A stretch of 64,000 nucleotides of DNA from Halorubrum sp. CBA1229 (lineage in GTDB: Archaea > Halobacteriota > Halobacteria > Halobacteriales > Haloferacaceae). The DNA is taken from NCBI RefSeq assembly GCF_003721435.2, contig NZ_CP054585.1, positions 1,488,001 through 1,552,000 of the forward strand, written 5' to 3'. The notes below the pieces were generated by a model, which searched no databases, was not told where the DNA came from, and saw nothing but the letters and a program-made list of their open reading frames with translations. Made by a program: the position numbers and the translations under genes. Positions 1-64,000 of this stretch are shown here, in pieces. The number at the start of each line of letters is the position of its first letter. Positions within the stretch are counted from its first letter, which is position 1.

Positions 1-202
1 CCGTGCACACGATCTTTCCGGACCGGAAGATCAGCGCGGCCGATTTCGGGTCCGTGGTGCGGTAGACGAGCCCGGGGAACTGCTCGGGGTCGTAGTCGGC
101 GCCCTCCAGATCCATCGCGACGCTCTGGAGATCGAGCTCTTGCCCGATCCCCGTGGAGGCAACGACGTTCTCTATTGTGATCGTCTCCTTCGGATCGGCC
201 AT
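1..202 (-). CDS. tbp: TATA-box-binding protein (TBP), 5' part
   Basis: This is the first 67 codons of TBP; the gene runs off the left edge of the window. TBP binds the TATA box and recruits TFB and RNA polymerase. The translation starts MADPKETITIENVVASTGIG and continues through LDLQSVAMDLEGADYDPEQF, PGLVYRT and KSAALIFRSGKIVCT, the conserved first half of the archaeal TBP saddle. Full-length family members are about 185 residues. The ATG at 200-202 (minus strand) is preceded by a TATA-like TTTTTAAAT about 30 bases upstream, so the transcript is probably leaderless. The gene is divergent from trmG10 and the two may share one TATA element. Confidence 0.95.
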   Translation of the reverse strand, partial: MADPKETITIENVVASTGIGQELDLQSVAMDLEGADYDPEQFPGLVYRTTDPKSAALIFRSGKIVCT

Positions 203-227
203 TACTACTAACACGATCGGTTGAATC

Positions 228-238
228 ATTTAAAAAGG
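228..238. promoter_or_regulatory. Shared TATA element between divergent tbp and trmG10
   Basis: The sequence ATTTAAAAA contains the near-palindromic core TTTAAA at 230-235. Its centre lies about 30 bases from the tbp ATG on the minus strand and about 58 bases from the preferred trmG10 start on the plus strand. It can be read as a TATA box in both directions, giving a leaderless tbp mRNA and a trmG10 mRNA with a leader of about 30 nucleotides. Position and motif are seen; bidirectional use is inferred. Confidence 0.5.
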
Positions 239-289
239 TGCGTGGTCGGAACCGCTATCCTCTTGCGAGCGGCCGCCCGACTCCGGGGC

Positions 290-1384
290 GTGTACTGGCT
301 CGAACTCGCCGGGGAGACGGACGCGTTCGCCGCCCGCGAGGCCGCGACTGCGGCGACCGGCGTGGAGCTGCTCGCGCCCGGAATCGCGAGCGCCGGCAGC
401 GTCGGACTCGGTCGTGACGGAGAGTCGGGACCCGACCGCGCCGCGGTCCGCCGACTCGCCTACACGCGCGCCGCCCACGAGGCGCTCGCCCGCACGGACG
501 CCGACGTTGACGCCGCCGTCGCCGCGCTCGACGCCGCCCCGCTCGACCGCTCGGGCACGGTCGCGGTGCGGGCCCGCAACGTCCGGAACACCGCGGCCGT
601 CTCGACGACCGACGCCGAGCGCGCCCTCGGGGGCGTCCTCGTCGACCGCGGCTTCGACGTCGACCTCGACGACCCCGACCACGTGCTGCGCGCGCTGTTC
701 GCCGCGGGCGAGCGCGCCGCCCACGACGCCGTCCCCGGCGCCGACGGCGAGGACGCGTCGGTCTGCGCGCTCGGTTGGGTCGCCGCCGAGGCCGCCCGCG
801 ACTTCGCCCCGAAGCCGACCGACCGGCCATTCTTCCAGCCGGGGAGCATGGCTCCCGCCGACGCCCGCGCGTACGCCAACCTCGCGGGCGCCGCCCCGGG
901 ACGCACCCTGCTCGACCCGATGTGCGGCACCGGCGGGCTCCCCCTCGAGGCCGGGCTCGTCGGCGCTGACGTCGTCGCCTGCGACGCCCAGCGGAAGATG
1001 GTCCGCGGGACGCGGGAGAACCTCGGTGAGTACCTTGGCCGCGCTTCCGACGGGCCCGAGGCCCCCGAGAACGACGGGAGCGCCCCCGACTGGCACGTCG
1101 CCCGCGGCGACGCCACGGCGCTCCCGCTGCGCGACGACGCGGTCGACGGCGTCGCCTTCGACGCCCCGTACGGCCGCCAGTCGAAGATCGCCACCCACGA
1201 GCTCGCCGACCTCGTCTCGGGCGCGCTCGCCGAGGCCGCCCGGGTCGCGCCACGCACCGTCGTCGTCGCCGACCGCGACTGGCGCGGGCCGGCGCGCGAG
1301 GCGGGCTGGGCGGTCGACGCCGCCTTCGAGCGCCGGGTCCACCGGTCGCTCACCCGACACGTGCTGGTGCTCGACCGCGAGTGA
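290..1384 (+). CDS. trmG10: tRNA (guanine(10)-N2)-dimethyltransferase, TrmG10 type
   Basis: Class I SAM-dependent methyltransferase that modifies G10 of tRNA. An N-terminal THUMP-like region is followed by the methyltransferase fold: motif I DPMCGTGGLPLEAG near residues 209-222 and the catalytic FDAPYG near 290-295, the family variant of the (D/N)PPY motif. I chose GTG 290 (VYWLELAGE), since homologous proteins usually begin right at a (M/V)YxLELAGE segment; reading further upstream to TTG 221 would put the start ahead of the transcription start predicted from the TATA box at 230. Product about 364 residues, normal for the family. Divergent from tbp. Confidence 0.85.
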   Translation: MYWLELAGETDAFAAREAATAATGVELLAPGIASAGSVGLGRDGESGPDRAAVRRLAYTRAAHEALARTDADVDAAVAALDAAPLDRSGTVAVRARNVRNTAAVSTTDAERALGGVLVDRGFDVDLDDPDHVLRALFAAGERAAHDAVPGADGEDASVCALGWVAAEAARDFAPKPTDRPFFQPGSMAPADARAYANLAGAAPGRTLLDPMCGTGGLPLEAGLVGADVVACDAQRKMVRGTRENLGEYLGRASDGPEAPENDGSAPDWHVARGDATALPLRDDAVDGVAFDAPYGRQSKIATHELADLVSGALAEAARVAPRTVVVADRDWRGPAREAGWAVDAAFERRVHRSLTRHVLVLDRE

Positions 1385-1552
1385 GCGCGTCCGACCCCGA
1401 CCTGTGACCGCCGCGATAACGCCGCGTTCGCACCGTCCCGAGAGTGAACGACCGGTCGGTGATACTCGGCATCTGAGCGTCGCAACCGACAAGTTTCAGT
1501 TTCACCGCCCTTGCGGGCAACGGTTAAGTGGACGGCCTGTCGTGATGTGTGC

Positions 1553-2680
1553 ATGACCGGGGACGCCGGCGACGACATGCTCTCGTGGGACGAGTCGGTG
1601 TTCCGCGACGAGTCGGTGTTCGAGATCGACCACGTCCCCGAGACGTTCCGCCACCGCGAGAGCCAACTGGAGAGCTTGAAGTACGCGCTCCGGCCCGCGG
1701 TGCGGGGTTCACGCCCGCTCAACACGATGGTGCGCGGCCCGCCCGGGACCGGGAAGACCACCGCGGTCCAGAAGCTGTTCGCCGAACTCGGCGCCCGCAC
1801 CGACGTCCGGACGGTCCGGGTCAACTGCCAGGTGGACTCGACGCGGTACGCCGTCTTCTCGCGGCTGTTCGAGGGTATCTTCGACTACGAGCCGCCCTCC
1901 TCCGGGATCTCCTTCAAGAAGCTGTTCGGCCAGATCACCGACCGGCTCGTCGAGGAGGACGACGTGCTCGTCGTCGCCTTAGACGACGTGAACTACCTCT
2001 TCTACGAGAACGAGGCGTCCGACACCCTCTACTCGCTGTTGCGCGCCCACGAGGCGCACTCGGGGGCGAAGATCGGCGTCATCGTCGTCTCCTCCGACTT
2101 GGGGCTCGACGTGATCGACGACCTCGACACCCGCGTGCAGTCGGTGTTCCGCCCGGAGGAGGTGTACTTCCCCGTCTACGACGCCACCGAGATCTACGAC
2201 ATCCTCTTCGAGCGCGCGAAGCGCGGGTTCCACGACGGCGTTATCGGCGATACCGAGTTGGAGCGCGTCGCCGACCTCACCGCCGAGAGCGGTGACCTCC
2301 GGGTCGGGATCGACCTGCTCCGCCGTGCCGGGCTCAACGCCGAGATGCGCGCCTCCAAGACGATCGCGGAGGAGGACGTGGAGTCGGCGTACGAGAAGTC
2401 CAAGCACGTCCACCTCTCGCGGTCGCTCCGCGGGCTCTCCGACTCCGAGCGCGCCCTCGTCCGCGTGCTCGCCGAGAACGACGGCGAGCGCGCCGGGACG
2501 GTGTACGAGGCGTTCCACGACGAGACCGACCTCGGCTACACCCGCTACTCCGAGATCATCAACAAGCTCGACCAGCTCGGCGTGATCGAGGCCGAGTACG
2601 CCGAGGTGGAGGGGCGCGGCCGCTCCCGCGAGCTCTCCTTGGCCTACGACGCGGAGGCGGTGCTGGACCGGCTTGAGTGA
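1553..2680 (+). CDS. cdc6: Orc1/Cdc6-type replication initiator
   Basis: AAA+ ATPase of the archaeal Orc1/Cdc6 family (375 residues), which binds origin DNA and loads MCM. Seen: Walker A GPPGTGKTT near residues 62-70, Walker B VVALDDVNYLF near 140-150, sensor-2 region GDLRVGIDLLRRAG, and a C-terminal winged helix (SDSERALVRVLAEN to the end). ATG 1553 gives the usual N-terminus with MLSWDESVF. Haloarchaea carry many orc paralogs; I see no convincing cluster of origin recognition boxes around this one, so it may be a paralog that does not sit at an active origin. Upstream spacing of 168 bases contains no gene. Confidence 0.9.
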   Translation: MTGDAGDDMLSWDESVFRDESVFEIDHVPETFRHRESQLESLKYALRPAVRGSRPLNTMVRGPPGTGKTTAVQKLFAELGARTDVRTVRVNCQVDSTRYAVFSRLFEGIFDYEPPSSGISFKKLFGQITDRLVEEDDVLVVALDDVNYLFYENEASDTLYSLLRAHEAHSGAKIGVIVVSSDLGLDVIDDLDTRVQSVFRPEEVYFPVYDATEIYDILFERAKRGFHDGVIGDTELERVADLTAESGDLRVGIDLLRRAGLNAEMRASKTIAEEDVESAYEKSKHVHLSRSLRGLSDSERALVRVLAENDGERAGTVYEAFHDETDLGYTRYSEIINKLDQLGVIEAEYAEVEGRGRSRELSLAYDAEAVLDRLE

Positions 2681-2759
2681 GCGCCCGCGGTCGGCCGATC
2701 GCCGCGGTCGGCCGGCCCGCCGCCGACGCCTTTTCAGTCTCCCCCGCCGAGTCGGGGGT

Positions 2760-3485
2760 ATGAAGACGAGCGGCGGCAGCGACGCGGCGAAGCGACGCGC
2801 CGGCGAGTCGGCGGCGGCGGCGGTCGACGACGGCGACGTCGTCGGGCTCGGGACGGGCTCGACCGCGGCGCACGCGATCCGGCGGCTGGGCGAGCGGGTC
2901 GACGCCGGGCTGGAGATACGCGGCGTCCCGACCTCGTTCGCGAGCCGCGAGCTCGCCGCCGACCGCGGGATCCCCCTGCTCGACCTCGACGAGGCGGTGG
3001 GGCCCGACGCGCCGGGGATCGACGTCGCGATCGACGGCGCGGACCAGGTCGCGGTCGCCGACGGCGTCGAGCCGACCGCGGGCGCTCTTATAAAGGGCGG
3101 CGGCGCAGCGCACGCCCGCGAGAAACTGGTCGACGCCGCGGCCGACCGCTTCCTCGTCGTCGCCGACCCCTCGAAGGAGGCCCCCGTCCTCGACCGGTCC
3201 GTCCCCGTCGAGGCCTTGCCGGCCGGTCGGTCGGTCGTCGCCGAGGCGGTGCGCGGGGCCGGCGGCGAGCCGACGCTCCGCCGCGCGGAGCGGAAGGACG
3301 GGCCGGTCGTCACCGACAACGGGAACCTCGTGCTCGACTGCGCGTTCGGCGCGATCGCGGACCCGTCGGGGCTCGCCGCGACCCTCTCGGCGACGCCGGG
3401 CGTCGTCGAGCACGGCCTCTTCGTCGACCTCGCCGACGAGGTCCACGTCGGCACGGAGTCGGGGGTCCGGGTGCTTACGCGCTGA
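2760..3485 (+). CDS. rpiA: Ribose-5-phosphate isomerase A
   Basis: Interconverts ribose-5-phosphate and ribulose-5-phosphate; supplies PRPP for nucleotide and histidine synthesis. The 241-residue protein shows the phosphate loop GLGTGSTA (about 29-36), the DGADQ segment (about 92-96), GGGAAHAREK with the catalytic Glu, NGN and GVVEHGLF. The family consensus is DGADE; here the last residue is Gln, while the catalytic Glu in the GGG..EK motif is kept. ATG 2760 is preferred over in-frame codons upstream because the family begins a few residues ahead of the KRRAGESAA helix. Starts 79 bases after the orc gene on the same strand. Confidence 0.93.
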   Translation: MKTSGGSDAAKRRAGESAAAAVDDGDVVGLGTGSTAAHAIRRLGERVDAGLEIRGVPTSFASRELAADRGIPLLDLDEAVGPDAPGIDVAIDGADQVAVADGVEPTAGALIKGGGAAHAREKLVDAAADRFLVVADPSKEAPVLDRSVPVEALPAGRSVVAEAVRGAGGEPTLRRAERKDGPVVTDNGNLVLDCAFGAIADPSGLAATLSATPGVVEHGLFVDLADEVHVGTESGVRVLTR

Positions 3486-3591
3486 GTCGGGGCTAGACGG
3501 TCTCTCACGACGGATACGGTCGACGGTACGGTCGACGCGCCGCTCGACGGACGGCGGTCGTCAAAAAATCGGATCGAAGGTCGCGTCCGCC

Positions 3592-3759
3592 TTAGAGGTC
3601 GCGCGGCTGGACCGTCTTCCGGTCGTTAGCCTCGGCGCGGCGCGCGGCGTCTTCGAGCAGCTCGTCCACTTCGTCGTCCAGCGCGTCGTAGAAGTCCGAA
3701 GCGACGTTCTTGTCGTCCAGGGCTTCCTTGACGGCCGCTTTGACAATAAGGTCTGCCAT
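3592..3759 (-). CDS. Small histone-fold-like protein (DUF1931-type), 55 aa
   Basis: A 55-codon gene. The protein begins MADLIVKAAVKEALDDKNVA and ends DAARRAEANDRKTVQPRDL. The closing segment (A..RA..N.RKTV..RDL) matches the loop 2/alpha-3 end of archaeal histones and of the DUF1931 histone-fold family, in which RKTV..ED(I/V) is typical. A TATA-like TTATTAA on the minus strand at 3784-3791 sits about 28 bases ahead of the ATG, suggesting a leaderless mRNA. Likely role, by family only: a DNA-binding or dimerising histone-fold protein. It is shorter than classical histones (about 65-70), so the N-terminal helix may be missing. Confidence 0.8.
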   Translation of the reverse strand: MADLIVKAAVKEALDDKNVASDFYDALDDEVDELLEDAARRAEANDRKTVQPRDL

Positions 3760-3889
3760 GCGATCGGTGGTATCCGTCGACAGTTAATAAGAGTTCCTGA
3801 ATTCGCCCGCGAGGGGCTCCCTGCGGCCCGTTCGCGCGGGGTTGCCGAAACGCTCCCTTATAAACTTTGTGAGAACGGTCGGCGAGTTG

Positions 3890-3960
3890 GAACGATCTCG
3901 ACGGGATCGCCCCGGAATCTCCCCGGGATCGACCCGGAGTCGCCCCGGAAGCGCTCCGCT
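3890..3960. repeat. Degenerate CCCCGGA tandem repeat upstream of larB
   Basis: Four to five imperfect units of about 12 bases built on (A/T)C(G/T)CCCCGGA follow each other here. The gap between the histone-like gene and larB (3760-4053) otherwise holds only a TATA-like CTTATAAAC at 3859-3866 on the plus strand, too far (about 190 bases) from larB to be an ordinary leaderless promoter. Confidence 0.5.
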
Positions 3961-4053
3961 TTCTCCCCTCCGCCGGGCTCGACCGCCCGCGGCGGGCCCG
4001 CTCGGCCACCGCGGACCGATAGGTTCGACCCCTTCCGACTCCGACGGGGACGC

Positions 4054-4839
4054 ATGCGCGACACGCTCGAGGCGCTCGACGCCGGGGAGATCGGCGTCGC
4101 GGAGGCGGAATCGCGACTCGCGGGCTACGCGACGACGGCGGCCGGCCGGTTCGACGCCGCCCGCGAAGGCCGGCGGGGGATCCCAGAGGCGGTCCTCGCG
4201 GAGGGGAAGACGCCCGCCGAGGTCGCGGCGCTGGCGACGACCGCGGTCGAGACGACCGGCCGCGCGCTCGTCACCCGGGCCGACGCCGAGGACGCGGCCG
4301 CGATCCGGACGGCGATGGCGGACCTCGACCTCGACACCGCGGCGTCGCTCGACCCGACCGTCGACCGCGACGAGCGGGCCGGAACGGTCGTCGTCCACGC
4401 CGCCGACTTCGACCCCCCCGAGCTCGACGCGACGGTCGCGGTCGTCGCGGCCGGCACCGCGGACGCGGCGGTCGCGGGCGAGGCGGCGGTCGTCGCCGGC
4501 GAGATCGGGGCGGCGATCGACCGCGTCGACGACGTCGGCGTCGCGAACCTCGACCGGATCTTGGACCAGCGCGACCGGATCCGCGAGGCCGACGTCGTCG
4601 TGGTCGCGGCGGGCCGCGAGGGGGCGCTCCCGACGGTCGTCGCGGGGCTCGTCCCGGCGCCGGTGATCGCGCTCCCGGTGTCGACGGGGTACGGCGCCGG
4701 CGGCGAGGGTGTCGCCGCGCTCCACGGCGCGCTCCAGTCCTGCTCGGCGCTCACGACCGTGAACGTCGACGCCGGCTTCGTCGCCGGCGCGCAGGCGGGC
4801 CTTATCGCCCGCGCGATCGACGCGGCGCGGCGCGACTGA
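4054..4839 (+). CDS. larB: Nickel-pincer cofactor biosynthesis protein LarB
   Basis: LarB carboxylates and hydrolyses nicotinic acid adenine dinucleotide, the first step to the nickel-pincer nucleotide used by LarA-type racemases. The 261-residue protein has the LarB/PurE-related layout: RRGIPEAVLAEGKTPAEVAA in the N-terminal part, a PurE-like Rossmann core (VVAAGTADAAVAGEAA), and the C-terminal LPVSTGYGAGGEGVAALHGAL..C followed by VNVDAGFVAGA. ATG 4054 gives the expected N-terminus. larC and larE are not in this window. A LarA-like protein is encoded at 50958-52277, so the cofactor may be used there. Confidence 0.85.
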   Translation: MRDTLEALDAGEIGVAEAESRLAGYATTAAGRFDAAREGRRGIPEAVLAEGKTPAEVAALATTAVETTGRALVTRADAEDAAAIRTAMADLDLDTAASLDPTVDRDERAGTVVVHAADFDPPELDATVAVVAAGTADAAVAGEAAVVAGEIGAAIDRVDDVGVANLDRILDQRDRIREADVVVVAAGREGALPTVVAGLVPAPVIALPVSTGYGAGGEGVAALHGALQSCSALTTVNVDAGFVAGAQAGLIARAIDAARRD

Positions 4840-4993
4840 CCGGCGCGGCGCGACTGTCCGGCGGGTTCGACGTGGTCAGACACCCTCCCTATGACGGGGG
4901 TTTATACGCGGTTTTCCGGAAGCTGGGTGGGGTGAGAAAGGGTATTTGTTCGTCGAACCCCTACGATCGTCCGCCGGTGAACACCGGTATCGA

Positions 4994-5146
4994 ATGCCAC
5001 GTTGTGACCACTGCGGGTCGCACGTCTCGGACCGTTTCGCACGCGTCTTCACGGACGAGTACGGCGACCTGAACGCCTGTCCGGACTGTTCCGCGAACGC
5101 CGGGATCGCCGAGGTCTCCCGGGAGCGCGCTCGAACCGGAGACTGA
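4994..5146 (+). CDS. Small double-CxxC zinc-finger protein (DUF7563-like), 50 aa
   Basis: A 50-codon gene. The protein starts [19 protein letters not shown] and has a second CPDC pair, so four cysteines in two CxxC knuckles form a likely zinc ribbon of the kind common among haloarchaeal microproteins. A TATA-like TTTATACG lies at about 4899-4906 and the leader would be long. Function unknown; a role in transcription or protein binding is the usual guess for such fingers. Confidence 0.75.
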
Positions 5147-5217
5147 CCGGGGCGATCCCGCCGCGAGGCCGGGCCGGGACCGGCACCTATTCGTCGCGAC
5201 CCCACCGATCCGGTCAC

Positions 5218-5490
5218 GTGTCGACGCCCAGCGAGGACTCTGGTCACCACGTGTACGTGATCGAGTGCGCGGACGGGACGCTGTACACCGGCTACACCAC
5301 CGACGTCGAGCGGCGCGTCGCCGAGCACGACGCCGGCGAGGGCGCGAAGTACACCCGCGGGCGGACGCCGGTGACGCTCCGGCACGTCGAGTCGTTCGAC
5401 TCGCGGTCGGCGGCGATGTCGCGCGAGCACGCGATCAAGTCGCTCACCCGCGCGGAGAAGGAGGCGCTGATCGAGGGCGACGGCGACTGA
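5218..5490 (+). CDS. GIY-YIG domain protein (UPF0213-like)
   Basis: Ninety-residue stand-alone GIY-YIG domain. Seen: the [18 protein letters not shown] core (VY...YTG replacing GIY...YIG), [19 protein letters not shown] with the conserved Arg/His, and a C-terminal E in the [18 protein letters not shown] helix. Members of this short group are related to SLX1/UvrC nucleases; the physiological substrate is not settled. The start is GTG 5218, the only suitable codon before the domain. It converges with hisG, ending 22 bases from it. Confidence 0.85.
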
Positions 5491-5512
5491 GTCGGCGAGG
5501 CCGCCGTCCCCG

Positions 5513-6403
5513 CTACTCGACCAACCGCTCGATCTCGGTGACGAGGATGCCGCTCGCGCCGACCTCCTTCAGCTCCGAGATGGTCGCGAACACGTCGCGC
5601 TCCTCGACGACGGCGTGGACCGCCACCATGCCGTTGCCGTTCTCGTCGGCCTCGACGTCCATCACCGTCGGGCCGCCGAGTCCGGGGATCACGTCTTTCA
5701 CCGCGTCGAGCCGGTCTTTCGGCGCGTTCATCATCAGGTAGCGCCGGCCGTCGGCCGCGAGCACGGACTCGAAGGCGGTCAGCACCTGCTCGACCTTCGG
5801 GTCGGCGACCACGTCCGGGCGCGCGAACAGCCGCACCGAGGAGGCGAGCACGTCGTCGATCACGGCCAAGCGATTCACCTTCAGGGTGGTCCCCGTCGAG
5901 GTGATGTCCACGATGGCGTCGGCCATGTCGACGTGGGGGGTGAGCTCCGTCGCGCCCGTCACGGTGACCACGTCGGCGTCGACGCCGACTCGGTCGAGGT
6001 AGTCGCGGGTGACCGCCGGGAACTCGGTAGCGATCGTTCCGCCGACCAGATCCGCGACGGTCGAGACGTCGCCGTCCTCCGGCGCCGCGAGGACGAGCTT
6101 GCAGGAGCCGTACCCCAGGTCGAACAGGTCGACGAGGTCGTCGTCGGCCGCGGACGCGGCGTCGTCCGCCACGCCGCCGGACTCCGCGGCCTGGTCGAGC
6201 CCCGTGATCCCGAGGTCGGCCGCCCCGTCGCGGACGTACTCGGGGATGTCGGCCGCGCGCGCGAACAGCACGGTCACGTCGGGGTCGACGGTGTCGGCGT
6301 ACAGCTGGCGGTCGGCGGTCTCCTCGACGTGGAGCCCCGCGCGTTCCAAAAGCGAGAGCGTCGGGTCGTGCAGGCGGCCCTTGTTGGGGACGGCGATGCG
6401 CAT
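5513..6403 (-). CDS. hisG: ATP phosphoribosyltransferase (long form)
   Basis: First step of histidine synthesis, joining ATP and PRPP. The 296-residue length shows the long, self-sufficient form with a C-terminal regulatory ACT-like domain that binds histidine. Seen: [11 protein letters not shown] at the start, [17 protein letters not shown], the PRPP loop region [14 protein letters not shown], and a C-terminal segment [21 protein letters not shown] typical of the regulatory domain. No other his genes are near, as usual in haloarchaea. Confidence 0.93.
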
Positions 6404-6532
6404 ACGGCAAGCGTCGCGGGGGGAGGGGGAAACGTTTTCGTCCGATGGCTCGGTCGCTGCGAACCCGGTACCGACGGTGGATCCGGGTACCGGACGAACC
6501 GCGTGCGAGTCAGCGCGATAATATACGCTATC

Positions 6533-6548
6533 TTATATACTTATAAAA
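6533..6548 (+). promoter_or_regulatory. TATA box of the 658-aa Tat lipoprotein gene
   Basis: TTATATACTTATAAAA sits 28 bases (centre of TTATATA) ahead of the ATG at 6564, so a leaderless transcript is predicted. The flanking 6510-6563 is markedly AT-rich against the background. Confidence 0.6.
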
Positions 6549-6563
6549 CATTATGAATATGGC

Positions 6564-8540
6564 ATGAGTACAAAACCCACCGACGCGAGACGCCGAACCG
6601 GAGGCCGTACCGACGGGCTCGGACCGACGAGACGGGCGGTTCTCGCCGCCGGCGGGGTAGTCGCGCTCGGCGGGCTCGCGGGGTGTTCCGGCCTCGACGG
6701 ACTGGTGGACCGCGCCGGCGAGCAGGTGCTCGGGACGACGGTCTCCACGCCGGCGGCGTTTTACGCCGGGCGGCCGCTGTCGGACGACTCGGCGGGCGAC
6801 GGCGGCGACGACGGAAGCAGCGGCCAGACGCAGGTCCTCCGCACCGGCTCGGTCGGGGTCACGTACGTGCCGGCGACGGCTCGGGCCGACTCCCGGGAAA
6901 TCGAGCTCGAAGGATTTTCGGTCAGCGGGGCGACGAAAGCCCAGGACTACAACGCCACGCGGTCGAATAAACCAACCAGCGAGTGGTGGGGCGGCCCGGA
7001 CGACGACATCGTCGACGACGACGATGACGCGGACGGTATTCTGGAGGTCGAACTCGGGCTGCTGGGTCACGTCGTGACCGCACGGGACGCCGTGGAGCGA
7101 CGCGCCCCGGACGAAGCGAAACGCGCCCTCGACGGGTTCATCGACGACACCGAGACCGCCCTCAGACCGAAACTCGACAAGTGCGGGACCGGCGTCTGTG
7201 AGACCGTCCGTGAGAACTCCGAGATCCGAGAGCAGGGAATTCGGAACGCACGCCGGGCCGTCGACAACGTGGACTGGATCGTGGCGGTGCGAGAGCTCGC
7301 GGGCGTCGAGGAGATCGTCCTCGGCGACATCGAGCGGCTCGACGACGTACTCGTCGAACGCCGCCCCGGGCGACCGCGGTTCATCGACATCATCGAGTAC
7401 ATGCGAAACGAGCCGACGATCGGCGAGCGCTTCGCCGTCTGCCTGCCCGACGCCAGTCTGCCGGGCGATCTCGGCTCGCTCGCCGAGGAACTCACGCCGG
7501 GACGCGTGCTCAGCTACTTCGCCGCGTCGCACGAGGAGGACGGACGACACACGCCGTTCCACAATAAATACCGTCCGCAGTTTGCGGTCGAGTACGACGA
7601 CGACGGCTGTATCCAGATCGACGGCCCCGTGTCGCTCCACCGCGACCTCGCCTGTCAGACGATTCTCTCGGCCGAACTCGACACGTACCGCACCGAGAAT
7701 CGGGGTATCGTCGGCTACAGCACCGAGGGCGGCGCCGTCGTGAGCGGCGCGCCGGCGTCGGCCGACGCCGACGGGAAGTGCGTCTTCGTCGCGGCCGACG
7801 GCACCCTCCGCGAGCCCGAGACGCTCGACTCGTGGGGCGAGATCATCTTGGGCGAGGACAGGGATATGGTGATGCCGGACGACAACGTCGAACACGATAA
7901 CGGCGGATCAGGCTCGCAGACGCTGGTCTGTCCCGTGGCCGTGACGCCGGCAGACTGCCCGTGTCCGCTGCCCGGGCTGTTCTACGTCCGGCGGATCGTC
8001 CGCGACGATCAGATCGTCTTCGCCGGCGGGTGGATCCTCGATGAGGGCGCGCTGTACGAGGATTCGGTGACGCTCCTGTTCGACGAGGGACCGACCGAGA
8101 TCGCGAGCGTAACCCCCGACGACATCGCGAGCGACGACTTCGACGACCGCATCGTCGAGGGGTTCTCCCGCGACCGGAGCCGATACGGCTCGGCGATCGG
8201 TAGCGCTCGGGTACAGGGAACCGAAATGAACAAGGCGGAACTGATCGAGGCGATGGCGTCGCACGCGCTGACACAGACCGATAAGGGGCGGAAGGGACTC
8301 AACGCCGTGAACGTCAAGGTACTCGGCAGACAGGGAGACGATGACGGCGACGAGGGGCCGACCTACGCGAGCGCGACCGCCGTAGACGCCCCGCTCGTCC
8401 ATCTGGCCGGAGCCGGAGAGCTATCGGTGGAAGAGAAACTCGCATCAACGGGCAGGATCGAGACGGGAGTGATAAACTCGGGCGAGGAAGTCGATATCTT
8501 GGGTATGGGTGACGAGAAACTGAGCCTCATTCGCAAATAG
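6564..8540 (+). CDS. Large Tat-exported lipoprotein of unknown function
   Basis: 658 residues. The N-terminus carries a twin-arginine signal (TRRAVLAAGGVVALGGL) followed by a lipobox ending in AGC, so it should be exported folded and lipid-anchored outside the membrane. The rest has no domain I recognise. A short Asp-rich run follows the signal and a cysteine-containing stretch (VCPVAVTPADCPCPLP) lies around residues 450-470. The promoter supports the ATG at 6564. Its GC content is somewhat below neighbouring genes. A second, truncated copy of its 3' end lies directly downstream, suggesting that it once had a tandem paralog. Confidence 0.75.
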   Translation: MSTKPTDARRRTGGRTDGLGPTRRAVLAAGGVVALGGLAGCSGLDGLVDRAGEQVLGTTVSTPAAFYAGRPLSDDSAGDGGDDGSSGQTQVLRTGSVGVTYVPATARADSREIELEGFSVSGATKAQDYNATRSNKPTSEWWGGPDDDIVDDDDDADGILEVELGLLGHVVTARDAVERRAPDEAKRALDGFIDDTETALRPKLDKCGTGVCETVRENSEIREQGIRNARRAVDNVDWIVAVRELAGVEEIVLGDIERLDDVLVERRPGRPRFIDIIEYMRNEPTIGERFAVCLPDASLPGDLGSLAEELTPGRVLSYFAASHEEDGRHTPFHNKYRPQFAVEYDDDGCIQIDGPVSLHRDLACQTILSAELDTYRTENRGIVGYSTEGGAVVSGAPASADADGKCVFVAADGTLREPETLDSWGEIILGEDRDMVMPDDNVEHDNGGSGSQTLVCPVAVTPADCPCPLPGLFYVRRIVRDDQIVFAGGWILDEGALYEDSVTLLFDEGPTEIASVTPDDIASDDFDDRIVEGFSRDRSRYGSAIGSARVQGTEMNKAELIEAMASHALTQTDKGRKGLNAVNVKVLGRQGDDDGDEGPTYASATAVDAPLVHLAGAGELSVEEKLASTGRIETGVINSGEEVDILGMGDEKLSLIRK

Positions 8541-8706
8541 CACGCGAGGAAGCCCCGACGACGGCGAGAATCGAGCCCATGCGAGTGCAACCACCGTAGA
8601 CGCCCCGCTCGTCCATCTGGCCGGAGCCCGAGAGCGATCGCCGAACGAGGATATCGGGTTGTTGTCGCGAGGGATCGATAAGAAAGAGATTCGCAGAGGG
8701 ATGTGA
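8541..8706 (+). pseudogene. Remnant of a second copy of the upstream lipoprotein gene (3' end)
   Basis: Read in the phase 8542-8706 the sequence encodes ..DDGENRAHASATTVDAPLVH and LAGARE, then diverges and stops at TGA 8704-8706. The same segment in the intact gene reads GDEGPTYASATAVDAPLVH then LAGAGE. At DNA level 8592-8632 is almost identical to 8378-8418. No start codon or signal sequence remains. This is best read as the tail of a former tandem paralog, the body of which was deleted. Confidence 0.7.
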
Positions 8707-8778
8707 CCGCTCGCACGGGACCGCGCCGCCGTCGATCCCCGCGCCGCTCAAGTGCCTCCGCCGCCAACGACCGGTATC

Positions 8779-10833
8779 GTGAGCGACGCCGACTCCCCCC
8801 TCTCGGAGGACCGCCCGACCGTCGACCGCCCCCTCCGCGTCGACGCCCCGTTCGAGCCCGCGGGCGACCAGCCGGCGGCGATCGAGGAGCTCGTCGAGGG
8901 GTTCGAGTCGGGCGCCGACAAGCAGACGCTGCTCGGCGTCACCGGCTCCGGGAAGACGAACACCGTCTCGTGGGTCGCCGAGGAGCTCGATCAGCCGACC
9001 CTCGTGTTAGCGCACAACAAGACGCTCGCGGCCCAGCTGTACGAGGAGTTCCGCGAGCTGTTCCCGGACAACGCCGTCGAGTACTTCGTCTCCTACTACG
9101 ACTACTACCAGCCCGAGGCGTACGTCGAGCAGACGGACACGTTCATCGACAAGGAGATGTCGATAAACGAGGAGATCGACCGCCTCCGCCACTCCGCGAC
9201 GCGCTCGCTGCTCACCCGCGACGACGTGATCGTGGTCGCCTCGGTCTCGGCCATCTACGGGCTCGGCGATCCGCAGAACTACCGCGACATGGCGCTCCGT
9301 CTGGAGGTCGGCGAGGAGGTGGGGCGCGAGGAGCTGCTCGCCCGCCTCGTCGACCTGAACTACGAGCGCAACGACGTGGACTTCACGCAGGGGACGTTCA
9401 GGGTGCGGGGCGACACCGTCGAGATATACCCGATGTACGGGCGGTACGCGGTGCGTGTCGAGCTGTGGGGCGACGAGATCGACCGCATGATCAAGGTCGA
9501 CCCGATGAAAGGCGAGGTCGTGAGCGAGGAGCCGGCCGTCATGCTCCACCCCGCCGAGCACTACTCGATCCCCGACGACAAGCTGGAGCAGGCGATCGCG
9601 GAGATCGAGGAGCTGATGGAGAAACGGGTCAGCTACTTCGAGCGGCAGGGCGATCTGGTCGCCGCCCAGCGCATCGAGGAGCGCACCACGTTCGACGTCG
9701 AGATGCTCCGGGAGGCGGGCTACTGCTCCGGGATCGAGAACTACTCGGTCCACATGGACGACCGCGAGTCGGGCGACGCCCCCTACACCCTACTCGACTA
9801 CTTTCCGGACGACTTCCTCACCGTCGTCGACGAGTCCCACCAGACGATCCCCCAGATCAAAGGGCAGTACGAGGGGGACAAGTCGCGGAAGGACTCGCTC
9901 GTCGAGAACGGGTTCCGGCTCCCGACCGCCTACGACAACCGCCCGCTCACCTTCGAGGAATTCGAGGAGAAGACGGACCGCACGCTGTACGTCTCCGCGA
10001 CGCCCGGCGACTACGAGCGCGAGACTTCCGACCGCATCGTCGAGCAGATCGTCCGGCCGACCCACCTCGTCGACCCCAAAGTGGAGGTGACGGAGGCGAC
10101 GGGGCAGGTCGAGGATCTCCTCGATCGGGTCGACGAGCGGATCGAGCGCGACGAGCGGGTTCTCGTCACCACCCTCACTAAGCGGATGGCCGAGGACCTC
10201 ACGGAGTACTTCGAGGAGGCCGGGATCGACGTGGCGTACATGCACGACGAGACGGACACCCTCGAGCGCCACGAGATCATCCGCGACCTCAGATTAGGCA
10301 ACATCGACGTGCTCGTCGGGATCAACCTGCTCCGCGAGGGGCTCGACATCCCTGAGGTGAGCCTCGTCGCCATCCTCGACGCCGACCAGGAGGGGTTCCT
10401 CCGCTCGACGACGACCCTCGTCCAGACGATGGGGCGCGCCGCTCGGAACGTCAACGGCGAGGTCGTCCTCTACGCCGACCGGGTGACCGACTCGATGGAA
10501 GAGGCCATCGAGGAGACCCAGCGGCGCCGCGAGATCCAGCTGGAGTACAACGAGGAACACGGCTACGAGGCGACGACCATCGACAAGCCGGTCGGCGAGA
10601 CGAACCTCCCGGGATCGAAGACGGACACCTCGTCGGTCAGCGTCGGCGACGTGGAGAGCAAAGACGAGGCCGAAGCGCAGATCGAGGCGCTCGAAGACCG
10701 GATGGACGAGGCCGCGAGCAACCTGGAGTTCGAGCTGGCGGCGGACATCCGCGACCGGATCGCCGAGCTCCGCCGCGCCTTCGAGCTGGATACCGACGAC
10801 GGCGGCGTGCCCGCGCCCATGATCGACGAGTAG
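8779..10833 (+). CDS. uvrB: UvrABC system protein B
   Basis: Helicase-like damage-verification subunit of bacterial-type nucleotide excision repair, present in haloarchaea. Walker A GVTGSGKT (about residues 53-60), the beta-hairpin [11 protein letters not shown] that inserts between the strands, helicase motifs ([29 protein letters not shown]), and a C-terminal UVR domain ([20 protein letters not shown]) that contacts UvrC. About 684 residues. GTG 8779 is preferred to GTG 8752, since the latter only adds a Pro-rich stub. uvrA and uvrC are not in the window. Confidence 0.93.
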
Positions 10834-10853
10834 CGGTCGCTCCCGCTCTCTCC

Positions 10854-10930
10854 GACCGTCTCGTTCCGATCTCTCGACCGTCCCGTTCCGATCCCTCGAC
10901 CGTCCCGTTCCGATCCCTCGGCCGTCTCCG
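10854..10930. repeat. 22-bp tandem repeat, about 3.5 copies, downstream of uvrB
   Basis: Units at 10854-10875, 10876-10897 and 10898-10919 share GACCGT(C/T)(C/T)CGTTCCGATC; the second and third are identical and the first differs at two positions. A partial fourth unit ends near 10930. The repeat lies wholly between uvrB and the next gene. It has no open frame with a start. Confidence 0.8.
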
Positions 10931-11025
10931 CTCAGCCCTCGCGCGCTCCCCCGAGCCGGCTCCGATTCTCACTCGCCGAGACGCGCGACGATGGGGTTTT
11001 CACTCCGACCGTCGGAGCCCGTCGC

Positions 11026-11556
11026 ATGCACCGCCGCGCGGTCGTCGTCGGCGCCCTCGCCGTCGCCACCGCGGGCTGCGTCGACCGCCTCCACGACCTC
11101 GCGGCGTCGACGCCGCGGGACCTCGCGGTCCGGAGCCGCTACGTCGACGGCAACCCCCTCGTCGACGGGCAGAGCGTCCTCGACCGCCCGGCGGAGATCG
11201 TCACCCACGCCGCCTCCTTCCGGTCGAGCGCGGCGGCGATGGGCGCTCTCCGTCCCGACGCCGCGGAGACGCGGGCGTTCGTCGACGCGACCGCGTTCGT
11301 CGACGACGGCGGGGAGGCCGTGCTGCTCGTCGCCCAGCGGCTCACCGCCCCCGAGGTCGAACTCCGTCTCGGCGCGATCAGCCGCACCGGCGACGGCTCG
11401 CTCCGGATCGCGGTCGACCGGACCGGCGTCCGGGGCGACGTCGAAACCGACGACCCGGTCGTGAAGACGCTCCTGATCCGGCTGACGGACGAGCAGGGAC
11501 CGCCGGAACGGGTCGTCGTCTCGATCGACGGCGACCGCGCCGGCGTGACCGTGTAG
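11026..11556 (+). CDS. Small predicted lipoprotein, unknown function
   Basis: 176 residues beginning MHRRAVVVGALAVATAGC: a short twin-arginine-like or Sec signal followed by a lipobox (TAGC), so the mature protein would be lipid-anchored from Cys18. The remainder is a soluble beta-rich domain (VLLVAQRLTAPEVELRLGAI...VVVSIDGDRAGVTV) with no family I can name. The ATG at 11026 is placed directly before the signal. It is followed after 65 bases by a membrane protein gene on the same strand. Confidence 0.65.
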   Translation: MHRRAVVVGALAVATAGCVDRLHDLAASTPRDLAVRSRYVDGNPLVDGQSVLDRPAEIVTHAASFRSSAAAMGALRPDAAETRAFVDATAFVDDGGEAVLLVAQRLTAPEVELRLGAISRTGDGSLRIAVDRTGVRGDVETDDPVVKTLLIRLTDEQGPPERVVVSIDGDRAGVTV

Positions 11557-11621
11557 GTTCACGCTCGCGATCCCGCCTCGGTCCCGCGATCGTTTTGTGT
11601 CTCGGCGACCTCCCCGCCGAT

Positions 11622-12221
11622 ATGACAGCGCTCCGCCGACGCCTCCTCGGACTCGCTCTCCTCGCGCTCGCCGCCGTCGCGTTCGCTGGCGCGGCCGCCG
11701 TCGCGCCCGTGATCGTCCCGGGAACTGGGACCGCCTCCGGCGGCCCCGACCTCGTCGTGCCGTCTCCGGTCTCGCTGCTGGCCGCGCCCGCGCTCCTCGC
11801 GGTCGGATCGGTACTGCTGGTCTCCGGCGTCGCCGCGCTCGCCGCCGTCGACCTCTCTGCGCGCGCGGCGCTCTTCGCTCCCGCGCTCGGCGCTGTCGGC
11901 GCGCTGGCGCTCGGGGCGGGGATCGGCACTGACGTCGGGGCCCCCCTCGCTGCGTTCGCCGCGTCGGAGGCGCTCGCGACGCTGCGCACCGGTCCGCCCG
12001 CCGCGGTCGCGGCCGGCGCCGTCGTCGGGGGCGCGGTGGCGCCCGTCGTGCGCGCGTCGACCACGGAGGACACGGTCGCGCTGCTCGTCGCCGCGGTCCT
12101 GCTGCTCGCCTCGGTCGTCGCCGTCCCCGACTCGGTGGTCACGCTCGTCGCCGGGGGCGTCGCCGGCGTCCTCACGGTCGGCGCGCTCTGGGCGGTCGAT
12201 CCGGTGAACTGGCGCCCCTGA
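11622..12221 (+). CDS. Predicted membrane protein, about 199 aa
   Basis: Ala/Val/Leu-rich protein with about five hydrophobic segments (roughly residues 9-30, 50-73, 78-97, 128-147 and 155-185). It starts MTALRRRLLGLALLAL at ATG 11622. There are no charged motifs or known catalytic residues. Same strand as the lipoprotein gene upstream, so possibly co-transcribed. I do not recognise a family. Confidence 0.6.
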   Translation: MTALRRRLLGLALLALAAVAFAGAAAVAPVIVPGTGTASGGPDLVVPSPVSLLAAPALLAVGSVLLVSGVAALAAVDLSARAALFAPALGAVGALALGAGIGTDVGAPLAAFAASEALATLRTGPPAAVAAGAVVGGAVAPVVRASTTEDTVALLVAAVLLLASVVAVPDSVVTLVAGGVAGVLTVGALWAVDPVNWRP

Positions 12222-12253
12222 CCGGCCGGGGTCGGTCCCGACCGACCCCGTCC

Positions 12254-12352
12254 CTAGTTCCCCGGGCGCTCGCTCTCGGCCTCCAGCTCGATGTCCCGTT
12301 TGGCCTCGCGGGTCTCCGCCTCCTGTCGGGCGAGGTCGGCGTTGTCCGAATC
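12254..12352 (-). pseudogene. Fragment of the 3' end of an SPFH-protein gene
   Basis: On the minus strand this encodes DSDNADLARQEAETREAKRD then IELEAESERPGN and a TAG stop. The intact SPFH gene at 15670-16902 ends VDLARQEEEETREAERD then IELEAESERPGT. Only the last 30 or so codons are present, cut at about 12352 where a different sequence begins. It lies on the far side of the nrdB-nrdA genes from the intact copy. Confidence 0.75.
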
Positions 12353-12354
12353 TC

Positions 12355-12474
12355 ACGTCTCGTGGGCTCTCGATCGCGTCCGGCTCCGGGCTTGTGCTTC
12401 TCGCCGAACTGCTCGGCGGAGTCATCGCGATTGGACGAGCGTGGGTGTTTGACGCTGCCATTTGGGCACTGTAG
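12355..12474 (+). pseudogene. Possible C-terminal remnant of a membrane protein
   Basis: Immediately after the SPFH fragment the plus strand reads, without a start codon, LSIASGSGLVLLAELLGGVI then AIGRAWVFDAAIWAL and TAG at 12472. This is a hydrophobic segment with a normal-looking C-terminus. It may be the tail of a gene cut by the same rearrangement. Support is only composition and frame, so confidence is low. The rest of 12475-12569 holds nothing I can identify. Confidence 0.3.
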
Positions 12475-12569
12475 CGACCACCCGTAACCGGAGATTACCG
12501 CTCAGTCCCCGTCTCGGTACCGTCCACTCGCGGATCGGAGGAACGCTCCGGCCCCCTAGTATGAAAGTG

Positions 12570-12604
12570 AAGTTGTTATACTACAACTTTGTTAGTAATA
12601 CTTA
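12570..12604 (+). promoter_or_regulatory. Inverted repeat and TATA-like sequence upstream of nrdB
   Basis: Arms AAGTTGT (12570-12576) and ACAACTT (12583-12589) flank a six-base TATACT centre; a TATA-like TAATACTTA follows at 12597-12605. The block 12560-12610 is very AT-rich. It could be a promoter with an operator; the position ahead of nrdBA suggests dNTP- or stress-responsive control, but the arms do not match the bacterial NrdR box consensus. The leader to the nrdB ATG would be about 140 bases. Confidence 0.4.
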
Positions 12605-12768
12605 TCACAGTGGAGTCTGTGTGGTCCGATACGGTTCACACGGCTACACTCACGTTACGCTGTAAGACCGTCTCCCGAGCGACACGACTGCGGTCGGACC
12701 CACCAGACTGATGCTAGACAGCGGCAGAGGCAATCCAACGCAATCGGTCATGTTTGAGATGACCAACG

Positions 12769-13797
12769 ATGAGTGAAAGCGAAAACGCAAACACGAACGC
12801 GAGTACAGGCGCAGATATAGAGACGGACATCTTCTCGGAGAGAACACAGCTGAAGCCCTACGAGTACGGCGAATTCCTCGACTACGTCGAGGCGATCCGG
12901 AACAGCTACTGGGTACACACGGAGTTTAATTTCGACGGAGATGTCCAAGACTTCAAGGTCAACACGACTCCTGCTGAGCAGACCGTTATCAAGCGGACGA
13001 TGCTGGCTATCGCACAGATAGAGGTGCAAGTGAAGACGTTTTGGTCGGATATCTACGAGGAGATGCCCAAAGCCGAGGTCGGGAACGTGGGTATGACCTT
13101 CGCGGAAAGCGAGGTGCGACACATGGACGCCTACAGTCACCTACTTGACGTCTTGGGAATCACGGACGATTTTGAGCAGGTAACTGAGGAGCCAGCGATC
13201 AAAGCGCGGATCGAGTATCTCGATGAGTATCTGGAGAAGAGCGAGAGCGACGACGAACGGGAGTACGTGATGAGCATCCTGCTGTTCAGTACGTTCGTCG
13301 AACACGTCTCGCTGTTCAGCCAGTTCCTCATAATGACGAGCTTCGACAAGCACGAAAAGAAGTTCAAGGGGATAGCGAACGCCGTCGAAGCAACCAGCAA
13401 AGAGGAGCAGATTCACGGTCTGTTCGGGGTCGAGCTGGTGGAGACGATCAGAGAGGAGAATCCGGATCTCTTCGACGATGATTTCGAGGAGGACGTCCAA
13501 GAAGCCTGTCAGCAGGCCTACGAGGCAGAGCTGGAGATTCTGGATTGGATATTCGATGACGGCGAGCTGGAGTTCCTTCCGAGGGCGCACGTCGACGCGT
13601 TTCTGCGAGACCGGTTCAATCAGAGCCTGGAAAACGTCGGCGTGGAACCGATATTCGAGACTGACGATGACCTGCTTGAAGAGACGCGCTGGTTCGACGA
13701 GGACATTATGATGACGAAGGATAACGACTTCTTCAGCAAGCGGTCGACCACGTACAACAAACACACGCAGAGCGTTACCGCTGAGGACATGTTCTAA
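12769..13797 (+). CDS. nrdB: Class I ribonucleotide reductase small subunit
   Basis: 342-residue R2 protein that houses the di-metal/tyrosyl radical cofactor. Ligands visible: Glu115-x-x-His118 with radical Tyr122 in ESEVRHMDAY, Glu179 in FVEHVSLF, and Glu213-x-x-His216 in KEEQIH. The first ligand position appears to be Glu85 rather than the Asp of E. coli NrdB. The acidic Asn/Thr-rich N-terminus is a normal haloarchaeal adaptation. ATG 12769 follows GATG context. nrdA starts two bases after the stop. GC is visibly lower than in neighbours, with frequent AGA/AGG Arg and ATA Ile codons, so the pair is probably acquired, perhaps from a virus. Confidence 0.92.
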   Translation: MSESENANTNASTGADIETDIFSERTQLKPYEYGEFLDYVEAIRNSYWVHTEFNFDGDVQDFKVNTTPAEQTVIKRTMLAIAQIEVQVKTFWSDIYEEMPKAEVGNVGMTFAESEVRHMDAYSHLLDVLGITDDFEQVTEEPAIKARIEYLDEYLEKSESDDEREYVMSILLFSTFVEHVSLFSQFLIMTSFDKHEKKFKGIANAVEATSKEEQIHGLFGVELVETIREENPDLFDDDFEEDVQEACQQAYEAELEILDWIFDDGELEFLPRAHVDAFLRDRFNQSLENVGVEPIFETDDDLLEETRWFDEDIMMTKDNDFFSKRSTTYNKHTQSVTAEDMF

Positions 13798-13799
13798 TA

Positions 13800-15488
13800 A
13801 TGGCACACACAGAACTCGACAGCGTTGCAGAACAACATAACGAACCGTTCTACTGGCTGAACGAGGACAGTAGGGAGTTTCTCAGAGAGGGATACCTGCT
13901 TGAGGGCGTCGACGCGGAAGAGAGAGTCAGACAGATAGCGGAGCGCGCCGAAGAGATCTTGGGTGAGGAGGGCTTCGCGGACAAGTTCTACGAGTACATG
14001 AGCCGCGGCTTCTACAGTCTCGCCAGCCCGGTGTGGTCCAACTTCGGACTGGATAGAGGCCTTCCTATCAGTTGCTTCGGCAGCTACATGGAGGATAACA
14101 TAGAGAGTATTCTCTACACCCAAGCCGAGGTGGGTGAGATGACCAAGCAGGGCGGAGGCACGAGCGGGTACTTCGGTGAACTGCGGCCGCGGGGAAGTCA
14201 GATAACGAACAACGGCAAGAGCAACGGGAGTTACAGTTTCACAGAGCTGTTCGATACGATCATCAACGTCATCAGCCAGGGTGAAACCCGGAGGGGGCAG
14301 TTCGCCGGCTACATCGATGTCGAACACGATGACTTGGACGAATGGCTCAACATCAAAACCGAAGGGGACCCAGTACAGGACATCTACTACGGCGTCATCA
14401 TCGGTGACGACTGGTTTCAGGCGATGGTTGACGGCGATGAAGCGAAGCGAGAGACTTGGGCGGATATCATCGAGACCCGGATCAACATCGGCGTTCCGTA
14501 TATAATCTTCCGGGGGAACATGAACGAGGGGAAGCCGCAGGTCTACAAGGACAAGGACTACCGGATAAACGCGTCCAACCTGTGTACCGAGATAGCGCTA
14601 CCAGCCACGGCGGACGAGAGCTTCGTCTGCTGTCTCTCAAGTATGAACGCTCTCCACTACGACGAATGGAAAGACACCGATGCGGTGGAGACTCTGACGC
14701 GGTTCCTGGACGCGGTGATGGAGGAATTCATCCAGCGCACGGAAGGGGTACAGTTCATGCAGCGGGCTGTGCGGTTCGCGAAGAGACACAGAGCGATAGG
14801 GATCGGCGTCCTCGGGTGGCACAGCTACCTCCAGAGCAACATGATCCCCTTCGACAGCATGGAGGCGATGGAAAAGAACGGGGAGATGTTCCGGACCATC
14901 AAAGAGCGGAGCTACGAGGCGAGTGAAGCGCTTGCCGATGAGTTCGGGGAGCCAGAGGTTCTCGAGGGCTACGGCAGGCGGAATACGACGACGATGAGCG
15001 TGGCGCCGACGAAATCGAGCAGCGTCATTCTGGGGCAGGTCAGTCCGAGCATCGAGCCGCTGAAATCGAACTACTTCGTGCGAGACGGTGCGAAGCTAAA
15101 GTCGACGCAAAAAAACAGATTCCTTCAGGCGCTACTGGCGGAGCGGGGCAAAGACACCCGCGAAGTGTGGGACAGTATCGCCAATAAGGACGGGAGCGTT
15201 CAACATCTCGAGTGTCTGACGGACGAAGAGAAAGAGGTGTTCAAGACCTTCGCCGAGATACCGCAGATGGCGATCATCAATCAGGCAGCACAGAGACAGA
15301 AACACATAGACCAAGCACAGAGCGTGAACATCTCGATCGATCCGAGTGAAGTGAGCGTCAAGGAGATCAATCAGCTCTACATAAAAGCTTGGAAGAAGGG
15401 CGTCAAGAGCCTCTACTATCAGCACAGCGTGAATGCCGCACAGAAATTCAGTCGGGATATTCTCGAGTGTAGGGCCTGTGAGAGCTGA
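13800..15488 (+). CDS. nrdA: Class I ribonucleotide reductase large subunit, short form
   Basis: Catalytic R1 subunit reducing ribonucleotides. Residues seen: Cys92 (LPISCFGSY), the active-site triad Asn260, Cys262, Glu264 in NLCTEIALP, the partner Cys277/278 (FVCCLSS), the radical-transfer pair Tyr539-Tyr540 (SLYYQ) and a C-terminal thiol pair CRAC (557, 560). At 562 residues it is about 200 shorter than E. coli NrdA and begins directly with the catalytic region, so the N-terminal ATP-cone that mediates dATP inhibition is absent. It shares the low GC and AGA/AGG/ATA codon use of nrdB, with which it forms an operon. Confidence 0.92.
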   Translation: MAHTELDSVAEQHNEPFYWLNEDSREFLREGYLLEGVDAEERVRQIAERAEEILGEEGFADKFYEYMSRGFYSLASPVWSNFGLDRGLPISCFGSYMEDNIESILYTQAEVGEMTKQGGGTSGYFGELRPRGSQITNNGKSNGSYSFTELFDTIINVISQGETRRGQFAGYIDVEHDDLDEWLNIKTEGDPVQDIYYGVIIGDDWFQAMVDGDEAKRETWADIIETRINIGVPYIIFRGNMNEGKPQVYKDKDYRINASNLCTEIALPATADESFVCCLSSMNALHYDEWKDTDAVETLTRFLDAVMEEFIQRTEGVQFMQRAVRFAKRHRAIGIGVLGWHSYLQSNMIPFDSMEAMEKNGEMFRTIKERSYEASEALADEFGEPEVLEGYGRRNTTTMSVAPTKSSSVILGQVSPSIEPLKSNYFVRDGAKLKSTQKNRFLQALLAERGKDTREVWDSIANKDGSVQHLECLTDEEKEVFKTFAEIPQMAIINQAAQRQKHIDQAQSVNISIDPSEVSVKEINQLYIKAWKKGVKSLYYQHSVNAAQKFSRDILECRACES

Positions 15489-15520
15489 TCGCCACTCGTA
15501 GCGGCCCGCCTCCCGTCTCG

Positions 15521-15669
15521 GTCACTCCGTCTCCGACTCCAGATCGATGTTCCGGTCCTCCTCGAGGTGGACGTCTTCGGCTCTGGGAACGTCAGCGATC
15601 CGTGCGGCGGCGCGATCGTGGTGGCGGCGAGCTTCTCCGTCGACGATGTGTGGCACCCGCGAGTCGGGC
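15521..15669 (-). pseudogene. Acidic C-terminal coding fragment, possibly a second SPFH tail
   Basis: On the minus strand the frame ending at TGA 15521-15523 encodes HIVDGEARRHHDRAAARIAD, VPRAEDVHLEED and RNIDLESETE. The end resembles the intact SPFH tail (RDIELEAESE) in sequence and position. No start is present and the frame runs into the SPFH stop codon region at 15670. It may be the tail of a diverged paralog left at the junction with nrdA. The similarity is short and could be chance between acidic tails. Confidence 0.35.
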
Positions 15670-16902
15670 TCATGTCCCCGGGCGCTCGCTCTCGGCCTCC
15701 AGCTCGATGTCCCGCTCGGCCTCGCGGGTCTCCTCCTCCTCCTGCCGGGCGAGGTCGACGTCGCGGGCCGTGTCCGCGTCGCGGGTCTCGTCGGTCCGCA
15801 GGTCGCTGTCGGCGACCGTGTCGAGCTGTTCGAGGGCGCTCTCGATGTCCTCCAAGCCGAGCATCTTCTCGGTCTCCTCGTCGAACTCCAAGCTCTCTAA
15901 CCCCTCCATCTGCTGGACGTCGGAGCCGGAGAGGGCCTTGCCGTAGCGGCCGACGAGGCTGGTGAGTTCCTGCGGGAGGACGAACGTGGTGGACTCGCCT
16001 TTGCCGATCGCTTCGAGCGTCTCCATCCCGCGCTCGATGATGGCGCGCTCGCCCATCGACTCGGCGGAGCGCGCGCGCAGCACCGTCGAGATCGCGTCCC
16101 CCTGCGCCTCGAGGATCTGGCTCTGTTTCTCCCCCTGCGCGCGGATGATGTTCGACTGCTTGTCACCCTCCGCCTGCTCGATCGCCGAGCGGCGTTCCCC
16201 CTGCGCCTCGAGGATCATCGCGCGGCGGCGGCGCTCGGCGCCGGTCTGCTGCTCCATCGCGCGCTGGACCTCCTGCGAGGGGCTCACCTCGCGCACCTCG
16301 ACGGCCTCGACGCGGATCCCCCACTCGTCCGTCGGCTCGTCCAACTCCTCGTTGATGCGGTCGTTGATCTGGTCGCGCCGGGAGAGCGTGTCGTCGAGCT
16401 CCATGTCGCCGAGGACGGCCCGGAGGGTGGTCTGTGCGAGGTTCGAGACGGCCTTCTTGTAGTCGTCCACCTCGAGGAACGCCTTCTTGGCGTCCATCAC
16501 CTTGATGTAGACGACCGCGTCCGCCGTCACCGGCGAGTTGTCCCGCGTGATCGCCGACTGGCTCGGCACGTCGATCGTCTGCGTCCGCATGTCGAACGCG
16601 TACGTCCGGGAGACGAACGGCGGAATAACGTGGACCCCCGGCTCGAGCAGCTTCCGGTACTCGCCGAACACCGTGAGCGTCTTCTTCTCGTAGGCGTCGA
16701 CGATCTCGACCGCGCTGACGACCGTGACGGCCGCCAGCAACACGGCGAGCGCGCCCACGCCGAAGACGAGGCTCTGGCTGAGGAGGGCGAACCCGACGAG
16801 CAGGGCGGCGCCGAGCGCGGTGTACTGCCAGACCGCGTCCGGAATGCCGCCCACTGCGTCCTCCAGCTCGAGGGTGTCGCCGCGCGGACCTTGGGTTCCC
16901 AT
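15670..16902 (-). CDS. SPFH/Band 7 membrane protein (stomatin-like)
   Basis: 410 residues. Two hydrophobic segments near residues 28-65 anchor it, then the Band 7/SPFH domain (AYEKKTLTVFGEYRKLLEPGV, RTQTIDVPSQ, TADAVVYIKV, LRAVLGDMELDD), a long charged coiled coil (AMEQQTGAERRRRAMILEAQGERRSAIEQAEGD region), and an acidic tail. Stomatin-type proteins form membrane rings or microdomains and often pair with a NfeD protein; none is seen next to it. ATG 16902 is the first start after the upstream gap. Fragments of its 3' end are found at 12254-12352 and perhaps 15521-15669. Confidence 0.88.
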   Translation of the reverse strand: MGTQGPRGDTLELEDAVGGIPDAVWQYTALGAALLVGFALLSQSLVFGVGALAVLLAAVTVVSAVEIVDAYEKKTLTVFGEYRKLLEPGVHVIPPFVSRTYAFDMRTQTIDVPSQSAITRDNSPVTADAVVYIKVMDAKKAFLEVDDYKKAVSNLAQTTLRAVLGDMELDDTLSRRDQINDRINEELDEPTDEWGIRVEAVEVREVSPSQEVQRAMEQQTGAERRRRAMILEAQGERRSAIEQAEGDKQSNIIRAQGEKQSQILEAQGDAISTVLRARSAESMGERAIIERGMETLEAIGKGESTTFVLPQELTSLVGRYGKALSGSDVQQMEGLESLEFDEETEKMLGLEDIESALEQLDTVADSDLRTDETRDADTARDVDLARQEEEETREAERDIELEAESERPGT

Positions 16903-17021
16903 AGCCGAACTTACGGTTCGACGCTGTTAACGGTTCGCACGAGTCGAGTGAGGGAGGCGACGAGTGACCTCGAACCGCGTCGCCGTCTCCCAGAAACCGG
17001 TAACGTCGGCGACTGCGGTCG

Positions 17022-17030
17022 TTTTTAAAT
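17022..17030 (+). promoter_or_regulatory. TATA box of metY
   Basis: TTTTTAAAT is centred about 28 bases ahead of ATG 17054, so the mRNA is predicted to be leaderless. This argues for ATG 17054 and against in-frame upstream codons. Confidence 0.6.
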
Positions 17031-17053
17031 ACGTAGCGGACACACTCTCTCTC

Positions 17054-18358
17054 ATGCCATCCGACGAGGACGACCCCGACCGCCAGTTCCGCACCCGAAG
17101 CGTCCACGCGGGATCGGACCCGGACCCCGCGACCGGCGCCCGCGCCACGCCCATCTACCAGACGACCTCCTACGAGTTCGAGGACGCCGACCACGCCGCC
17201 CGCCTGTTCGCGTTAGAGGAGGCCGGCAACGTCTACTCCCGGATCATGAACCCGACGAACGCCGCCCTCGAGGAGCGGATCGCCTCCCTCGAGAACGGCG
17301 TCGGCGCCGTCGCCACGTCCTCCGGGATGGCGGCGCTCGACCTGGCGACGTTCATGCTCGCGTCCGCGGGCGACAATATCGTCTCGTCGTCCGCCCTGTA
17401 CGGCGGCACCTACACGTACTTCACTCACTCCGTCGAGCGGCGCGGCGTCTCGACCCGCTTCGTCGACCCGCTCGACTACGAGGGGTACGCCGACGCGATC
17501 GACGAGAACACCGCCTACGTCCACCTCGAGACCATCGGGAACCCCGCCCTCGTCACGCCGGACATCGAGCGGATCGCCGACATCGCCCACGACCACGGCG
17601 CCCCGCTGTTCGTCGACAACACGTTCGCGACGCCCTATCTGTGCCGCCCGCTCGACCACGGCGCCGACCTCGTCTGGGAGTCGACGACGAAGTGGCTCAC
17701 CGGCAACGGCACCACGGTCGGCGGAATCTTAGTCGACGGCGGCTCCTTCCCGTGGGCCGAGCACGCCGAGAAGTTCCCGGAGATCGCGCAGGACAACCCC
17801 GCGTACCACGGGATCAACTTCGTCGAGGCGTTCGGCGACGCGGCGTTCACCTTCGCGGCGACGACCCGCGGACTGCGCGACCTGGGCGACCAGCAGTCGC
17901 CGTTCGACGCGTGGAACACCCTCCAGCAGACGGAGTCGCTCCCGCTCCGGATGGAGCGCCACTGCGAGAACGCCGGGATCGTCGCCGAGTACCTCGACGA
18001 ACACGAGGACGTGGCGTGGGTGAACTACCCCGGACTGGAGAGCCACGAGACCCACGAGGAGGCCAGCGAGTACCTATCGGGCGGCTACGGCGGCATGATC
18101 ACCTTCGGGCTGGAGGGCGGCTACGAGGCCGCGAAGGGCACCGTCGAGAACGCCGACCTCGCCTCGCTGCTCGCGAACGTGGGCGACGCGAAGACGCTCG
18201 TCATCCACCCGGCCTCGACGACCCACCAGCAGCTCACCGAGGAAGAGCAGGAGGCCGCTGGCGTCACCGGCGACATGGTGCGGCTCTCCGTCGGTATCGA
18301 GGACCCGGCGGACATCGTCGCCGACTTGGAGGCGGCGATCGAGCGCGCGACGGCGTAG
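17054..18358 (+). CDS. metY: O-acetylhomoserine sulfhydrylase-type PLP enzyme
   Basis: Cys/Met-metabolism PLP enzyme, 434 residues, that makes homocysteine (or methionine precursors) from O-acetylhomoserine and sulfide. Seen: TRSVHAGSDPDPATGARATPIYQTTSY at the start (partly), YSRIMNPTNAALEERIA, SSGMAALDLA, VDNTFATPYLCRPLDHGAD and the PLP lysine 213 in STTKWLTGNGTTVGG. The long 420-435 residue form with GGSFPW and the HHQQLTEEE-like segment (THQQLTEEEQEAAG) is typical of MetY rather than of cystathionine gamma-synthase. No metX adjoins it. Confidence 0.88.
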   Translation: MPSDEDDPDRQFRTRSVHAGSDPDPATGARATPIYQTTSYEFEDADHAARLFALEEAGNVYSRIMNPTNAALEERIASLENGVGAVATSSGMAALDLATFMLASAGDNIVSSSALYGGTYTYFTHSVERRGVSTRFVDPLDYEGYADAIDENTAYVHLETIGNPALVTPDIERIADIAHDHGAPLFVDNTFATPYLCRPLDHGADLVWESTTKWLTGNGTTVGGILVDGGSFPWAEHAEKFPEIAQDNPAYHGINFVEAFGDAAFTFAATTRGLRDLGDQQSPFDAWNTLQQTESLPLRMERHCENAGIVAEYLDEHEDVAWVNYPGLESHETHEEASEYLSGGYGGMITFGLEGGYEAAKGTVENADLASLLANVGDAKTLVIHPASTTHQQLTEEEQEAAGVTGDMVRLSVGIEDPADIVADLEAAIERATA

Positions 18359-18397
18359 GTCGGGACCGCGGCTTCACTCGTGTCGTCGCCGTCGGAC

Positions 18398-19222
18398 TCA
18401 GAGATCGTCGGTGTCGAACTTCCAGAGCCCGACCAGCGGCGGCGCAATCGTCCAGAACACGAGCATCGAGATCGCCGATATCTGCTGGTTGACGCCCTCG
18501 CCCGAGAGCAACTGATTACCGAGGAACGCGTTGGACAGCAGCTCGACCCCGGTCGTCGGGTTCGCGACCTGCAGGAACACGCTGATCTGCCGCTGGGAGA
18601 CCGGTAAGGGGTCGATCAGTCCGCTCGCGGCACCGAGGAACTGCCCGGTGACCGCGCCCCACAGCAGCACGAACAGGACGTAGATCGCGACCCCGCCGAT
18701 GAGTGCCTGTCGCTGCGTCTCGGCGGCCGCCGAGAAGCCGACCGCAATCGCGACGAAGACGACGCCGAGGACCGCGGCGAAGACCGTGTACCCGAGGTAC
18801 GAGCCGACGTTGAACGCCTGGATGTACCCGAGCTGAGAGAGCGCGAGCAGCACGGCCGCCGGCAGGAGGAAGCCGGCGAACACCGCGAGCGCCAGCGCGC
18901 CGCCCCGGCCGACCACCTTCCCGAAGACCACGTCGGCCCGCGAGTGCGGCAGCGACAGAAGCAGCTTCAGCGAGCCCGACTCGCGCTCGCCACTGACGGC
19001 GTTGTAGCCGACGACGACCCCGACCAGCGGGACGAGCGTCGTCACGAGGAAGGGGCCGACGGCGACGCTCAACAGGAACTCCGTCGCGAACTGCTCTCCC
19101 GGCGGCGAGAAGACGTACGCGAACACGGAGACGAGCACCGAGAACAGCGCCACGAGGGCGATCATCCCCCGCGAGCGAACCGCGTCCTGGAAGTCCTTCT
19201 CCGCGATGGCGCCGAGCGTCAT
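18398..19222 (-). CDS. ABC transporter permease (ABC-2 type)
   Basis: 274 residues with six predicted membrane helices. It has the NosY/ABC-2 layout: an N-terminal amphipathic stretch (IAEKDFQDAVRSRGM), first helix, then the cytoplasmic ERESGSLKLLLSLPHSRADVVFGKV loop motif and four further helices. It is an exporter permease of unknown substrate. Its start overlaps the end of the ATP-binding subunit gene by four bases (translationally coupled). Confidence 0.87.
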   Translation of the reverse strand: MTLGAIAEKDFQDAVRSRGMIALVALFSVLVSVFAYVFSPPGEQFATEFLLSVAVGPFLVTTLVPLVGVVVGYNAVSGERESGSLKLLLSLPHSRADVVFGKVVGRGGALALAVFAGFLLPAAVLLALSQLGYIQAFNVGSYLGYTVFAAVLGVVFVAIAVGFSAAAETQRQALIGGVAIYVLFVLLWGAVTGQFLGAASGLIDPLPVSQRQISVFLQVANPTTGVELLSNAFLGNQLLSGEGVNQQISAISMLVFWTIAPPLVGLWKFDTDDL

Positions 19223-20238
19223 TCGGCCACCTCCTCGTCCGCGTCGGCCGCGTCGGGCGTCGTCCCGTCGGACTCCGCCGCGTCGGCCTTCGTCGCGTTG
19301 CCCTTCGCCGTGTCGCCCTCTGCCGCGTCCCCCTCCGTGTACGCTAAGAAGAGGTCCTCCAGCGACGCCTCCCGGGTGTGGAAGTCGTCGACGGCGACGC
19401 CGGCGTCCTCCAGCGCGGCGATGACGCGGGTCTTCGCGCCGTCGGCGCAGCTCACGACGAGCGCGTCGCCGTCGCGGTCAACGCGGCTGACGCCCTCGAC
19501 GGCGCGGACCGCCTCGACGGCCGCGCCGATCCCGCCGTCCGCCCCGCCGACGGCGATCTCCAGGGTCTCTTCGCCGCCGACGGCCTCGCGGAGCCCCTCG
19601 ACGGAGTCCTCGGCGACGAGCTCGCCGTTACGGAGGATGCCAACCCGGTCGCAGACGGCGTCGACCTGTTCGAGGATGTGCGAGGAGAAGAAGACGGTCG
19701 CGCCGCGGTCGGCCTCGGTCTGAACGATCTCCCGCATCTCCTTCGCGCCCGCGGGGTCGAGCCCGGAGGAGGGTTCGTCGAGGACGAGCAGGTCGGGCTC
19801 GCCGACGAGGGCCATCGCGAGCGCCAGCCGCTGGCGCATCCCCTTCGAGTAGCCGCCGGCCTTGCGGTCGGCGTCGTCGAGCAGCCCCACGCGCTCCAAC
19901 AGGGCGTCGGGGTCGTCGTCGACCTCCTTCGAGCGGACCGCGAATTCGACGTGTTTCCGCCCGGAGAGGCGGTTATACACCGAGAAGCCGTCCGGGAGCA
20001 CGCCGGTCCGCTGCCGGATCGCGACCCCGTCGCCCGTGGCGTCACGCCCGAGCACGCGCACCGTCCCCGCGGTCGGGCGAACGAGGTCCAGCAGCATGTC
20101 GATGGTCGTCGACTTGCCGGCGCCGTTCGGGCCGAGGAATCCGTACACCTCGCCCTCCTGCACGGTGAGGTCGAGGTCACTGACGGCCGTGACATCGCCG
20201 AACTCCTTCCGAACCCCGCGCAGTTCGATGGCGGTCAT
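19219..20238 (-). CDS. ABC transporter ATP-binding protein
   Basis: 339 residues. Walker A GPNGAGKST (36-44), Q-loop region, signature YSKGMRQRLALA, Walker B LLVLDEPSSGLDP and the switch His in SSHILEQ. After the ATPase there is a regulatory region of about 100 residues and an unusually repetitive acidic tail of Ala/Asp/Glu/Gly/Thr (positions about 300-339, units resembling (A/T)(E/K)GDA). The pair with the permease at 18398 is of the CcmA/NatA exporter type, substrate unknown. Confidence 0.9.
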   Translation of the reverse strand: MTAIELRGVRKEFGDVTAVSDLDLTVQEGEVYGFLGPNGAGKSTTIDMLLDLVRPTAGTVRVLGRDATGDGVAIRQRTGVLPDGFSVYNRLSGRKHVEFAVRSKEVDDDPDALLERVGLLDDADRKAGGYSKGMRQRLALAMALVGEPDLLVLDEPSSGLDPAGAKEMREIVQTEADRGATVFFSSHILEQVDAVCDRVGILRNGELVAEDSVEGLREAVGGEETLEIAVGGADGGIGAAVEAVRAVEGVSRVDRDGDALVVSCADGAKTRVIAALEDAGVAVDDFHTREASLEDLFLAYTEGDAAEGDTAKGNATKADAAESDGTTPDAADADEEVAE

Positions 20239-20507
20239 ACCCCTCGTTCCCGCGTCTCCGGATAAAGGGTTGCGGGTCGGTGCGAGGAGCCGTGCGCGGT
20301 GAGCGCCCGAAAGACGGTAACCAAATCGAATCGGGTGACAGCGACGCGTCGATGTCGCGAGTCAAAACTACTCATTCAGCCGCAATAAAAAATGTTAGAC
20401 AGATCTCTGACTATTTCTCGGATTACACCATCGGAGCCTCCGTGAGAGATCGCGGGACTTCTGAATCTCAAAAATCGCTAGACTGCGACGCTGTCCACAC
20501 TAAGCAC

Positions 20508-20516
20508 AAAATTTAA
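20508..20516 (+). promoter_or_regulatory. TATA box of gntP-like gene
   Basis: AAATTTAAT lies about 20 bases before ATG 20532 and 32 before ATG 20544. The 20239-20507 interval is otherwise without a gene; it is AT-rich from 20370 on and may hold regulatory sequence. Confidence 0.5.
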
Positions 20517-20531
20517 TTGTTTATCCTTACC

Positions 20532-21959
20532 ATGTCAGATGGGATGGATCCGACAGCACTCCAAGCGACTGTTCAGTTCGCGCACAGTCCCCTACTAACA
20601 TTTATAATAGGATTGATAATTGTCATCGCGCTGCTCGTGTGGTTGGACCTTCCGGCGTTCATCGGGCTGATCATCTCTGCGTTCTTGGTCGGCGTGGTGA
20701 ACACGGTGTTCGTCGCGGACTTCACCGCCGCCGACGCCGGCAGTCAGGTCGCGACGGCGTTCGGGAACGGGATGGCGGGGATCGGGATCCCGATCCTCAT
20801 GGCCGCGGTCATCGGGAAGGGAATGCTGGAGAGCGGCGCGGCCCAACGGATCGTCCGCGGCTTCCAGAACGTGCTCGGCGAGAGCAACTCCGACGTGGCG
20901 CTGCTCGGAAGCAGTTCGGTGCTGGCGATCCCGGTGTTCTTCGACAGCGTGTTCTACCTAATGGCGCCGCTCGCGCGCTCGATGCGGGCTCGCGTCGGCC
21001 GCGACTACACGCTGTTCATCGTCGTCGTCGGCGCGGGGGCCGCGACGACGCACGTGTTCGTTCCGCCCACGCCCGGCCCGCTCGCGGTCGCCGACCAGAT
21101 CGGGAGCAACCTGGGGACGACGATCATCGTCGGACTGGTAACCGCCATCCCGGCGGCGATCATGGCCGGACTCGTCTACGGTCGCTGGATCAACAACCGG
21201 CTCGACATCCCGCTGCGGGACACGATGGCGACCTCGACGGAGGAGCTGCAGGAGGTCGCCGACCGACCGACCAGCGAACTCCCGAGCGTGCTCGAGTCGC
21301 TGGCGCCGATCCTGCTGGCCGTCCTGCTGATCGCGTCCTCGACGTTCGTCAACACGTTCCAAGACGTCGCTCCGGCCCTGGCCTCGCTGCAGCCCATCAC
21401 CGACTTCCTCGGGAACAAGAACGTCGCGCTGACGATCGCCGCGCTCGCGGCCGCGTACACGTTCTACCGCTTCGACGAGATGGACCAGAGCGAGTGGAGC
21501 GAGGAGCTCACGGAGGCCCTGAAAAGCGGCGGGAACATCGCCGCGATCACGGCGGCTGGTGGGGCGTTCGGCGCGCTGCTCGCCGCCTCCGGGATCGGTG
21601 ACTACCTGGCCGGCGCGCTCCAGGAAGTGGGGATCGGCCTGCTCATCACGGCCTGGCTCATCGCCGCGATCGTGCGCATCGCGCAGGGGTCGGCCACGGC
21701 CGCGATGCTGACCGCCGCGGGGATCATGGCCCCGCTCACCGGGCAGCTGACCGTCCACCCGGCCTACCTCGTGATGGCGATCGGCGCCGGCGGAAACATC
21801 TTCTCGTGGTTCAACGACTCCGGCTTCTGGCTCGTCAGCGAGATCGGGGGGCTCACCAAGCGGGAGACGCTGCAGACGTGGACCGCCCTCACGACGATCA
21901 TCTCCGTGACGGGGCTCATCACGGTGCTGATCGTCTCCACGATCCTCCCGCTCGCCTGA
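20532..21959 (+). CDS. GntP family permease
   Basis: 475-residue secondary transporter of the gluconate:H+ symporter family, with about 12 membrane helices. Family marks seen: GNGMAGIGIPILMAAVIGKGMLESGAA, SSSVLAIPVFFDSVFYLMAPLA, ATTHVFVPPTPGPLAVAD, and RIAQGSATAAMLTAAGIMAPL with FSWFNDSGFWLV near the C-terminus. Substrates in the family are gluconate and related hydroxy acids. ATG 20532 is used; ATG 20544 (MDPTALQ) is about equally plausible given the TATA position. No metabolic genes adjoin it, so the substrate cannot be inferred from context. Confidence 0.87.
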   Translation: MSDGMDPTALQATVQFAHSPLLTFIIGLIIVIALLVWLDLPAFIGLIISAFLVGVVNTVFVADFTAADAGSQVATAFGNGMAGIGIPILMAAVIGKGMLESGAAQRIVRGFQNVLGESNSDVALLGSSSVLAIPVFFDSVFYLMAPLARSMRARVGRDYTLFIVVVGAGAATTHVFVPPTPGPLAVADQIGSNLGTTIIVGLVTAIPAAIMAGLVYGRWINNRLDIPLRDTMATSTEELQEVADRPTSELPSVLESLAPILLAVLLIASSTFVNTFQDVAPALASLQPITDFLGNKNVALTIAALAAAYTFYRFDEMDQSEWSEELTEALKSGGNIAAITAAGGAFGALLAASGIGDYLAGALQEVGIGLLITAWLIAAIVRIAQGSATAAMLTAAGIMAPLTGQLTVHPAYLVMAIGAGGNIFSWFNDSGFWLVSEIGGLTKRETLQTWTALTTIISVTGLITVLIVSTILPLA

Positions 21960-21987
21960 CGGCTCGGCCGACCCGTTTTCCGAGCGG

Positions 21988-21995
21988 TTTTTTTT
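21988..21995 (+). terminator. T-tract terminator after gntP
   Basis: A run of eight T follows the GC-rich CGAGCGG 29 bases after the gntP stop. Oligo-T tracts act as archaeal intrinsic terminators. It lies in the convergent gap with ligA. Confidence 0.5.
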
Positions 21996-22026
21996 ACGAC
22001 CGCCGTCCTCACCGACCGCTCCGCCG

Positions 22027-25495
<3,469 letters not shown>

Positions 25496-25614
25496 ACCCG
25501 TATGAGAGACCGTTCGACGGGTAAACGCTCGGGTCCCGGTAGTCCCGATCGGACGTCCGCGAACTCGTGTCACCCACCCATATATATAACCGGGTGGCCG
25601 GCGATCCGCCGACC

Positions 25615-27321
25615 ATGGGAACGACTGACAAACCTGACCGCGGCGGGCTGTACGAACGCCGGATCGGAACGCCGACGACGAACGACGAGGTGAACGGCTA
25701 CTGGCTGTTCGGGTTCGGCGTGCTGCTCGGGCTGGCGGGCGTCGCGCTGTTCTTCCTCACCGAGGCGGCGACGGCCACCCGCGGCATCGCGTACGCGCTG
25801 ACGGCGCTGGCGCCCCCGTTCGTCATGCTCGGGGCCGTGATCCGGTTCCCGCTCCGTCGAGCGGGGACGTACCTCGGGTACCTCGGAACGGCGGTGAGCG
25901 TCCTCGGCGTGGTCTGGTTCGTGAACATCTTCCCGGGCGGGTGGTTCACCGCGTCCGGCGATCCGACCGTGATCGCGCTGTACGGCGTCGGGCTGCTCCT
26001 CATCGGCCTCGCGGGGACGGTCGTGCCGCTGCTCTCCGACCCGGTGTACGAGGACTACGAGCGGATGCGGGGCGAGGCGGCCGCCGCGACGGCCGAGCGC
26101 GACGAGACGAGCGCGGAGCTGGAGGCGACCCGCGAGGAGCTGGCGTCGACGGAAGAGGACCTGGCGTCGGTCCGCGAGGAGCTGGCGTCGACGCGGGAGG
26201 AGCTGGCCGCCGCGGAGGGGCGTGCGGCGGACCTCGACGACGAGGCGGCGACCGCGCACGCCGAGGCCGCGTCGCTCCGCGAGAGCAAGGCCCGATTCGA
26301 GCTGTTCGAGGACGCGGGCGGGAAGCCGCGCTGGCGGCTCCGCCACCGCAACGGCAACGTCATCGCGACGTCGGGACAGGGGTACAGCAGCCGCGGGAAG
26401 GCCCAGAAGGGGCTCCACAGCGTCCGGCGGAACGCGCTCGGCGCCGGGCTCCTCCGGATCGAGACGGCGCCCGAGGAGGGGGAGACCGTCGCCGCGGACG
26501 ACGGCCCGGAGCCCGAGGACGCGACGGCGCCCGACGTGGCGATCCCGAGCGACGACGAGGGGATCGAGAGCGTGGCGACCTTCGAGCTGTTCGAGGACGC
26601 GGGGGGGAAGTGGCGCTGGCGGCTCCGCCACGACAACGGCAACGTCATCGGCGACTCGGGCCAGGGGTACGCCTCGAAGTCGAACGCGGAGCGCGCGCTC
26701 GCGCGGGTCCGCGAGCACGTCGCCGCGGCGGACTACCTCCGGGTCGACCCCACGGCCTTCGAGATGTTCCGCGACGCGGGCGGGGAGTGGCGCTGGCGGC
26801 TCATCCACGAGAACGGGAACGTGCTCGCCGACTCGGGCCAGGGGTACTCCTCGCGCTCGAAGGCCCGCCAGGGGCTCGACAGCGTGCGGTCGAACGCCGC
26901 CGAGGCGGCCCTCGACGACCTCGACGCGGAGGACGGGGGCGACGGGGACGCCGACGAGACCCCGAACGCGACGTTCGAGCTGTACGAGGACAAGGGCGGC
27001 GACTACCGGTGGCGGCTCCGCCACCGCAACGGGAACATCGTGGCCGACTCCGGGGAGGGGTACGCCTCCAAGTCGAACGCGCGAGACGCGATCGAGCGCG
27101 TCCGCGACTACGCCCCGGACGCCGACGTGCTGGACGTCAGCGACGCCGCCTTCGAGATATACGAGGACGCGGGCGGGGAGTGGCGCTGGCGGCTCCGCCA
27201 CCGCAACGGGAACATCGTGGCCGACTCCGGGGAGGGGTACGCCTCCCGGTCGAACGCGGTCGAGGCGGTCACGGGCGTGAAGGCGAACGCCCCGGGCGCC
27301 GGCGAGGAGACGGTCGCGTAG
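25615..27321 (+). CDS. Membrane protein with coiled coil and five DUF1508 (YegP-like) repeats
   Basis: 568 residues. Four membrane helices (about 27-50, 55-75, 81-103, 117-137) lead into a coiled coil (about 145-222, with SAELEATREELASTEEDLAS-type heptads). Then five DUF1508 domains start near residues 226, 322, 381, 453 and 513; each has FE(L/I)(F/Y)EDxGGxxRWRL.H.NGN(V/I)..(D/T)SG.GY.S(K/R)..A. Between repeats are acidic linkers. DUF1508 proteins usually have one or two copies and form dimers; function is unknown, sometimes linked to stress. Repeats 4 and 5 share a 60-base identical stretch. The N-terminal part resembles the haloarchaeal DUF7139 type. ATG 25615 precedes the first conserved residues. 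Confidence 0.82.
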   Translation: MGTTDKPDRGGLYERRIGTPTTNDEVNGYWLFGFGVLLGLAGVALFFLTEAATATRGIAYALTALAPPFVMLGAVIRFPLRRAGTYLGYLGTAVSVLGVVWFVNIFPGGWFTASGDPTVIALYGVGLLLIGLAGTVVPLLSDPVYEDYERMRGEAAAATAERDETSAELEATREELASTEEDLASVREELASTREELAAAEGRAADLDDEAATAHAEAASLRESKARFELFEDAGGKPRWRLRHRNGNVIATSGQGYSSRGKAQKGLHSVRRNALGAGLLRIETAPEEGETVAADDGPEPEDATAPDVAIPSDDEGIESVATFELFEDAGGKWRWRLRHDNGNVIGDSGQGYASKSNAERALARVREHVAAADYLRVDPTAFEMFRDAGGEWRWRLIHENGNVLADSGQGYSSRSKARQGLDSVRSNAAEAALDDLDAEDGGDGDADETPNATFELYEDKGGDYRWRLRHRNGNIVADSGEGYASKSNARDAIERVRDYAPDADVLDVSDAAFEIYEDAGGEWRWRLRHRNGNIVADSGEGYASRSNAVEAVTGVKANAPGAGEETVA

Positions 27322-27354
27322 CCGTCGCGGTCGCCGCCGGCGGTCGACGGCCGT

Positions 27355-27621
27355 TCACGAGGCCGCGAGCAGCTTCAGCCGCAGCTCGCGCTCGTCGACT
27401 TCGTATTTAAATGCTGGGTGGCCGTCGACGAGCACGTACGGGACGCGCTCGCCGTACTCCTCGGCGAGTTCGGGGTCTTCGTCGACGTCGACCATGTCGA
27501 GGTCGATCGTCACGTCGAGCCCCGCGGCGGTCTCCTCTATCGTCTCCCGGGCGGCGTCACAGAGCGTGCAGTCCTCGCGGGTGTACACCGTCACCGGGAC
27601 CGTCGCGTCCGACTCGCTCAT
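27355..27621 (-). CDS. Glutaredoxin-like protein
   Basis: 88-residue thioredoxin-fold protein with the redox motif CTLC in VTVYTREDCTLCDAA, a cis-Pro loop (RVPYVLVDG) and the usual final helix. It belongs to the short glutaredoxin/NrdH-like DUF836 type. It could reduce protein disulfides. The 3' end faces the DUF1508 gene 34 bases away. Confidence 0.85.
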   Translation of the reverse strand: MSESDATVPVTVYTREDCTLCDAARETIEETAAGLDVTIDLDMVDVDEDPELAEEYGERVPYVLVDGHPAFKYEVDERELRLKLLAAS

Positions 27622-27717
27622 GGGCGTCGGTACGGTCGGCGGCGAGGAGTCGCTTTCGGTACGGTCGGCGGGAGTGTCGCTTTCGGTCGGGTGGCTCGGG
27701 GAGTCGCGACCGGCGGC

Positions 27718-28899
27718 TCAGAACACGTCGGGGTCGTCCCCGACCTGTCGCCGCCCGCTGATGATGCTCGGGGTGCCGCCCGTCTGGATGATGTTGAACG
27801 CGGTCATCAGGTCCGAGCGAGAGATGATCCCGACGAGTCGCTCCTGCCGGTCGACGACCGGCAGCCGGCCGACGCCGTGCTCCTGCATCGTCTGGAGGGC
27901 GGTCATCGCGTCGGTCTCCGGGCCGACCGCGACGACGTTCGTCGCCATCACGTCGCCGACGGTGTACGCGTCGCGCTCCACCTCGCGGACCGACCGCGCG
28001 TCTTCCAGGGTCACCATCCCGACGAGATCGTCGCCGCGGAGGACGGGGTAACCGGTGTGCCGCTCCTCGAACATCCGGCTCATCAGGTCGGCGACGGAGG
28101 TGTCCTCGCTGACCGTGTGGAGCTCCTCGCGGCCGGTCATCACGTCGCCGACGGTGACGTCCTCGAAGGCGGCCTTCAGGGTCGTCTGCTGGGCCTCCCC
28201 GGAGGCGGCGATGTAGATGAAGAAGGCGAGCACGATCAAAAGCAGCTGCAAGTTCAGCAGCCCGATGATCCCCATGATGAACGCGAACGCCTTCCCGACC
28301 GCGGCGGCGCGCTGGGTCGCCTGCGCGTGCGGCTGGTTCCGGGCCAACAGCGCCCGGAGGACGCGTCCTCCGTCCATCGGGAAGGCGGGGAGCATGTTGA
28401 AGACGGCGAGCACCACGTTCAACAGCGCGAGGTACCCGAACACGAAGAGGACAGCGTCGGACCCGACCGGCGCCAGGGAGTACACGGCGTAACAGCCGAT
28501 GCCGACCGCGACGCTGACCACCGGGCCGGCGATCGCGATCCAGAACTCGTGTTTCCAGTCCTCGGGGAACTCCGTGAAGCTGGCGAGTCCGCCGAGCAGC
28601 CACAGCGTGATCGACTCGATCTCGTAGCCGTACCGCATGGCGACGACCGAGTGGCCGAACTCGTGGAGGAGGACGCCGCCGAACAGGCCCAGCGCGGCCG
28701 CCAGCCCGAGCCCCCACGGCGTGAGTCCCCCGGCCAGCGCGGCCGGATCGATCCCGGCGCCGAGCGTCTCGTTCATCACCTCGGCGATCATCTCGACCTG
28801 CGAGCCGATGAGGTAGGCGAACAGCGGCAACACGATCAGGAACGTCCAGTTGAGCCTGACCGGGATCCCCAGCGCCGTCCCGATCTTGAGTCCTCGCAT
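27718..28899 (-). CDS. Site-2 protease family metalloprotease with two CBS domains
   Basis: 393 residues. Membrane protease core with the zinc motif HEFGH at 79-83 in LLHEFGHS and the second metal ligand in NMLPAFPMDGGR (about 168-179), about six helices, then a C-terminal pair of CBS domains (VGDVMTGREEL..., VGDVMATNVVAVGP...) that bind adenine nucleotides. Members cleave transmembrane segments of regulatory or exported proteins; CBS may sense energy state. ATG 28899 begins with the typical GIPVRLNWTF. Confidence 0.92.
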   Translation of the reverse strand: MRGLKIGTALGIPVRLNWTFLIVLPLFAYLIGSQVEMIAEVMNETLGAGIDPAALAGGLTPWGLGLAAALGLFGGVLLHEFGHSVVAMRYGYEIESITLWLLGGLASFTEFPEDWKHEFWIAIAGPVVSVAVGIGCYAVYSLAPVGSDAVLFVFGYLALLNVVLAVFNMLPAFPMDGGRVLRALLARNQPHAQATQRAAAVGKAFAFIMGIIGLLNLQLLLIVLAFFIYIAASGEAQQTTLKAAFEDVTVGDVMTGREELHTVSEDTSVADLMSRMFEERHTGYPVLRGDDLVGMVTLEDARSVREVERDAYTVGDVMATNVVAVGPETDAMTALQTMQEHGVGRLPVVDRQERLVGIISRSDLMTAFNIIQTGGTPSIISGRRQVGDDPDVF

Positions 28900-29044
28900 G
28901 TCCCCGAGTAAGTCGGGTGGGCGGTTAAACGTCCGGGGGCCGGCGGGGCCGGGCGCTCGCGGCGCAGTCGCCCGACGACGCCGAGGGGCGCGGGCGGGTG
29001 CACACCGCCGGCGTCGGGAACGCGCGACGCCGACCCTCGTCGCC

Positions 29045-29054
29045 GTTTATAAAC
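29045..29054 (+). promoter_or_regulatory. TATA box of the cupin gene at 29077
   Basis: TTTATAAAC is centred about 27 bases ahead of ATG 29077, predicting a leaderless transcript. Confidence 0.6.
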
Positions 29055-29076
29055 GCCTCGCCGTCGATCGGTCGGT

Positions 29077-29475
29077 ATGGACGACGCAACCGACGACGAG
29101 GCGACGGACGCGCCGGGCGGGGTCCTGAAACGCGGCGACGAGATCGGCTACGAGGCGGTCGACGCCGCCGACGGGCTCCGGAAGGGGGTCCTCATCGACG
29201 AGTCGGACGGCGCCCCGCACTTCGCGATGCGGCGGTTCGAGCTCGCGCCCGGGGCCTCGGTCCCCCGGCACACGAACGCGGTCGAACACGAGCAGTACGT
29301 TCTCGCCGGCGAGTACGCGGTCGGGATCGGCGACGAGGAGCACGTCGTCGCTCCCGGCGACAGCCTCCTGATCCCGGCGGGCGTCGAGCACTGGTACCGG
29401 AACGAGGGCGAGGAGCCGGGGGCGTTCATCTGCGCGGTGCCGAACGGCGACGACGAGATCAAACTGGTCGAGTGA
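29077..29475 (+). CDS. Cupin-domain protein
   Basis: 132 residues forming a single cupin barrel. Motif 1 is PRHTNAVEHEQYVLAGEYAV and motif 2 is VAPGDSLLIPAGVEHWYRN, with metal-binding His/Glu residues in place. Could be an isomerase, dioxygenase or a ligand sensor; context does not decide. The leaderless promoter supports ATG 29077. Confidence 0.85.
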   Translation: MDDATDDEATDAPGGVLKRGDEIGYEAVDAADGLRKGVLIDESDGAPHFAMRRFELAPGASVPRHTNAVEHEQYVLAGEYAVGIGDEEHVVAPGDSLLIPAGVEHWYRNEGEEPGAFICAVPNGDDEIKLVE

Positions 29476-29511
29476 CCGGACGGGTCGACTGACCCGCCTC
29501 GGCCCCGCCGC

Positions 29512-30315
29512 TCACTCGATGGTCCCGACTCGGTCGGCGACGTAGCCGAACTGGTCGCGGTAGCCGTACGGCGAGAGCAACACGGGGTAGAAGGGCTCGT
29601 CGGCGCGGAGCTGCTCGTCGCCGGCGGCCGCGAAGGCCTCGCCGACCTCGACCCGCTCGAAGTTGCGCGCGAACACCTCGTACGTCTCGGCGTTCGGCTT
29701 CGGGATCCGGTCGCGGAGCCGGAACACCTCGACGCCGTCGCGGCCGCCCGCGTCGACCGCGTCGTCGGCGCCCGGCGCCGGGAGCGCGCCGGTCGCGGCC
29801 AGGAACGCCCGCGTCAGCCAGTAGGCGTTGTCCGCGGCCGCGTCCGACCCCTGCAGGCCGGCCTCCACCTCCAGCGTGTGCGGGTGCTCGATGAGCCGCC
29901 CCTCGGTGAACGCGTCGGTCTGGATGACGACGTCCACCGGGAGGTGCGGGGCGACCCCGCGAGCGACCTCGTCCATCGAGTCGATCACCGCGAACGGTTC
30001 GGCGGAGGACTGCGTCGAGTGGATCGCGAGGGTCGTGCAGTCGTTCGTCTCGTCGAGGAGGTCGGCGGCGAGCCGCTCCTCGTGGGCATCCGAGTCGGCG
30101 TCGCCGGGGAATGCTCGGTTGAGGTCGGTATCGAGGTAGCGCACCCCGGCGTCGAGCGCCGCCTCGTTGGCGACGATCAGCCGCACCGGGCGCTCGACGT
30201 CGGGGTCGCTGTCGAGGAGCCGTCGGACTGCGCGGGCGCCGCAGGGCTCGTCGCCGTGGATCGCGCCGACGACCGCGACTTCGGGCTCGCCCTCGCCCAG
30301 TTCGTACACGTCCAT
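29512..30315 (-). CDS. Succinylglutamate desuccinylase/aspartoacylase family hydrolase
   Basis: 267-residue M14-like zinc hydrolase. Seen: GAIHGDEPCGARA (zinc His and Glu), NR of DLNRAFPG, the third zinc ligand in LAIHSTQS, and the catalytic Glu in HTLEVEAG. The family removes acyl groups from amino acids (N-acetylaspartate, N-succinylglutamate); substrate not determined. Start ATG 30315 gives MDVYELGEG, directly before the first strand. Confidence 0.83.
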   Translation of the reverse strand: MDVYELGEGEPEVAVVGAIHGDEPCGARAVRRLLDSDPDVERPVRLIVANEAALDAGVRYLDTDLNRAFPGDADSDAHEERLAADLLDETNDCTTLAIHSTQSSAEPFAVIDSMDEVARGVAPHLPVDVVIQTDAFTEGRLIEHPHTLEVEAGLQGSDAAADNAYWLTRAFLAATGALPAPGADDAVDAGGRDGVEVFRLRDRIPKPNAETYEVFARNFERVEVGEAFAAAGDEQLRADEPFYPVLLSPYGYRDQFGYVADRVGTIE

Positions 30316-30380
30316 ACCCGTGCGACGCGCTCGGACGGTAAGTCGCGTTCGGATCGCGGACGGGCTCCCGGCCGCCCTCC

Positions 30381-30935
30381 TCAGTGCCCCTCGTCGATCC
30401 GCTCGGCGTACTCGTAGTCCGCGGGGTACGCCTCGGGACGCGCGCCGTCGAGGCGGATCCGCCAGCCGTCGAGGGCGGCGGGGTCGTCAAGCGCGGCCCG
30501 GAGCGTCTCCCGAATCTCGTCGACGGCGACGCCGTAGAAGTCGTCCGGGACGCCCCGGAGGTACTGGAGCGCGGTCTCGAACAGCGACCGCATCCCGTCG
30601 TCGTTCTCGAAGTCCACGTGCTTGTACGCGCCCGCCGCGACCTGCACCATCCCGTGGAGGTACGCGCTCTCAGTGGTCCCGCTCCCGTAGTTGTACCACT
30701 CGTCCTCGAAGCAGTCGTGCGACTCGTGGTACTCGCCGGCGTTGAACAGCCGGACGCCGTGCTCGGTCGCCCGGCGGAGCGTGGCGTGCTCCCAGTGTCC
30801 CCCGGCGAGCCGGGCGTCGGCGTCTCCGTCGCCCCCGCTGTCGCCCGGCCGGTCCGACCCCTCGCCGGCCGCGTGCCACCCGGTCGGGTTCCCGAGCGGC
30901 GGGGCGACGCCGGGGTCCCGGGTGTGATCGTCCAT
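30381..30935 (-). CDS. DUF309 family protein
   Basis: 184 residues. After a loosely conserved N-terminal tail of about 45 residues comes the all-helical DUF309 core: [21 protein letters not shown] with the conserved HE..E motif, [21 protein letters not shown], and ALQYLRG. Function unknown; the fold is a small helical bundle. ATG 30935 is the only start that keeps the frame without running into the upstream gap. Confidence 0.82.
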
Positions 30936-31083
30936 GCCCGAGTAACGGGCGGCCGGGGTGCTAACGTTTTCGTGCCGGTGGCGGCGGCGTTCCGGTCTCT
31001 CCCGCGGCCGCGGTGCCGCGTTCCGACTGCACGAATGTAGAATCCGCACAATATTCATGCGTCTCGGCGGCCTACCCGAGCGT

Positions 31084-31428
31084 ATGCTTGACAGCGACGA
31101 GACGGCGTGCGGCCCGATCGACGACGCATCGAAACGCAAGTTCGGGTCGCTGCTCGCGATCGGACAGGGCCTCATCACCGCTGCCGCGCCGGGGCTCAGC
31201 GTGGCACTCACGCGGAAACTGCTCGGGATGAACTTCGAGAACGCCGGCGAACTCGAAGCGAGGCCGGCGTACCTCAGGCAGACGCGCGCGCTCGGAATCG
31301 GCGTCGCCGCGGCCGGCATCGCCGGGTACGCCATGGAGGTCGCGAGCGACCGCGCCCCCACGAGCGAGGAGCCCGCAGCGGACGACGAGGCCGCCACGGA
31401 CGGCGACGCCCCCGGGGCGACCGCGTAA
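31084..31428 (+). CDS. Conserved hypothetical protein, about 114 aa
   Basis: Starts [20 protein letters not shown]. It has a moderately hydrophobic helix ([20 protein letters not shown]), a basic-hydrophobic middle region, a second hydrophobic helix ([19 protein letters not shown]) and an acidic tail. It looks like a small membrane-associated protein of haloarchaea. ATG 31084 was chosen since the upstream in-frame part is poor in acidic residues and unlike a haloarchaeal protein. Confidence 0.6.
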
Positions 31429-31490
31429 GCGACCGCGCCCCGTCGGCGGGATCGAACGCTTCTTTTCCGCGGCCGGCGTCGGACCCGTCG

Positions 31491-32408
31491 ATGGACCTCG
31501 GGCTCCCCTTCGCGGTCGGGGCCGCGTTCGTCTGGGGGAGCTACATTTTCGTCTTGAAGCGCTCCTTTTCGGGCTACCCGCCCGCCGGGCTCACGGTGCT
31601 GATCAACGCGGCCGCGATCGCGTGGTTCCTCCCCGTGACCGTCGCGACGAACGACCTCGGCGGGGCGGCGCTCGCGGCCGACCCGCTCGCCGCGCCGGGG
31701 CGAATCGCTCGGTCGCTGGCGGCGATCGACCCCGCGGCCGTCGCCGTCGTCGCCGGCACCGCGACGGCGACCGCGGCCGCGTTCGTCCTCTTCCTCCGGG
31801 CGATCGAGGACGGCGACGTCTCCTACGTGACCCCGATCAACAAGGTGGTCCCGATGTTCGTGCTCCCGCTGGAGGTGCTGCTGCTCGGCGAGGTGCTCGC
31901 GCCGATACAGGTGGCCGGGGTCGTCGTCGCCACCGCGGCCGTCTACGTCGCGAACTACGAGCCGGGGAGCCTGCTCGCGCCGCTGGTCGGCGCCGTCCAC
32001 TCGCGGCCCGCCCAGCTCGCCCTCGTGAGCGCGGCGTGTTACGCCGTCGCCGACCTCGGCAAGCGCGTGGCCCTCCAGGAGCTCGCGATCCCCGGGACGC
32101 TGTGGGTGCCCCTGCTCCTCGCGGGCGCCGGCCTCGTGCTGCTTCCGAGCGCGCTCCGGAACCCGCCCGCCGTGACCCGACGCGACGCGCCGAAGTTCCT
32201 CGCGGCCGGCGCGATCGTCGCGCTCGGGGAGCACCTGACCACCGTCGCGTTCGCGTCGCTCCCCGCGAGCGTCGCGTCGCCGGTGATCAACACGCAGGCG
32301 ATTATCGCCGTCGTGCTCGGCGGGGTCGTCCTCGGCGAGCGCTACTTCCGCGTCCGCCTCGTCGCCGCCGCCCTCGCCGTCGTCGGCGTCGCGATGATCG
32401 CGCTGTGA
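31491..32408 (+). CDS. DMT superfamily transporter (EamA type)
   Basis: 305 residues, ten predicted helices in two EamA halves (1-150, 160-305). Seen: [21 protein letters not shown] at the start, the half-end motif [22 protein letters not shown] and the second-half counterpart [26 protein letters not shown]. Export or uptake of small metabolites; substrate unknown. ATG 31491 is at the first helix. Confidence 0.85.
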
Positions 32409-32466
32409 GGGCACGGCGAGTCCGCCCGTCCGACTTCGGACATATTCTCATCAGATATCTGGGGTG

Positions 32467-32482
32467 TATTTAAAAATTTAAT
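32467..32482 (+). promoter_or_regulatory. TATA box of the EEP-family gene
   Basis: ATTTAAAAATTTAATA is centred about 35 bases ahead of ATG 32509; a leader of under 12 bases is predicted. Confidence 0.55.
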
Positions 32483-32508
32483 ATCGGATAAATAAAACAA
32501 GCGTCTGC

Positions 32509-33762
32509 ATGCCACAACATACCACACGGCGGAGCGTGCTGAAGGCGATCGGTGCGACGGCGACCGTTCCCGGTATCGTCGGCACCGCCGCGGGGCGCGG
32601 GAACGCGCCCACGCCGCGGTTCGCCGCGTTCAACGTGGTCGATTTGGGAACCGGACAGGTACAGGAGAAGGGCGACGAACAGGCGGCGGCCGCCGCCCGC
32701 GTGATACAGGAGGTTGACCCAGACGTGCTCGTCGTCAACGAGCTCGCGAACAACCGCCAGGAGGCGACGGTCGACGACAGCGTCCCCGCGGACCAGACGA
32801 ACATCGAGGCGTTCGTCGACAACTACCTCAGCGAGCCGCAGGAGACGTATCTGGAGGGAATCGACTACGAGTACACACTTCAGCCGAAGAGCAACACTGG
32901 GGTTCTTCCCGAGGAGGACTACGACTTCAACAAGGACGGCGTCGCGGGCACGCGGCCGGGAGACGCGTTCGGCTTCGGGAATTATCCCGGTCAGTACGCC
33001 TTCGGCATCGCGAGCAAGTATCCCTTCGACGAGGGCGCGATCCGCTCGTTCCAGGAATTTAATTGGGCAGACATGCCGGACAATCTGATCCCGTTCGCAG
33101 GCGATGAAGGGGTCGTGACCGAGCCGGGAGAGAACGAAACCGCGATCTATCTGACCGAGGAGGAGCTGGACGTCTTCCGCCTCTCCTCGAAGACCCATAT
33201 CGACGTGCCGTTCGATGTCGACGGCGACACCGTCCACGGGCTGTTCTCGCACCCGACGCCGCCGGTGTTCGACGGAGTCAACAACTTCAACGGCCGCTGG
33301 AATCACGATGAGAACCGATTCTGGGCCGACTATGTCGCCGGCGCAGACTACATCTGCGACGACTCCGGAACAGAAGGCGGGCTTAGCGACGACGCCTCCT
33401 ACGTTCTCCTCGGCGACATGAACGCCGGACCCGGCGACGAGCCGCTCGATCCGGCGACGAAGTACTTCGTCGATAACGACGACTTCAACAGCCGCAGCCT
33501 CCCGACGAGTCCGGGCGGAGCGCAACTGGGCAACCAGTACGCGACCGCGAACTTCGGCGGCGATGGATCCAAGGTCGACTGGGTGCTGCCCTCGCCCGAC
33601 CTCTCGAAGCGCGCCTCGTCGGTAGTGTGGCCGAATCCGAACGCGAACAAGCGCGGGCTCGCGGACGACGTGGCGACCGCCTCGGACCACCGTCTCGTGT
33701 GGGCCGACATCGCCGTACAGCCCGGTTCCTCCGGAAAGGGCCGCGGCCGCGGAAACCGGTGA
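32509..33762 (+). CDS. Tat-exported endonuclease/exonuclease/phosphatase family protein
   Basis: 417 residues. Signal: TTRRSVLKAIGATATVPGIV, a twin-arginine motif followed by a hydrophobic stretch and AGR cleavage region, so it should be secreted folded. The body is an EEP (DNase I-like) fold: first-strand FAAFNVVDL, metal Glu in VLVVNELANNR, SHPTPP, GDMNAGPGDEP (metal Asp and Asn) and the final SDHRLVWADI. It would act outside the cell as a phosphodiesterase, nuclease or phosphatase, possibly for phosphate scavenging. The C-terminus is a Gly/Arg/Lys-rich tail. Confidence 0.82.
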   Translation: MPQHTTRRSVLKAIGATATVPGIVGTAAGRGNAPTPRFAAFNVVDLGTGQVQEKGDEQAAAAARVIQEVDPDVLVVNELANNRQEATVDDSVPADQTNIEAFVDNYLSEPQETYLEGIDYEYTLQPKSNTGVLPEEDYDFNKDGVAGTRPGDAFGFGNYPGQYAFGIASKYPFDEGAIRSFQEFNWADMPDNLIPFAGDEGVVTEPGENETAIYLTEEELDVFRLSSKTHIDVPFDVDGDTVHGLFSHPTPPVFDGVNNFNGRWNHDENRFWADYVAGADYICDDSGTEGGLSDDASYVLLGDMNAGPGDEPLDPATKYFVDNDDFNSRSLPTSPGGAQLGNQYATANFGGDGSKVDWVLPSPDLSKRASSVVWPNPNANKRGLADDVATASDHRLVWADIAVQPGSSGKGRGRGNR

Positions 33763-33797
33763 GTTAAACCACCCGGAGGGCTTGGTGCCGACTGCGT

Positions 33798-33881
33798 GCG
33801 AGGGTAGCCAAGCCCGGAAACGGCGGCGGACTCAAGATCCGCTCCTGTAGAGGTCCGTGGGTTCAAATCCCTCCCCTCGCA
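33798..33881 (+). tRNA. tRNA-Leu(CAA)
   Basis: Acceptor stem GCGAGGG/CCCTCGC (33798-33804 with 33874-33880) and discriminator A at 33881. D-stem GCC/GGC, anticodon stem GCGGA/TCCGC with loop CTCAAGA, giving anticodon CAA (reads UUG). A long variable arm (CCT-GTAG-AGG) makes it a class II tRNA. The T loop is TTCAAAT. The second T-stem pair (33858 with 33872) is T-T, a mismatch where haloarchaeal Leu tRNAs usually pair. CCA is not encoded. No intron. The 3' half is duplicated downstream. Confidence 0.93.
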
Positions 33882-33942
33882 TCGCCGGGGTCCACCCCCG
33901 TGATGCGGAAGACGCTCTCGGAGCGCTCTTCCCTCGCAAAAT
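33860..33942. repeat. Direct repeat A: tRNA-Leu 3' end plus flank (putative att site)
   Basis: These 83 bases are identical to 34205-34287. They start in the tRNA T-arm (GGTTCAAATCCC...), run through the tRNA end at 33881 and 61 bases beyond. A perfect repeat of a tRNA 3' end is the expected outcome of tyrosine-integrase insertion or tandem capture at a tRNA gene. Confidence 0.75.
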
Positions 33943-33974
33943 CTCATACCCGAATCAGTTCCAGCCGCCGGCAC

Positions 33975-34133
33975 AGCCAAGCCCGGAACCGGCGGCGGAC
34001 TCGAGATCCGCTCCTGTAGAGTTCTCGTGAGCGAGCACCGCGAGCGAACGAGAGCACGCGAGTCGCAGCCGGCGAGCGAAGCGAGCCGGACCGTCTTGCG
34101 GCGGTCCGTGGGTTCAAATTCCTTCCCCTCGCA
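33975..34133 (+). pseudogene. Broken tRNA-Leu copy with an 81-base insertion in the variable arm
   Basis: 33975-34021 matches the tRNA at 33806-33852 with two changes, one turning anticodon CAA into CGA. 34022-34102 is an 81-base insertion rich in GCGAGC motifs with two small hairpins (CTCGT/ACGAG and CCGGC/GCCGG). 34103-34133 matches the T arm and acceptor 3' strand, with changes that break T-stem pairs. The 5' acceptor strand is absent, so it cannot fold as a tRNA. It lies between the two 83-bp repeats. Confidence 0.75.
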
Positions 34134-34204
34134 TGAGCGCGTCCACAACACGCGAATGCACAGGGGGGAGGATTTGAATCAGGGAGCGCCTCTGGCGCGA
34201 CCGT

Positions 34205-34287
34205 GGTTCAAATCCCTCCCCTCGCATCGCCGGGGTCCACCCCCGTGATGCGGAAGACGCTCTCGGAGCGCTCTTCCCTCGCAAAAT
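34205..34287. repeat. Direct repeat B: second copy of tRNA-Leu 3' end plus flank
   Basis: Identical over 83 bases to 33860-33942. It carries only the T arm and 3' acceptor strand, so it is not a tRNA gene. The remaining DNA of 33882-34319 (including 34134-34204) shows no credible gene; no integrase is present. Confidence 0.75.
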
Positions 34288-34319
34288 TCCTTGAACCGAC
34301 GAGCGACTGCCAGCGACGG

Positions 34320-34763
34320 CTACGCCGCCGTCGGGCGCTCGCTCCGGTACCGGGCGAGCGCAAGCCCGGCGAAGACGACGATCCCGAGCTGGGCGCCGAC
34401 GCCGAACGTGGACCCGAGCGTTTGGAGGATCACCACGGCGCCCTGTTGCGGCTCGGCGATCAGGAGCACGACGCCGGTGCCGACGAGGGTCGTGACCGCG
34501 GCGGCGAGGCCGGCCGCCAGCGCGATCCGACCGTCGCGCCGCGGATTGTCGCGTCGCCGCCCGACGGCGAACGAGACGCCGAACAGGAGCCCGTAGACGA
34601 GCAGAAACGCGACGAACTGCCCGGCGGCGACGTACAGCCCGAGCCTGCGAACCGGCGGCGTCTCTATCGCCGACGACACGAGGAGCGGGGGGAGCCGACG
34701 GAGGACGCTCAACGCGAGCGCGACGCCCGCCGCGGCGAGTGGAGGGACTGCTGACAGGTTCAT
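34320..34763 (-). CDS. Predicted membrane protein, 147 aa
   Basis: Four hydrophobic segments (about residues 5-22, 42-65, 79-103, 115-136) separated by short charged loops such as GRRRDNPRRDGR. Starts MNLSAVPPLAAAGVAL. No family recognised. It ends 33 bases from the tRNA-derived repeat and is divergent from the propeller lipoprotein gene. Confidence 0.6.
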   Translation of the reverse strand: MNLSAVPPLAAAGVALALSVLRRLPPLLVSSAIETPPVRRLGLYVAAGQFVAFLLVYGLLFGVSFAVGRRRDNPRRDGRIALAAGLAAAVTTLVGTGVVLLIAEPQQGAVVILQTLGSTFGVGAQLGIVVFAGLALARYRSERPTAA

Positions 34764-34924
34764 GGGACGGCCACGACTGCTTCCGCGGGGAAGGAGTAGC
34801 TTTCGCTCGACGGTCGGCCGACGCTCGCTTGCTGGTCCACCTCACCGTCGATCGCTCCGGCCGTCGGTCGGCTCCGTCTCGTCGACCAGGGTGGATTTTT
34901 ATCCCCTCCGCTGGAGGCTCTCTC

Positions 34925-36241
34925 ATGACCGAACGGACGCGTCGCGACTGGCTCCGGGTCGCCGGCGGCGTCGGCGTCGCGGGACTCGCGGGGTGCGGCT
35001 CGCTCCGCGGCGTCTCTCCGACCGACGGCGACGACGCCGGCTCCGACTTCGACGGGGCCGCCGACCTCCCGCTGAACCTCGCCGACCGACCGCAGTCGCC
35101 CGACGGGCTCGCCTCCCAGTTCCGACAGGGGCTCCGGAACCACGGCCACATCGACGCGACGATCCCCGAGACCGTCGAGGTGCGGTGGGCGGTCCCGGCG
35201 AACCGCGGTGACCACACCGCCTCGAAGGGGAGCCCCATGCTCGCGCCGTCGGGCGATATCCTCCTCGCCGACGACACGGGCCGCGTCCAGTCGATCGCGA
35301 CCGACGGGACGGTGAACTGGTCGACCTCCGTCTCCGACGACGACCGCGGGAGCCACGGCACCCCCGCGATCGCCGACGGCACGGCGTACGTGGGGACCTA
35401 CGACGGCGTCGTCTCCGCCGTCGACGTCGCGAGCGGCGAGATCCTGTGGCAGACCGACGTCGGCGACGCGGCCGCCGCCAGCCCCACCTACCACGAGGGC
35501 CGGCTGTACGTCGCCGTCGAGTACGCGACGCCGAGCGGGACCGTCGTCGTCATGGACGCCGACACCGGCGACGTGGAGTGGCGCGACGACCGGCCGACCG
35601 ACCACCCGCACTCGACGGTCGCCGTCGACCTGGAGCGGGACCGCTTCCTCTTCGGCTCCAACGACGGCCACGTCTACGCGTGGTCCCTCTCTGATCGCGA
35701 GCGCGCGTGGGCGTACGACACCGGCGGCGACGTCAAGACGCCGATCGCGGTCAGCCGGGGGATCGCGGTCGTCCCCTCGTGGGCCGGCACCGTCACCGCC
35801 GTCGACGTCGCGGACGGCACCGGGCTCTGGGAGTTCGAGACCGACGAGGACGTGTCGCCGACGGCCGACCCCGACCCGATGCGGACGGGCGGGCTCATGT
35901 GCGCGCCCGCGGTCCACGACGGGACGGTGTACGTTGGCAGCCACGACACCAACGCGTACGCGATCGACCTCGCGACCGGCGAGGAGCTGTGGTCGACCCC
36001 CACCGGCGGCCTGATCACGGGCAGCGTCACGGCGACGAACGAACACGCCCTCGTCGGCTCGTACGACGCGAACCTCTACGCGCTCGACCGCGCGGACGGC
36101 TCGGTCGCGTGGACGGTCGAGGGGCGGGGGGAGGTGACCAGCGCGCCGCTCGTCACCGACGACGCGATATACTACGCCGAGCGCGCCCCGGAGGGCTCCG
36201 GCGAGGCGGGGATGTGCTACAAGCTCGCCGCGCCGGAGTGA
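34925..36241 (+). CDS. PQQ-type beta-propeller lipoprotein
   Basis: 438 residues. Twin-arginine signal (TRRDWLRVAGGVGVAGLAG) with a lipobox ending AGC at about residue 22. The body is a repeat of WD40/PQQ-like blades, each with G.VYVG..D..(V/L)YA(V/L)D..(T/D)G...W, for example GTAYVGTYDGVVSAVDVASG and GTVYVGSHDTNAYAIDLATG, seven or so copies. Such proteins serve as scaffolds or dehydrogenase relatives; here no catalytic PQQ Asp/Glu is evident. ATG 34925 lies right before the signal. Confidence 0.82.
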   Translation: MTERTRRDWLRVAGGVGVAGLAGCGSLRGVSPTDGDDAGSDFDGAADLPLNLADRPQSPDGLASQFRQGLRNHGHIDATIPETVEVRWAVPANRGDHTASKGSPMLAPSGDILLADDTGRVQSIATDGTVNWSTSVSDDDRGSHGTPAIADGTAYVGTYDGVVSAVDVASGEILWQTDVGDAAAASPTYHEGRLYVAVEYATPSGTVVVMDADTGDVEWRDDRPTDHPHSTVAVDLERDRFLFGSNDGHVYAWSLSDRERAWAYDTGGDVKTPIAVSRGIAVVPSWAGTVTAVDVADGTGLWEFETDEDVSPTADPDPMRTGGLMCAPAVHDGTVYVGSHDTNAYAIDLATGEELWSTPTGGLITGSVTATNEHALVGSYDANLYALDRADGSVAWTVEGRGEVTSAPLVTDDAIYYAERAPEGSGEAGMCYKLAAPE

Positions 36242-36353
36242 GGCGGCGGCAGCCGGAGACGAGCCCTCCGGTGCGCCGCGCGGAAACGTCACGAACGTCC
36301 ACTCGAAACGGAGGGTCCGAAACGGTTTTGCCGGCCCCTGACGGACGGTCGAT

Positions 36354-38009
<1,656 letters not shown>

Positions 38010-38927
38010 ATGGTCGAGACGGAGGCATTCATCGACGAGGCGATAGCGGAGATCCGGGAGGCGATCGGCGACGCGAACGCCGTGATCGCCCTCTCCGGCG
38101 GGGTCGACTCCTCGGTCGCGGCGACGCTCGCGTACGAGGCGGTCGGCGACCAGCTCACCCCCGTCTACGTCGACACCGGGCTGATGCGGAAAGGCGAGAC
38201 CGACGAGATCCGCGACACGTTCTCGTTCATGGAGTCGCTGCGGGTGATCGAGGCGCAGGACCGCTTCTTCGACCGGCTGGCGGGCGTCACCGACCCCGAG
38301 GAGAAGCGCCACGTCATCGGCGAGGGGTTCATCGACGAGTTCGAGACCGTCGCCCGCGACGTCGACGCCGACTACCTCGTGCAGGGGACGATCTACCCCG
38401 ACCGCATCGAGTCCGAGGGGAACATCAAGTCGCACCACAACGTCGGCGGGCTCCCCGAGGTCGTCGACTTCGAGGGGATCGTCGAACCCGTCCGCGACCT
38501 CTACAAGGACGAGGTCCGCGAGGTCGCCCGCGAGCTCGGGTTAGAGGAGATCATCTCCGAGCGCATGCCGTTCCCCGGCCCCGGGCTCGCCGTCCGCATC
38601 GTCGGCGAGGTGACCCCGGAGAAGGCCCAGGTCGCCCGCGAGGCGACGCACGTCGTCGAGGAGGAGCTTGAAGAGTACGACCCGTGGCAGGCGTTCGCCG
38701 CGGTCCTCGGGAAGGCGACCGGCGTGAAGGGCGACAACCGCGTGCACGGCTGGGTCGTCGCCGTGCGCTCGGTCGAGAGCCGCGACGGGATGACCGCGCG
38801 CGCCCAGGAGATCGACTGGAGCACGCTCCAGCGGATCCAGAGCCGGATCACCGGCGAGAACGAGAACGTCGCCCGCGTCGTCTACGACGTGACCCACAAG
38901 CCGCCCGCGACGATCGAGTACGAGTGA
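38010..38927 (+). CDS. guaAB: GMP synthase subunit B (PP-ATPase)
   Basis: 305 residues. ATP-pyrophosphatase domain with the P-loop LSGGVDSS (about 26-33) and dimerisation domain ending in [12 protein letters not shown]...[10 protein letters not shown]. In archaea the glutaminase is a separate protein; it is not in this window. It amidates XMP to GMP using ammonia from subunit A. Begins at the base after the pyrG stop and overlaps the next gene by one base. Confidence 0.95.
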
Positions 38928-39313
38928 TGGCGGGGACCCCCGCCCGCCCCGACGGCGGCCGCGCCGAGGGCTCGCTCGCCGTCGTCGCCGGCCCCGACGA
39001 GCACGGACTCGGCGAGGAGCTCGCCGCGCTCGGCGTCGAGGTCCGCCGGATCGAGGGGCTCGTCACCGCCGACGCGCTCTCCGAGGCCGGGATCGCCGAG
39101 GCCGCCTACTTCGTCCTCACCGACGTCGAGGAGGCGACCGGCATCCCGATCGCCAAGGAGCTGAACCCGAACGCCTACGCCGTGACGTACGCCGAGCGGT
39201 CGCTGCCGGAGTTCGTCGCCGGCGTCGCCGACCTCGCGATCGACCCGGCCCTGATGGACGCCGCGACCGTCGCCGAGGAGCTGGTCGACGGCGCCGCCGA
39301 CCGCGCGGCGTAG
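38927..39313 (+). CDS. DUF7126-like protein in the pyrG-guaAB operon
   Basis: 128 residues. ATG 38927 overlaps the guaAB stop (TGATG). The protein has a Rossmann-like start (LAVVAGPDEHGLGEELAALGVEVRRIEG) followed by AYFVLTDVEEATGIPIAKELNPNAYAVTYAERSLPEFV, like the NAD/ligand-binding half of TrkA-N or CBS-linked regulators. No catalytic motif is seen. Conserved position next to nucleotide synthetases suggests a regulatory role in nucleotide supply, an inference. Confidence 0.75.
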   Translation: MAGTPARPDGGRAEGSLAVVAGPDEHGLGEELAALGVEVRRIEGLVTADALSEAGIAEAAYFVLTDVEEATGIPIAKELNPNAYAVTYAERSLPEFVAGVADLAIDPALMDAATVAEELVDGAADRAA

Positions 39314-39568
39314 GCGCCTCGGCGTCGGCGCGTCGCCCGGAGCCGATCACATATCGAACCAAACGGTATTACGCATATTTTATAAATACTAACAGTAGCG
39401 ATCCGTGAACAACACTCTCAACCCAACGTAGAAAGCATCTCTGGGGTTCGAAATGCCATTTCTTGTGGCGCTATCGCGCCCGCGAATCACATGCGATCGG
39501 GACGGGATAACCGAGACCCGGATCACGTGTTGAAATCCGTCGAGAACGTACTGTATCCGATTTAAATC

Positions 39569-39578
39569 TTTTTTTTTT
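39569..39578 (+). terminator. Oligo-T tract in the amidase upstream region
   Basis: A run of ten T in an AT-rich gap. It could end a transcript from the pyrG operon, but it lies 256 bases after that operon. The gap 39314-39740 is markedly AT-rich from 39350 and holds no gene I can support. Confidence 0.35.
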
Positions 39579-39639
39579 AATAGGGAGAGTCGCCGTGCCG
39601 GCTCCCATCGGAACGTTCTCTATATCGGTCACGACTCAG

Positions 39640-39655
39640 TTTATATATTTATACT
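39640..39655 (+). promoter_or_regulatory. TATA box of the acetamidase gene
   Basis: TTTATATATTTATACT lies about 95 bases ahead of ATG 39741; a leader of about 65 bases is predicted. Confidence 0.5.
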
Positions 39656-39740
39656 GTTATGTTTGGAATCGGACTTCACTCCCCTGCCCGGTTCCGCGAG
39701 CAGTAGCGTTATTCCGGTGTACCACGTAGTGTGCCGTGTC

Positions 39741-41048
39741 ATGTCACAGCAAGAAGTGAAAGAGGAGCTGTACGTCGACCAGTACACGCTCGGACTGGTG
39801 GGTCCCGACCAGGAGTGGGCCGGCACCGTCGCCGACGGCGGGACGGTGACGACGTACACGCCGCCCGGCTGCTGGGGGCCGATGGTCACCCCCTCGTTCC
39901 GAGGCGGCCACGAGGTGACGCGCCCGATCCGCGTCGAGGGCGCCGAGGTCGGCGACGCCGTCGCGATCCACATCCGCGACGTGGAGGTGACAAGCATGGC
40001 GACGAGCACGGGGTCGATGGACGAGCGCGAGGAGGCGTTCCGGGACGACCCGTTCGTCGACCACCGCTGTCCGGAGTGCGGGACGACGTGGCCCGACTCC
40101 TACGTCGAGGGGACCGGCGAGGACGCGATCCGCTGTGCGGAGTGCGGCGCCAACGCCTCCTCGTTCGGCTTCGAGTACGGCTACACCGTCGCGTTCGACC
40201 ACGAGAACGCGGTCGGCGTCACGCTCGACGAGGAGGGCGCCCACGAGCTCGCGACCGACGCCGACGAGGTGATGGACATCCCCGAGAACTCCCGGCAGCA
40301 CCCGATCCTGCTGTACGAGCCCGACGGGATGCCCGGCACGCTCGGTCGCCTCCGGCCCTTTATCGGCAACATCGGGACGACGCCGTCCGTGACGATGCCC
40401 GACTCGCACAACGCGGGCGACTTCGGGCAGAGCCTCATCGGCGCCGACCACGACTACGGCGTCGAGACCGAGGAAGACCTCGAGAAGCGCACCGACGGCC
40501 ACATGGACATCCCCGAGGTCCGGCCGGGCGCCACCCTCATCTGCCCCGTCGACGTCGACGGCGGGGGCGTCTACGTCGGCGACCTCCACGCGAACCAGGG
40601 GGACGGCGAGCTCTCCCTCCACACCACCGACGTGAGCGGCACCGTCACCATGGACGTCGAGGTGATCGAGGGGCTCGAGCTCGACGGCCCCGTGCTGCTC
40701 CCGAACGAGGAGGACCTCCCCTTCATCAGCGCGCCGTACACCGACGCGGAGCGCGAGGCGGGCCGCGAGCTCGGCGCCGAGCACGGCGTCGAGACGGAGA
40801 CGGAGATGGCGCCGATTCAGGTGGTCGGCTCCGGCGCCACGGTCAACGACGCCACGCAGAACGCCTTCGACCGCGCGACGAAGCTCTTAGCGATGAGCGA
40901 GGGCGAAGTTCGCGGGCGCTGCACCTTCACCGGCGGCGTCCAGATCGGCCGGCTCCCGGGCGTCGTCCAGCTCGACATGCTGGCGCCCCTCGATGTCCTC
41001 GAAGAGCGCGGCCTCGACGGGCTGGTCCGGGACCAGTACGACCTGTAG
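39741..41048 (+). CDS. Acetamidase/formamidase family protein with a CxxC insert
   Basis: 435 residues of the FmdA/AmdA family, which hydrolyse short amides to ammonia and acid. Seen: PPGCWGPMVTPSFRGGH, GGHEVTRPIRVEGAEVGDAV, MPDSHNAGDFG, VGDLHANQGDGEL, and ATVNDATQNAF. Two CxxC pairs (110/113, 132/135) form an inserted zinc-ribbon-like region that bacterial amidases lack to my knowledge. ATG 39741 starts at MSQQEV; an upstream in-frame TTG adds only poorly conserved residues. Confidence 0.85.
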   Translation: MSQQEVKEELYVDQYTLGLVGPDQEWAGTVADGGTVTTYTPPGCWGPMVTPSFRGGHEVTRPIRVEGAEVGDAVAIHIRDVEVTSMATSTGSMDEREEAFRDDPFVDHRCPECGTTWPDSYVEGTGEDAIRCAECGANASSFGFEYGYTVAFDHENAVGVTLDEEGAHELATDADEVMDIPENSRQHPILLYEPDGMPGTLGRLRPFIGNIGTTPSVTMPDSHNAGDFGQSLIGADHDYGVETEEDLEKRTDGHMDIPEVRPGATLICPVDVDGGGVYVGDLHANQGDGELSLHTTDVSGTVTMDVEVIEGLELDGPVLLPNEEDLPFISAPYTDAEREAGRELGAEHGVETETEMAPIQVVGSGATVNDATQNAFDRATKLLAMSEGEVRGRCTFTGGVQIGRLPGVVQLDMLAPLDVLEERGLDGLVRDQYDL

Positions 41049-41063
41049 CGTCGTCGGGGCGCC

Positions 41064-41708
41064 CTACTCTTCCGGCTCCGTCGCCGCTTCTTGCTCCGTC
41101 GCTTCCTCACAGTTGCAGCCGCCCGACGAGAGCAGCTCGGCCACGCCGTACCGCGAGCCGCAGTCCGTACAGAGCACGCCCACGTCGACCAGCACCCGGA
41201 ACTCCCCGAGCGTGAGGGCGGGCGTCTTCCGGAGCGCCCGGAGCTTCGACTCCGCGACCGAGACCAGCCGGCCGCGGAGCTTCCCGATCGCCCGGGACGC
41301 GTTCGTCGCGCGGTCCCCGCCGTCGCGCTCGTACTCCGCGCCGCGGTGCTCCCGGAGGTAGCTCCGGACGGCCTGATAGGTGACCACGTCGCAGTCGAGG
41401 GCGTCGACGTCGACGCCCTCGCGCTCGAGCCGCCGACGGAGCTGCGTGCGGTCGGCGGCGGTCACGTCGTCGCCCGTCAGCGACCGCACCACCGCGTCGA
41501 GCTCCCGCGCCGACAGCCGCACCCCGGCCTCGTCGACCTCGGCCTCGACGAGCCGGCGGTTGAACTCGGCGGCGAGGTCGCGCAGGCTCGTGTGGTCGTC
41601 GCCGGTCGCCGTCCACCGCGCCTCCAGCTCGTCGCCGACGCCCTCTAGGTCGTACTCGTCGACGAGCCGCGCCACCTTGGTCCGGCGGCCGCCGTCCGTG
41701 TCGGTCAT
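41064..41708 (-). CDS. rdfA: Rod-determining factor RdfA-like protein
   Basis: 214 residues. The pattern TKVARLVDEYDLEGVGDELEARWT, RDLAAEFNRRLVEAEV, LTGDDVTAADRTQLRRRLEREGVDVDALDCDVVTYQAVRSYLREHRGAEY (shown in part) is that of the haloarchaeal family named for rod-cell formation in Haloferax. A C-terminal VLCTDCGSRYGV plus GGCNCEE gives a likely zinc site. The family members number several per genome and other paralogs may have other roles, so the specific function is inferred. Confidence 0.75.
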   Translation of the reverse strand: MTDTDGGRRTKVARLVDEYDLEGVGDELEARWTATGDDHTSLRDLAAEFNRRLVEAEVDEAGVRLSARELDAVVRSLTGDDVTAADRTQLRRRLEREGVDVDALDCDVVTYQAVRSYLREHRGAEYERDGGDRATNASRAIGKLRGRLVSVAESKLRALRKTPALTLGEFRVLVDVGVLCTDCGSRYGVAELLSSGGCNCEEATEQEAATEPEE

Positions 41709-41838
41709 TCGTCACAACCACCGTCGGGCAGCGACATAGGCGTTACCGTCGCGCCGGCGGGCCGCGCCGACGGTCCCCGTCCCGTCTCGCCCCGAGCGGC
41801 ACCTATATGCCACCGCTCCCGGATCCGTCGGACACGAA

Positions 41839-43047
41839 ATGATGCGCCACGACGTCGCCATCGTCGGCGGCGGCTGCGTCGGGCTGTCGGTCGCCAAACA
41901 CCTCGCCGAGCGGACCGACCTCGACGTCGCCGTCATAGAGAAGGAACATCACCTCGCCTCCCACCAGAGCGGCCGGAACTCCGGCGTGCTCCACCCGGGA
42001 TTCAACTACCCGCCGGGCTCGAAGAAGGCGCGGTTCGCCACCGAGGGCACCGCCCGGATGAAGGCGTACTGCGAGGAGCACGGCGTCCCGTGCGAGGAGC
42101 TGGGCGTCCTCGTCGTCGCGACGGACGGCGAGGAGGAGGCGCGGCTCGACGACCTCGCGGAGCAGGCCGAGGCCAACGGCGTCGCCTACGAGCTGCTCGA
42201 CTCCCGCGAGGCGATCCGCGAACACGAGCCGCACGCGGAGGGCCAGGCCGCGTTCCACGCCCCGGAGGCCGCCTCCGTCGACTCCGAGCAGTACGTCTAC
42301 GCGCTCGCCCGCGAGGCCCGGGAGCTGGGGGTCACGATGTACACGGGCTACGAGGTCTCCCGGATCGAGGAGGCGGCCGAAGGATACCGGCTCGCGACGA
42401 GCAACGGTCGGTTCGAGGTCTCGTACCTGGTCAACGCGGCCGGGCTCCACGCCGACACGCTGGCCCACCAGGTCGGCGTCGGCGAGGAGTACCAGGTGGT
42501 CCCGTTCCGCGGCGAGTACTACGAGGTGCGCCCCGAGCGCGCCGAGCTCTGCGAGACGATGATCTACCCGACGCCGAACCCCGAGCTCCCCTTCCTCGGC
42601 GTCCACTACACCCGCCGGACCGACGGGAAGGTGATCGTCGGCCCGAACGCGGTGCTCGCGTTCGGCCGCGAGGCGTACGACAACACGGACGTGAACCCCC
42701 GCGAGCTGCTGGAGACGCTCACCTACGGCGGGTTCCGGCGGCTGCTCGCCTCGCCGCTGATGCTCTCGGTGGCGTGGGCGGAGCTGAACAAGTCGTACCG
42801 GAAAGAGAAGTTCGCGTCGGCGTCGCAGAAGCTGGTCCCCGACGTGCGGGCCGAGGACTTACAGAAGAGCTACGCCGGGATCCGCGCCCAGCTCGTGAGC
42901 GAGGACGGCGACCTGGTGAAAGAGCCGCTGTTCGTCGAGCGCGAGGACGCCGTCCACGTCCTCAACGCCGTCTCCCCCGGACTCACCTCCTCGCTGCCGT
43001 TCGGCGAGCACATCGCGGAGCGGCTCGCGGCGAAGGTGACCGTTTAA
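41839..43047 (+). CDS. lhgO: L-2-hydroxyglutarate oxidase
   Basis: 402-residue DAO-family flavoprotein oxidising L-2-hydroxyglutarate to 2-oxoglutarate, passing electrons to the membrane quinone pool in bacteria. FAD-binding GGGCVGLSVAKHLAE at the start, HQSGRNSGVLHPGFNYPPGSKKARF, VNAAGLHADTLAHQ and the C-terminal GIRAQLVSEDGDLV...AVSPGLTSSLPFGE match LhgO. ATG 41839 or 41842 are both possible. It heads the run of catabolic genes to its right. Confidence 0.9.
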   Translation: MMRHDVAIVGGGCVGLSVAKHLAERTDLDVAVIEKEHHLASHQSGRNSGVLHPGFNYPPGSKKARFATEGTARMKAYCEEHGVPCEELGVLVVATDGEEEARLDDLAEQAEANGVAYELLDSREAIREHEPHAEGQAAFHAPEAASVDSEQYVYALAREARELGVTMYTGYEVSRIEEAAEGYRLATSNGRFEVSYLVNAAGLHADTLAHQVGVGEEYQVVPFRGEYYEVRPERAELCETMIYPTPNPELPFLGVHYTRRTDGKVIVGPNAVLAFGREAYDNTDVNPRELLETLTYGGFRRLLASPLMLSVAWAELNKSYRKEKFASASQKLVPDVRAEDLQKSYAGIRAQLVSEDGDLVKEPLFVEREDAVHVLNAVSPGLTSSLPFGEHIAERLAAKVTV

Positions 43048-43261
43048 GTTCCGTCCGTCCGACGTTGAGACCACCACTCACGGGACGACGCCGAGAGAGC
43101 CGCCGCTCCCGCGCGGCGCGTCCCGCTCTCAGAACCATGACACTCCACCCGCTCCCCCCGATTCGCGGCGTCCCCGTTCGGGTCGCCACCGACGGTCGCA
43201 CTGCCCCTCGCGAGCGCCCCGCCCCTCGCGAGCGCTCCGCCACCTCGGACCGGAGGAGTCG

Positions 43262-44734
43262 ATGAGCCGCGGTCCCGACCGGCGGCCGGTCGAGCACCGG
43301 CTCCACGACGACGTGCCGACCGTCGACGCGGAGGCGGCGGCCGCCGCGCTCGACCCCGACGCGACGGTGCTCACGAGCGGCTTCGGCAGCGTCGGCTACC
43401 CGAAGGCGATCCCGCTCGCGCTGGCGTCGTCGCCCCGCGGCCTGTCGCTCACGCTGGTCGCCAGCGGGAACGTCGGCGACGAGATCGACGTCGACCTCGT
43501 GGAGTCCGGCGCCGTCGAGCGCCGGTTCTCCTACCAGTCCTCCCGGGTCGCCCGCGACCTGACGAACCGTCGCGAGGTGTCGTTCAGCGACCGGAACGCC
43601 TCCTCGATCGGCGACGAGGTCCAGCACGGCGGGATGGTCGACCCCGACGTCGCGATCGTCGAAGCGGTCGCCGTCGGCGAGGACTGGTTCGTGCCGTCGA
43701 CGTCGCTCGGCCAAGTGCCTGCGTTCGTGGAGGCGGCCGACAGGCTGTACGTGGAGCTGAACCGCCGCCAGCCGCTCGAACTGCAGGCGCTCCACGATAT
43801 CTACCGCCCGGACGCGCCGCCGAACCGCGACCCCGTCCCCATCTCCGACCCGGGCGAGCGCATCGGCACCACGCACGTCAGCTTCGACCCCGAGAAGCTG
43901 GCGGGCGTCGTGGAGACGGACATCGCGGACTCCACGTACACGTTCCGCGACCCGACCGACGACGACCTCGCCATCGCGGAGAACCTCGGAGCGTTCCTCG
44001 ACGCCGAGATGGAGCGCTCGCCGGTGTTCGAAGACGCCGTCCACCTCCAGTTCGGCGTCGGGTCGCTCGGGAACGCGCTGATGGGCGAACTCAAGGAGCT
44101 CGACTTCGGCGGCCGCGACGTCGTCTACTTCGGCGAGCTCATCCAGGACGGCCTGCTCGACATGCTCGACGACGGCCGCTTGGAGTGCGCGAGCGCGACG
44201 TCGATGGCGCTCACCGACGAGGGCCAGCAGCGACTCTTCGAGAACGTCGAGCGGTACGCCGAGGACGTCGTGCTGCGGCCGGCGGACGTCTCGAACCACC
44301 CGGGCGTCATCGATCAGTTCGGCGTCGTCGGCGTCAACAGCGCCATCGAGTTCGACATCTACGGGAACGTCAACTCCACGCACGTCGGCGGCAAGCAGAT
44401 GATCAACGGCGTCGGCGGCTCCGCGGACTTCAACCGGAACTCCTTGGTGACGGTCTGTGCACTTCCGTCGGCCCTGAAGGGCGGCGAAGTCTCCCGCGTC
44501 GTCCCGATGACGTTCCACGTCGACCACACCGAACACGACGTCGACGTGTTCGTCACCGAGCAGGGCGTCGCTGACGTCCGCGGGCTGTCGCCCGTCGAGC
44601 GCGCCGAGCGCATCATCGAGAACTGCGCGCACCCCGAGTTCGCGCCCGAACTGCGCTCGTACCTCGACGACGTCCGCGAGCAGGACAACCACATCCCGCA
44701 CGACGTCCAGCGCGCGGCCGAGTGGCACGAGTAA
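43262..44734 (+). CDS. Acetyl-CoA hydrolase/transferase family protein
   Basis: 490 residues, class I CoA-transferase of the AarC/Ach1/ScpC type that moves CoA between succinyl-CoA, acetyl-CoA and carboxylates. Seen: LTSGFGSVGYPKAIPLAL, LVASGNVGDEID, LQFGVGSLGNALMG, the region NSAIEFDIYGNVNSTHVGGK, and INGVGGSADFNRN. The catalytic Glu is expected in the AIEFDIYGN stretch. Follows lhgO by 214 bases containing short CCCCTCGCGAGCGC repeats and no gene. Convergent with the TRAP operon. Confidence 0.85.
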   Translation: MSRGPDRRPVEHRLHDDVPTVDAEAAAAALDPDATVLTSGFGSVGYPKAIPLALASSPRGLSLTLVASGNVGDEIDVDLVESGAVERRFSYQSSRVARDLTNRREVSFSDRNASSIGDEVQHGGMVDPDVAIVEAVAVGEDWFVPSTSLGQVPAFVEAADRLYVELNRRQPLELQALHDIYRPDAPPNRDPVPISDPGERIGTTHVSFDPEKLAGVVETDIADSTYTFRDPTDDDLAIAENLGAFLDAEMERSPVFEDAVHLQFGVGSLGNALMGELKELDFGGRDVVYFGELIQDGLLDMLDDGRLECASATSMALTDEGQQRLFENVERYAEDVVLRPADVSNHPGVIDQFGVVGVNSAIEFDIYGNVNSTHVGGKQMINGVGGSADFNRNSLVTVCALPSALKGGEVSRVVPMTFHVDHTEHDVDVFVTEQGVADVRGLSPVERAERIIENCAHPEFAPELRSYLDDVREQDNHIPHDVQRAAEWHE

Positions 44735-44825
44735 CGAGCGGGCCCGCTATTCTGCGGTTCCACACGCTGTTTCACAGTCGGAGTCGGCGGCGAAACGAAC
44801 GGGTGTGAGAAACGGGGACGGTCGG

Positions 44826-45068
44826 CTACAGGCTGACGCCGCCGCCAGTGAAGTAGAGTAACACCCACCAGCCGTAGCCGACGGCCAGTGCGATCGCCGT
44901 CAGTATCTCTAGGACCGTCACGTAGGTGTCGCCGTGGGTTCTGCGGAAGTCCTGAATCAGCTCGATGCGGCGCCAGACCGGCATCAGCGGATCCGGAACG
45001 ACTTCTTCGAGGCCGCCGACGTTTGACGTGTCGACCTGGTCTTCGGGGGCTTCCTGTTGGGAGCTCAT
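44826..45068 (-). CDS. Small single-helix membrane protein of the TRAP operon
   Basis: 80 residues with one membrane helix near the C-terminus (AIALAVGYGWWVLLYFTG) and a soluble N-terminal half. Its ATG overlaps the permease stop by four bases (45065-45068), so it is made with the TRAP permease. It is too short for a classical DctQ subunit (four helices, about 150 residues). The fused permease probably already includes DctQ function, so this may be an accessory subunit. Confidence 0.7.
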   Translation of the reverse strand: MSSQQEAPEDQVDTSNVGGLEEVVPDPLMPVWRRIELIQDFRRTHGDTYVTVLEILTAIALAVGYGWWVLLYFTGGGVSL

Positions 45069-47056
45069 TGTTTCACCTCCTTCCCGAGAGGGTTCTCGAG
45101 CCCGCGGACCATCACCTTCTCAGCGACGAAGACGGCGGCGAAGACGACGATGCCCGCGACCTTCGCGAGCACCATCGGGTACGTCATGACGAGCACGCCG
45201 AGCACCGTGAGCGCGCTCCGGGCGAGCATTTTGCGCCCGACGGACATCTCGAACGGGTAGTTCAGCCCGTAGATGATGGAGATGGCGCCCATCACGACTA
45301 GGAGGCCGACGAAGAGCGTGTTGAGTCCCGGAGACATCGAAATCAGAGCGGGGTTATAGACGAACGCGACGGGGAGGACGAACAGCGGCGCGGCGATTTT
45401 CAGCGCCGCTCCGCAGGTCCGCCAGAAGTTCGCCTCCGCGATACCCGCCGCGACGACGGCCGCCGTCGCCACCGGCGGTGTGATGCCCGCCAGGATGGCC
45501 GCGTAGAACATCGTGTAGTGAGCGGTGATCTCCGCGACGCCGAACTCGGAGACGAACGTCGGGACGATGAGGATAGCCACGATGACGTAGGCGGCCACCG
45601 TCGGCATCCCGACGCCCATTACGATGGCGACGGCCATCCCGAGCAACACCGCGAACAGCAGGATGCCGCCGGAGAGGTTGATCATCAACAGCGCGATCTT
45701 CGCGGGAACGCCGGTCGTCGAGAACAGGTTCACGACGCCGCTGATGACCACGAGGATGATGGCGATGGGCGCGAGGATGATGGCGCCTCGCCGGAAGCCG
45801 TGAATCGTGTTCTTGACCTGCGTGACGAACTCCGAGGCCGGCGAGACGTCCGAACCGTCGACGAGCCGCTGGAGCGGCGGCATCAGGACGCCTGTGAGTA
45901 TCATCGCGAACACGGTGTACATCGCCGACGTCATCACCGTGTACTGGGCGAAGCCGAGGTAGTAGATCAGGACGCCGAACGGGATGCCGAACCGCAGCGC
46001 CTCGGCGATCTTCTCGTTGCGCGAGAGCGTCTCGTCGAAGAACTCCGAGAACTCCATGTCCTGATCGCTGGAGTCGCTAATCGCGGTGTAGTGGACCGCG
46101 ATGGCGATCGACGTGACCAGGATCGCCGCGGGGACCAGCCCCGCGACGACGATGTTGAGGTACGCCACGCCGAGGTACGACGCCATCACGAACGCGGAGG
46201 CGCCCATGACCGGCGGGAGCACCTGTCCTGCGGTCGAGGCGACGGCTTCGATGCCGGCCGCGCGGTGGCCGGACATCCCGCTCTCTTTCATCGTCGGAAT
46301 CGTGAACGACCCCGTCATGGCGGCGTTCGCCGTGTACGAGCCGTTGATGGAGCCGATGACCGCAGAAGAGAGCACGGCCGTCTGTGCCACGCCCGAGCGG
46401 ATGCGGCCGGCCGCGACGATGGCCAGCCGGAGGATCAGGTCGAACGCGCCGTACGCGAACAGCAGTCCGGCGTACAGGAGGAACGGCGCGATCCACGACG
46501 CCGTCAGCTGTGTGAGCGAGCCGTAGAACCCGTACAGGTCCGTGACCGTCGCCTGGAGGAGGGTTAGCTGGTTCATCCCGGCGTGTCCGAGGACCCCGGG
46601 AACGGCGTCGCCGAACATCGCGTACAGCATCACGCTGATGACGAGTCCGAGGAATAGGTTCCCGAACTCGCGCCACGTGAGGTACAGCAGCGAGATGATG
46701 ATGAGCCGCGCGAGCATGTACTCGTGTTCGCTGGCGAACCCCTGACGCAGGAGATACACCATCTCGAAGTTCAGGAAGAAGTAAAACGACGCCGTGATGA
46801 GTACGCCGGCCGACGGTAGCAACACTAAGGCGTCTATCCGGCTGCCTTCTTCGAGCGATTCGCGGGTTTCGTCGAGGGCGTACACCGTCATGATGCCGCC
46901 GACGAACAGCACGGCGTACTTGACCGTCGACCACTGCTGGGTGGACGCCCACCAGAGGACGGTCACCCAGAACAGGACGGCTGTGAGCGTGACGCTGACG
47001 TCGAGGCCTCGTAGCCACCCCGCGGGACCGGTCTGTTGTTCGGATTGTGTATCCAT
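45065..47056 (-). CDS. TRAP transporter fused permease (DctQM type)
   Basis: 663 residues with about 17 predicted helices: an N-terminal DctQ-like region and a C-terminal DctM-like region. Seen: SSAVIGSINGSYTANAAMTGSFTIP, GIEAVASTAGQVLPPVMG and AFVMASYLGV, the conserved core of TAXI-type permeases, and VGMPTVAAYVIVAILIVPTF later on. Uptake of a carboxylate in symport with Na+ or H+ is expected. It is transcribed after the solute-binding gene with an internal AT-rich gap that has its own TATA-like sequence. Confidence 0.9.
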   Translation of the reverse strand: MDTQSEQQTGPAGWLRGLDVSVTLTAVLFWVTVLWWASTQQWSTVKYAVLFVGGIMTVYALDETRESLEEGSRIDALVLLPSAGVLITASFYFFLNFEMVYLLRQGFASEHEYMLARLIIISLLYLTWREFGNLFLGLVISVMLYAMFGDAVPGVLGHAGMNQLTLLQATVTDLYGFYGSLTQLTASWIAPFLLYAGLLFAYGAFDLILRLAIVAAGRIRSGVAQTAVLSSAVIGSINGSYTANAAMTGSFTIPTMKESGMSGHRAAGIEAVASTAGQVLPPVMGASAFVMASYLGVAYLNIVVAGLVPAAILVTSIAIAVHYTAISDSSDQDMEFSEFFDETLSRNEKIAEALRFGIPFGVLIYYLGFAQYTVMTSAMYTVFAMILTGVLMPPLQRLVDGSDVSPASEFVTQVKNTIHGFRRGAIILAPIAIILVVISGVVNLFSTTGVPAKIALLMINLSGGILLFAVLLGMAVAIVMGVGMPTVAAYVIVAILIVPTFVSEFGVAEITAHYTMFYAAILAGITPPVATAAVVAAGIAEANFWRTCGAALKIAAPLFVLPVAFVYNPALISMSPGLNTLFVGLLVVMGAISIIYGLNYPFEMSVGRKMLARSALTVLGVLVMTYPMVLAKVAGIVVFAAVFVAEKVMVRGLENPLGKEVKQ

Positions 47057-47080
47057 GTTTGGGTGTGGGTTTGTTTGTAG

Positions 47081-47096
47081 TAAAATATTAATATTA
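47081..47096 (-). promoter_or_regulatory. TATA-like sequence between the TAXI-binding protein and permease genes
   Basis: The minus strand reads TAATATTAATATTTTA (47081-47096), centred about 31 bases ahead of the permease ATG at 47056. It could give a separate permease promoter inside the operon. The gap 47057-47141 is strikingly AT-rich. Confidence 0.45.
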
Positions 47097-47141
47097 GTTG
47101 GATTCCGCTTCGCCAGTCGGAATTACGCCAGCTGGGAGAGG

Positions 47142-48278
47142 TTACGCCGTGTCGCCCTCTTGGAGGCTGTCGTCCCAGGCGTCGTTGTCCTTGTAGTACT
47201 GGACGGCACCGGGGTGGACCGGGATGCGCTCCTGCGCGTAGGCGAGCATCTCCTCGGCGGAGTCGTAGTCGTTGAACTGCGCTTCGCCGTTGTTGACGAC
47301 GTCGTTGTGCTCGTGGGCGACGCGGCAGAGCTCGTAGACGGCGTCCGGATTGGCTTCGGGGTTGAACGTGTAGTTGACCTCGAGGTCCCAGGTGAACACC
47401 TCGTCGGTGCCGATGTCCGTGCCCGCGATCTGCCAGTCGCTGTAGGGAGTCCGGGTCGTACCGGCGCCGGAGTACGAGTTCGCGGACTCGATGAGCGCGT
47501 CCGTCGGTTCGACGTAGTGGAGGTCAACGCGAGAGGCCATCTCCTGAACGAAGCCGGTGTACCGAACGCCCGGCGCGCCGTACGCGATGGACGCGTCGAT
47601 GGTCCCCTCCTCCATCGCGCCGGGCGCGTCACCGACGCCCATGTTCTGGATGTTCATCTGGTCGTAGACGTCCGCGGTCGGATCCTGCGACCAGACGTCG
47701 AGGGTCGTCGCGCGCGTCGAGTACCCCGGCTCGGCGGGATAGACGTTCGCGCCGGCGAGGTCGTCGAACGTCTCGATCCCCGTGCCGTCGCGGGCGACGA
47801 CGTAGATGCTGTACGGGAACGCGCCGAATCCGTACTGAGGGATTCTGGACACCGACTGCTCGGAGAATCGGCCGCGGTCGTCGAGCGCCTTGTTGAGCGA
47901 GTTGTTGTCGGTGATGCCGGCGTTGAACTGGTTCTGCGCCATCCGGTAGATGGTCCCGATGTAGCCGGGGCTCTCGATGGTCGAGTAGTCGAGAGTGTCG
48001 CTCTCCTGACTGACGGCGCGCTCGACGGCGAGCCCGACGTCCTGGGTCCCGCCGGCGGACGTCCCGACTCGGAGCGAGAGTTCCTCGCTGCCGCCGTCCG
48101 ACCCGTCGTCGCCGTCGGAGCCGTCAGAGCCGTCGGAGCCGTCCGACCCGTCGGAGCCGTCCGACCCGTCGGAGCCATCTCCACCGTCTCCCCCACCGCT
48201 ACAGCCGGCGAGTCCGGTGATGCCTACCGCGCCCGTGCCGTACAAAAACTTGCGTCGATTGATCGAGCTATCTGCCAT
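47142..48278 (-). CDS. TAXI family TRAP solute-binding lipoprotein
   Basis: 378 residues. Twin-arginine signal NRRKFLYGTGAVGITGLAG with lipobox AGC, then a Gly/Asp/Ser linker of about 38 residues (GSD repeats), then the binding domain (LRVGTSAGGTQDVGLAVERAV, AGITDNNSLNKALD, VFTWDLEVNYTFNPEANPDAV) typical of TAXI proteins. It catches a carboxylate outside the membrane for the permease. ATG 48278 is the first Met before the signal. First gene of the three-gene operon. Confidence 0.88.
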   Translation of the reverse strand: MADSSINRRKFLYGTGAVGITGLAGCSGGGDGGDGSDGSDGSDGSDGSDGSDGSDGDDGSDGGSEELSLRVGTSAGGTQDVGLAVERAVSQESDTLDYSTIESPGYIGTIYRMAQNQFNAGITDNNSLNKALDDRGRFSEQSVSRIPQYGFGAFPYSIYVVARDGTGIETFDDLAGANVYPAEPGYSTRATTLDVWSQDPTADVYDQMNIQNMGVGDAPGAMEEGTIDASIAYGAPGVRYTGFVQEMASRVDLHYVEPTDALIESANSYSGAGTTRTPYSDWQIAGTDIGTDEVFTWDLEVNYTFNPEANPDAVYELCRVAHEHNDVVNNGEAQFNDYDSAEEMLAYAQERIPVHPGAVQYYKDNDAWDDSLQEGDTA

Positions 48279-48389
48279 GCTCAACCATGACAATTCGGGC
48301 TACCGTTAACAATGTATCTGTTTGTTTCAGTTTAAACCGGAGGAATATTCCGCCTCGTGAAAACTGCCGAACACGTTGCGTGCGTCGGA

Positions 48390-48818
48390 TTACTCGTCGA
48401 TGATCACCGTCACCGGGCGGTCGGCCGAGAGCAACACCGACTGGGTCGTGCTCCCGAACAGCATCTTCCCGGTCGGGCTCCGTCGCCGTCCGCTCATGGT
48501 GATGTTGTCGACGTCGAGCTCCGCGGCGACCTCGCTGATCGTTTCCGCGGGGTCGCCGTGCTCGCGCCGCCTGGTCGTCTCGACGCCGGCCTCCGCCAGC
48601 CGGTCCTCGACGGCGTCGACGCTCTCTGGGTAGTTCTCCTCGTCCCACACGTCCTCGGAGTCGACGCGGCCGGCCTCGCCGCTGACCTCGAACCCCTCGT
48701 AGACGTTGAGTATCACTGCTTCAACCTCGTCGGCGGCGTTCGGCAGCGACGTGACGGCGTCGGCTGCGGACAACACGTTCCCGGCGTCCCCTCCGACGGG
48801 GAGCAGTACGCGGTACAT
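48390..48818 (-). CDS. Universal stress protein family (UspA)
   Basis: 142 residues with the alpha/beta nucleotide-binding fold. MYRVLLPVGGDAGN at the start, DVDNITMSGRRRSPTGKMLFGSTTQSVLLSADRPVTVIIDE at the end (quoted in part), matching the ATP-binding G-x2-G-x9-G(S/T) motif. Tandem USP next to transporters is common in haloarchaea. Sits upstream of the TRAP operon, on the same strand. Confidence 0.87.
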   Translation of the reverse strand: MYRVLLPVGGDAGNVLSAADAVTSLPNAADEVEAVILNVYEGFEVSGEAGRVDSEDVWDEENYPESVDAVEDRLAEAGVETTRRREHGDPAETISEVAAELDVDNITMSGRRRSPTGKMLFGSTTQSVLLSADRPVTVIIDE

Positions 48819-48905
48819 ACGAGCACCTAACCGAGCAACGCGTAATAAAAGTGCCTGCCGTCGGAGAGGTCGGGCCGCGACCGACTGGCGTCGGACGCCG
48901 AACCC

Positions 48906-49727
48906 CTACCGCGTTACCGGCGCGTCGACCGTCCCGATCGACTCGACGACCGCCCGCACCTCGTCGCCGGGGTCGATGGGCGCCGCGCCGGGCGTCCCCG
49001 TGCTGAACAGGTCACCGGGTTCCAGCGTCATCACGTCGGAGTGGAACGAGACGATCTCCGCCGGCGGGAACAGCATGTTCCGGATCTCGTTTTCGGCCCG
49101 CACCTCGCCGTTGACCTCGGTCCGCACCGAGAGCCCCTCGAGGTCGAGCGGCTCCTCCGGCACCGCGAGCGCGGCGCCGGGCACGAGGAACGTGTCGTAG
49201 CTCTTCGCCCGCGTCAGGAACCGCGGGTTCCGCTGGAGCACGTCCTCTGCCGTCATGTCGATCACGGGGAGGTAGCCCGCCACCACCTCGTCCGCGTCGG
49301 CCTCGTCGACGTTCCGGCACGTCCGGCCCATCACGACGGCCAGCTCCGCCTCGGCGGTCACCCGCTCGCTCTGCGACGCCGGCGGCAGCCGGATCGGGCC
49401 GCCTGGGCCGGTCAGGACCGACGACGGCTTCATGAAGCTCGCGGGCTCCTCGGGGCGCTCCTCGTCGAGGTCGCCGGCGTGCTCCTCGTAGTTCAGGCCG
49501 ATCCCCCACAGCTTCCCGAACGACGCCAGGGGCGCGCCGAACGACACGTCCTCCGCTGGGACGGGGTCGGCGGTCGCGTCGGCGACGTCGCCGAGGTCGC
49601 CCGCTGCCGCCCGCGGGAGCGCCTCGCGGACGCTCTCTACGTCCGGCTCGACGGCGCCGAGGGGGACGTACCCCTCGTCGTCGCCGAGCAGCGGGTCGCC
49701 GGTCGCCGTGCGTGCGAGGTACTTCAT
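48906..49727 (-). CDS. Fumarylacetoacetate hydrolase family protein
   Basis: 273 residues. FAH fold with LWGIGLNYEEHAGDLDEERPEEP, KPSSVLTGPGGPIRLP, ERVTAEAELAVVMGRTCRNVD (metal Glu-x-Glu), and the C-terminal GDLFSTGTPGAAPIDPGDEV. The family cleaves C-C bonds in diketo acids. Downstream of the SDR and the cupin on the same strand. In sugar-acid pathways the FAH member cleaves 2,4-diketo-3-deoxy acids to pyruvate plus a 2-hydroxy acid, which fits these neighbours (inference). Confidence 0.87.
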   Translation of the reverse strand: MKYLARTATGDPLLGDDEGYVPLGAVEPDVESVREALPRAAAGDLGDVADATADPVPAEDVSFGAPLASFGKLWGIGLNYEEHAGDLDEERPEEPASFMKPSSVLTGPGGPIRLPPASQSERVTAEAELAVVMGRTCRNVDEADADEVVAGYLPVIDMTAEDVLQRNPRFLTRAKSYDTFLVPGAALAVPEEPLDLEGLSVRTEVNGEVRAENEIRNMLFPPAEIVSFHSDVMTLEPGDLFSTGTPGAAPIDPGDEVRAVVESIGTVDAPVTR

Positions 49728-49734
49728 CGGCCGA

Positions 49735-50082
49735 TCACTCCTCGCGGTCCGTCCAGAAGTCGAACGAGCGCCCGGGCGCGAACACGTCGAGCCCGACCGC
49801 GCGCTCGTCGCCGGTGTTCTCCACTCGATGGGCCTCGTTGGACTCCAAGAGGACGGAGTCGTTCTTCTGGAGGGTGACCGAGTCGTCCTCGGTCGCGACC
49901 ATGAGCTCGCCCTCGAGGCAGAGGCAGACCTGCTCGTTCTCGTGGTCGTGCATCGGCGAGCTGTGGCCCGGCGGCTTCTCGAACCACTCGAAGGAGAACT
50001 GGTCGCTGCCCGCCATCGAGACGCGCCGCCACCCCTCGTCGGGCTCGTACGTCTCCGCCTCGTCGAACGCGACCGGCTTCAT
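49735..50082 (-). CDS. Small cupin protein
   Basis: 115 residues. Cupin motif 1 PMHDHENEQVCLCLEGELMV and motif 2 LQKNDSVLLESNEAHRVENTG. Its ATG (50082) overlaps the SDR stop by four bases. The stop is eight bases before the FAH gene. It may be an epimerase or a metal-binding accessory in the pathway. Confidence 0.83.
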   Translation of the reverse strand: MKPVAFDEAETYEPDEGWRRVSMAGSDQFSFEWFEKPPGHSSPMHDHENEQVCLCLEGELMVATEDDSVTLQKNDSVLLESNEAHRVENTGDERAVGLDVFAPGRSFDFWTDREE

Positions 50083-50867
50083 AAGTTCGCCCCGGTGGAT
50101 CCCCCGTCGATCGGGAGCGCGGTGCCGTTGATGTACCCGGACTTCGGCGACGAGAGGAACGCGACGGTGTTGCCGAGCTCCATCGGGTCGCCGATGCGCT
50201 CGAGCGGGTTCTGCGCCCAGTCGTCGAGCCCCTCCTCGTAGGAGTCGTAGTCGCCGCGCTCGACGGCGGCCTCGACGAGGTCGCGGATGCGGCTCGTCTC
50301 GTGGGGGCCCGGCAGGACGGCGTTGGCGCGTACCTCCGGGGCGAACTCCTTCGAGAGGGTCTTCTCTAACCCGATGACGCCCATCCGGACCGAGTTCGAC
50401 AGCACGAGGCTGTCGATGGCCTCCTTCACGCTCCGGGAGGTGATGTTGACGATGGTGCCGCCGTCGCCCTCCGTGAGGTGCGGGTGCGACTCGCGCGCCA
50501 GCCGGACGACGCTCATCACGAGCAGGTCGTAGGCGTGCTGCCAGTCCTCGTCGTCGGTGTCGAGGAAGGAGCCCGAGGGCGGGCCGCCCGCGCTGGTCAC
50601 GAGGTGGTCGATCGTGCCGAACTCGTCGACGGTCGCCTCCACCAAGGCCGCGATCTCGTCGGCGTCGGTCAGGTCCGCCGAGTGGGCGACGACCTCGCCG
50701 GTCGCGACCGCCTCGACCTCCTCCTTGGCGTCCGCGAGCCGCTCCTCGTCGCGGCCGTTGATGACGACGTTTGCGCCCTCCCGGGCCAGCGCCTTCGCCG
50801 ATGCCTTGCCGAGTCCGCTGGACGATGCCGTGACGAGGGCCGCGTTCCCGTCGATCTGTAGGTCCAT
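50079..50867 (-). CDS. Short-chain dehydrogenase/reductase
   Basis: 262 residues. NAD(P)-binding motif TASSSGLGKASAKALA, NITS active-site region with the catalytic Ser, and the substitution of the usual YxxxK: the segment reads SNSVRMGVIGLEKTL, so the Tyr position is not Tyr but Ser/Asn-Ser, while the Lys is retained in LEKTL. C-terminal GYINGTALPIDGGST is standard. It may oxidise a 2-keto-3-deoxy acid at C4. The missing Tyr is notable. ATG 50867. Confidence 0.83.
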   Translation of the reverse strand: MDLQIDGNAALVTASSSGLGKASAKALAREGANVVINGRDEERLADAKEEVEAVATGEVVAHSADLTDADEIAALVEATVDEFGTIDHLVTSAGGPPSGSFLDTDDEDWQHAYDLLVMSVVRLARESHPHLTEGDGGTIVNITSRSVKEAIDSLVLSNSVRMGVIGLEKTLSKEFAPEVRANAVLPGPHETSRIRDLVEAAVERGDYDSYEEGLDDWAQNPLERIGDPMELGNTVAFLSSPKSGYINGTALPIDGGSTGANL

Positions 50868-50957
50868 GCCTCACTCAACCGGAGTGCGGCGTGAAAACGT
50901 TTCCCTAGAGGCAAGGGGGCGGGCCGGGCGGACGCCCCCGACGCGTCGCCGGCGGGC

Positions 50958-52277
50958 TCACGCGCCCGAACCGTCCGCCGGTTCGTCCTCGAACCCCGCC
51001 GTCCCGTCGTCGAACGCGACCGTCTCGCGGCCGACCACCGTCGCCGCCTCCGGGAGGTCGTCGACGGCGGCGTCGGAGACGCGGAGCTCCCCGAGGTCCT
51101 GCGTGTTCCGGATCCAGACGATCCGGACGGTCTTGGGGTCGTAGCCCCCCAGCGCCGCCAGCCCGGTCCGGAGCGCGAACTCGTCGTCGGGCGCCACCAC
51201 GGGGAGTTTCGACTTCGAGAGCGACCCGCTGGTGAGCGCGTTCGCGTACGTCTTCTTCAGGTCGAGTTGGTCGACCGCGGACTGACGAGTGAGGTCGGCG
51301 AGCCCGATCCCGTTGCCGTTCCCCTTCGTCGCCTCGGTGAGCCCCCGGACGTAGATGAGGTCGATGTCGGGCGTCTCGGGGTCGGGCGCGTTGAGGACGC
51401 GGTAGCGTCCGATGACGTTCGTGTCCATGCCGGCGCCCGATATCTCCTTGCCGATCTCGTCGACGACGAGCAGGTCGACGTCGTCGATCGGGAGCGTCGG
51501 CATCTCCTCGTACGCGCGCTCCAACAGCTCCGGCTCGCGGTCGAGGAACGACCCGGCGGGCACGGCCTCCAGGTGTCCGATCTCCTCCTCGAAGTTCTCC
51601 ACCAAGGCGATCCCGCCGACGAGCGGCGTCTCCCGCTCGATGACGTCGAGCGCGGCCGTCAGCGCCTCGACGTACCCCTCGGCGATCGCCGTCGAGTGGA
51701 ACGACTTCGCGCCGCGCTGCTTGCCGAGCCCGACGACGGTCATCTTCGCGAGCCCGCTCTCCACCGGTCCGGTGAAGTTGGTGTGCGCCTTCACGCGGTT
51801 TATCACGAGGACCGCGTCGGCCTCCAGCGCCGCCTCGGAGAAGTACACCGGCATGTCGGCGTCGCCCACCGCGACCGTCGCCAGCTCCGCGGCCGCCATG
51901 CGCGCGTCGATCGGTGCTCCCACGGTCTCCTCGGTGATCCCGAGCGCCTCGAGCACCTCGCGCTGTCCCTCGGGCGTCGCGCCGCCGTGGCTGCCCATCG
52001 CCGGCACCACGACGGGGTCGCGGCCGCGCTCGGCGAGCCGGTCGACGACCGCCGCCGCGACCTCGTCGATCCGGTCGATCCCGCGGCTGCCGACCCCGAC
52101 GGCCACGGTCGCGCCCGCGGGGAGCCCGTCGAGGTCGAGCGCGTCGAGCGCCTCCCGGGCCGCCCCGACGGGGTCGTCGAGGCGCTCCGTCCGCGGCTCG
52201 TACCGCACCCGCGCGAACTCCGGGAGCGGCTGCGGGTCGATGAGGCCGTCGACGTCGGACCGGTCGGGGAACTCCAT
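50958..52277 (-). CDS. LarA-like (DUF2088) nickel-pincer racemase family protein
   Basis: 439 residues. N-terminal DUF2088/LarA domain with VAVGVGSRGIDRI, VVVPAMGSHGGATPEGQ, INRVKAHTNFTGPVESGLAK, then SFHSTAI with a His 16 residues after the Lys, similar in spacing to the Lys and His nickel ligands of lactate racemase. The C-terminal half reads DLLVVDEIGKEISGAGMDTN and GRYRVLNAP. LarA members racemise or epimerise 2-hydroxy acids. larB is present at 4054. ATG 52277 follows a TATA-poor gap and is divergent from the enolase gene. Confidence 0.8.
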   Translation of the reverse strand: MEFPDRSDVDGLIDPQPLPEFARVRYEPRTERLDDPVGAAREALDALDLDGLPAGATVAVGVGSRGIDRIDEVAAAVVDRLAERGRDPVVVPAMGSHGGATPEGQREVLEALGITEETVGAPIDARMAAAELATVAVGDADMPVYFSEAALEADAVLVINRVKAHTNFTGPVESGLAKMTVVGLGKQRGAKSFHSTAIAEGYVEALTAALDVIERETPLVGGIALVENFEEEIGHLEAVPAGSFLDREPELLERAYEEMPTLPIDDVDLLVVDEIGKEISGAGMDTNVIGRYRVLNAPDPETPDIDLIYVRGLTEATKGNGNGIGLADLTRQSAVDQLDLKKTYANALTSGSLSKSKLPVVAPDDEFALRTGLAALGGYDPKTVRIVWIRNTQDLGELRVSDAAVDDLPEAATVVGRETVAFDDGTAGFEDEPADGSGA

Positions 52278-52369
52278 GTGGGGGCCCTCGCGCCGCCGAC
52301 ACAAAAACGGCGGGTGAGAACCTTGCCGATACAACCGCCTACTTAAAGCCGTGTGACGCCGCTGCACGC

Positions 52370-53479
52370 ATGGAGATCACCGAAGTCGAGTCGTTCCCGA
52401 TCAAGCTGCCGCTGGAGTCGCCCGTCTCCTTCTCCAACCGGACGCTCACCTACCGGGACCACGCGATCACGTACGTGCGGACGGACACCGGCCACGAGGG
52501 GGTCGGCTACTCGCTGGGGTACGAGGGAGCCGGCCTCATCGCCGACGCGGTCGAGTCGCTGCTCGAACCGCTGCTCGTCGGCGAGGACCCCCGCGACACC
52601 GAGCGCCTGTGGCACGAGATGTACGAGGGGAACGTCCAGATCGGCCGGACCGGCCTCTTCTTGCGCGCCATCTCGACGGTCGACATCGCGCTCTGGGACG
52701 TGAAGGCGAAGGCGGCGGAGATGCCCCTCCACAAGCTGCTCGGCGGGCACTCCGAGTCGGTGCCGTCGTACGCCAGCGGCGGCTACTACCGCGACGACAA
52801 GGGCCACGAGGCGCTCCGCGGCGAGATGCGGCGCTACCTCGACGAGGGCCACGACGTGGTGAAGATGAAGGTCGGGCGCCTGTCGGCCGCGGAGGAGGCC
52901 GAGCGCGTCGCCGCCGTGCGCGACGAGATCGGCGACGAGCGCACCCTCCTGCTCGACGCCAACGGGGTCTGGGAGTCGACGACGGAGGCGCTCCGCAACT
53001 GCCGGGCGTTCGCGCCGCACGACCCGTACTTCATCGAGGAGCCCGTCATGATCGACCGCGTCGACACGATGGCCGAGGTGAACGACGGGATCGACTACCC
53101 CGTCGCCACCGGCGAGTTGGAGGGGACCCGCCACAACTTCGCCCGGCTCGCCGACACGGGCGCGGCGACGATCCTCCAGCCCGACGTCACCGTCTGCGGC
53201 GGGATCACGGAGTGGCTGAAGATCGCGAACCACGCCTCCGCGTACGACATCCCCATCGCCCCCCACTACAACTGGAACATCCACGCCTCCCTGCTCGGGG
53301 CCATCGAGAACGGCCTCTGGGTGGAGTACTTCTACCGGGACATGGACGTGAAGGCGTTCGACGACGTCGTTGCCGATCCCGTGACGCCCGGCGACGACGG
53401 GACCATCGAACTGCCGGACCGCCCTGGCCACGGCGTCCCGCTGGATAAAGACGCGCTGCAGCGATTCAAAGACGAATGA
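52370..53479 (+). CDS. Enolase-superfamily dehydratase/racemase (MR/MLE), copy 1
   Basis: 369 residues. Acid-base Lys165-x-Lys167 in KMKVG, metal ligands Asp196 (LLDANG), Glu223/224 (FIEEPV) and Glu249 (TGELEG), Asp272 (LQPDVT) and His299 (APHY), the full mandelate-racemase subgroup set. Likely a sugar-acid dehydratase or epimerase. Ends four bases inside the next enolase gene, so the two are coupled. Confidence 0.87.
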   Translation: MEITEVESFPIKLPLESPVSFSNRTLTYRDHAITYVRTDTGHEGVGYSLGYEGAGLIADAVESLLEPLLVGEDPRDTERLWHEMYEGNVQIGRTGLFLRAISTVDIALWDVKAKAAEMPLHKLLGGHSESVPSYASGGYYRDDKGHEALRGEMRRYLDEGHDVVKMKVGRLSAAEEAERVAAVRDEIGDERTLLLDANGVWESTTEALRNCRAFAPHDPYFIEEPVMIDRVDTMAEVNDGIDYPVATGELEGTRHNFARLADTGAATILQPDVTVCGGITEWLKIANHASAYDIPIAPHYNWNIHASLLGAIENGLWVEYFYRDMDVKAFDDVVADPVTPGDDGTIELPDRPGHGVPLDKDALQRFKDE

Positions 53480-54693
53480 GAGACTACTCAGACCAGATCG
53501 ACACCCGCGACCCGGACCGAGACGTACAGATCACCGGCCTCGACGCCTGCGTCGTCGAGGGCAACTTCGAGTGGAACCTGATCAAGGTGGAGACCGACGC
53601 CGGCGTCACCGGGATCGGCGAGGCGTACCGCGGCGGCGGCGTCCCGGAGCTCGTCGAGTACACGAACCGGTTCCTCGTCGGCGAGAACCCGCTCGACGTC
53701 GAGCGGCTCGTCCGGTACATCTTCCAGGAGATGTCGGGCCACGGCGGCACGACCGGAAAGGTCGTCACCGCGGCCTCCGGCATCGAGATCGCGCTGCTGG
53801 ACGCCGCCGGGAAGATCCTCGGGCTCCCCGTCTACCAGCTGCTCGGATCGAAGTACCGCGACGAGGTGCGGCTCTACTGCGACTGCCACGCCGGCGAGGC
53901 GTACGCGGTCGAGGACGGCGCGACCGCCTACGCCGACGCCGAGGCGTACTCCCCCGAGGCGTACGCCGCCGAGGCCGCCCGCGTCACCGACATGGGCTTT
54001 TCCGCGCTGAAGTTCGACCTCGACCTGCCGGCCGACAACGAGAACGACCCGTACAACGGGCGCCTGACGAACGCGGCGATCAGAGAGAAGCGGGAGATCG
54101 TCGCGGCCGTGCGCGAGGAGATCGGCTACGATATCGACCTCGCGTTCGACTGCCACTGGGACTACTCCGTCGAGAGCGCGAAGCGGCTCGCCCACGAGTT
54201 AGAGGAGTTCGACCTGATGTGGTTAGAGGACCTGATCCCGCCGGAGAACATGGAGGCGCAAAAGGAGGTGACGAAGGCGACGCGGACCCCGGTCGCGACC
54301 GGCGAGAACCGGTTCCGCGTCTTCGAGCTGTCGGACCTGATCTACGAGCACGGCGTCGATATCGTCACCCCCGACCCGGCGACGGTCGGCGGGCTCACGG
54401 AGACGATGCGGATCGCCGACCGCGCCGAGGAGAACTACATGCCGCTGTCCCCGCACAACGTCTGTAGCCCGGTGGGGACGATGGCCTGCGTCCACCTCGG
54501 CGCCGCCACGCCGAACTTCGACCTGCTTGAGTACCACGCGCTGGAGGTCGACTGGTGGGACGACCTGCTGGCGCGCGACGAGCCGCTGATCGAGGACGGC
54601 CGTATCGACGTCCCGGAGGCGCCCGGCCTCGGGATCGAGCTCGATATGGACGTCGTCGAGGAGCACCTGCTCGAGGGAACCGACGGGTTCTGA
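53476..54693 (+). CDS. Enolase-superfamily dehydratase (gluconate/galactonate-type), copy 2
   Basis: 405 residues. Lys179-x-Asp181 (LKFDLD), metal ligands Asp225 (FDCHWD), Glu251 (LEDLIPPEN) and Glu277 (GENR), then Asp300 (TPDP) and His327 (SPHN). The K-x-D and C-H-W features resemble the sugar-acid dehydratases of Haloferax-type degradation. It starts within the stop of copy 1. Two different family members in one operon suggest sequential or stereochemically different steps. Confidence 0.87.
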   Translation: MRDYSDQIDTRDPDRDVQITGLDACVVEGNFEWNLIKVETDAGVTGIGEAYRGGGVPELVEYTNRFLVGENPLDVERLVRYIFQEMSGHGGTTGKVVTAASGIEIALLDAAGKILGLPVYQLLGSKYRDEVRLYCDCHAGEAYAVEDGATAYADAEAYSPEAYAAEAARVTDMGFSALKFDLDLPADNENDPYNGRLTNAAIREKREIVAAVREEIGYDIDLAFDCHWDYSVESAKRLAHELEEFDLMWLEDLIPPENMEAQKEVTKATRTPVATGENRFRVFELSDLIYEHGVDIVTPDPATVGGLTETMRIADRAEENYMPLSPHNVCSPVGTMACVHLGAATPNFDLLEYHALEVDWWDDLLARDEPLIEDGRIDVPEAPGLGIELDMDVVEEHLLEGTDGF

Positions 54694-54780
54694 GGCGGTC
54701 TCGGGCGTTCTCGGGGATCGCCCCGAGCGCTCCTCGGCGCCCGCGGCGCCGCACGCTCCCGACCGCTCGGCGAGCGAGAG

Positions 54781-54795
54781 TATACTTATTTATCC
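54781..54795 (+). promoter_or_regulatory. TATA box of the acyl-CoA dehydrogenase gene
   Basis: TATACTTATTTATCC lies about 28 bases ahead of ATG 54816, so a leaderless mRNA independent of the enolase operon is predicted. Confidence 0.6.
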
Positions 54796-54815
54796 TTGGG
54801 ATCGCAAGCGATCGT

Positions 54816-55976
54816 ATGCTCGATTACTTCGACATGGAGTCGACCCTGTCCGAGGAGGAGCGGCTGCTCGTCGACTCCGCCCGGTCGTTCATCGAGGGCG
54901 AGATCGACGACATGGGGCAACACTGGATCGACGGCACGTTCCCCGAGGAGATTATCCCGAAGATGGGCGAGATGGGATTTTACGCGCCGAACCTCGAAGG
55001 CTACGGCCTGCCGGGCGTCAGCGAGACGGCCTACGGCCTGCTAATGCGCGAGCTGGAGGCGTGCGACTCCGGGCTCCGCTCGATGGCGAGCGTCCAGGGC
55101 GCGCTGGTGATGTACCCGATCCACGCGTTCGGCAGCGACGCACAGAAGGAGGAGTGGCTGCCGAAGCTCGGCACCGGCGAGGCGGTCGGCTGCTTCGGGC
55201 TCACCGAGCCGGAGCACGGCTCGAACCCCTCCGCGATGGAGACGCGCGCCGAGGCCGACGGCGACGGCTACGTCCTCAACGGCTCGAAGACGTGGATCAC
55301 GAACTCTCCCATCTCGGACGTGGCCGTCGTCTGGGCGAAGGACCACACCGAGGACGGCACCCCGGTCCGCGGCTTCCTCGTCGAGACCGACCGCGACGGC
55401 GTCACCACCAACAAGATCGACGAGAAGCTGAGCCTGCGCGCGTCGATCACGGGCGAGATCAGCCTCCAGAACGTCCGCGTCCCCGCCGAGAACCGCCTCC
55501 CCGGCGTGGAGGGGATGAAGGGGCCGCTGTCGTGTCTCACGCAGGCCCGCTACGGCATCGCGTGGGGCGCGGTCGGCGCCGCGCAGGACTGCTTCGAGGT
55601 CGCCCGCGAGTACGCCACCGACCGCGAGCAGTTCGGGAAGCCGATCGGCGGCTTCCAGATGCAACAGCAGAAGCTCGCGGAGATGGCGACGCAGATCACC
55701 CTCGCACAGCTGCTCGCGCACCGGCTCGCCGACCTCAAGGAGGCGGGCGAGATGCGGCCGCAACACGTCTCGATGGCCAAGCGCAACAACGTCCGGATGG
55801 CGCGCGACCAGTCGCGGATCGCCCGCGAGATGCTCGGCGGGAACGGGATCACCGCCGACTACTCGCCGATGCGCCACATGGCGAACATGGAGACGGTGTA
55901 CACCTACGAGGGCACCCACGACATCCACACGCTGATCCTCGGCGAGGACATCACCGGGATGCAGGCGTACCAGTAG
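54816..55976 (+). CDS. Acyl-CoA dehydrogenase, glutaryl-CoA dehydrogenase-like
   Basis: 386 residues. Seen: GLRSMASVQGALVMYPIHAFGS, GCFGLTEPEHGSNPSAM, RVPAENRLPGVEGMKGPLSCL, RDQSRIAREMLGGNGI and the catalytic Glu in the C-terminal YEGTHDIHTLILGEDITG. These segments match glutaryl-CoA dehydrogenase more than short- or medium-chain members. Glutaryl-CoA is oxidised and decarboxylated to crotonyl-CoA. The presence of lhgO and a CoA-transferase in the same island would fit, but acyl specificity cannot be proven from sequence. ATG 54816 is preferred by the promoter. Confidence 0.83.
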   Translation: MLDYFDMESTLSEEERLLVDSARSFIEGEIDDMGQHWIDGTFPEEIIPKMGEMGFYAPNLEGYGLPGVSETAYGLLMRELEACDSGLRSMASVQGALVMYPIHAFGSDAQKEEWLPKLGTGEAVGCFGLTEPEHGSNPSAMETRAEADGDGYVLNGSKTWITNSPISDVAVVWAKDHTEDGTPVRGFLVETDRDGVTTNKIDEKLSLRASITGEISLQNVRVPAENRLPGVEGMKGPLSCLTQARYGIAWGAVGAAQDCFEVAREYATDREQFGKPIGGFQMQQQKLAEMATQITLAQLLAHRLADLKEAGEMRPQHVSMAKRNNVRMARDQSRIAREMLGGNGITADYSPMRHMANMETVYTYEGTHDIHTLILGEDITGMQAYQ

Positions 55977-56009
55977 TTCGGTCCGCTCCGGTTTTTCGAC
56001 GGCGCCGTT

Positions 56010-56969
56010 TCAGGCCACCTGATTCCGCAGCCCCTCGTACTCGCCGGTCTCGTCGACCCGTTCGAGGTTCTCGACGAGGATGTCGGCGCACCGCTCCCAG
56101 TAGTTCGGCGTGTGGCCCGCGACGTGGGGCGTGATGAAGACGTTCTCGAACCCCCACAGGTCGTGGTCGCTCGGGAGCGGCTCCGGGTCGGTGACGTCGA
56201 GCGCGGCGCCGTGGAGCGCGTTCGCCCGGAGCGCGTCCACGAGCGCCGGCGTGTCGATCACGCCGCCGCGAGCGACGTTGACGACGATCGCGTCCGCCGG
56301 CAGCGTGTCGAGCTCGGCCTCGCCGACCAGCCCTTCGGTCGTCTCCGTCAGGGGACACGCGAGGACGAGCACGTCCGTCCGCGGCAGCACGTCCGGGAGG
56401 TCGTCGTACCCGACCACCTCGTCGGTCGGGCCGCCCTTCGCGACGGTGTGACGGACCCCGACCGTGTCGACGTCGAACCCCGCGAACCGTTCGACGACGG
56501 CCTCCCCGATCGAGCCGAGGCCGACGACCGTGACGGTGCTGCCGGCGAGCTCGGTGAACGACTGGAAGCGGCGCCACTCCCGGCGTCGCTGACGGCGGCG
56601 CCCCTCGTCGAGTCGCCGCGCGAACGCCAGCACCCAGCCGAGCACGTGCTCGGCGACGTTCGGGCCGTGAACCCCGGAGGCGTTCGTCACCGCGACGCCG
56701 CGCTCGGCGAGCGCGTCCAGCGGGAGGTGGTCGACGCCGGCGGCGTTACACGCGAACAGCCGCAGGTTCTCGGCGCTCGCGGCCTCCTCGGCGTCGATGT
56801 GTTTCCCGGCGATCACCGTCGCCTCCCGTACGTAGCGGTCGTGCTCGTCGGGGGTCGCCGCGAGCCGCACCTCGCGGTCCGGGAGGCGACGGTCGAGGAT
56901 CTCCACGTAGTCGGCCGCCGGGATCCCGTGCGCGTCGTGGTCGAGCACCGCGACGTCGATGGTGGACAT
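56010..56969 (-). CDS. D-2-hydroxyacid dehydrogenase
   Basis: 319 residues. NAD-binding VVGLGSIGEAVVERFAGFDV, catalytic Arg in VNVARGGVID, Glu in the DPEPLPSDHDLW segment, and His in ITPHVAGH. D-specific 2-hydroxyacid dehydrogenase family; substrate unknown (2-keto acids such as pyruvate or glyoxylate are typical). ATG 56969 gives MSTIDVAVL. Convergent with the dehydrogenase upstream at 54816. Confidence 0.87.
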   Translation of the reverse strand: MSTIDVAVLDHDAHGIPAADYVEILDRRLPDREVRLAATPDEHDRYVREATVIAGKHIDAEEAASAENLRLFACNAAGVDHLPLDALAERGVAVTNASGVHGPNVAEHVLGWVLAFARRLDEGRRRQRRREWRRFQSFTELAGSTVTVVGLGSIGEAVVERFAGFDVDTVGVRHTVAKGGPTDEVVGYDDLPDVLPRTDVLVLACPLTETTEGLVGEAELDTLPADAIVVNVARGGVIDTPALVDALRANALHGAALDVTDPEPLPSDHDLWGFENVFITPHVAGHTPNYWERCADILVENLERVDETGEYEGLRNQVA

Positions 56970-57077
56970 GGTCCACGCGTCGCGGTCGGCCGCCAAAGTT
57001 CTCGGGGTGGCGGCGGTCGGGGTCGCGGGTCGACGCCGTGGAGTTGCAAGCCGACGCCGCGGGGTCGCCTCCGGCGG

Positions 57078-58325
57078 CTAGCCGTCTATCCGGATCGGCG
57101 GCGACGCACTCATCAGGAGGAGACAGGCGATCCCGACGCCCGCGCCGACGGCCCCCGCGCCCGCGCCGACCGCGCGGACCGCCGTCTCGAACCCGAGCGG
57201 TCCGGTCGCGACCGCGACGGCGACGCCCATGATCACCGGGGTCGCGGTGGCCGCCGCGCGCCCGCTCCCCTCGCCGAGGCTGACGAGGCCGCCGCGTAAG
57301 TCCGCGGGCGGGAGCGTCGTGATGACGCTCCGGTAGATGGAGAGCACGAGCCCGAAGCCGATCCCCATGAAGGCGACGCCGACGGCGGCGACCGCGAACG
57401 ACCGGGCGAGGAAGGCGAGCGCCAGGCCGGCGCCCATCGACGCGTTCGTGGCGACGAGCGGGTAGAGCCGGTCGTCGAAGGCGTCGGCGACCCGGCCGGC
57501 CTGCGACGCCGCGAGCGCGTACGTGAGGCTCGCGAGCGCCGCGAGGATCCCCGCCTCCGCCGGCGTGTGGCCGAGCACGTCGACGACGAGGATCGAGTTG
57601 TACGTGAGGAAGCCGAACCACGCGACGTTCGCGCTCCCCCGCGCGACGACCATGGTCCACGCCCGCCGGTGCGCGACCAGCGCGCGCATGTCCCCGATCT
57701 GCGCCCGGACCCCCTCGGACTCCTCGTCGGCCGCCTCGTCCAGCGGCTCCTCGAAGTAGACGTAGACGACCGCCGCGATCGGGAAGGCAACGGCGTACAG
57801 CAGGAACGGGTACTGCCACGCCAGCCCGACGAGGACGCCCGCGGCCAGCGGGAACGCCGTCTGCGAGAGCCCCGACCCGGTGAACCGGAGCCCCTGCGCG
57901 GTCGCCTCCTTCGTCCCCGCGTACAGGTCGCCGAGGCTGGTGATGATGATCGGCGTGAGCGCGGCGAAGCCGATCCCCTGGAGCGCGCGCAGCGCGAGCG
58001 CCGCGGCGAAGGTGGAGACGAACGCGATTGCGGTACCGGTGAGCCCGAACCAGACGAGCCCGAAGAGCAGCACCGGCCGCCGCCCGTACCGGTCGGAGAT
58101 CACGCCCGCGATCGGGATGACGACGATGGACGGCGCGGTGAACGCCGACATCATGAGCCCGATGTTCGCCGTCGACGCGCCCAGCGGCTCGACGAGCGAG
58201 CCGAGCACCGGCGAGAGGAGCGCGGTGCCGAGCGGCGGGAGCACGTTGATGAGCAGCAGCAGCTGGAAGGGTCGCTCCCGGACGATCTCCGAGTCGGCTC
58301 CCGCGATCGACGAGGGCGATACCAC
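57078..58325 (-). CDS. Major facilitator superfamily transporter
   Basis: 415 residues, twelve predicted helices. The first loop carries GVISDRYGRRPVLLFG, the MFS signature; GIGFAALTPIIITSLGDLY follows and a matching loop RVADAFDDRLYPLVA. Drug or metabolite exporter/importer of the DHA or ACS type; position next to an IclR regulator and a sugar-acid cluster suggests substrate uptake. The start is GTG 58325. Confidence 0.86.
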   Translation of the reverse strand: MVSPSSIAGADSEIVRERPFQLLLLINVLPPLGTALLSPVLGSLVEPLGASTANIGLMMSAFTAPSIVVIPIAGVISDRYGRRPVLLFGLVWFGLTGTAIAFVSTFAAALALRALQGIGFAALTPIIITSLGDLYAGTKEATAQGLRFTGSGLSQTAFPLAAGVLVGLAWQYPFLLYAVAFPIAAVVYVYFEEPLDEAADEESEGVRAQIGDMRALVAHRRAWTMVVARGSANVAWFGFLTYNSILVVDVLGHTPAEAGILAALASLTYALAASQAGRVADAFDDRLYPLVATNASMGAGLALAFLARSFAVAAVGVAFMGIGFGLVLSIYRSVITTLPPADLRGGLVSLGEGSGRAAATATPVIMGVAVAVATGPLGFETAVRAVGAGAGAVGAGVGIACLLLMSASPPIRIDG

Positions 58326-58432
58326 GCTCGGTCGCAGACGGTCGCCCGGATTAAATCTACGCGTTGTGGCAGTCGCTCGGGGATCGGGTCGGATCGACCA
58401 CCGCCGCGATCGCGCGTTCGGCTGTCGAATAT

Positions 58433-58460
58433 GCGTTCGACTCCTTCGAACGCTTATATG
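58433..58460. promoter_or_regulatory. Palindromic operator and TATA box at the iclR promoter
   Basis: Arms GCGTTCG (58433-58439) and CGAACGC (58447-58453) flank a seven-base centre; CTTATATG follows at 58453-58460, 25 bases ahead of ATG 58482. It is well placed for IclR autorepression and, in the 156-base divergent gap, for control of the MFS gene. Sequence seen; binding inferred. Confidence 0.55.
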
Positions 58461-58481
58461 GCTGGAGTCCGATCATCGATT

Positions 58482-59267
58482 ATGAACGAAACGCGGGATA
58501 ACGCCGTATCGGGGGACGCAGACACGGTTCGCACCGCCGAAACGATGTTCGACGTCGTGCAACGGCTCGTCGAGGCCGACGGCGCGTCGCTGGCCGAGCT
58601 CGCCGCCGAGCTCGACTACGCGAAGAGCACGGTCCATCGGCACCTCCACACCTTGGAGGACCTCGGCTACGTCGTCAGGCGCGACGACGGCTACCACGTC
58701 GGACTTCGGTTCCTCGAGATCGGCGTCACCGCCCGAAGCGGCTACTGCGGCTACGACCTCGTGCGCCAGAAGGTCGAGGAGATCGCGGAGGTCACCGGGG
58801 AGCGCGCCCAGTTCTTCGTCGAGGAACACGGCAAGGCGGTGTACCTCGCCCGCGCCGTCGGGGACCAGGCGGTCCGCACCGATCCCGGCATCGGGAGTCG
58901 CATCCCGCTGTACGCGGCCTCGGCCGGGAAGGCGATCCTCGCCGAGCTGTCCGAGCCCGAGCTGTCCGATATGTTCGAACGCATGGCGTTCGAGCCCGTG
59001 ACGGACCACACCATCACCGACCCGGACGAGCTCCGCGCCGAGATCGAGGCGGGCCGAGAGCGCGGCTACTTCTTCAACAGGGAGGAGTCGCTCCGGGGGA
59101 CCCACGCCGTCGGCGTCGCGATCTGCGGCCCGGACGACGAGGTTATCGGCGGACTCAGCGTCACCGGCCCCTCCCACCGGCTGAACGGGGAGCGGCTCGA
59201 GTCCGAGCTCCCCGACCTGCTGCTCGGCGCGGCGAACGAGCTCGAGCTCAACATCGCGTACTCGTAG
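58482..59267 (+). CDS. IclR family transcriptional regulator
   Basis: 261 residues. N-terminal winged helix-turn-helix (TMFDVVQRLVEADGASLAELAAELDYAKSTVHRHLHTLEDLGYVV, quoted in part) and a C-terminal effector-binding domain (IGSRIPLYAASAGKAILAE, GYFFNREESLRGTHAVGVAI, GGLSVTGPSHRL). IclR proteins respond to carboxylate or sugar-acid effectors. It stands at the edge of the catabolic island and is divergent from the MFS gene. Leaderless start supported by the TATA box. Confidence 0.9.
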   Translation: MNETRDNAVSGDADTVRTAETMFDVVQRLVEADGASLAELAAELDYAKSTVHRHLHTLEDLGYVVRRDDGYHVGLRFLEIGVTARSGYCGYDLVRQKVEEIAEVTGERAQFFVEEHGKAVYLARAVGDQAVRTDPGIGSRIPLYAASAGKAILAELSEPELSDMFERMAFEPVTDHTITDPDELRAEIEAGRERGYFFNREESLRGTHAVGVAICGPDDEVIGGLSVTGPSHRLNGERLESELPDLLLGAANELELNIAYS

Positions 59268-59914
59268 CGCCGAACTGCGGTCGTCCGCGAGCCTCTACGT
59301 CGTTCGATATGCTCGAATACATCGCTTCGCTCGCCGGCGGTTACGAACTCACGCCGCTGCCGCGCTCTCAACTAACACGAGTACTGTTGTTATTCTGAGC
59401 GGACTGCGACGGCGACCGGCTCCGACCGACACCGAGTCGGTCCTCACGGATTCGGACGGCGCTCCGCCTCGAGTTTAGTTTATAACTATGACACGTCAAG
59501 AATATACCGAACAGAGTAAACTTCCAGCGCACTCGTCCTACGAGCACTCCTCGGAGGCGAGATCGTCGCACGCGACACCGGTTCGTCAACCGCTGTGCCG
59601 AAGTGCGACGGTGTCGAGTCGGGACGCCTCGTAACGGGGATCCGATACTAACCGTCCGAATATCGTCGATATTCGATTTATATGTTCTTAACCTGGCGGA
59701 AATAATCAGATACGCGGATCCCAGCGGCTTTCGATCGATTCTCTGTTCGACCTTGCCCGTCCGATGACACGCTCGGCGTCTCGCCGATGGTCCGTGACTT
59801 CGACTGGAGGCGACTGTTACGGATCGCGCTTTATCGACCCATATTTATAATATTTTGATATAGTATATAAATCTGGTATGTCTGTCGATCCGCCGTCGGA
59901 TCGACTCGTCCGCG
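59268..59914. other. 647-bp gap between convergent iclR and htpX genes
   Basis: No convincing gene. It contains TATA-like boxes and a perfect palindrome CGAATATCG-T-CGATATTCG at 59657-59675. Short frames at 59488 (48 codons) and 59787 (23 codons) lack support, although the latter (MVRDFDWRRLLRIALYRP) looks like the N-terminus of a truncated gene. GC falls near 59640-59700 and 59840-59880. Confidence 0.5.
59657..59683 (+). promoter_or_regulatory. Palindrome followed by TATA-like sequence
   Basis: A 19-base perfect inverted repeat with single-base centre (59657-59675) is directly followed by ATTTATATG. This looks like a promoter with an operator, yet no gene with a clear start follows on the plus strand; a small RNA or lost gene is possible. 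Confidence 0.4.
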
Positions 59915-60787
59915 TCAGGCCGTCTCCATCTCGCGCTCAAGCTCGCGGAGCCGCTCGACGCGGTTCTCGGTCGACGGGTGCGTCGAGGCCAGCTTCCCGA
60001 CGAACCCCGCCTTGACCGGGATGATGAAGAACGCGTTCATCTCCGCCTCCTCGCGCAGGTCCTCCTTCGGCACGCGGTCCATCCGCCCGTCGATCGTCAT
60101 CAGCGCCGACGCGAGCGCGCCGGGCTTGCCCGTGATCAGCGCGGCGCCGCGGTCGGCCGTGTACTCGCGGTACCGCGAGAGCGCCCGGATCAGCAGGAAC
60201 GAGATGATCCAGACGAGGATCGAGGCGACGATGGCGACGATGACCGGTGCGCCCTGACGGTTGTCGCCGCTGAACAGCCACCCCCATCGGACGATGAAGA
60301 AGGCGATGGTGGAGAGGAACGAGGCGATGGTCATCACCATCACGTCGCGGTTCTTCACGTGCGCGAGCTCGTGGGCGAGCACGCCGTCGAGCTCGTCGTC
60401 GTCGAGCGCCCGGAGCAGGCCGGTCGTCACCGCGACGGTCGCGTTCTTCTTGTTCCGCCCGGTTGCGAACGCGTTCGGCACCTGCGTGTCGGCGACGGCG
60501 ATCGTCGGCTTCGGGAGGTCGGCCTGCTGGCTCAGCCGCTCGACCCGTCGGTGGAGGTCGGGGTACTCATCGGCGCTCACCTCGCGGGCGCCCATGCTCC
60601 GCAGGGCGAGCTTGTCGCTGAAGAAGTACTGCGCGAGCGAGAACATCCCGAACATCGCGAGCGTGAAGATGATCCCGACGTTGAACACCTCGATCAGGAC
60701 GCCGATGAACACGACGTAGAGGGCGAAAAGCAGGAACATCGTGAACCCCATCCGTCCACGCAGTCCCCAATCGGTCTTCCATTCCAT
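59915..60787 (-). CDS. htpX: HtpX-type M48 membrane metalloprotease
   Basis: 290 residues. Two N-terminal helices (about 12-50), zinc motif HELAH at 139-143 in VLAHELAHVKNRD, two further helices, then the third ligand Glu in SRYREYTADRGAA. The family degrades misfolded membrane proteins. Start ATG 60787 precedes a normal N-terminus; a TATA-like CTTTAATC on the minus strand lies near 60803-60812. Confidence 0.92.
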   Translation of the reverse strand: MEWKTDWGLRGRMGFTMFLLFALYVVFIGVLIEVFNVGIIFTLAMFGMFSLAQYFFSDKLALRSMGAREVSADEYPDLHRRVERLSQQADLPKPTIAVADTQVPNAFATGRNKKNATVAVTTGLLRALDDDELDGVLAHELAHVKNRDVMVMTIASFLSTIAFFIVRWGWLFSGDNRQGAPVIVAIVASILVWIISFLLIRALSRYREYTADRGAALITGKPGALASALMTIDGRMDRVPKEDLREEAEMNAFFIIPVKAGFVGKLASTHPSTENRVERLRELEREMETA

Positions 60788-60924
60788 ACCCGAGTTTTAC
60801 CGTTCGCCGGATTAAAGCCTGCCGGGGTTGGGATCCCCTCGCCGCGGCCCCGCAGTCGCCGGATGGAACCCCTCCGCCGACGCGACGACGGTGCGCTTTT
60901 GCCCCGCCGCGCCGACCCGCACGC

Positions 60925-61848
60925 ATGGAGACCGTCCTCGTCACCGGCGGCCGCGGCGCCTCCGGGCGCTGGGTCGTCGACCGACTCGCCGGCGACTACG
61001 AGGTCGTCGTCGCCGACTACGACCACCCGGGCCCCGACGTCGACTCGGCCCCGGGCGTCTCGTTCCGCGCCGTCGACCTCGCCGATCGCGGCGAGGCGCT
61101 CGACGTCGTCCACGCGGTCGACCCCGACGCCGTCGTCCACTGGGCGGCGATCCCCGTCGCGGGCACCCATCCCGACGGGCGCGTGTTCGAGACGAACGTC
61201 CACGCCGCGAAGAACGTCCTCGACGCCGCCGGCCGCGCCGACGCCCGGATCGTGCAGGCGTCGAGCGACGGCGCGTACGGCTTCTTCTTCGCGGAGCCGA
61301 CGCCGCTTCCGGACGAGCTCCCGATCACCGAGGCCCACTCGCTCCGGCCGGAGGACCCCTACGGGCTCTCGAAGGTGACCGCGGAGGCGGCCGCCGGCGC
61401 GGTCGCGCGCCGCGAGGGCGTCCCGGCGGTCTCGGTCCGCCCCTCGTGGATCCAGTCCCCCGGCGCGTACGCCTGTCGGGGCGACGAGTACGTCGACGAC
61501 CTCGACGCCGGCGCCGGCAACTTCTGGTCGTACGTCGACGCCCGCGACGTCGCCGACCTCGTCGCCGACGCGCTCGCGGGGACCGCGGGGTCGAACCCGG
61601 CGGTGGCGTCCGGGACCCACGAGGCCGTCAACTGCGTCGCGGCCGACAACGCGCTCGGACGCCCGCTGCTCGACCTCCTGCGCGAATCGTACGGCGAGAT
61701 TCCGGACGACTGCGCCGTCGACGAGGGCGACGACCGGGGCGCCTACGCGATTCAAAAGGCCGAGCGGCTGTTCGGGTGGGAGCCGAGCCGGTCGTGGCGC
61801 GAGGCGGCCGACGAGGATGTCCCCGAGCCGACGCTGTTTGAGCGGTAG
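60925..61848 (+). CDS. NAD-dependent epimerase/dehydratase family protein
   Basis: 307-residue extended SDR. NAD-binding VLVTGGRGASGRWV, Asp after strand 2 (VVVADYDHPG), the active-site region ASSDGAYG with Ser/Asp, and the catalytic Tyr/Lys in EDPYGLSKVTAE. The group includes sugar epimerases and uronate dehydrogenases (the SWIQSPG and DPYGLSK features are similar to uronate dehydrogenase). Substrate unknown. ATG 60925. Confidence 0.85.
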   Translation: METVLVTGGRGASGRWVVDRLAGDYEVVVADYDHPGPDVDSAPGVSFRAVDLADRGEALDVVHAVDPDAVVHWAAIPVAGTHPDGRVFETNVHAAKNVLDAAGRADARIVQASSDGAYGFFFAEPTPLPDELPITEAHSLRPEDPYGLSKVTAEAAAGAVARREGVPAVSVRPSWIQSPGAYACRGDEYVDDLDAGAGNFWSYVDARDVADLVADALAGTAGSNPAVASGTHEAVNCVAADNALGRPLLDLLRESYGEIPDDCAVDEGDDRGAYAIQKAERLFGWEPSRSWREAADEDVPEPTLFER

Positions 61849-61864
61849 ATCGGGAGCAAACTCC

Positions 61865-61872
61865 TTATAAAT
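61865..61872 (+). promoter_or_regulatory. TATA box ahead of the hairpin element
   Basis: TTATAAAT sits about 26 bases upstream of 61893, the first base of the first hairpin, as if a transcript began there. It lies 16 bases after the end of the upstream gene. Confidence 0.45.
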
Positions 61873-61892
61873 CGTGTTGTGGTGGCGTGCGC

Positions 61893-62102
61893 CTGCTCGC
61901 GCCCATCGGGGCGCGAGCAGACCGCACGAGGGAGTCGGACCGGCGCAACCGCGCCGGTCCGACGAGGCTGGGGAGGCGTGAGGTGCGGTTGCGGTGCGGC
62001 CGGGTGGGACTCAAAGGGGCAGCCGCGAGGGCGAAGCACGCCGCAGCAAGCACTGGAAGGAGCGAACGAAGTGAGCGACTGAAGCGCGCAGCAAGGCGCG
62101 CG
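61893..62102 (+). ncRNA. Candidate structured RNA or repetitive element with three strong hairpins
   Basis: Hairpin 1: 61893-61904 pairs with 61909-61920, 12 perfect base pairs, ATCG loop. Hairpin 2: 61934-61946 pairs with 61951-61963, 13 perfect base pairs, AACC loop. Hairpin 3: 62084-62089 with 62096-62101, six base pairs. Between hairpins 2 and 3 is a purine-rich stretch with GTGGGACTCAAAGGGGC. Open frames here are poor in acidic residues and unlike haloarchaeal proteins, so coding is unlikely. I believe similar tracts recur in halophile genomes, but cannot check. Confidence 0.45.
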
Positions 62103-62109
62103 AGCCGTC

Positions 62110-62277
62110 GCGGCTGGGGCTTTGGAGGTGTTCACAGACGGTCCGTCAGCAACTGTTTATACGCGAGCGGCTGGGGCTTTGGCGGTGTTCACAGACGGTC
62201 CGTCAGCAACTGTTTATACGCGAGCGGCTGGGGCTTTGGAGGTGTTCACCGTCAATTCAACCTCATCTGTTTATAAA
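62110..62277. repeat. 57-bp tandem repeats (two full, one diverged)
   Basis: Copy 1 is 62110-62166 and copy 2 is 62167-62223; they differ at one base. Copy 3 begins at 62224 with 26 matching bases, then diverges but again ends near TGTTTATA. Each full unit contains the palindrome GACGGTCCGTC and a TTTATA element. It is in frame as 19 codons, though coding is doubtful. It lies between the hairpin element and the arlJ stop. Confidence 0.8.
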
Positions 62278-62354
62278 CAAACGATTGAGACCGCAGGACC
62301 GCTCAAGAAACGGCCGAGAATCATTTATAAACGACCGACATATCGTATCGATTC

Positions 62355-64000
62355 TTAAATCGACAGGATCGCGTTCACCAGCGTCCGGGTCGCGATCGCG
62401 GTCGCCGCGCCGAGCCACGTCAGGAGGACGAAGTGGATGTACCCGTTCGCGGGGTTGCCGCCGTCGATCCGCCGGATCATCTGCGAGGAGAGGGCGGCGT
62501 TGAACAGGACGACCGTCAGGAGGAGGTACTCGATCAGCGGGATGTCGTACGCGCCGGGGTAGACGATCTGGCCGATGTCCATCTCTTCGAGCCCGAAGTC
62601 GGCCGTGAGGTCGGCGAGGATCGCGACGATCTCCAGTCCGATGAAGAAGGCGAACGTCGCCGCCGCCGTGATCCCGTACAGCAGCCCGATGAACGTCATC
62701 GCGGCCTGCCGCCGCTGCTCGCGGAGCTGGTTCACGGTGTTCATGTTCTTCGAGATCAGCTCGCCGAGCTGCTTCGGATCCCCGCCCATCCGCCGGCCGA
62801 CGAGGTACATCTCGGAGAACTTCTGAATCAGGTACGAGCGGGTGTCGTACGTGAACTGCTCCCACGCCCCCTCGGTGCTGATCCGCATGTTGAGCCGGCG
62901 GTAGAGGCGCTCGATCGCCGGGGAGAGGTCCCCGAAGTTCTTCTCGCGCAGCGTGGTCAACACGTCGGTCGTCGTCGACTGCTTGGCGCTCTCGGTGGCG
63001 CCGAGCGCCCGGACGAACGAGGGGAACTCGCCGTCGCGGGCCGTGATCTGCTGTTCCTCCTGCCTGAGGACGACGCCGGTGATGATGAGCGGTGAGATGG
63101 GGACCGCGAGGTAAAACGGGAGCCGGACGTCGTCGAGGAAAAAGAGGAGGCCGGGGAGGCCGGGGCCGTAGCCGAACATCCCGGCCGCGGTGATCCCGAT
63201 GAGCAGGAAGGAGAGCCCGCCGCCGACCCCGAGCGAGGCCCACAGCTTCAGGTCGCCCGGGGCGCGCTCGTCGGGGTGGAACCAGATCGGGTCGTACGGC
63301 GACGTCGCCCGGATCATCGCGTAGAAGCCGAGCTGGACGAAGACAAACAGGACGATGACGGCCGCCACCGTCGCCGTCGGGTCGTTGCCCGTGAGGATCG
63401 GGAGCACGATGGCGAAGACGAGGGCGAACGTCATCGAGAGGATCATCGACATGTACAGGTCCTTCATCACCTCCAGGTTCGCCAGCGAGGACTCGTACAC
63501 CGTCTCGTACTTCGCGAGCATGACGTCCTGCTCGGAGACGAGGAACTCCTCTAGCGACTGGCCCGCCCCCATCGTGTAGCCGAGCCGGTCGAAGAAGTCG
63601 GCCATCGCGTCGGAGGGGACCTCCTCGGCCCGCCGGCGACAGGCGTCGTCGAGGCTCTGGTTCCAGGTGTCGACGAGGTGGACGACACGGCCGATCTCTT
63701 CGGCCGCGACGCCGTACTCCTCCTCCTTCGCGAGGGTCCGGAACACCTCCATGCGGTCGATGTTCGTCGTCGACAGCACGGTCATGTGCGTCATCACGAG
63801 GTGGAGCTGGTTGTCGATCTGGTTCTCCAAGCTGGAGAGATAGATCTTCGGGTAGATCACCGCCGCGACCAGCACGAGCCCGCCGAACATCGGGACGGGG
63901 ACCCGCGCCGCGAACGGCAGCGGGAGGACGAACAGGCCGACGACGCTCGCGGCGAACACGAGCACCGCGGGGAGCAACACGAACCCGACGTACTTCCGCT
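62355..64000 (-). CDS. arlJ: Archaellum assembly membrane protein ArlJ (FlaJ), 3' part
   Basis: At least 548 codons; the frame is open through the right edge (residues RKYVGF precede the GTG at 63978-63980), so the 5' end is outside the window. It is the integral membrane platform of the archaellum (TadC/GspF family). Many helices, large cytoplasmic loops, and segments such as RLGYTMGAGQSLEEFL and ARDGEFPSFVRALGATESAKQSTTTD. C-terminal MIRRIDGGNPANGYIHF matches haloarchaeal FlaJ. The neighbouring ArlI ATPase gene would be expected past the right edge. Confidence 0.88.
   Translation of the reverse strand, partial: RKYVGFVLLPAVLVFAASVVGLFVLPLPFAARVPVPMFGGLVLVAAVIYPKIYLSSLENQIDNQLHLVMTHMTVLSTTNIDRMEVFRTLAKEEEYGVAAEEIGRVVHLVDTWNQSLDDACRRRAEEVPSDAMADFFDRLGYTMGAGQSLEEFLVSEQDVMLAKYETVYESSLANLEVMKDLYMSMILSMTFALVFAIVLPILTGNDPTATVAAVIVLFVFVQLGFYAMIRATSPYDPIWFHPDERAPGDLKLWASLGVGGGLSFLLIGITAAGMFGYGPGLPGLLFFLDDVRLPFYLAVPISPLIITGVVLRQEEQQITARDGEFPSFVRALGATESAKQSTTTDVLTTLREKNFGDLSPAIERLYRRLNMRISTEGAWEQFTYDTRSYLIQKFSEMYLVGRRMGGDPKQLGELISKNMNTVNQLREQRRQAAMTFIGLLYGITAAATFAFFIGLEIVAILADLTADFGLEEMDIGQIVYPGAYDIPLIEYLLLTVVLFNAALSSQMIRRIDGGNPANGYIHFVLLTWLGAATAIATRTLVNAILSI

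Follow-up and report, generated by a model that had tools for sequence, protein, structure and literature searches.

A gene on the forward strand of Halorubrum sp. CBA1229 (25615..27321, with ATG at 25615 and the stop codon at 27319-27321) encodes a protein of 568 aa in which a four-helix membrane anchor and a coiled-coil stalk precede five DUF1508 repeats. Positions are those of the window, the whole stretch of 64,000 nt that was analysed. On the sequences compared, the repeats comprise one lone A-type copy and then two B-A pairs in a fixed order (A|BA|BA), and the five-repeat state is old and fixed in related haloarchaeal loci. The preferred reading of this layout, put at about an even chance, is an oligomeric scaffold in the cytoplasm, tethered to the membrane, whose fixed A|BA|BA head presents YegP-like pairs.

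The combination of membrane anchor, coiled coil and five DUF1508 domains had been proposed in an earlier note on this DNA and is supported. Pfam profiles matched DUF7139 (PF23600) at aa 12-136 (25648..26022; E 1.6e-22) and DUF1508 (PF07411) in five stretches (E 1.7e-88), both over the curated cut-off, and the NCBIfam profile of the HVO_2922 family (NF041908) also matched five stretches, likewise over its cut-off (E 1.3e-121). The AlphaFold model contains four membrane helices (aa 23-48, 54-77, 82-105 and 117-140), one 78-residue helix (aa 145-222; 26047..26280) and five beta-beta-beta-alpha domains with the DUF1508 fold of solved members (Foldseek matches to 2k8e, 2k49, 6q2z, 3bid and 2k7i). 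Mean pLDDT was 77 and pTM only 0.35 for this full-length model, so that the individual domains are credible but the way they are arranged is weakly supported. The gene stands alone, with an amidohydrolase gene and ligA on the opposite strand upstream and convergent genes next downstream. No operon partner was found by neighbourhood comparison; the ligA/amidohydrolase order was not retained outside Halorubrum and Halobellus, and outside Halorubrum there was no conserved neighbour that would indicate a partner.

Profile matches and type assignment delimit the five repeats. R1 (26293..26451), the lone A-type copy, is separated by an acidic linker (26452..26577; in Halorubrum and Halobellus, 41-46 aa lie between the two repeat models) from a first pair consisting of R2 (26578..26736, B-type) and R3 (26755..26913, A-type). 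A second acidic linker (26914..26970), with a length of 0-32 aa among relatives as judged from repeat spacing, leads to the second pair, R4 (26971..27129, B-type) and R5 (27148..27306, A-type). This spacing of one repeat, a longer linker, a pair, a variable linker and a second pair is combined with linkers of 6-8 aa within pairs in every intact protein and of 0-46 aa between units. HMMs for the two types were trained on R2 and R4 (B) versus R3 and R5 (A), with R1 and the proteins L062, L064, L065 and L068 outside the training set. R1, R3 and R5 were of type A and R2 and R4 of type B in 27 of 27 species, with the excluded R1 scoring on the A side in every one. Three held-out proteins from other haloarchaea (L062, L065 and L068) gave a + - + - + pattern, and the held-out three-repeat protein L064 gave + - +, equivalent to A|BA.

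A phylogenetic tree separated 52 B repeats from 78 A repeats and HVO_2922 (support 0.75), and the nearest neighbour of a repeat was almost always the repeat at the same position in another species. Repeats grouped by position across Halorubrum, Haloarcula and Halosimplex. This indicates that the five-repeat array predates these genera, and the A|BA|BA order itself was present in at least seven genera. A repeat was on average 63-78 % identical to its counterparts at the same position in other species and 47-59 % identical to the remaining repeats of its own protein, and R1 was highly conserved (mean 78 % between species). R1 also carried a net charge of +3 to +9 in all 27 species, whereas the other repeats averaged +0.2 to -5.1; a basic domain at 26293-26451 is unusual in a halophile protein whose stalk and linkers are acidic. 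Structure prediction, which the earlier note had put forward for contacts between domains, gave a divided result. Both domains of YegP (2k8e) were superposed on the full-length model with a TM score of 0.82 on the target and an rmsd of 2.2, at the pTM of 0.35 given above, whereas the isolated R4-R5 model did not reproduce the YegP pairing (TM 0.40, rmsd 13.5, pTM 0.45).

Repeat number was compared using one genome per species. The five-repeat protein was encoded in 25 of 35 Halorubrum genomes, no ortholog was found in seven, and the rest had a single repeat (two genomes) or a stub (one genome). In the named genome collection, exactly five repeats were present at 38 of 42 related haloarchaeal loci, spanning Halorubrum, Halobellus, Halonotius, Haloarcula, Halomicroarcula, Halosimplex and Halomicrobium; the 38 include two loci interrupted by a stop or frameshift (L121 and L125). 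At this level, the free variation in repeat number expected from the earlier note is mostly refuted. A constant number with independent divergence of the repeats, which the note had named as refuting its idea, is largely what was found. Within Halorubrum the number changed only in three genomes, where fusion with R5 collapsed the array to one or two repeats. Halorubrum sp. Hd13 (L102) retains R1 and an R2/R5 fusion, and H. californiense (L106) and G015 (L088) each retain one R1/R5 fusion. All three versions are in frame and keep the R5 end, the outcome expected from recombination between repeats. In a fourth genome, H. yunnanense (L111), only a truncated anchor is left and the repeats are gone. 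Absence or collapse in some Halorubrum shows that the five-repeat gene is dispensable. Other haloarchaea encode DUF7139 proteins with 1, 3, 4, 7, 10 or 13 DUF1508 repeats, and five is not extreme beside the relatives with 10-13.

Among the broken orthologs, L121 has an in-frame stop in the R3/R4 interval (6234-6236), L125 a frameshift past R1 (5582-6032) and L099 (genome G022) a frame break in the membrane domain. An apparent copy-number expansion in Halorubrum was rejected, as the genomes with 11 DUF1508 matches owe them to an additional protein unrelated to this one, in which DUF1508 repeats accompany glycosyltransferase 2, and not to a lengthened array. This membrane glycosyltransferase was seen in two Halorubrum genomes (L144:2373-5468 and L145:1821-5036); in L144, three DUF1508 stretches pass Pfam and four were counted in the genome search, and the C-terminal domain is DUF6360.

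The earlier note had drawn attention to about 60 identical bases shared by R4 and R5. The identical run is exactly 60 bases, at 27010..27069 in R4 and 27187..27246 in R5, one to two bases from the approximate figures given there. This is more than chance would give: between any two different species, the longest R4/R5 run was 41 bases (18 species). In the nearest relative, SD626R, 50 of 60 bases are shared with this tract in R4 and 54 in R5, and 53 of the 60 agree when the two repeats of SD626R are compared with each other. Within-species runs exceeded between-species runs for repeat pairs 2-4, 2-5, 3-4, 3-5 and 4-5 (permutation p = 0.0005 each), and the excess was small for pairs involving R1. 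The tract reflects local gene conversion, a process that recurs in patches among R2-R5 and overlies the old array. Of the two origins first offered, recent duplication or gene conversion, only the latter holds, because the clustering of repeats by position across genera rules out a recent R4/R5 duplication.

The stalk helix was assigned as a coiled coil from the AlphaFold helix, the placement of L, V and M, and length changes in steps of seven residues. Each of the nine L/V/M residues in aa 145-224 occupies one of two heptad positions, and the two core positions nearly cancel at period 7 in the power spectrum. Stalk length was taken as the number of residues between the end of helix 4 and R1, with identical sequences counted once. 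Lengths of 61, 68, 75, 82, 89, 96, 103, 110 and 124 residues, all 5 mod 7, were found in 32 of 34 Halorubrum and Halobellus proteins, although shared ancestry means that these are not independent events; the nine length states require at least eight changes. The two exceptions (L053 and L055) differ from one another by 7, share another phase and fit an addition of 11, the usual stutter length. Haloarcula-type entries (L061, L125-L127, L129, L131, L132, L134 and L135) were 4 mod 7 in nine of nine cases. The heptad pattern is kept despite the change in length. However, tandem repeats of 21 bp (7 codons, 4.6 copies) lie within the stalk at 26111..26207, and slippage of this unit could alone give heptad steps without selection for phase. 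Such selection is a fair but unproved interpretation of the sequences. Several five-repeat relatives (L137, L138 and L140-L142) have a stalk that is short or does not resemble a coiled coil, so that not every member needs one.

The mean number of K and R residues in 37 proteins was 2.2 on the N side, 0.4 in loop 1-2, 2.7 in loop 2-3, 0.3 in loop 3-4 and 1.4 on the C side. An even number of helices with positive charge at the N side and loop 2-3 favours a C-in topology, which would put both ends, and the array, on the cytoplasmic side; of the two orientations left open at the outset, facing the cytoplasm or outside, the former is preferred. The genome that contains the window encodes two more DUF7139 proteins (G000:C1:953262 and 2301601). 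DUF7139 was also found with DUF7140 (L143, in the same genome, and L152) and with a long DUF1508 array (L071). In other archaea, a DUF7139-like membrane domain is fused to CHAD (L147:1647-3449, minus strand; L148:1601-3523, plus strand), the match in L148 being below the curated cut-off. The anchor is therefore common to unrelated C-terminal domains. CHAD is reported to be a polyphosphate-binding module (PMC6537752).

In the proposed scaffold, the DUF7139 domain would fix the protein in the membrane with both ends inside, and the heptad helix would assemble a parallel homo-oligomer, most likely a dimer. R1 would sit at the end of the rod. It is of the A type, like single-domain HVO_2922 with its two chains in the PDB entry, and the two R1 copies of a dimer may meet and pair across chains. 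Beyond the flexible acidic linker, the two B-A pairs would each pair within one chain as in two-domain YegP. In a dimer, one R1:R1 unit would then be surrounded by four YegP-like units, an arrangement that would confer avidity for a putative ligand. Since no other repeat is clearly basic, R1 is the first candidate to touch an anionic partner. With the modules and their order kept among relatives and the rod changing by heptads, the protein looks more like a scaffold built to a pattern than like an array free to vary.

A different account would treat the protein as a drifting accessory repeat protein, whose array and stalk vary through slippage and recombination while copy number is under little selection, its regularity a by-product of the DNA repeats. 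The 21-bp repeats, the conversion among R2-R5, the collapses through R1/R5 and R2/R5 fusion, the missing orthologs in seven Halorubrum genomes and the broken ones at L121, L125 and L111 are all consistent with drift. This account is nonetheless improbable. Against it stand the five repeats in A|BA|BA order shared by at least seven genera, the clustering by position and the conservation of R1, and no four- or six-repeat protein of the same layout was seen in Halorubrum. Equally unlikely is a membrane-bound sensor, in which DUF7139 senses the state of the membrane and signals through the coiled coil to the DUF1508 repeats, whose binding then changes. Signal transfer would need phase-locked stalk lengths, and the stalk keeps heptad phase, as signalling coiled coils likewise do; DUF1508 proteins are moreover linked to stress (HVO_2922 with perchlorate, PMC12175516; YegP homologues with capK/capS, PMC13373217). 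Against a sensor stand the lack of an enzymatic or known output domain, the absence of an operon partner and the retention of five repeats in relatives with a short non-coiled linker.

An array outside the cell, acting in surface contact or adhesion, would be in keeping with the multi-copy arrays on stalks that surface proteins commonly bear. It is very improbable given the C-in charges and even helix number, and two expectations also speak for the inside: DUF7139 carries polyphosphate-binding CHAD in other archaea, and the same repeats follow glycosyltransferase 2 in L144. A narrower version of the tethered scaffold, that of a molecular ruler, is tentative and less likely than not. Here, a dimeric coiled coil would change length in evolution only by steps of 7 (or 11) residues that keep its phase, and may set A|BA|BA YegP-like modules at a fixed distance from the membrane, with an anchor type that also tethers CHAD in other archaea.

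The DUF1508/YegP family is widespread, without established function, and was present in the E. coli, Caulobacter, Haloferax and Methanosarcina controls. YegP/UPF0339 (PF07411; PDB 2k8e and 2k49) is likewise a tandem DUF1508 pair, one solved pair superposing on part of the full-length model, but is small and has neither a membrane anchor nor a stalk nor additional copies. HVO_2922 of Haloferax volcanii (NF041908; PDB 6q2z), 52 % identical to the matched domain in the structure search with the model, is a single A-type DUF1508 like R1, but is a stand-alone protein of 60 aa whose PDB entry holds two chains. Other DUF7139 proteins (PF23600) share the four-helix anchor and differ in carrying DUF7140, CHAD or no named C-terminal domain. 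The long proteins with 10-13 DUF1508 copies (L071, L072 and L074-L076) have the same anchor and repeat family but no separate heptad stalk before the repeats, and their copies are more numerous and more divergent.

Literature searches found nothing on DUF7139 by name and no paper with DUF1508 in its title or abstract. The published hints found for DUF1508 are stress-related only: perchlorate induces HVO_2922 (PMC12175516), and in 57 operons YegP homologues come after capK/capS, which are activated by DNA damage (PMC13373217). The fixed order of the array and its membrane rod suggest that DUF1508 modules act in pairs and groups close to the membrane. The three natural collapsed versions are ready-made alleles for testing the array, and the DUF7139 anchor shared with CHAD proteins offers a way to ask what the anchor contributes to both. 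DUF1508 repeats also occur after glycosyltransferase 2 (L144) and after an Amphi-Trp domain (L155). The loci are L155:2170-2667, with an Amphi-Trp domain fused to DUF1508, and L080:3081-3785, both on the minus strand; in the latter case, in the genome that contains the window, an ORF that looks by eye like an Amphi-Trp protein adjoins the two-domain DUF1508 gene.
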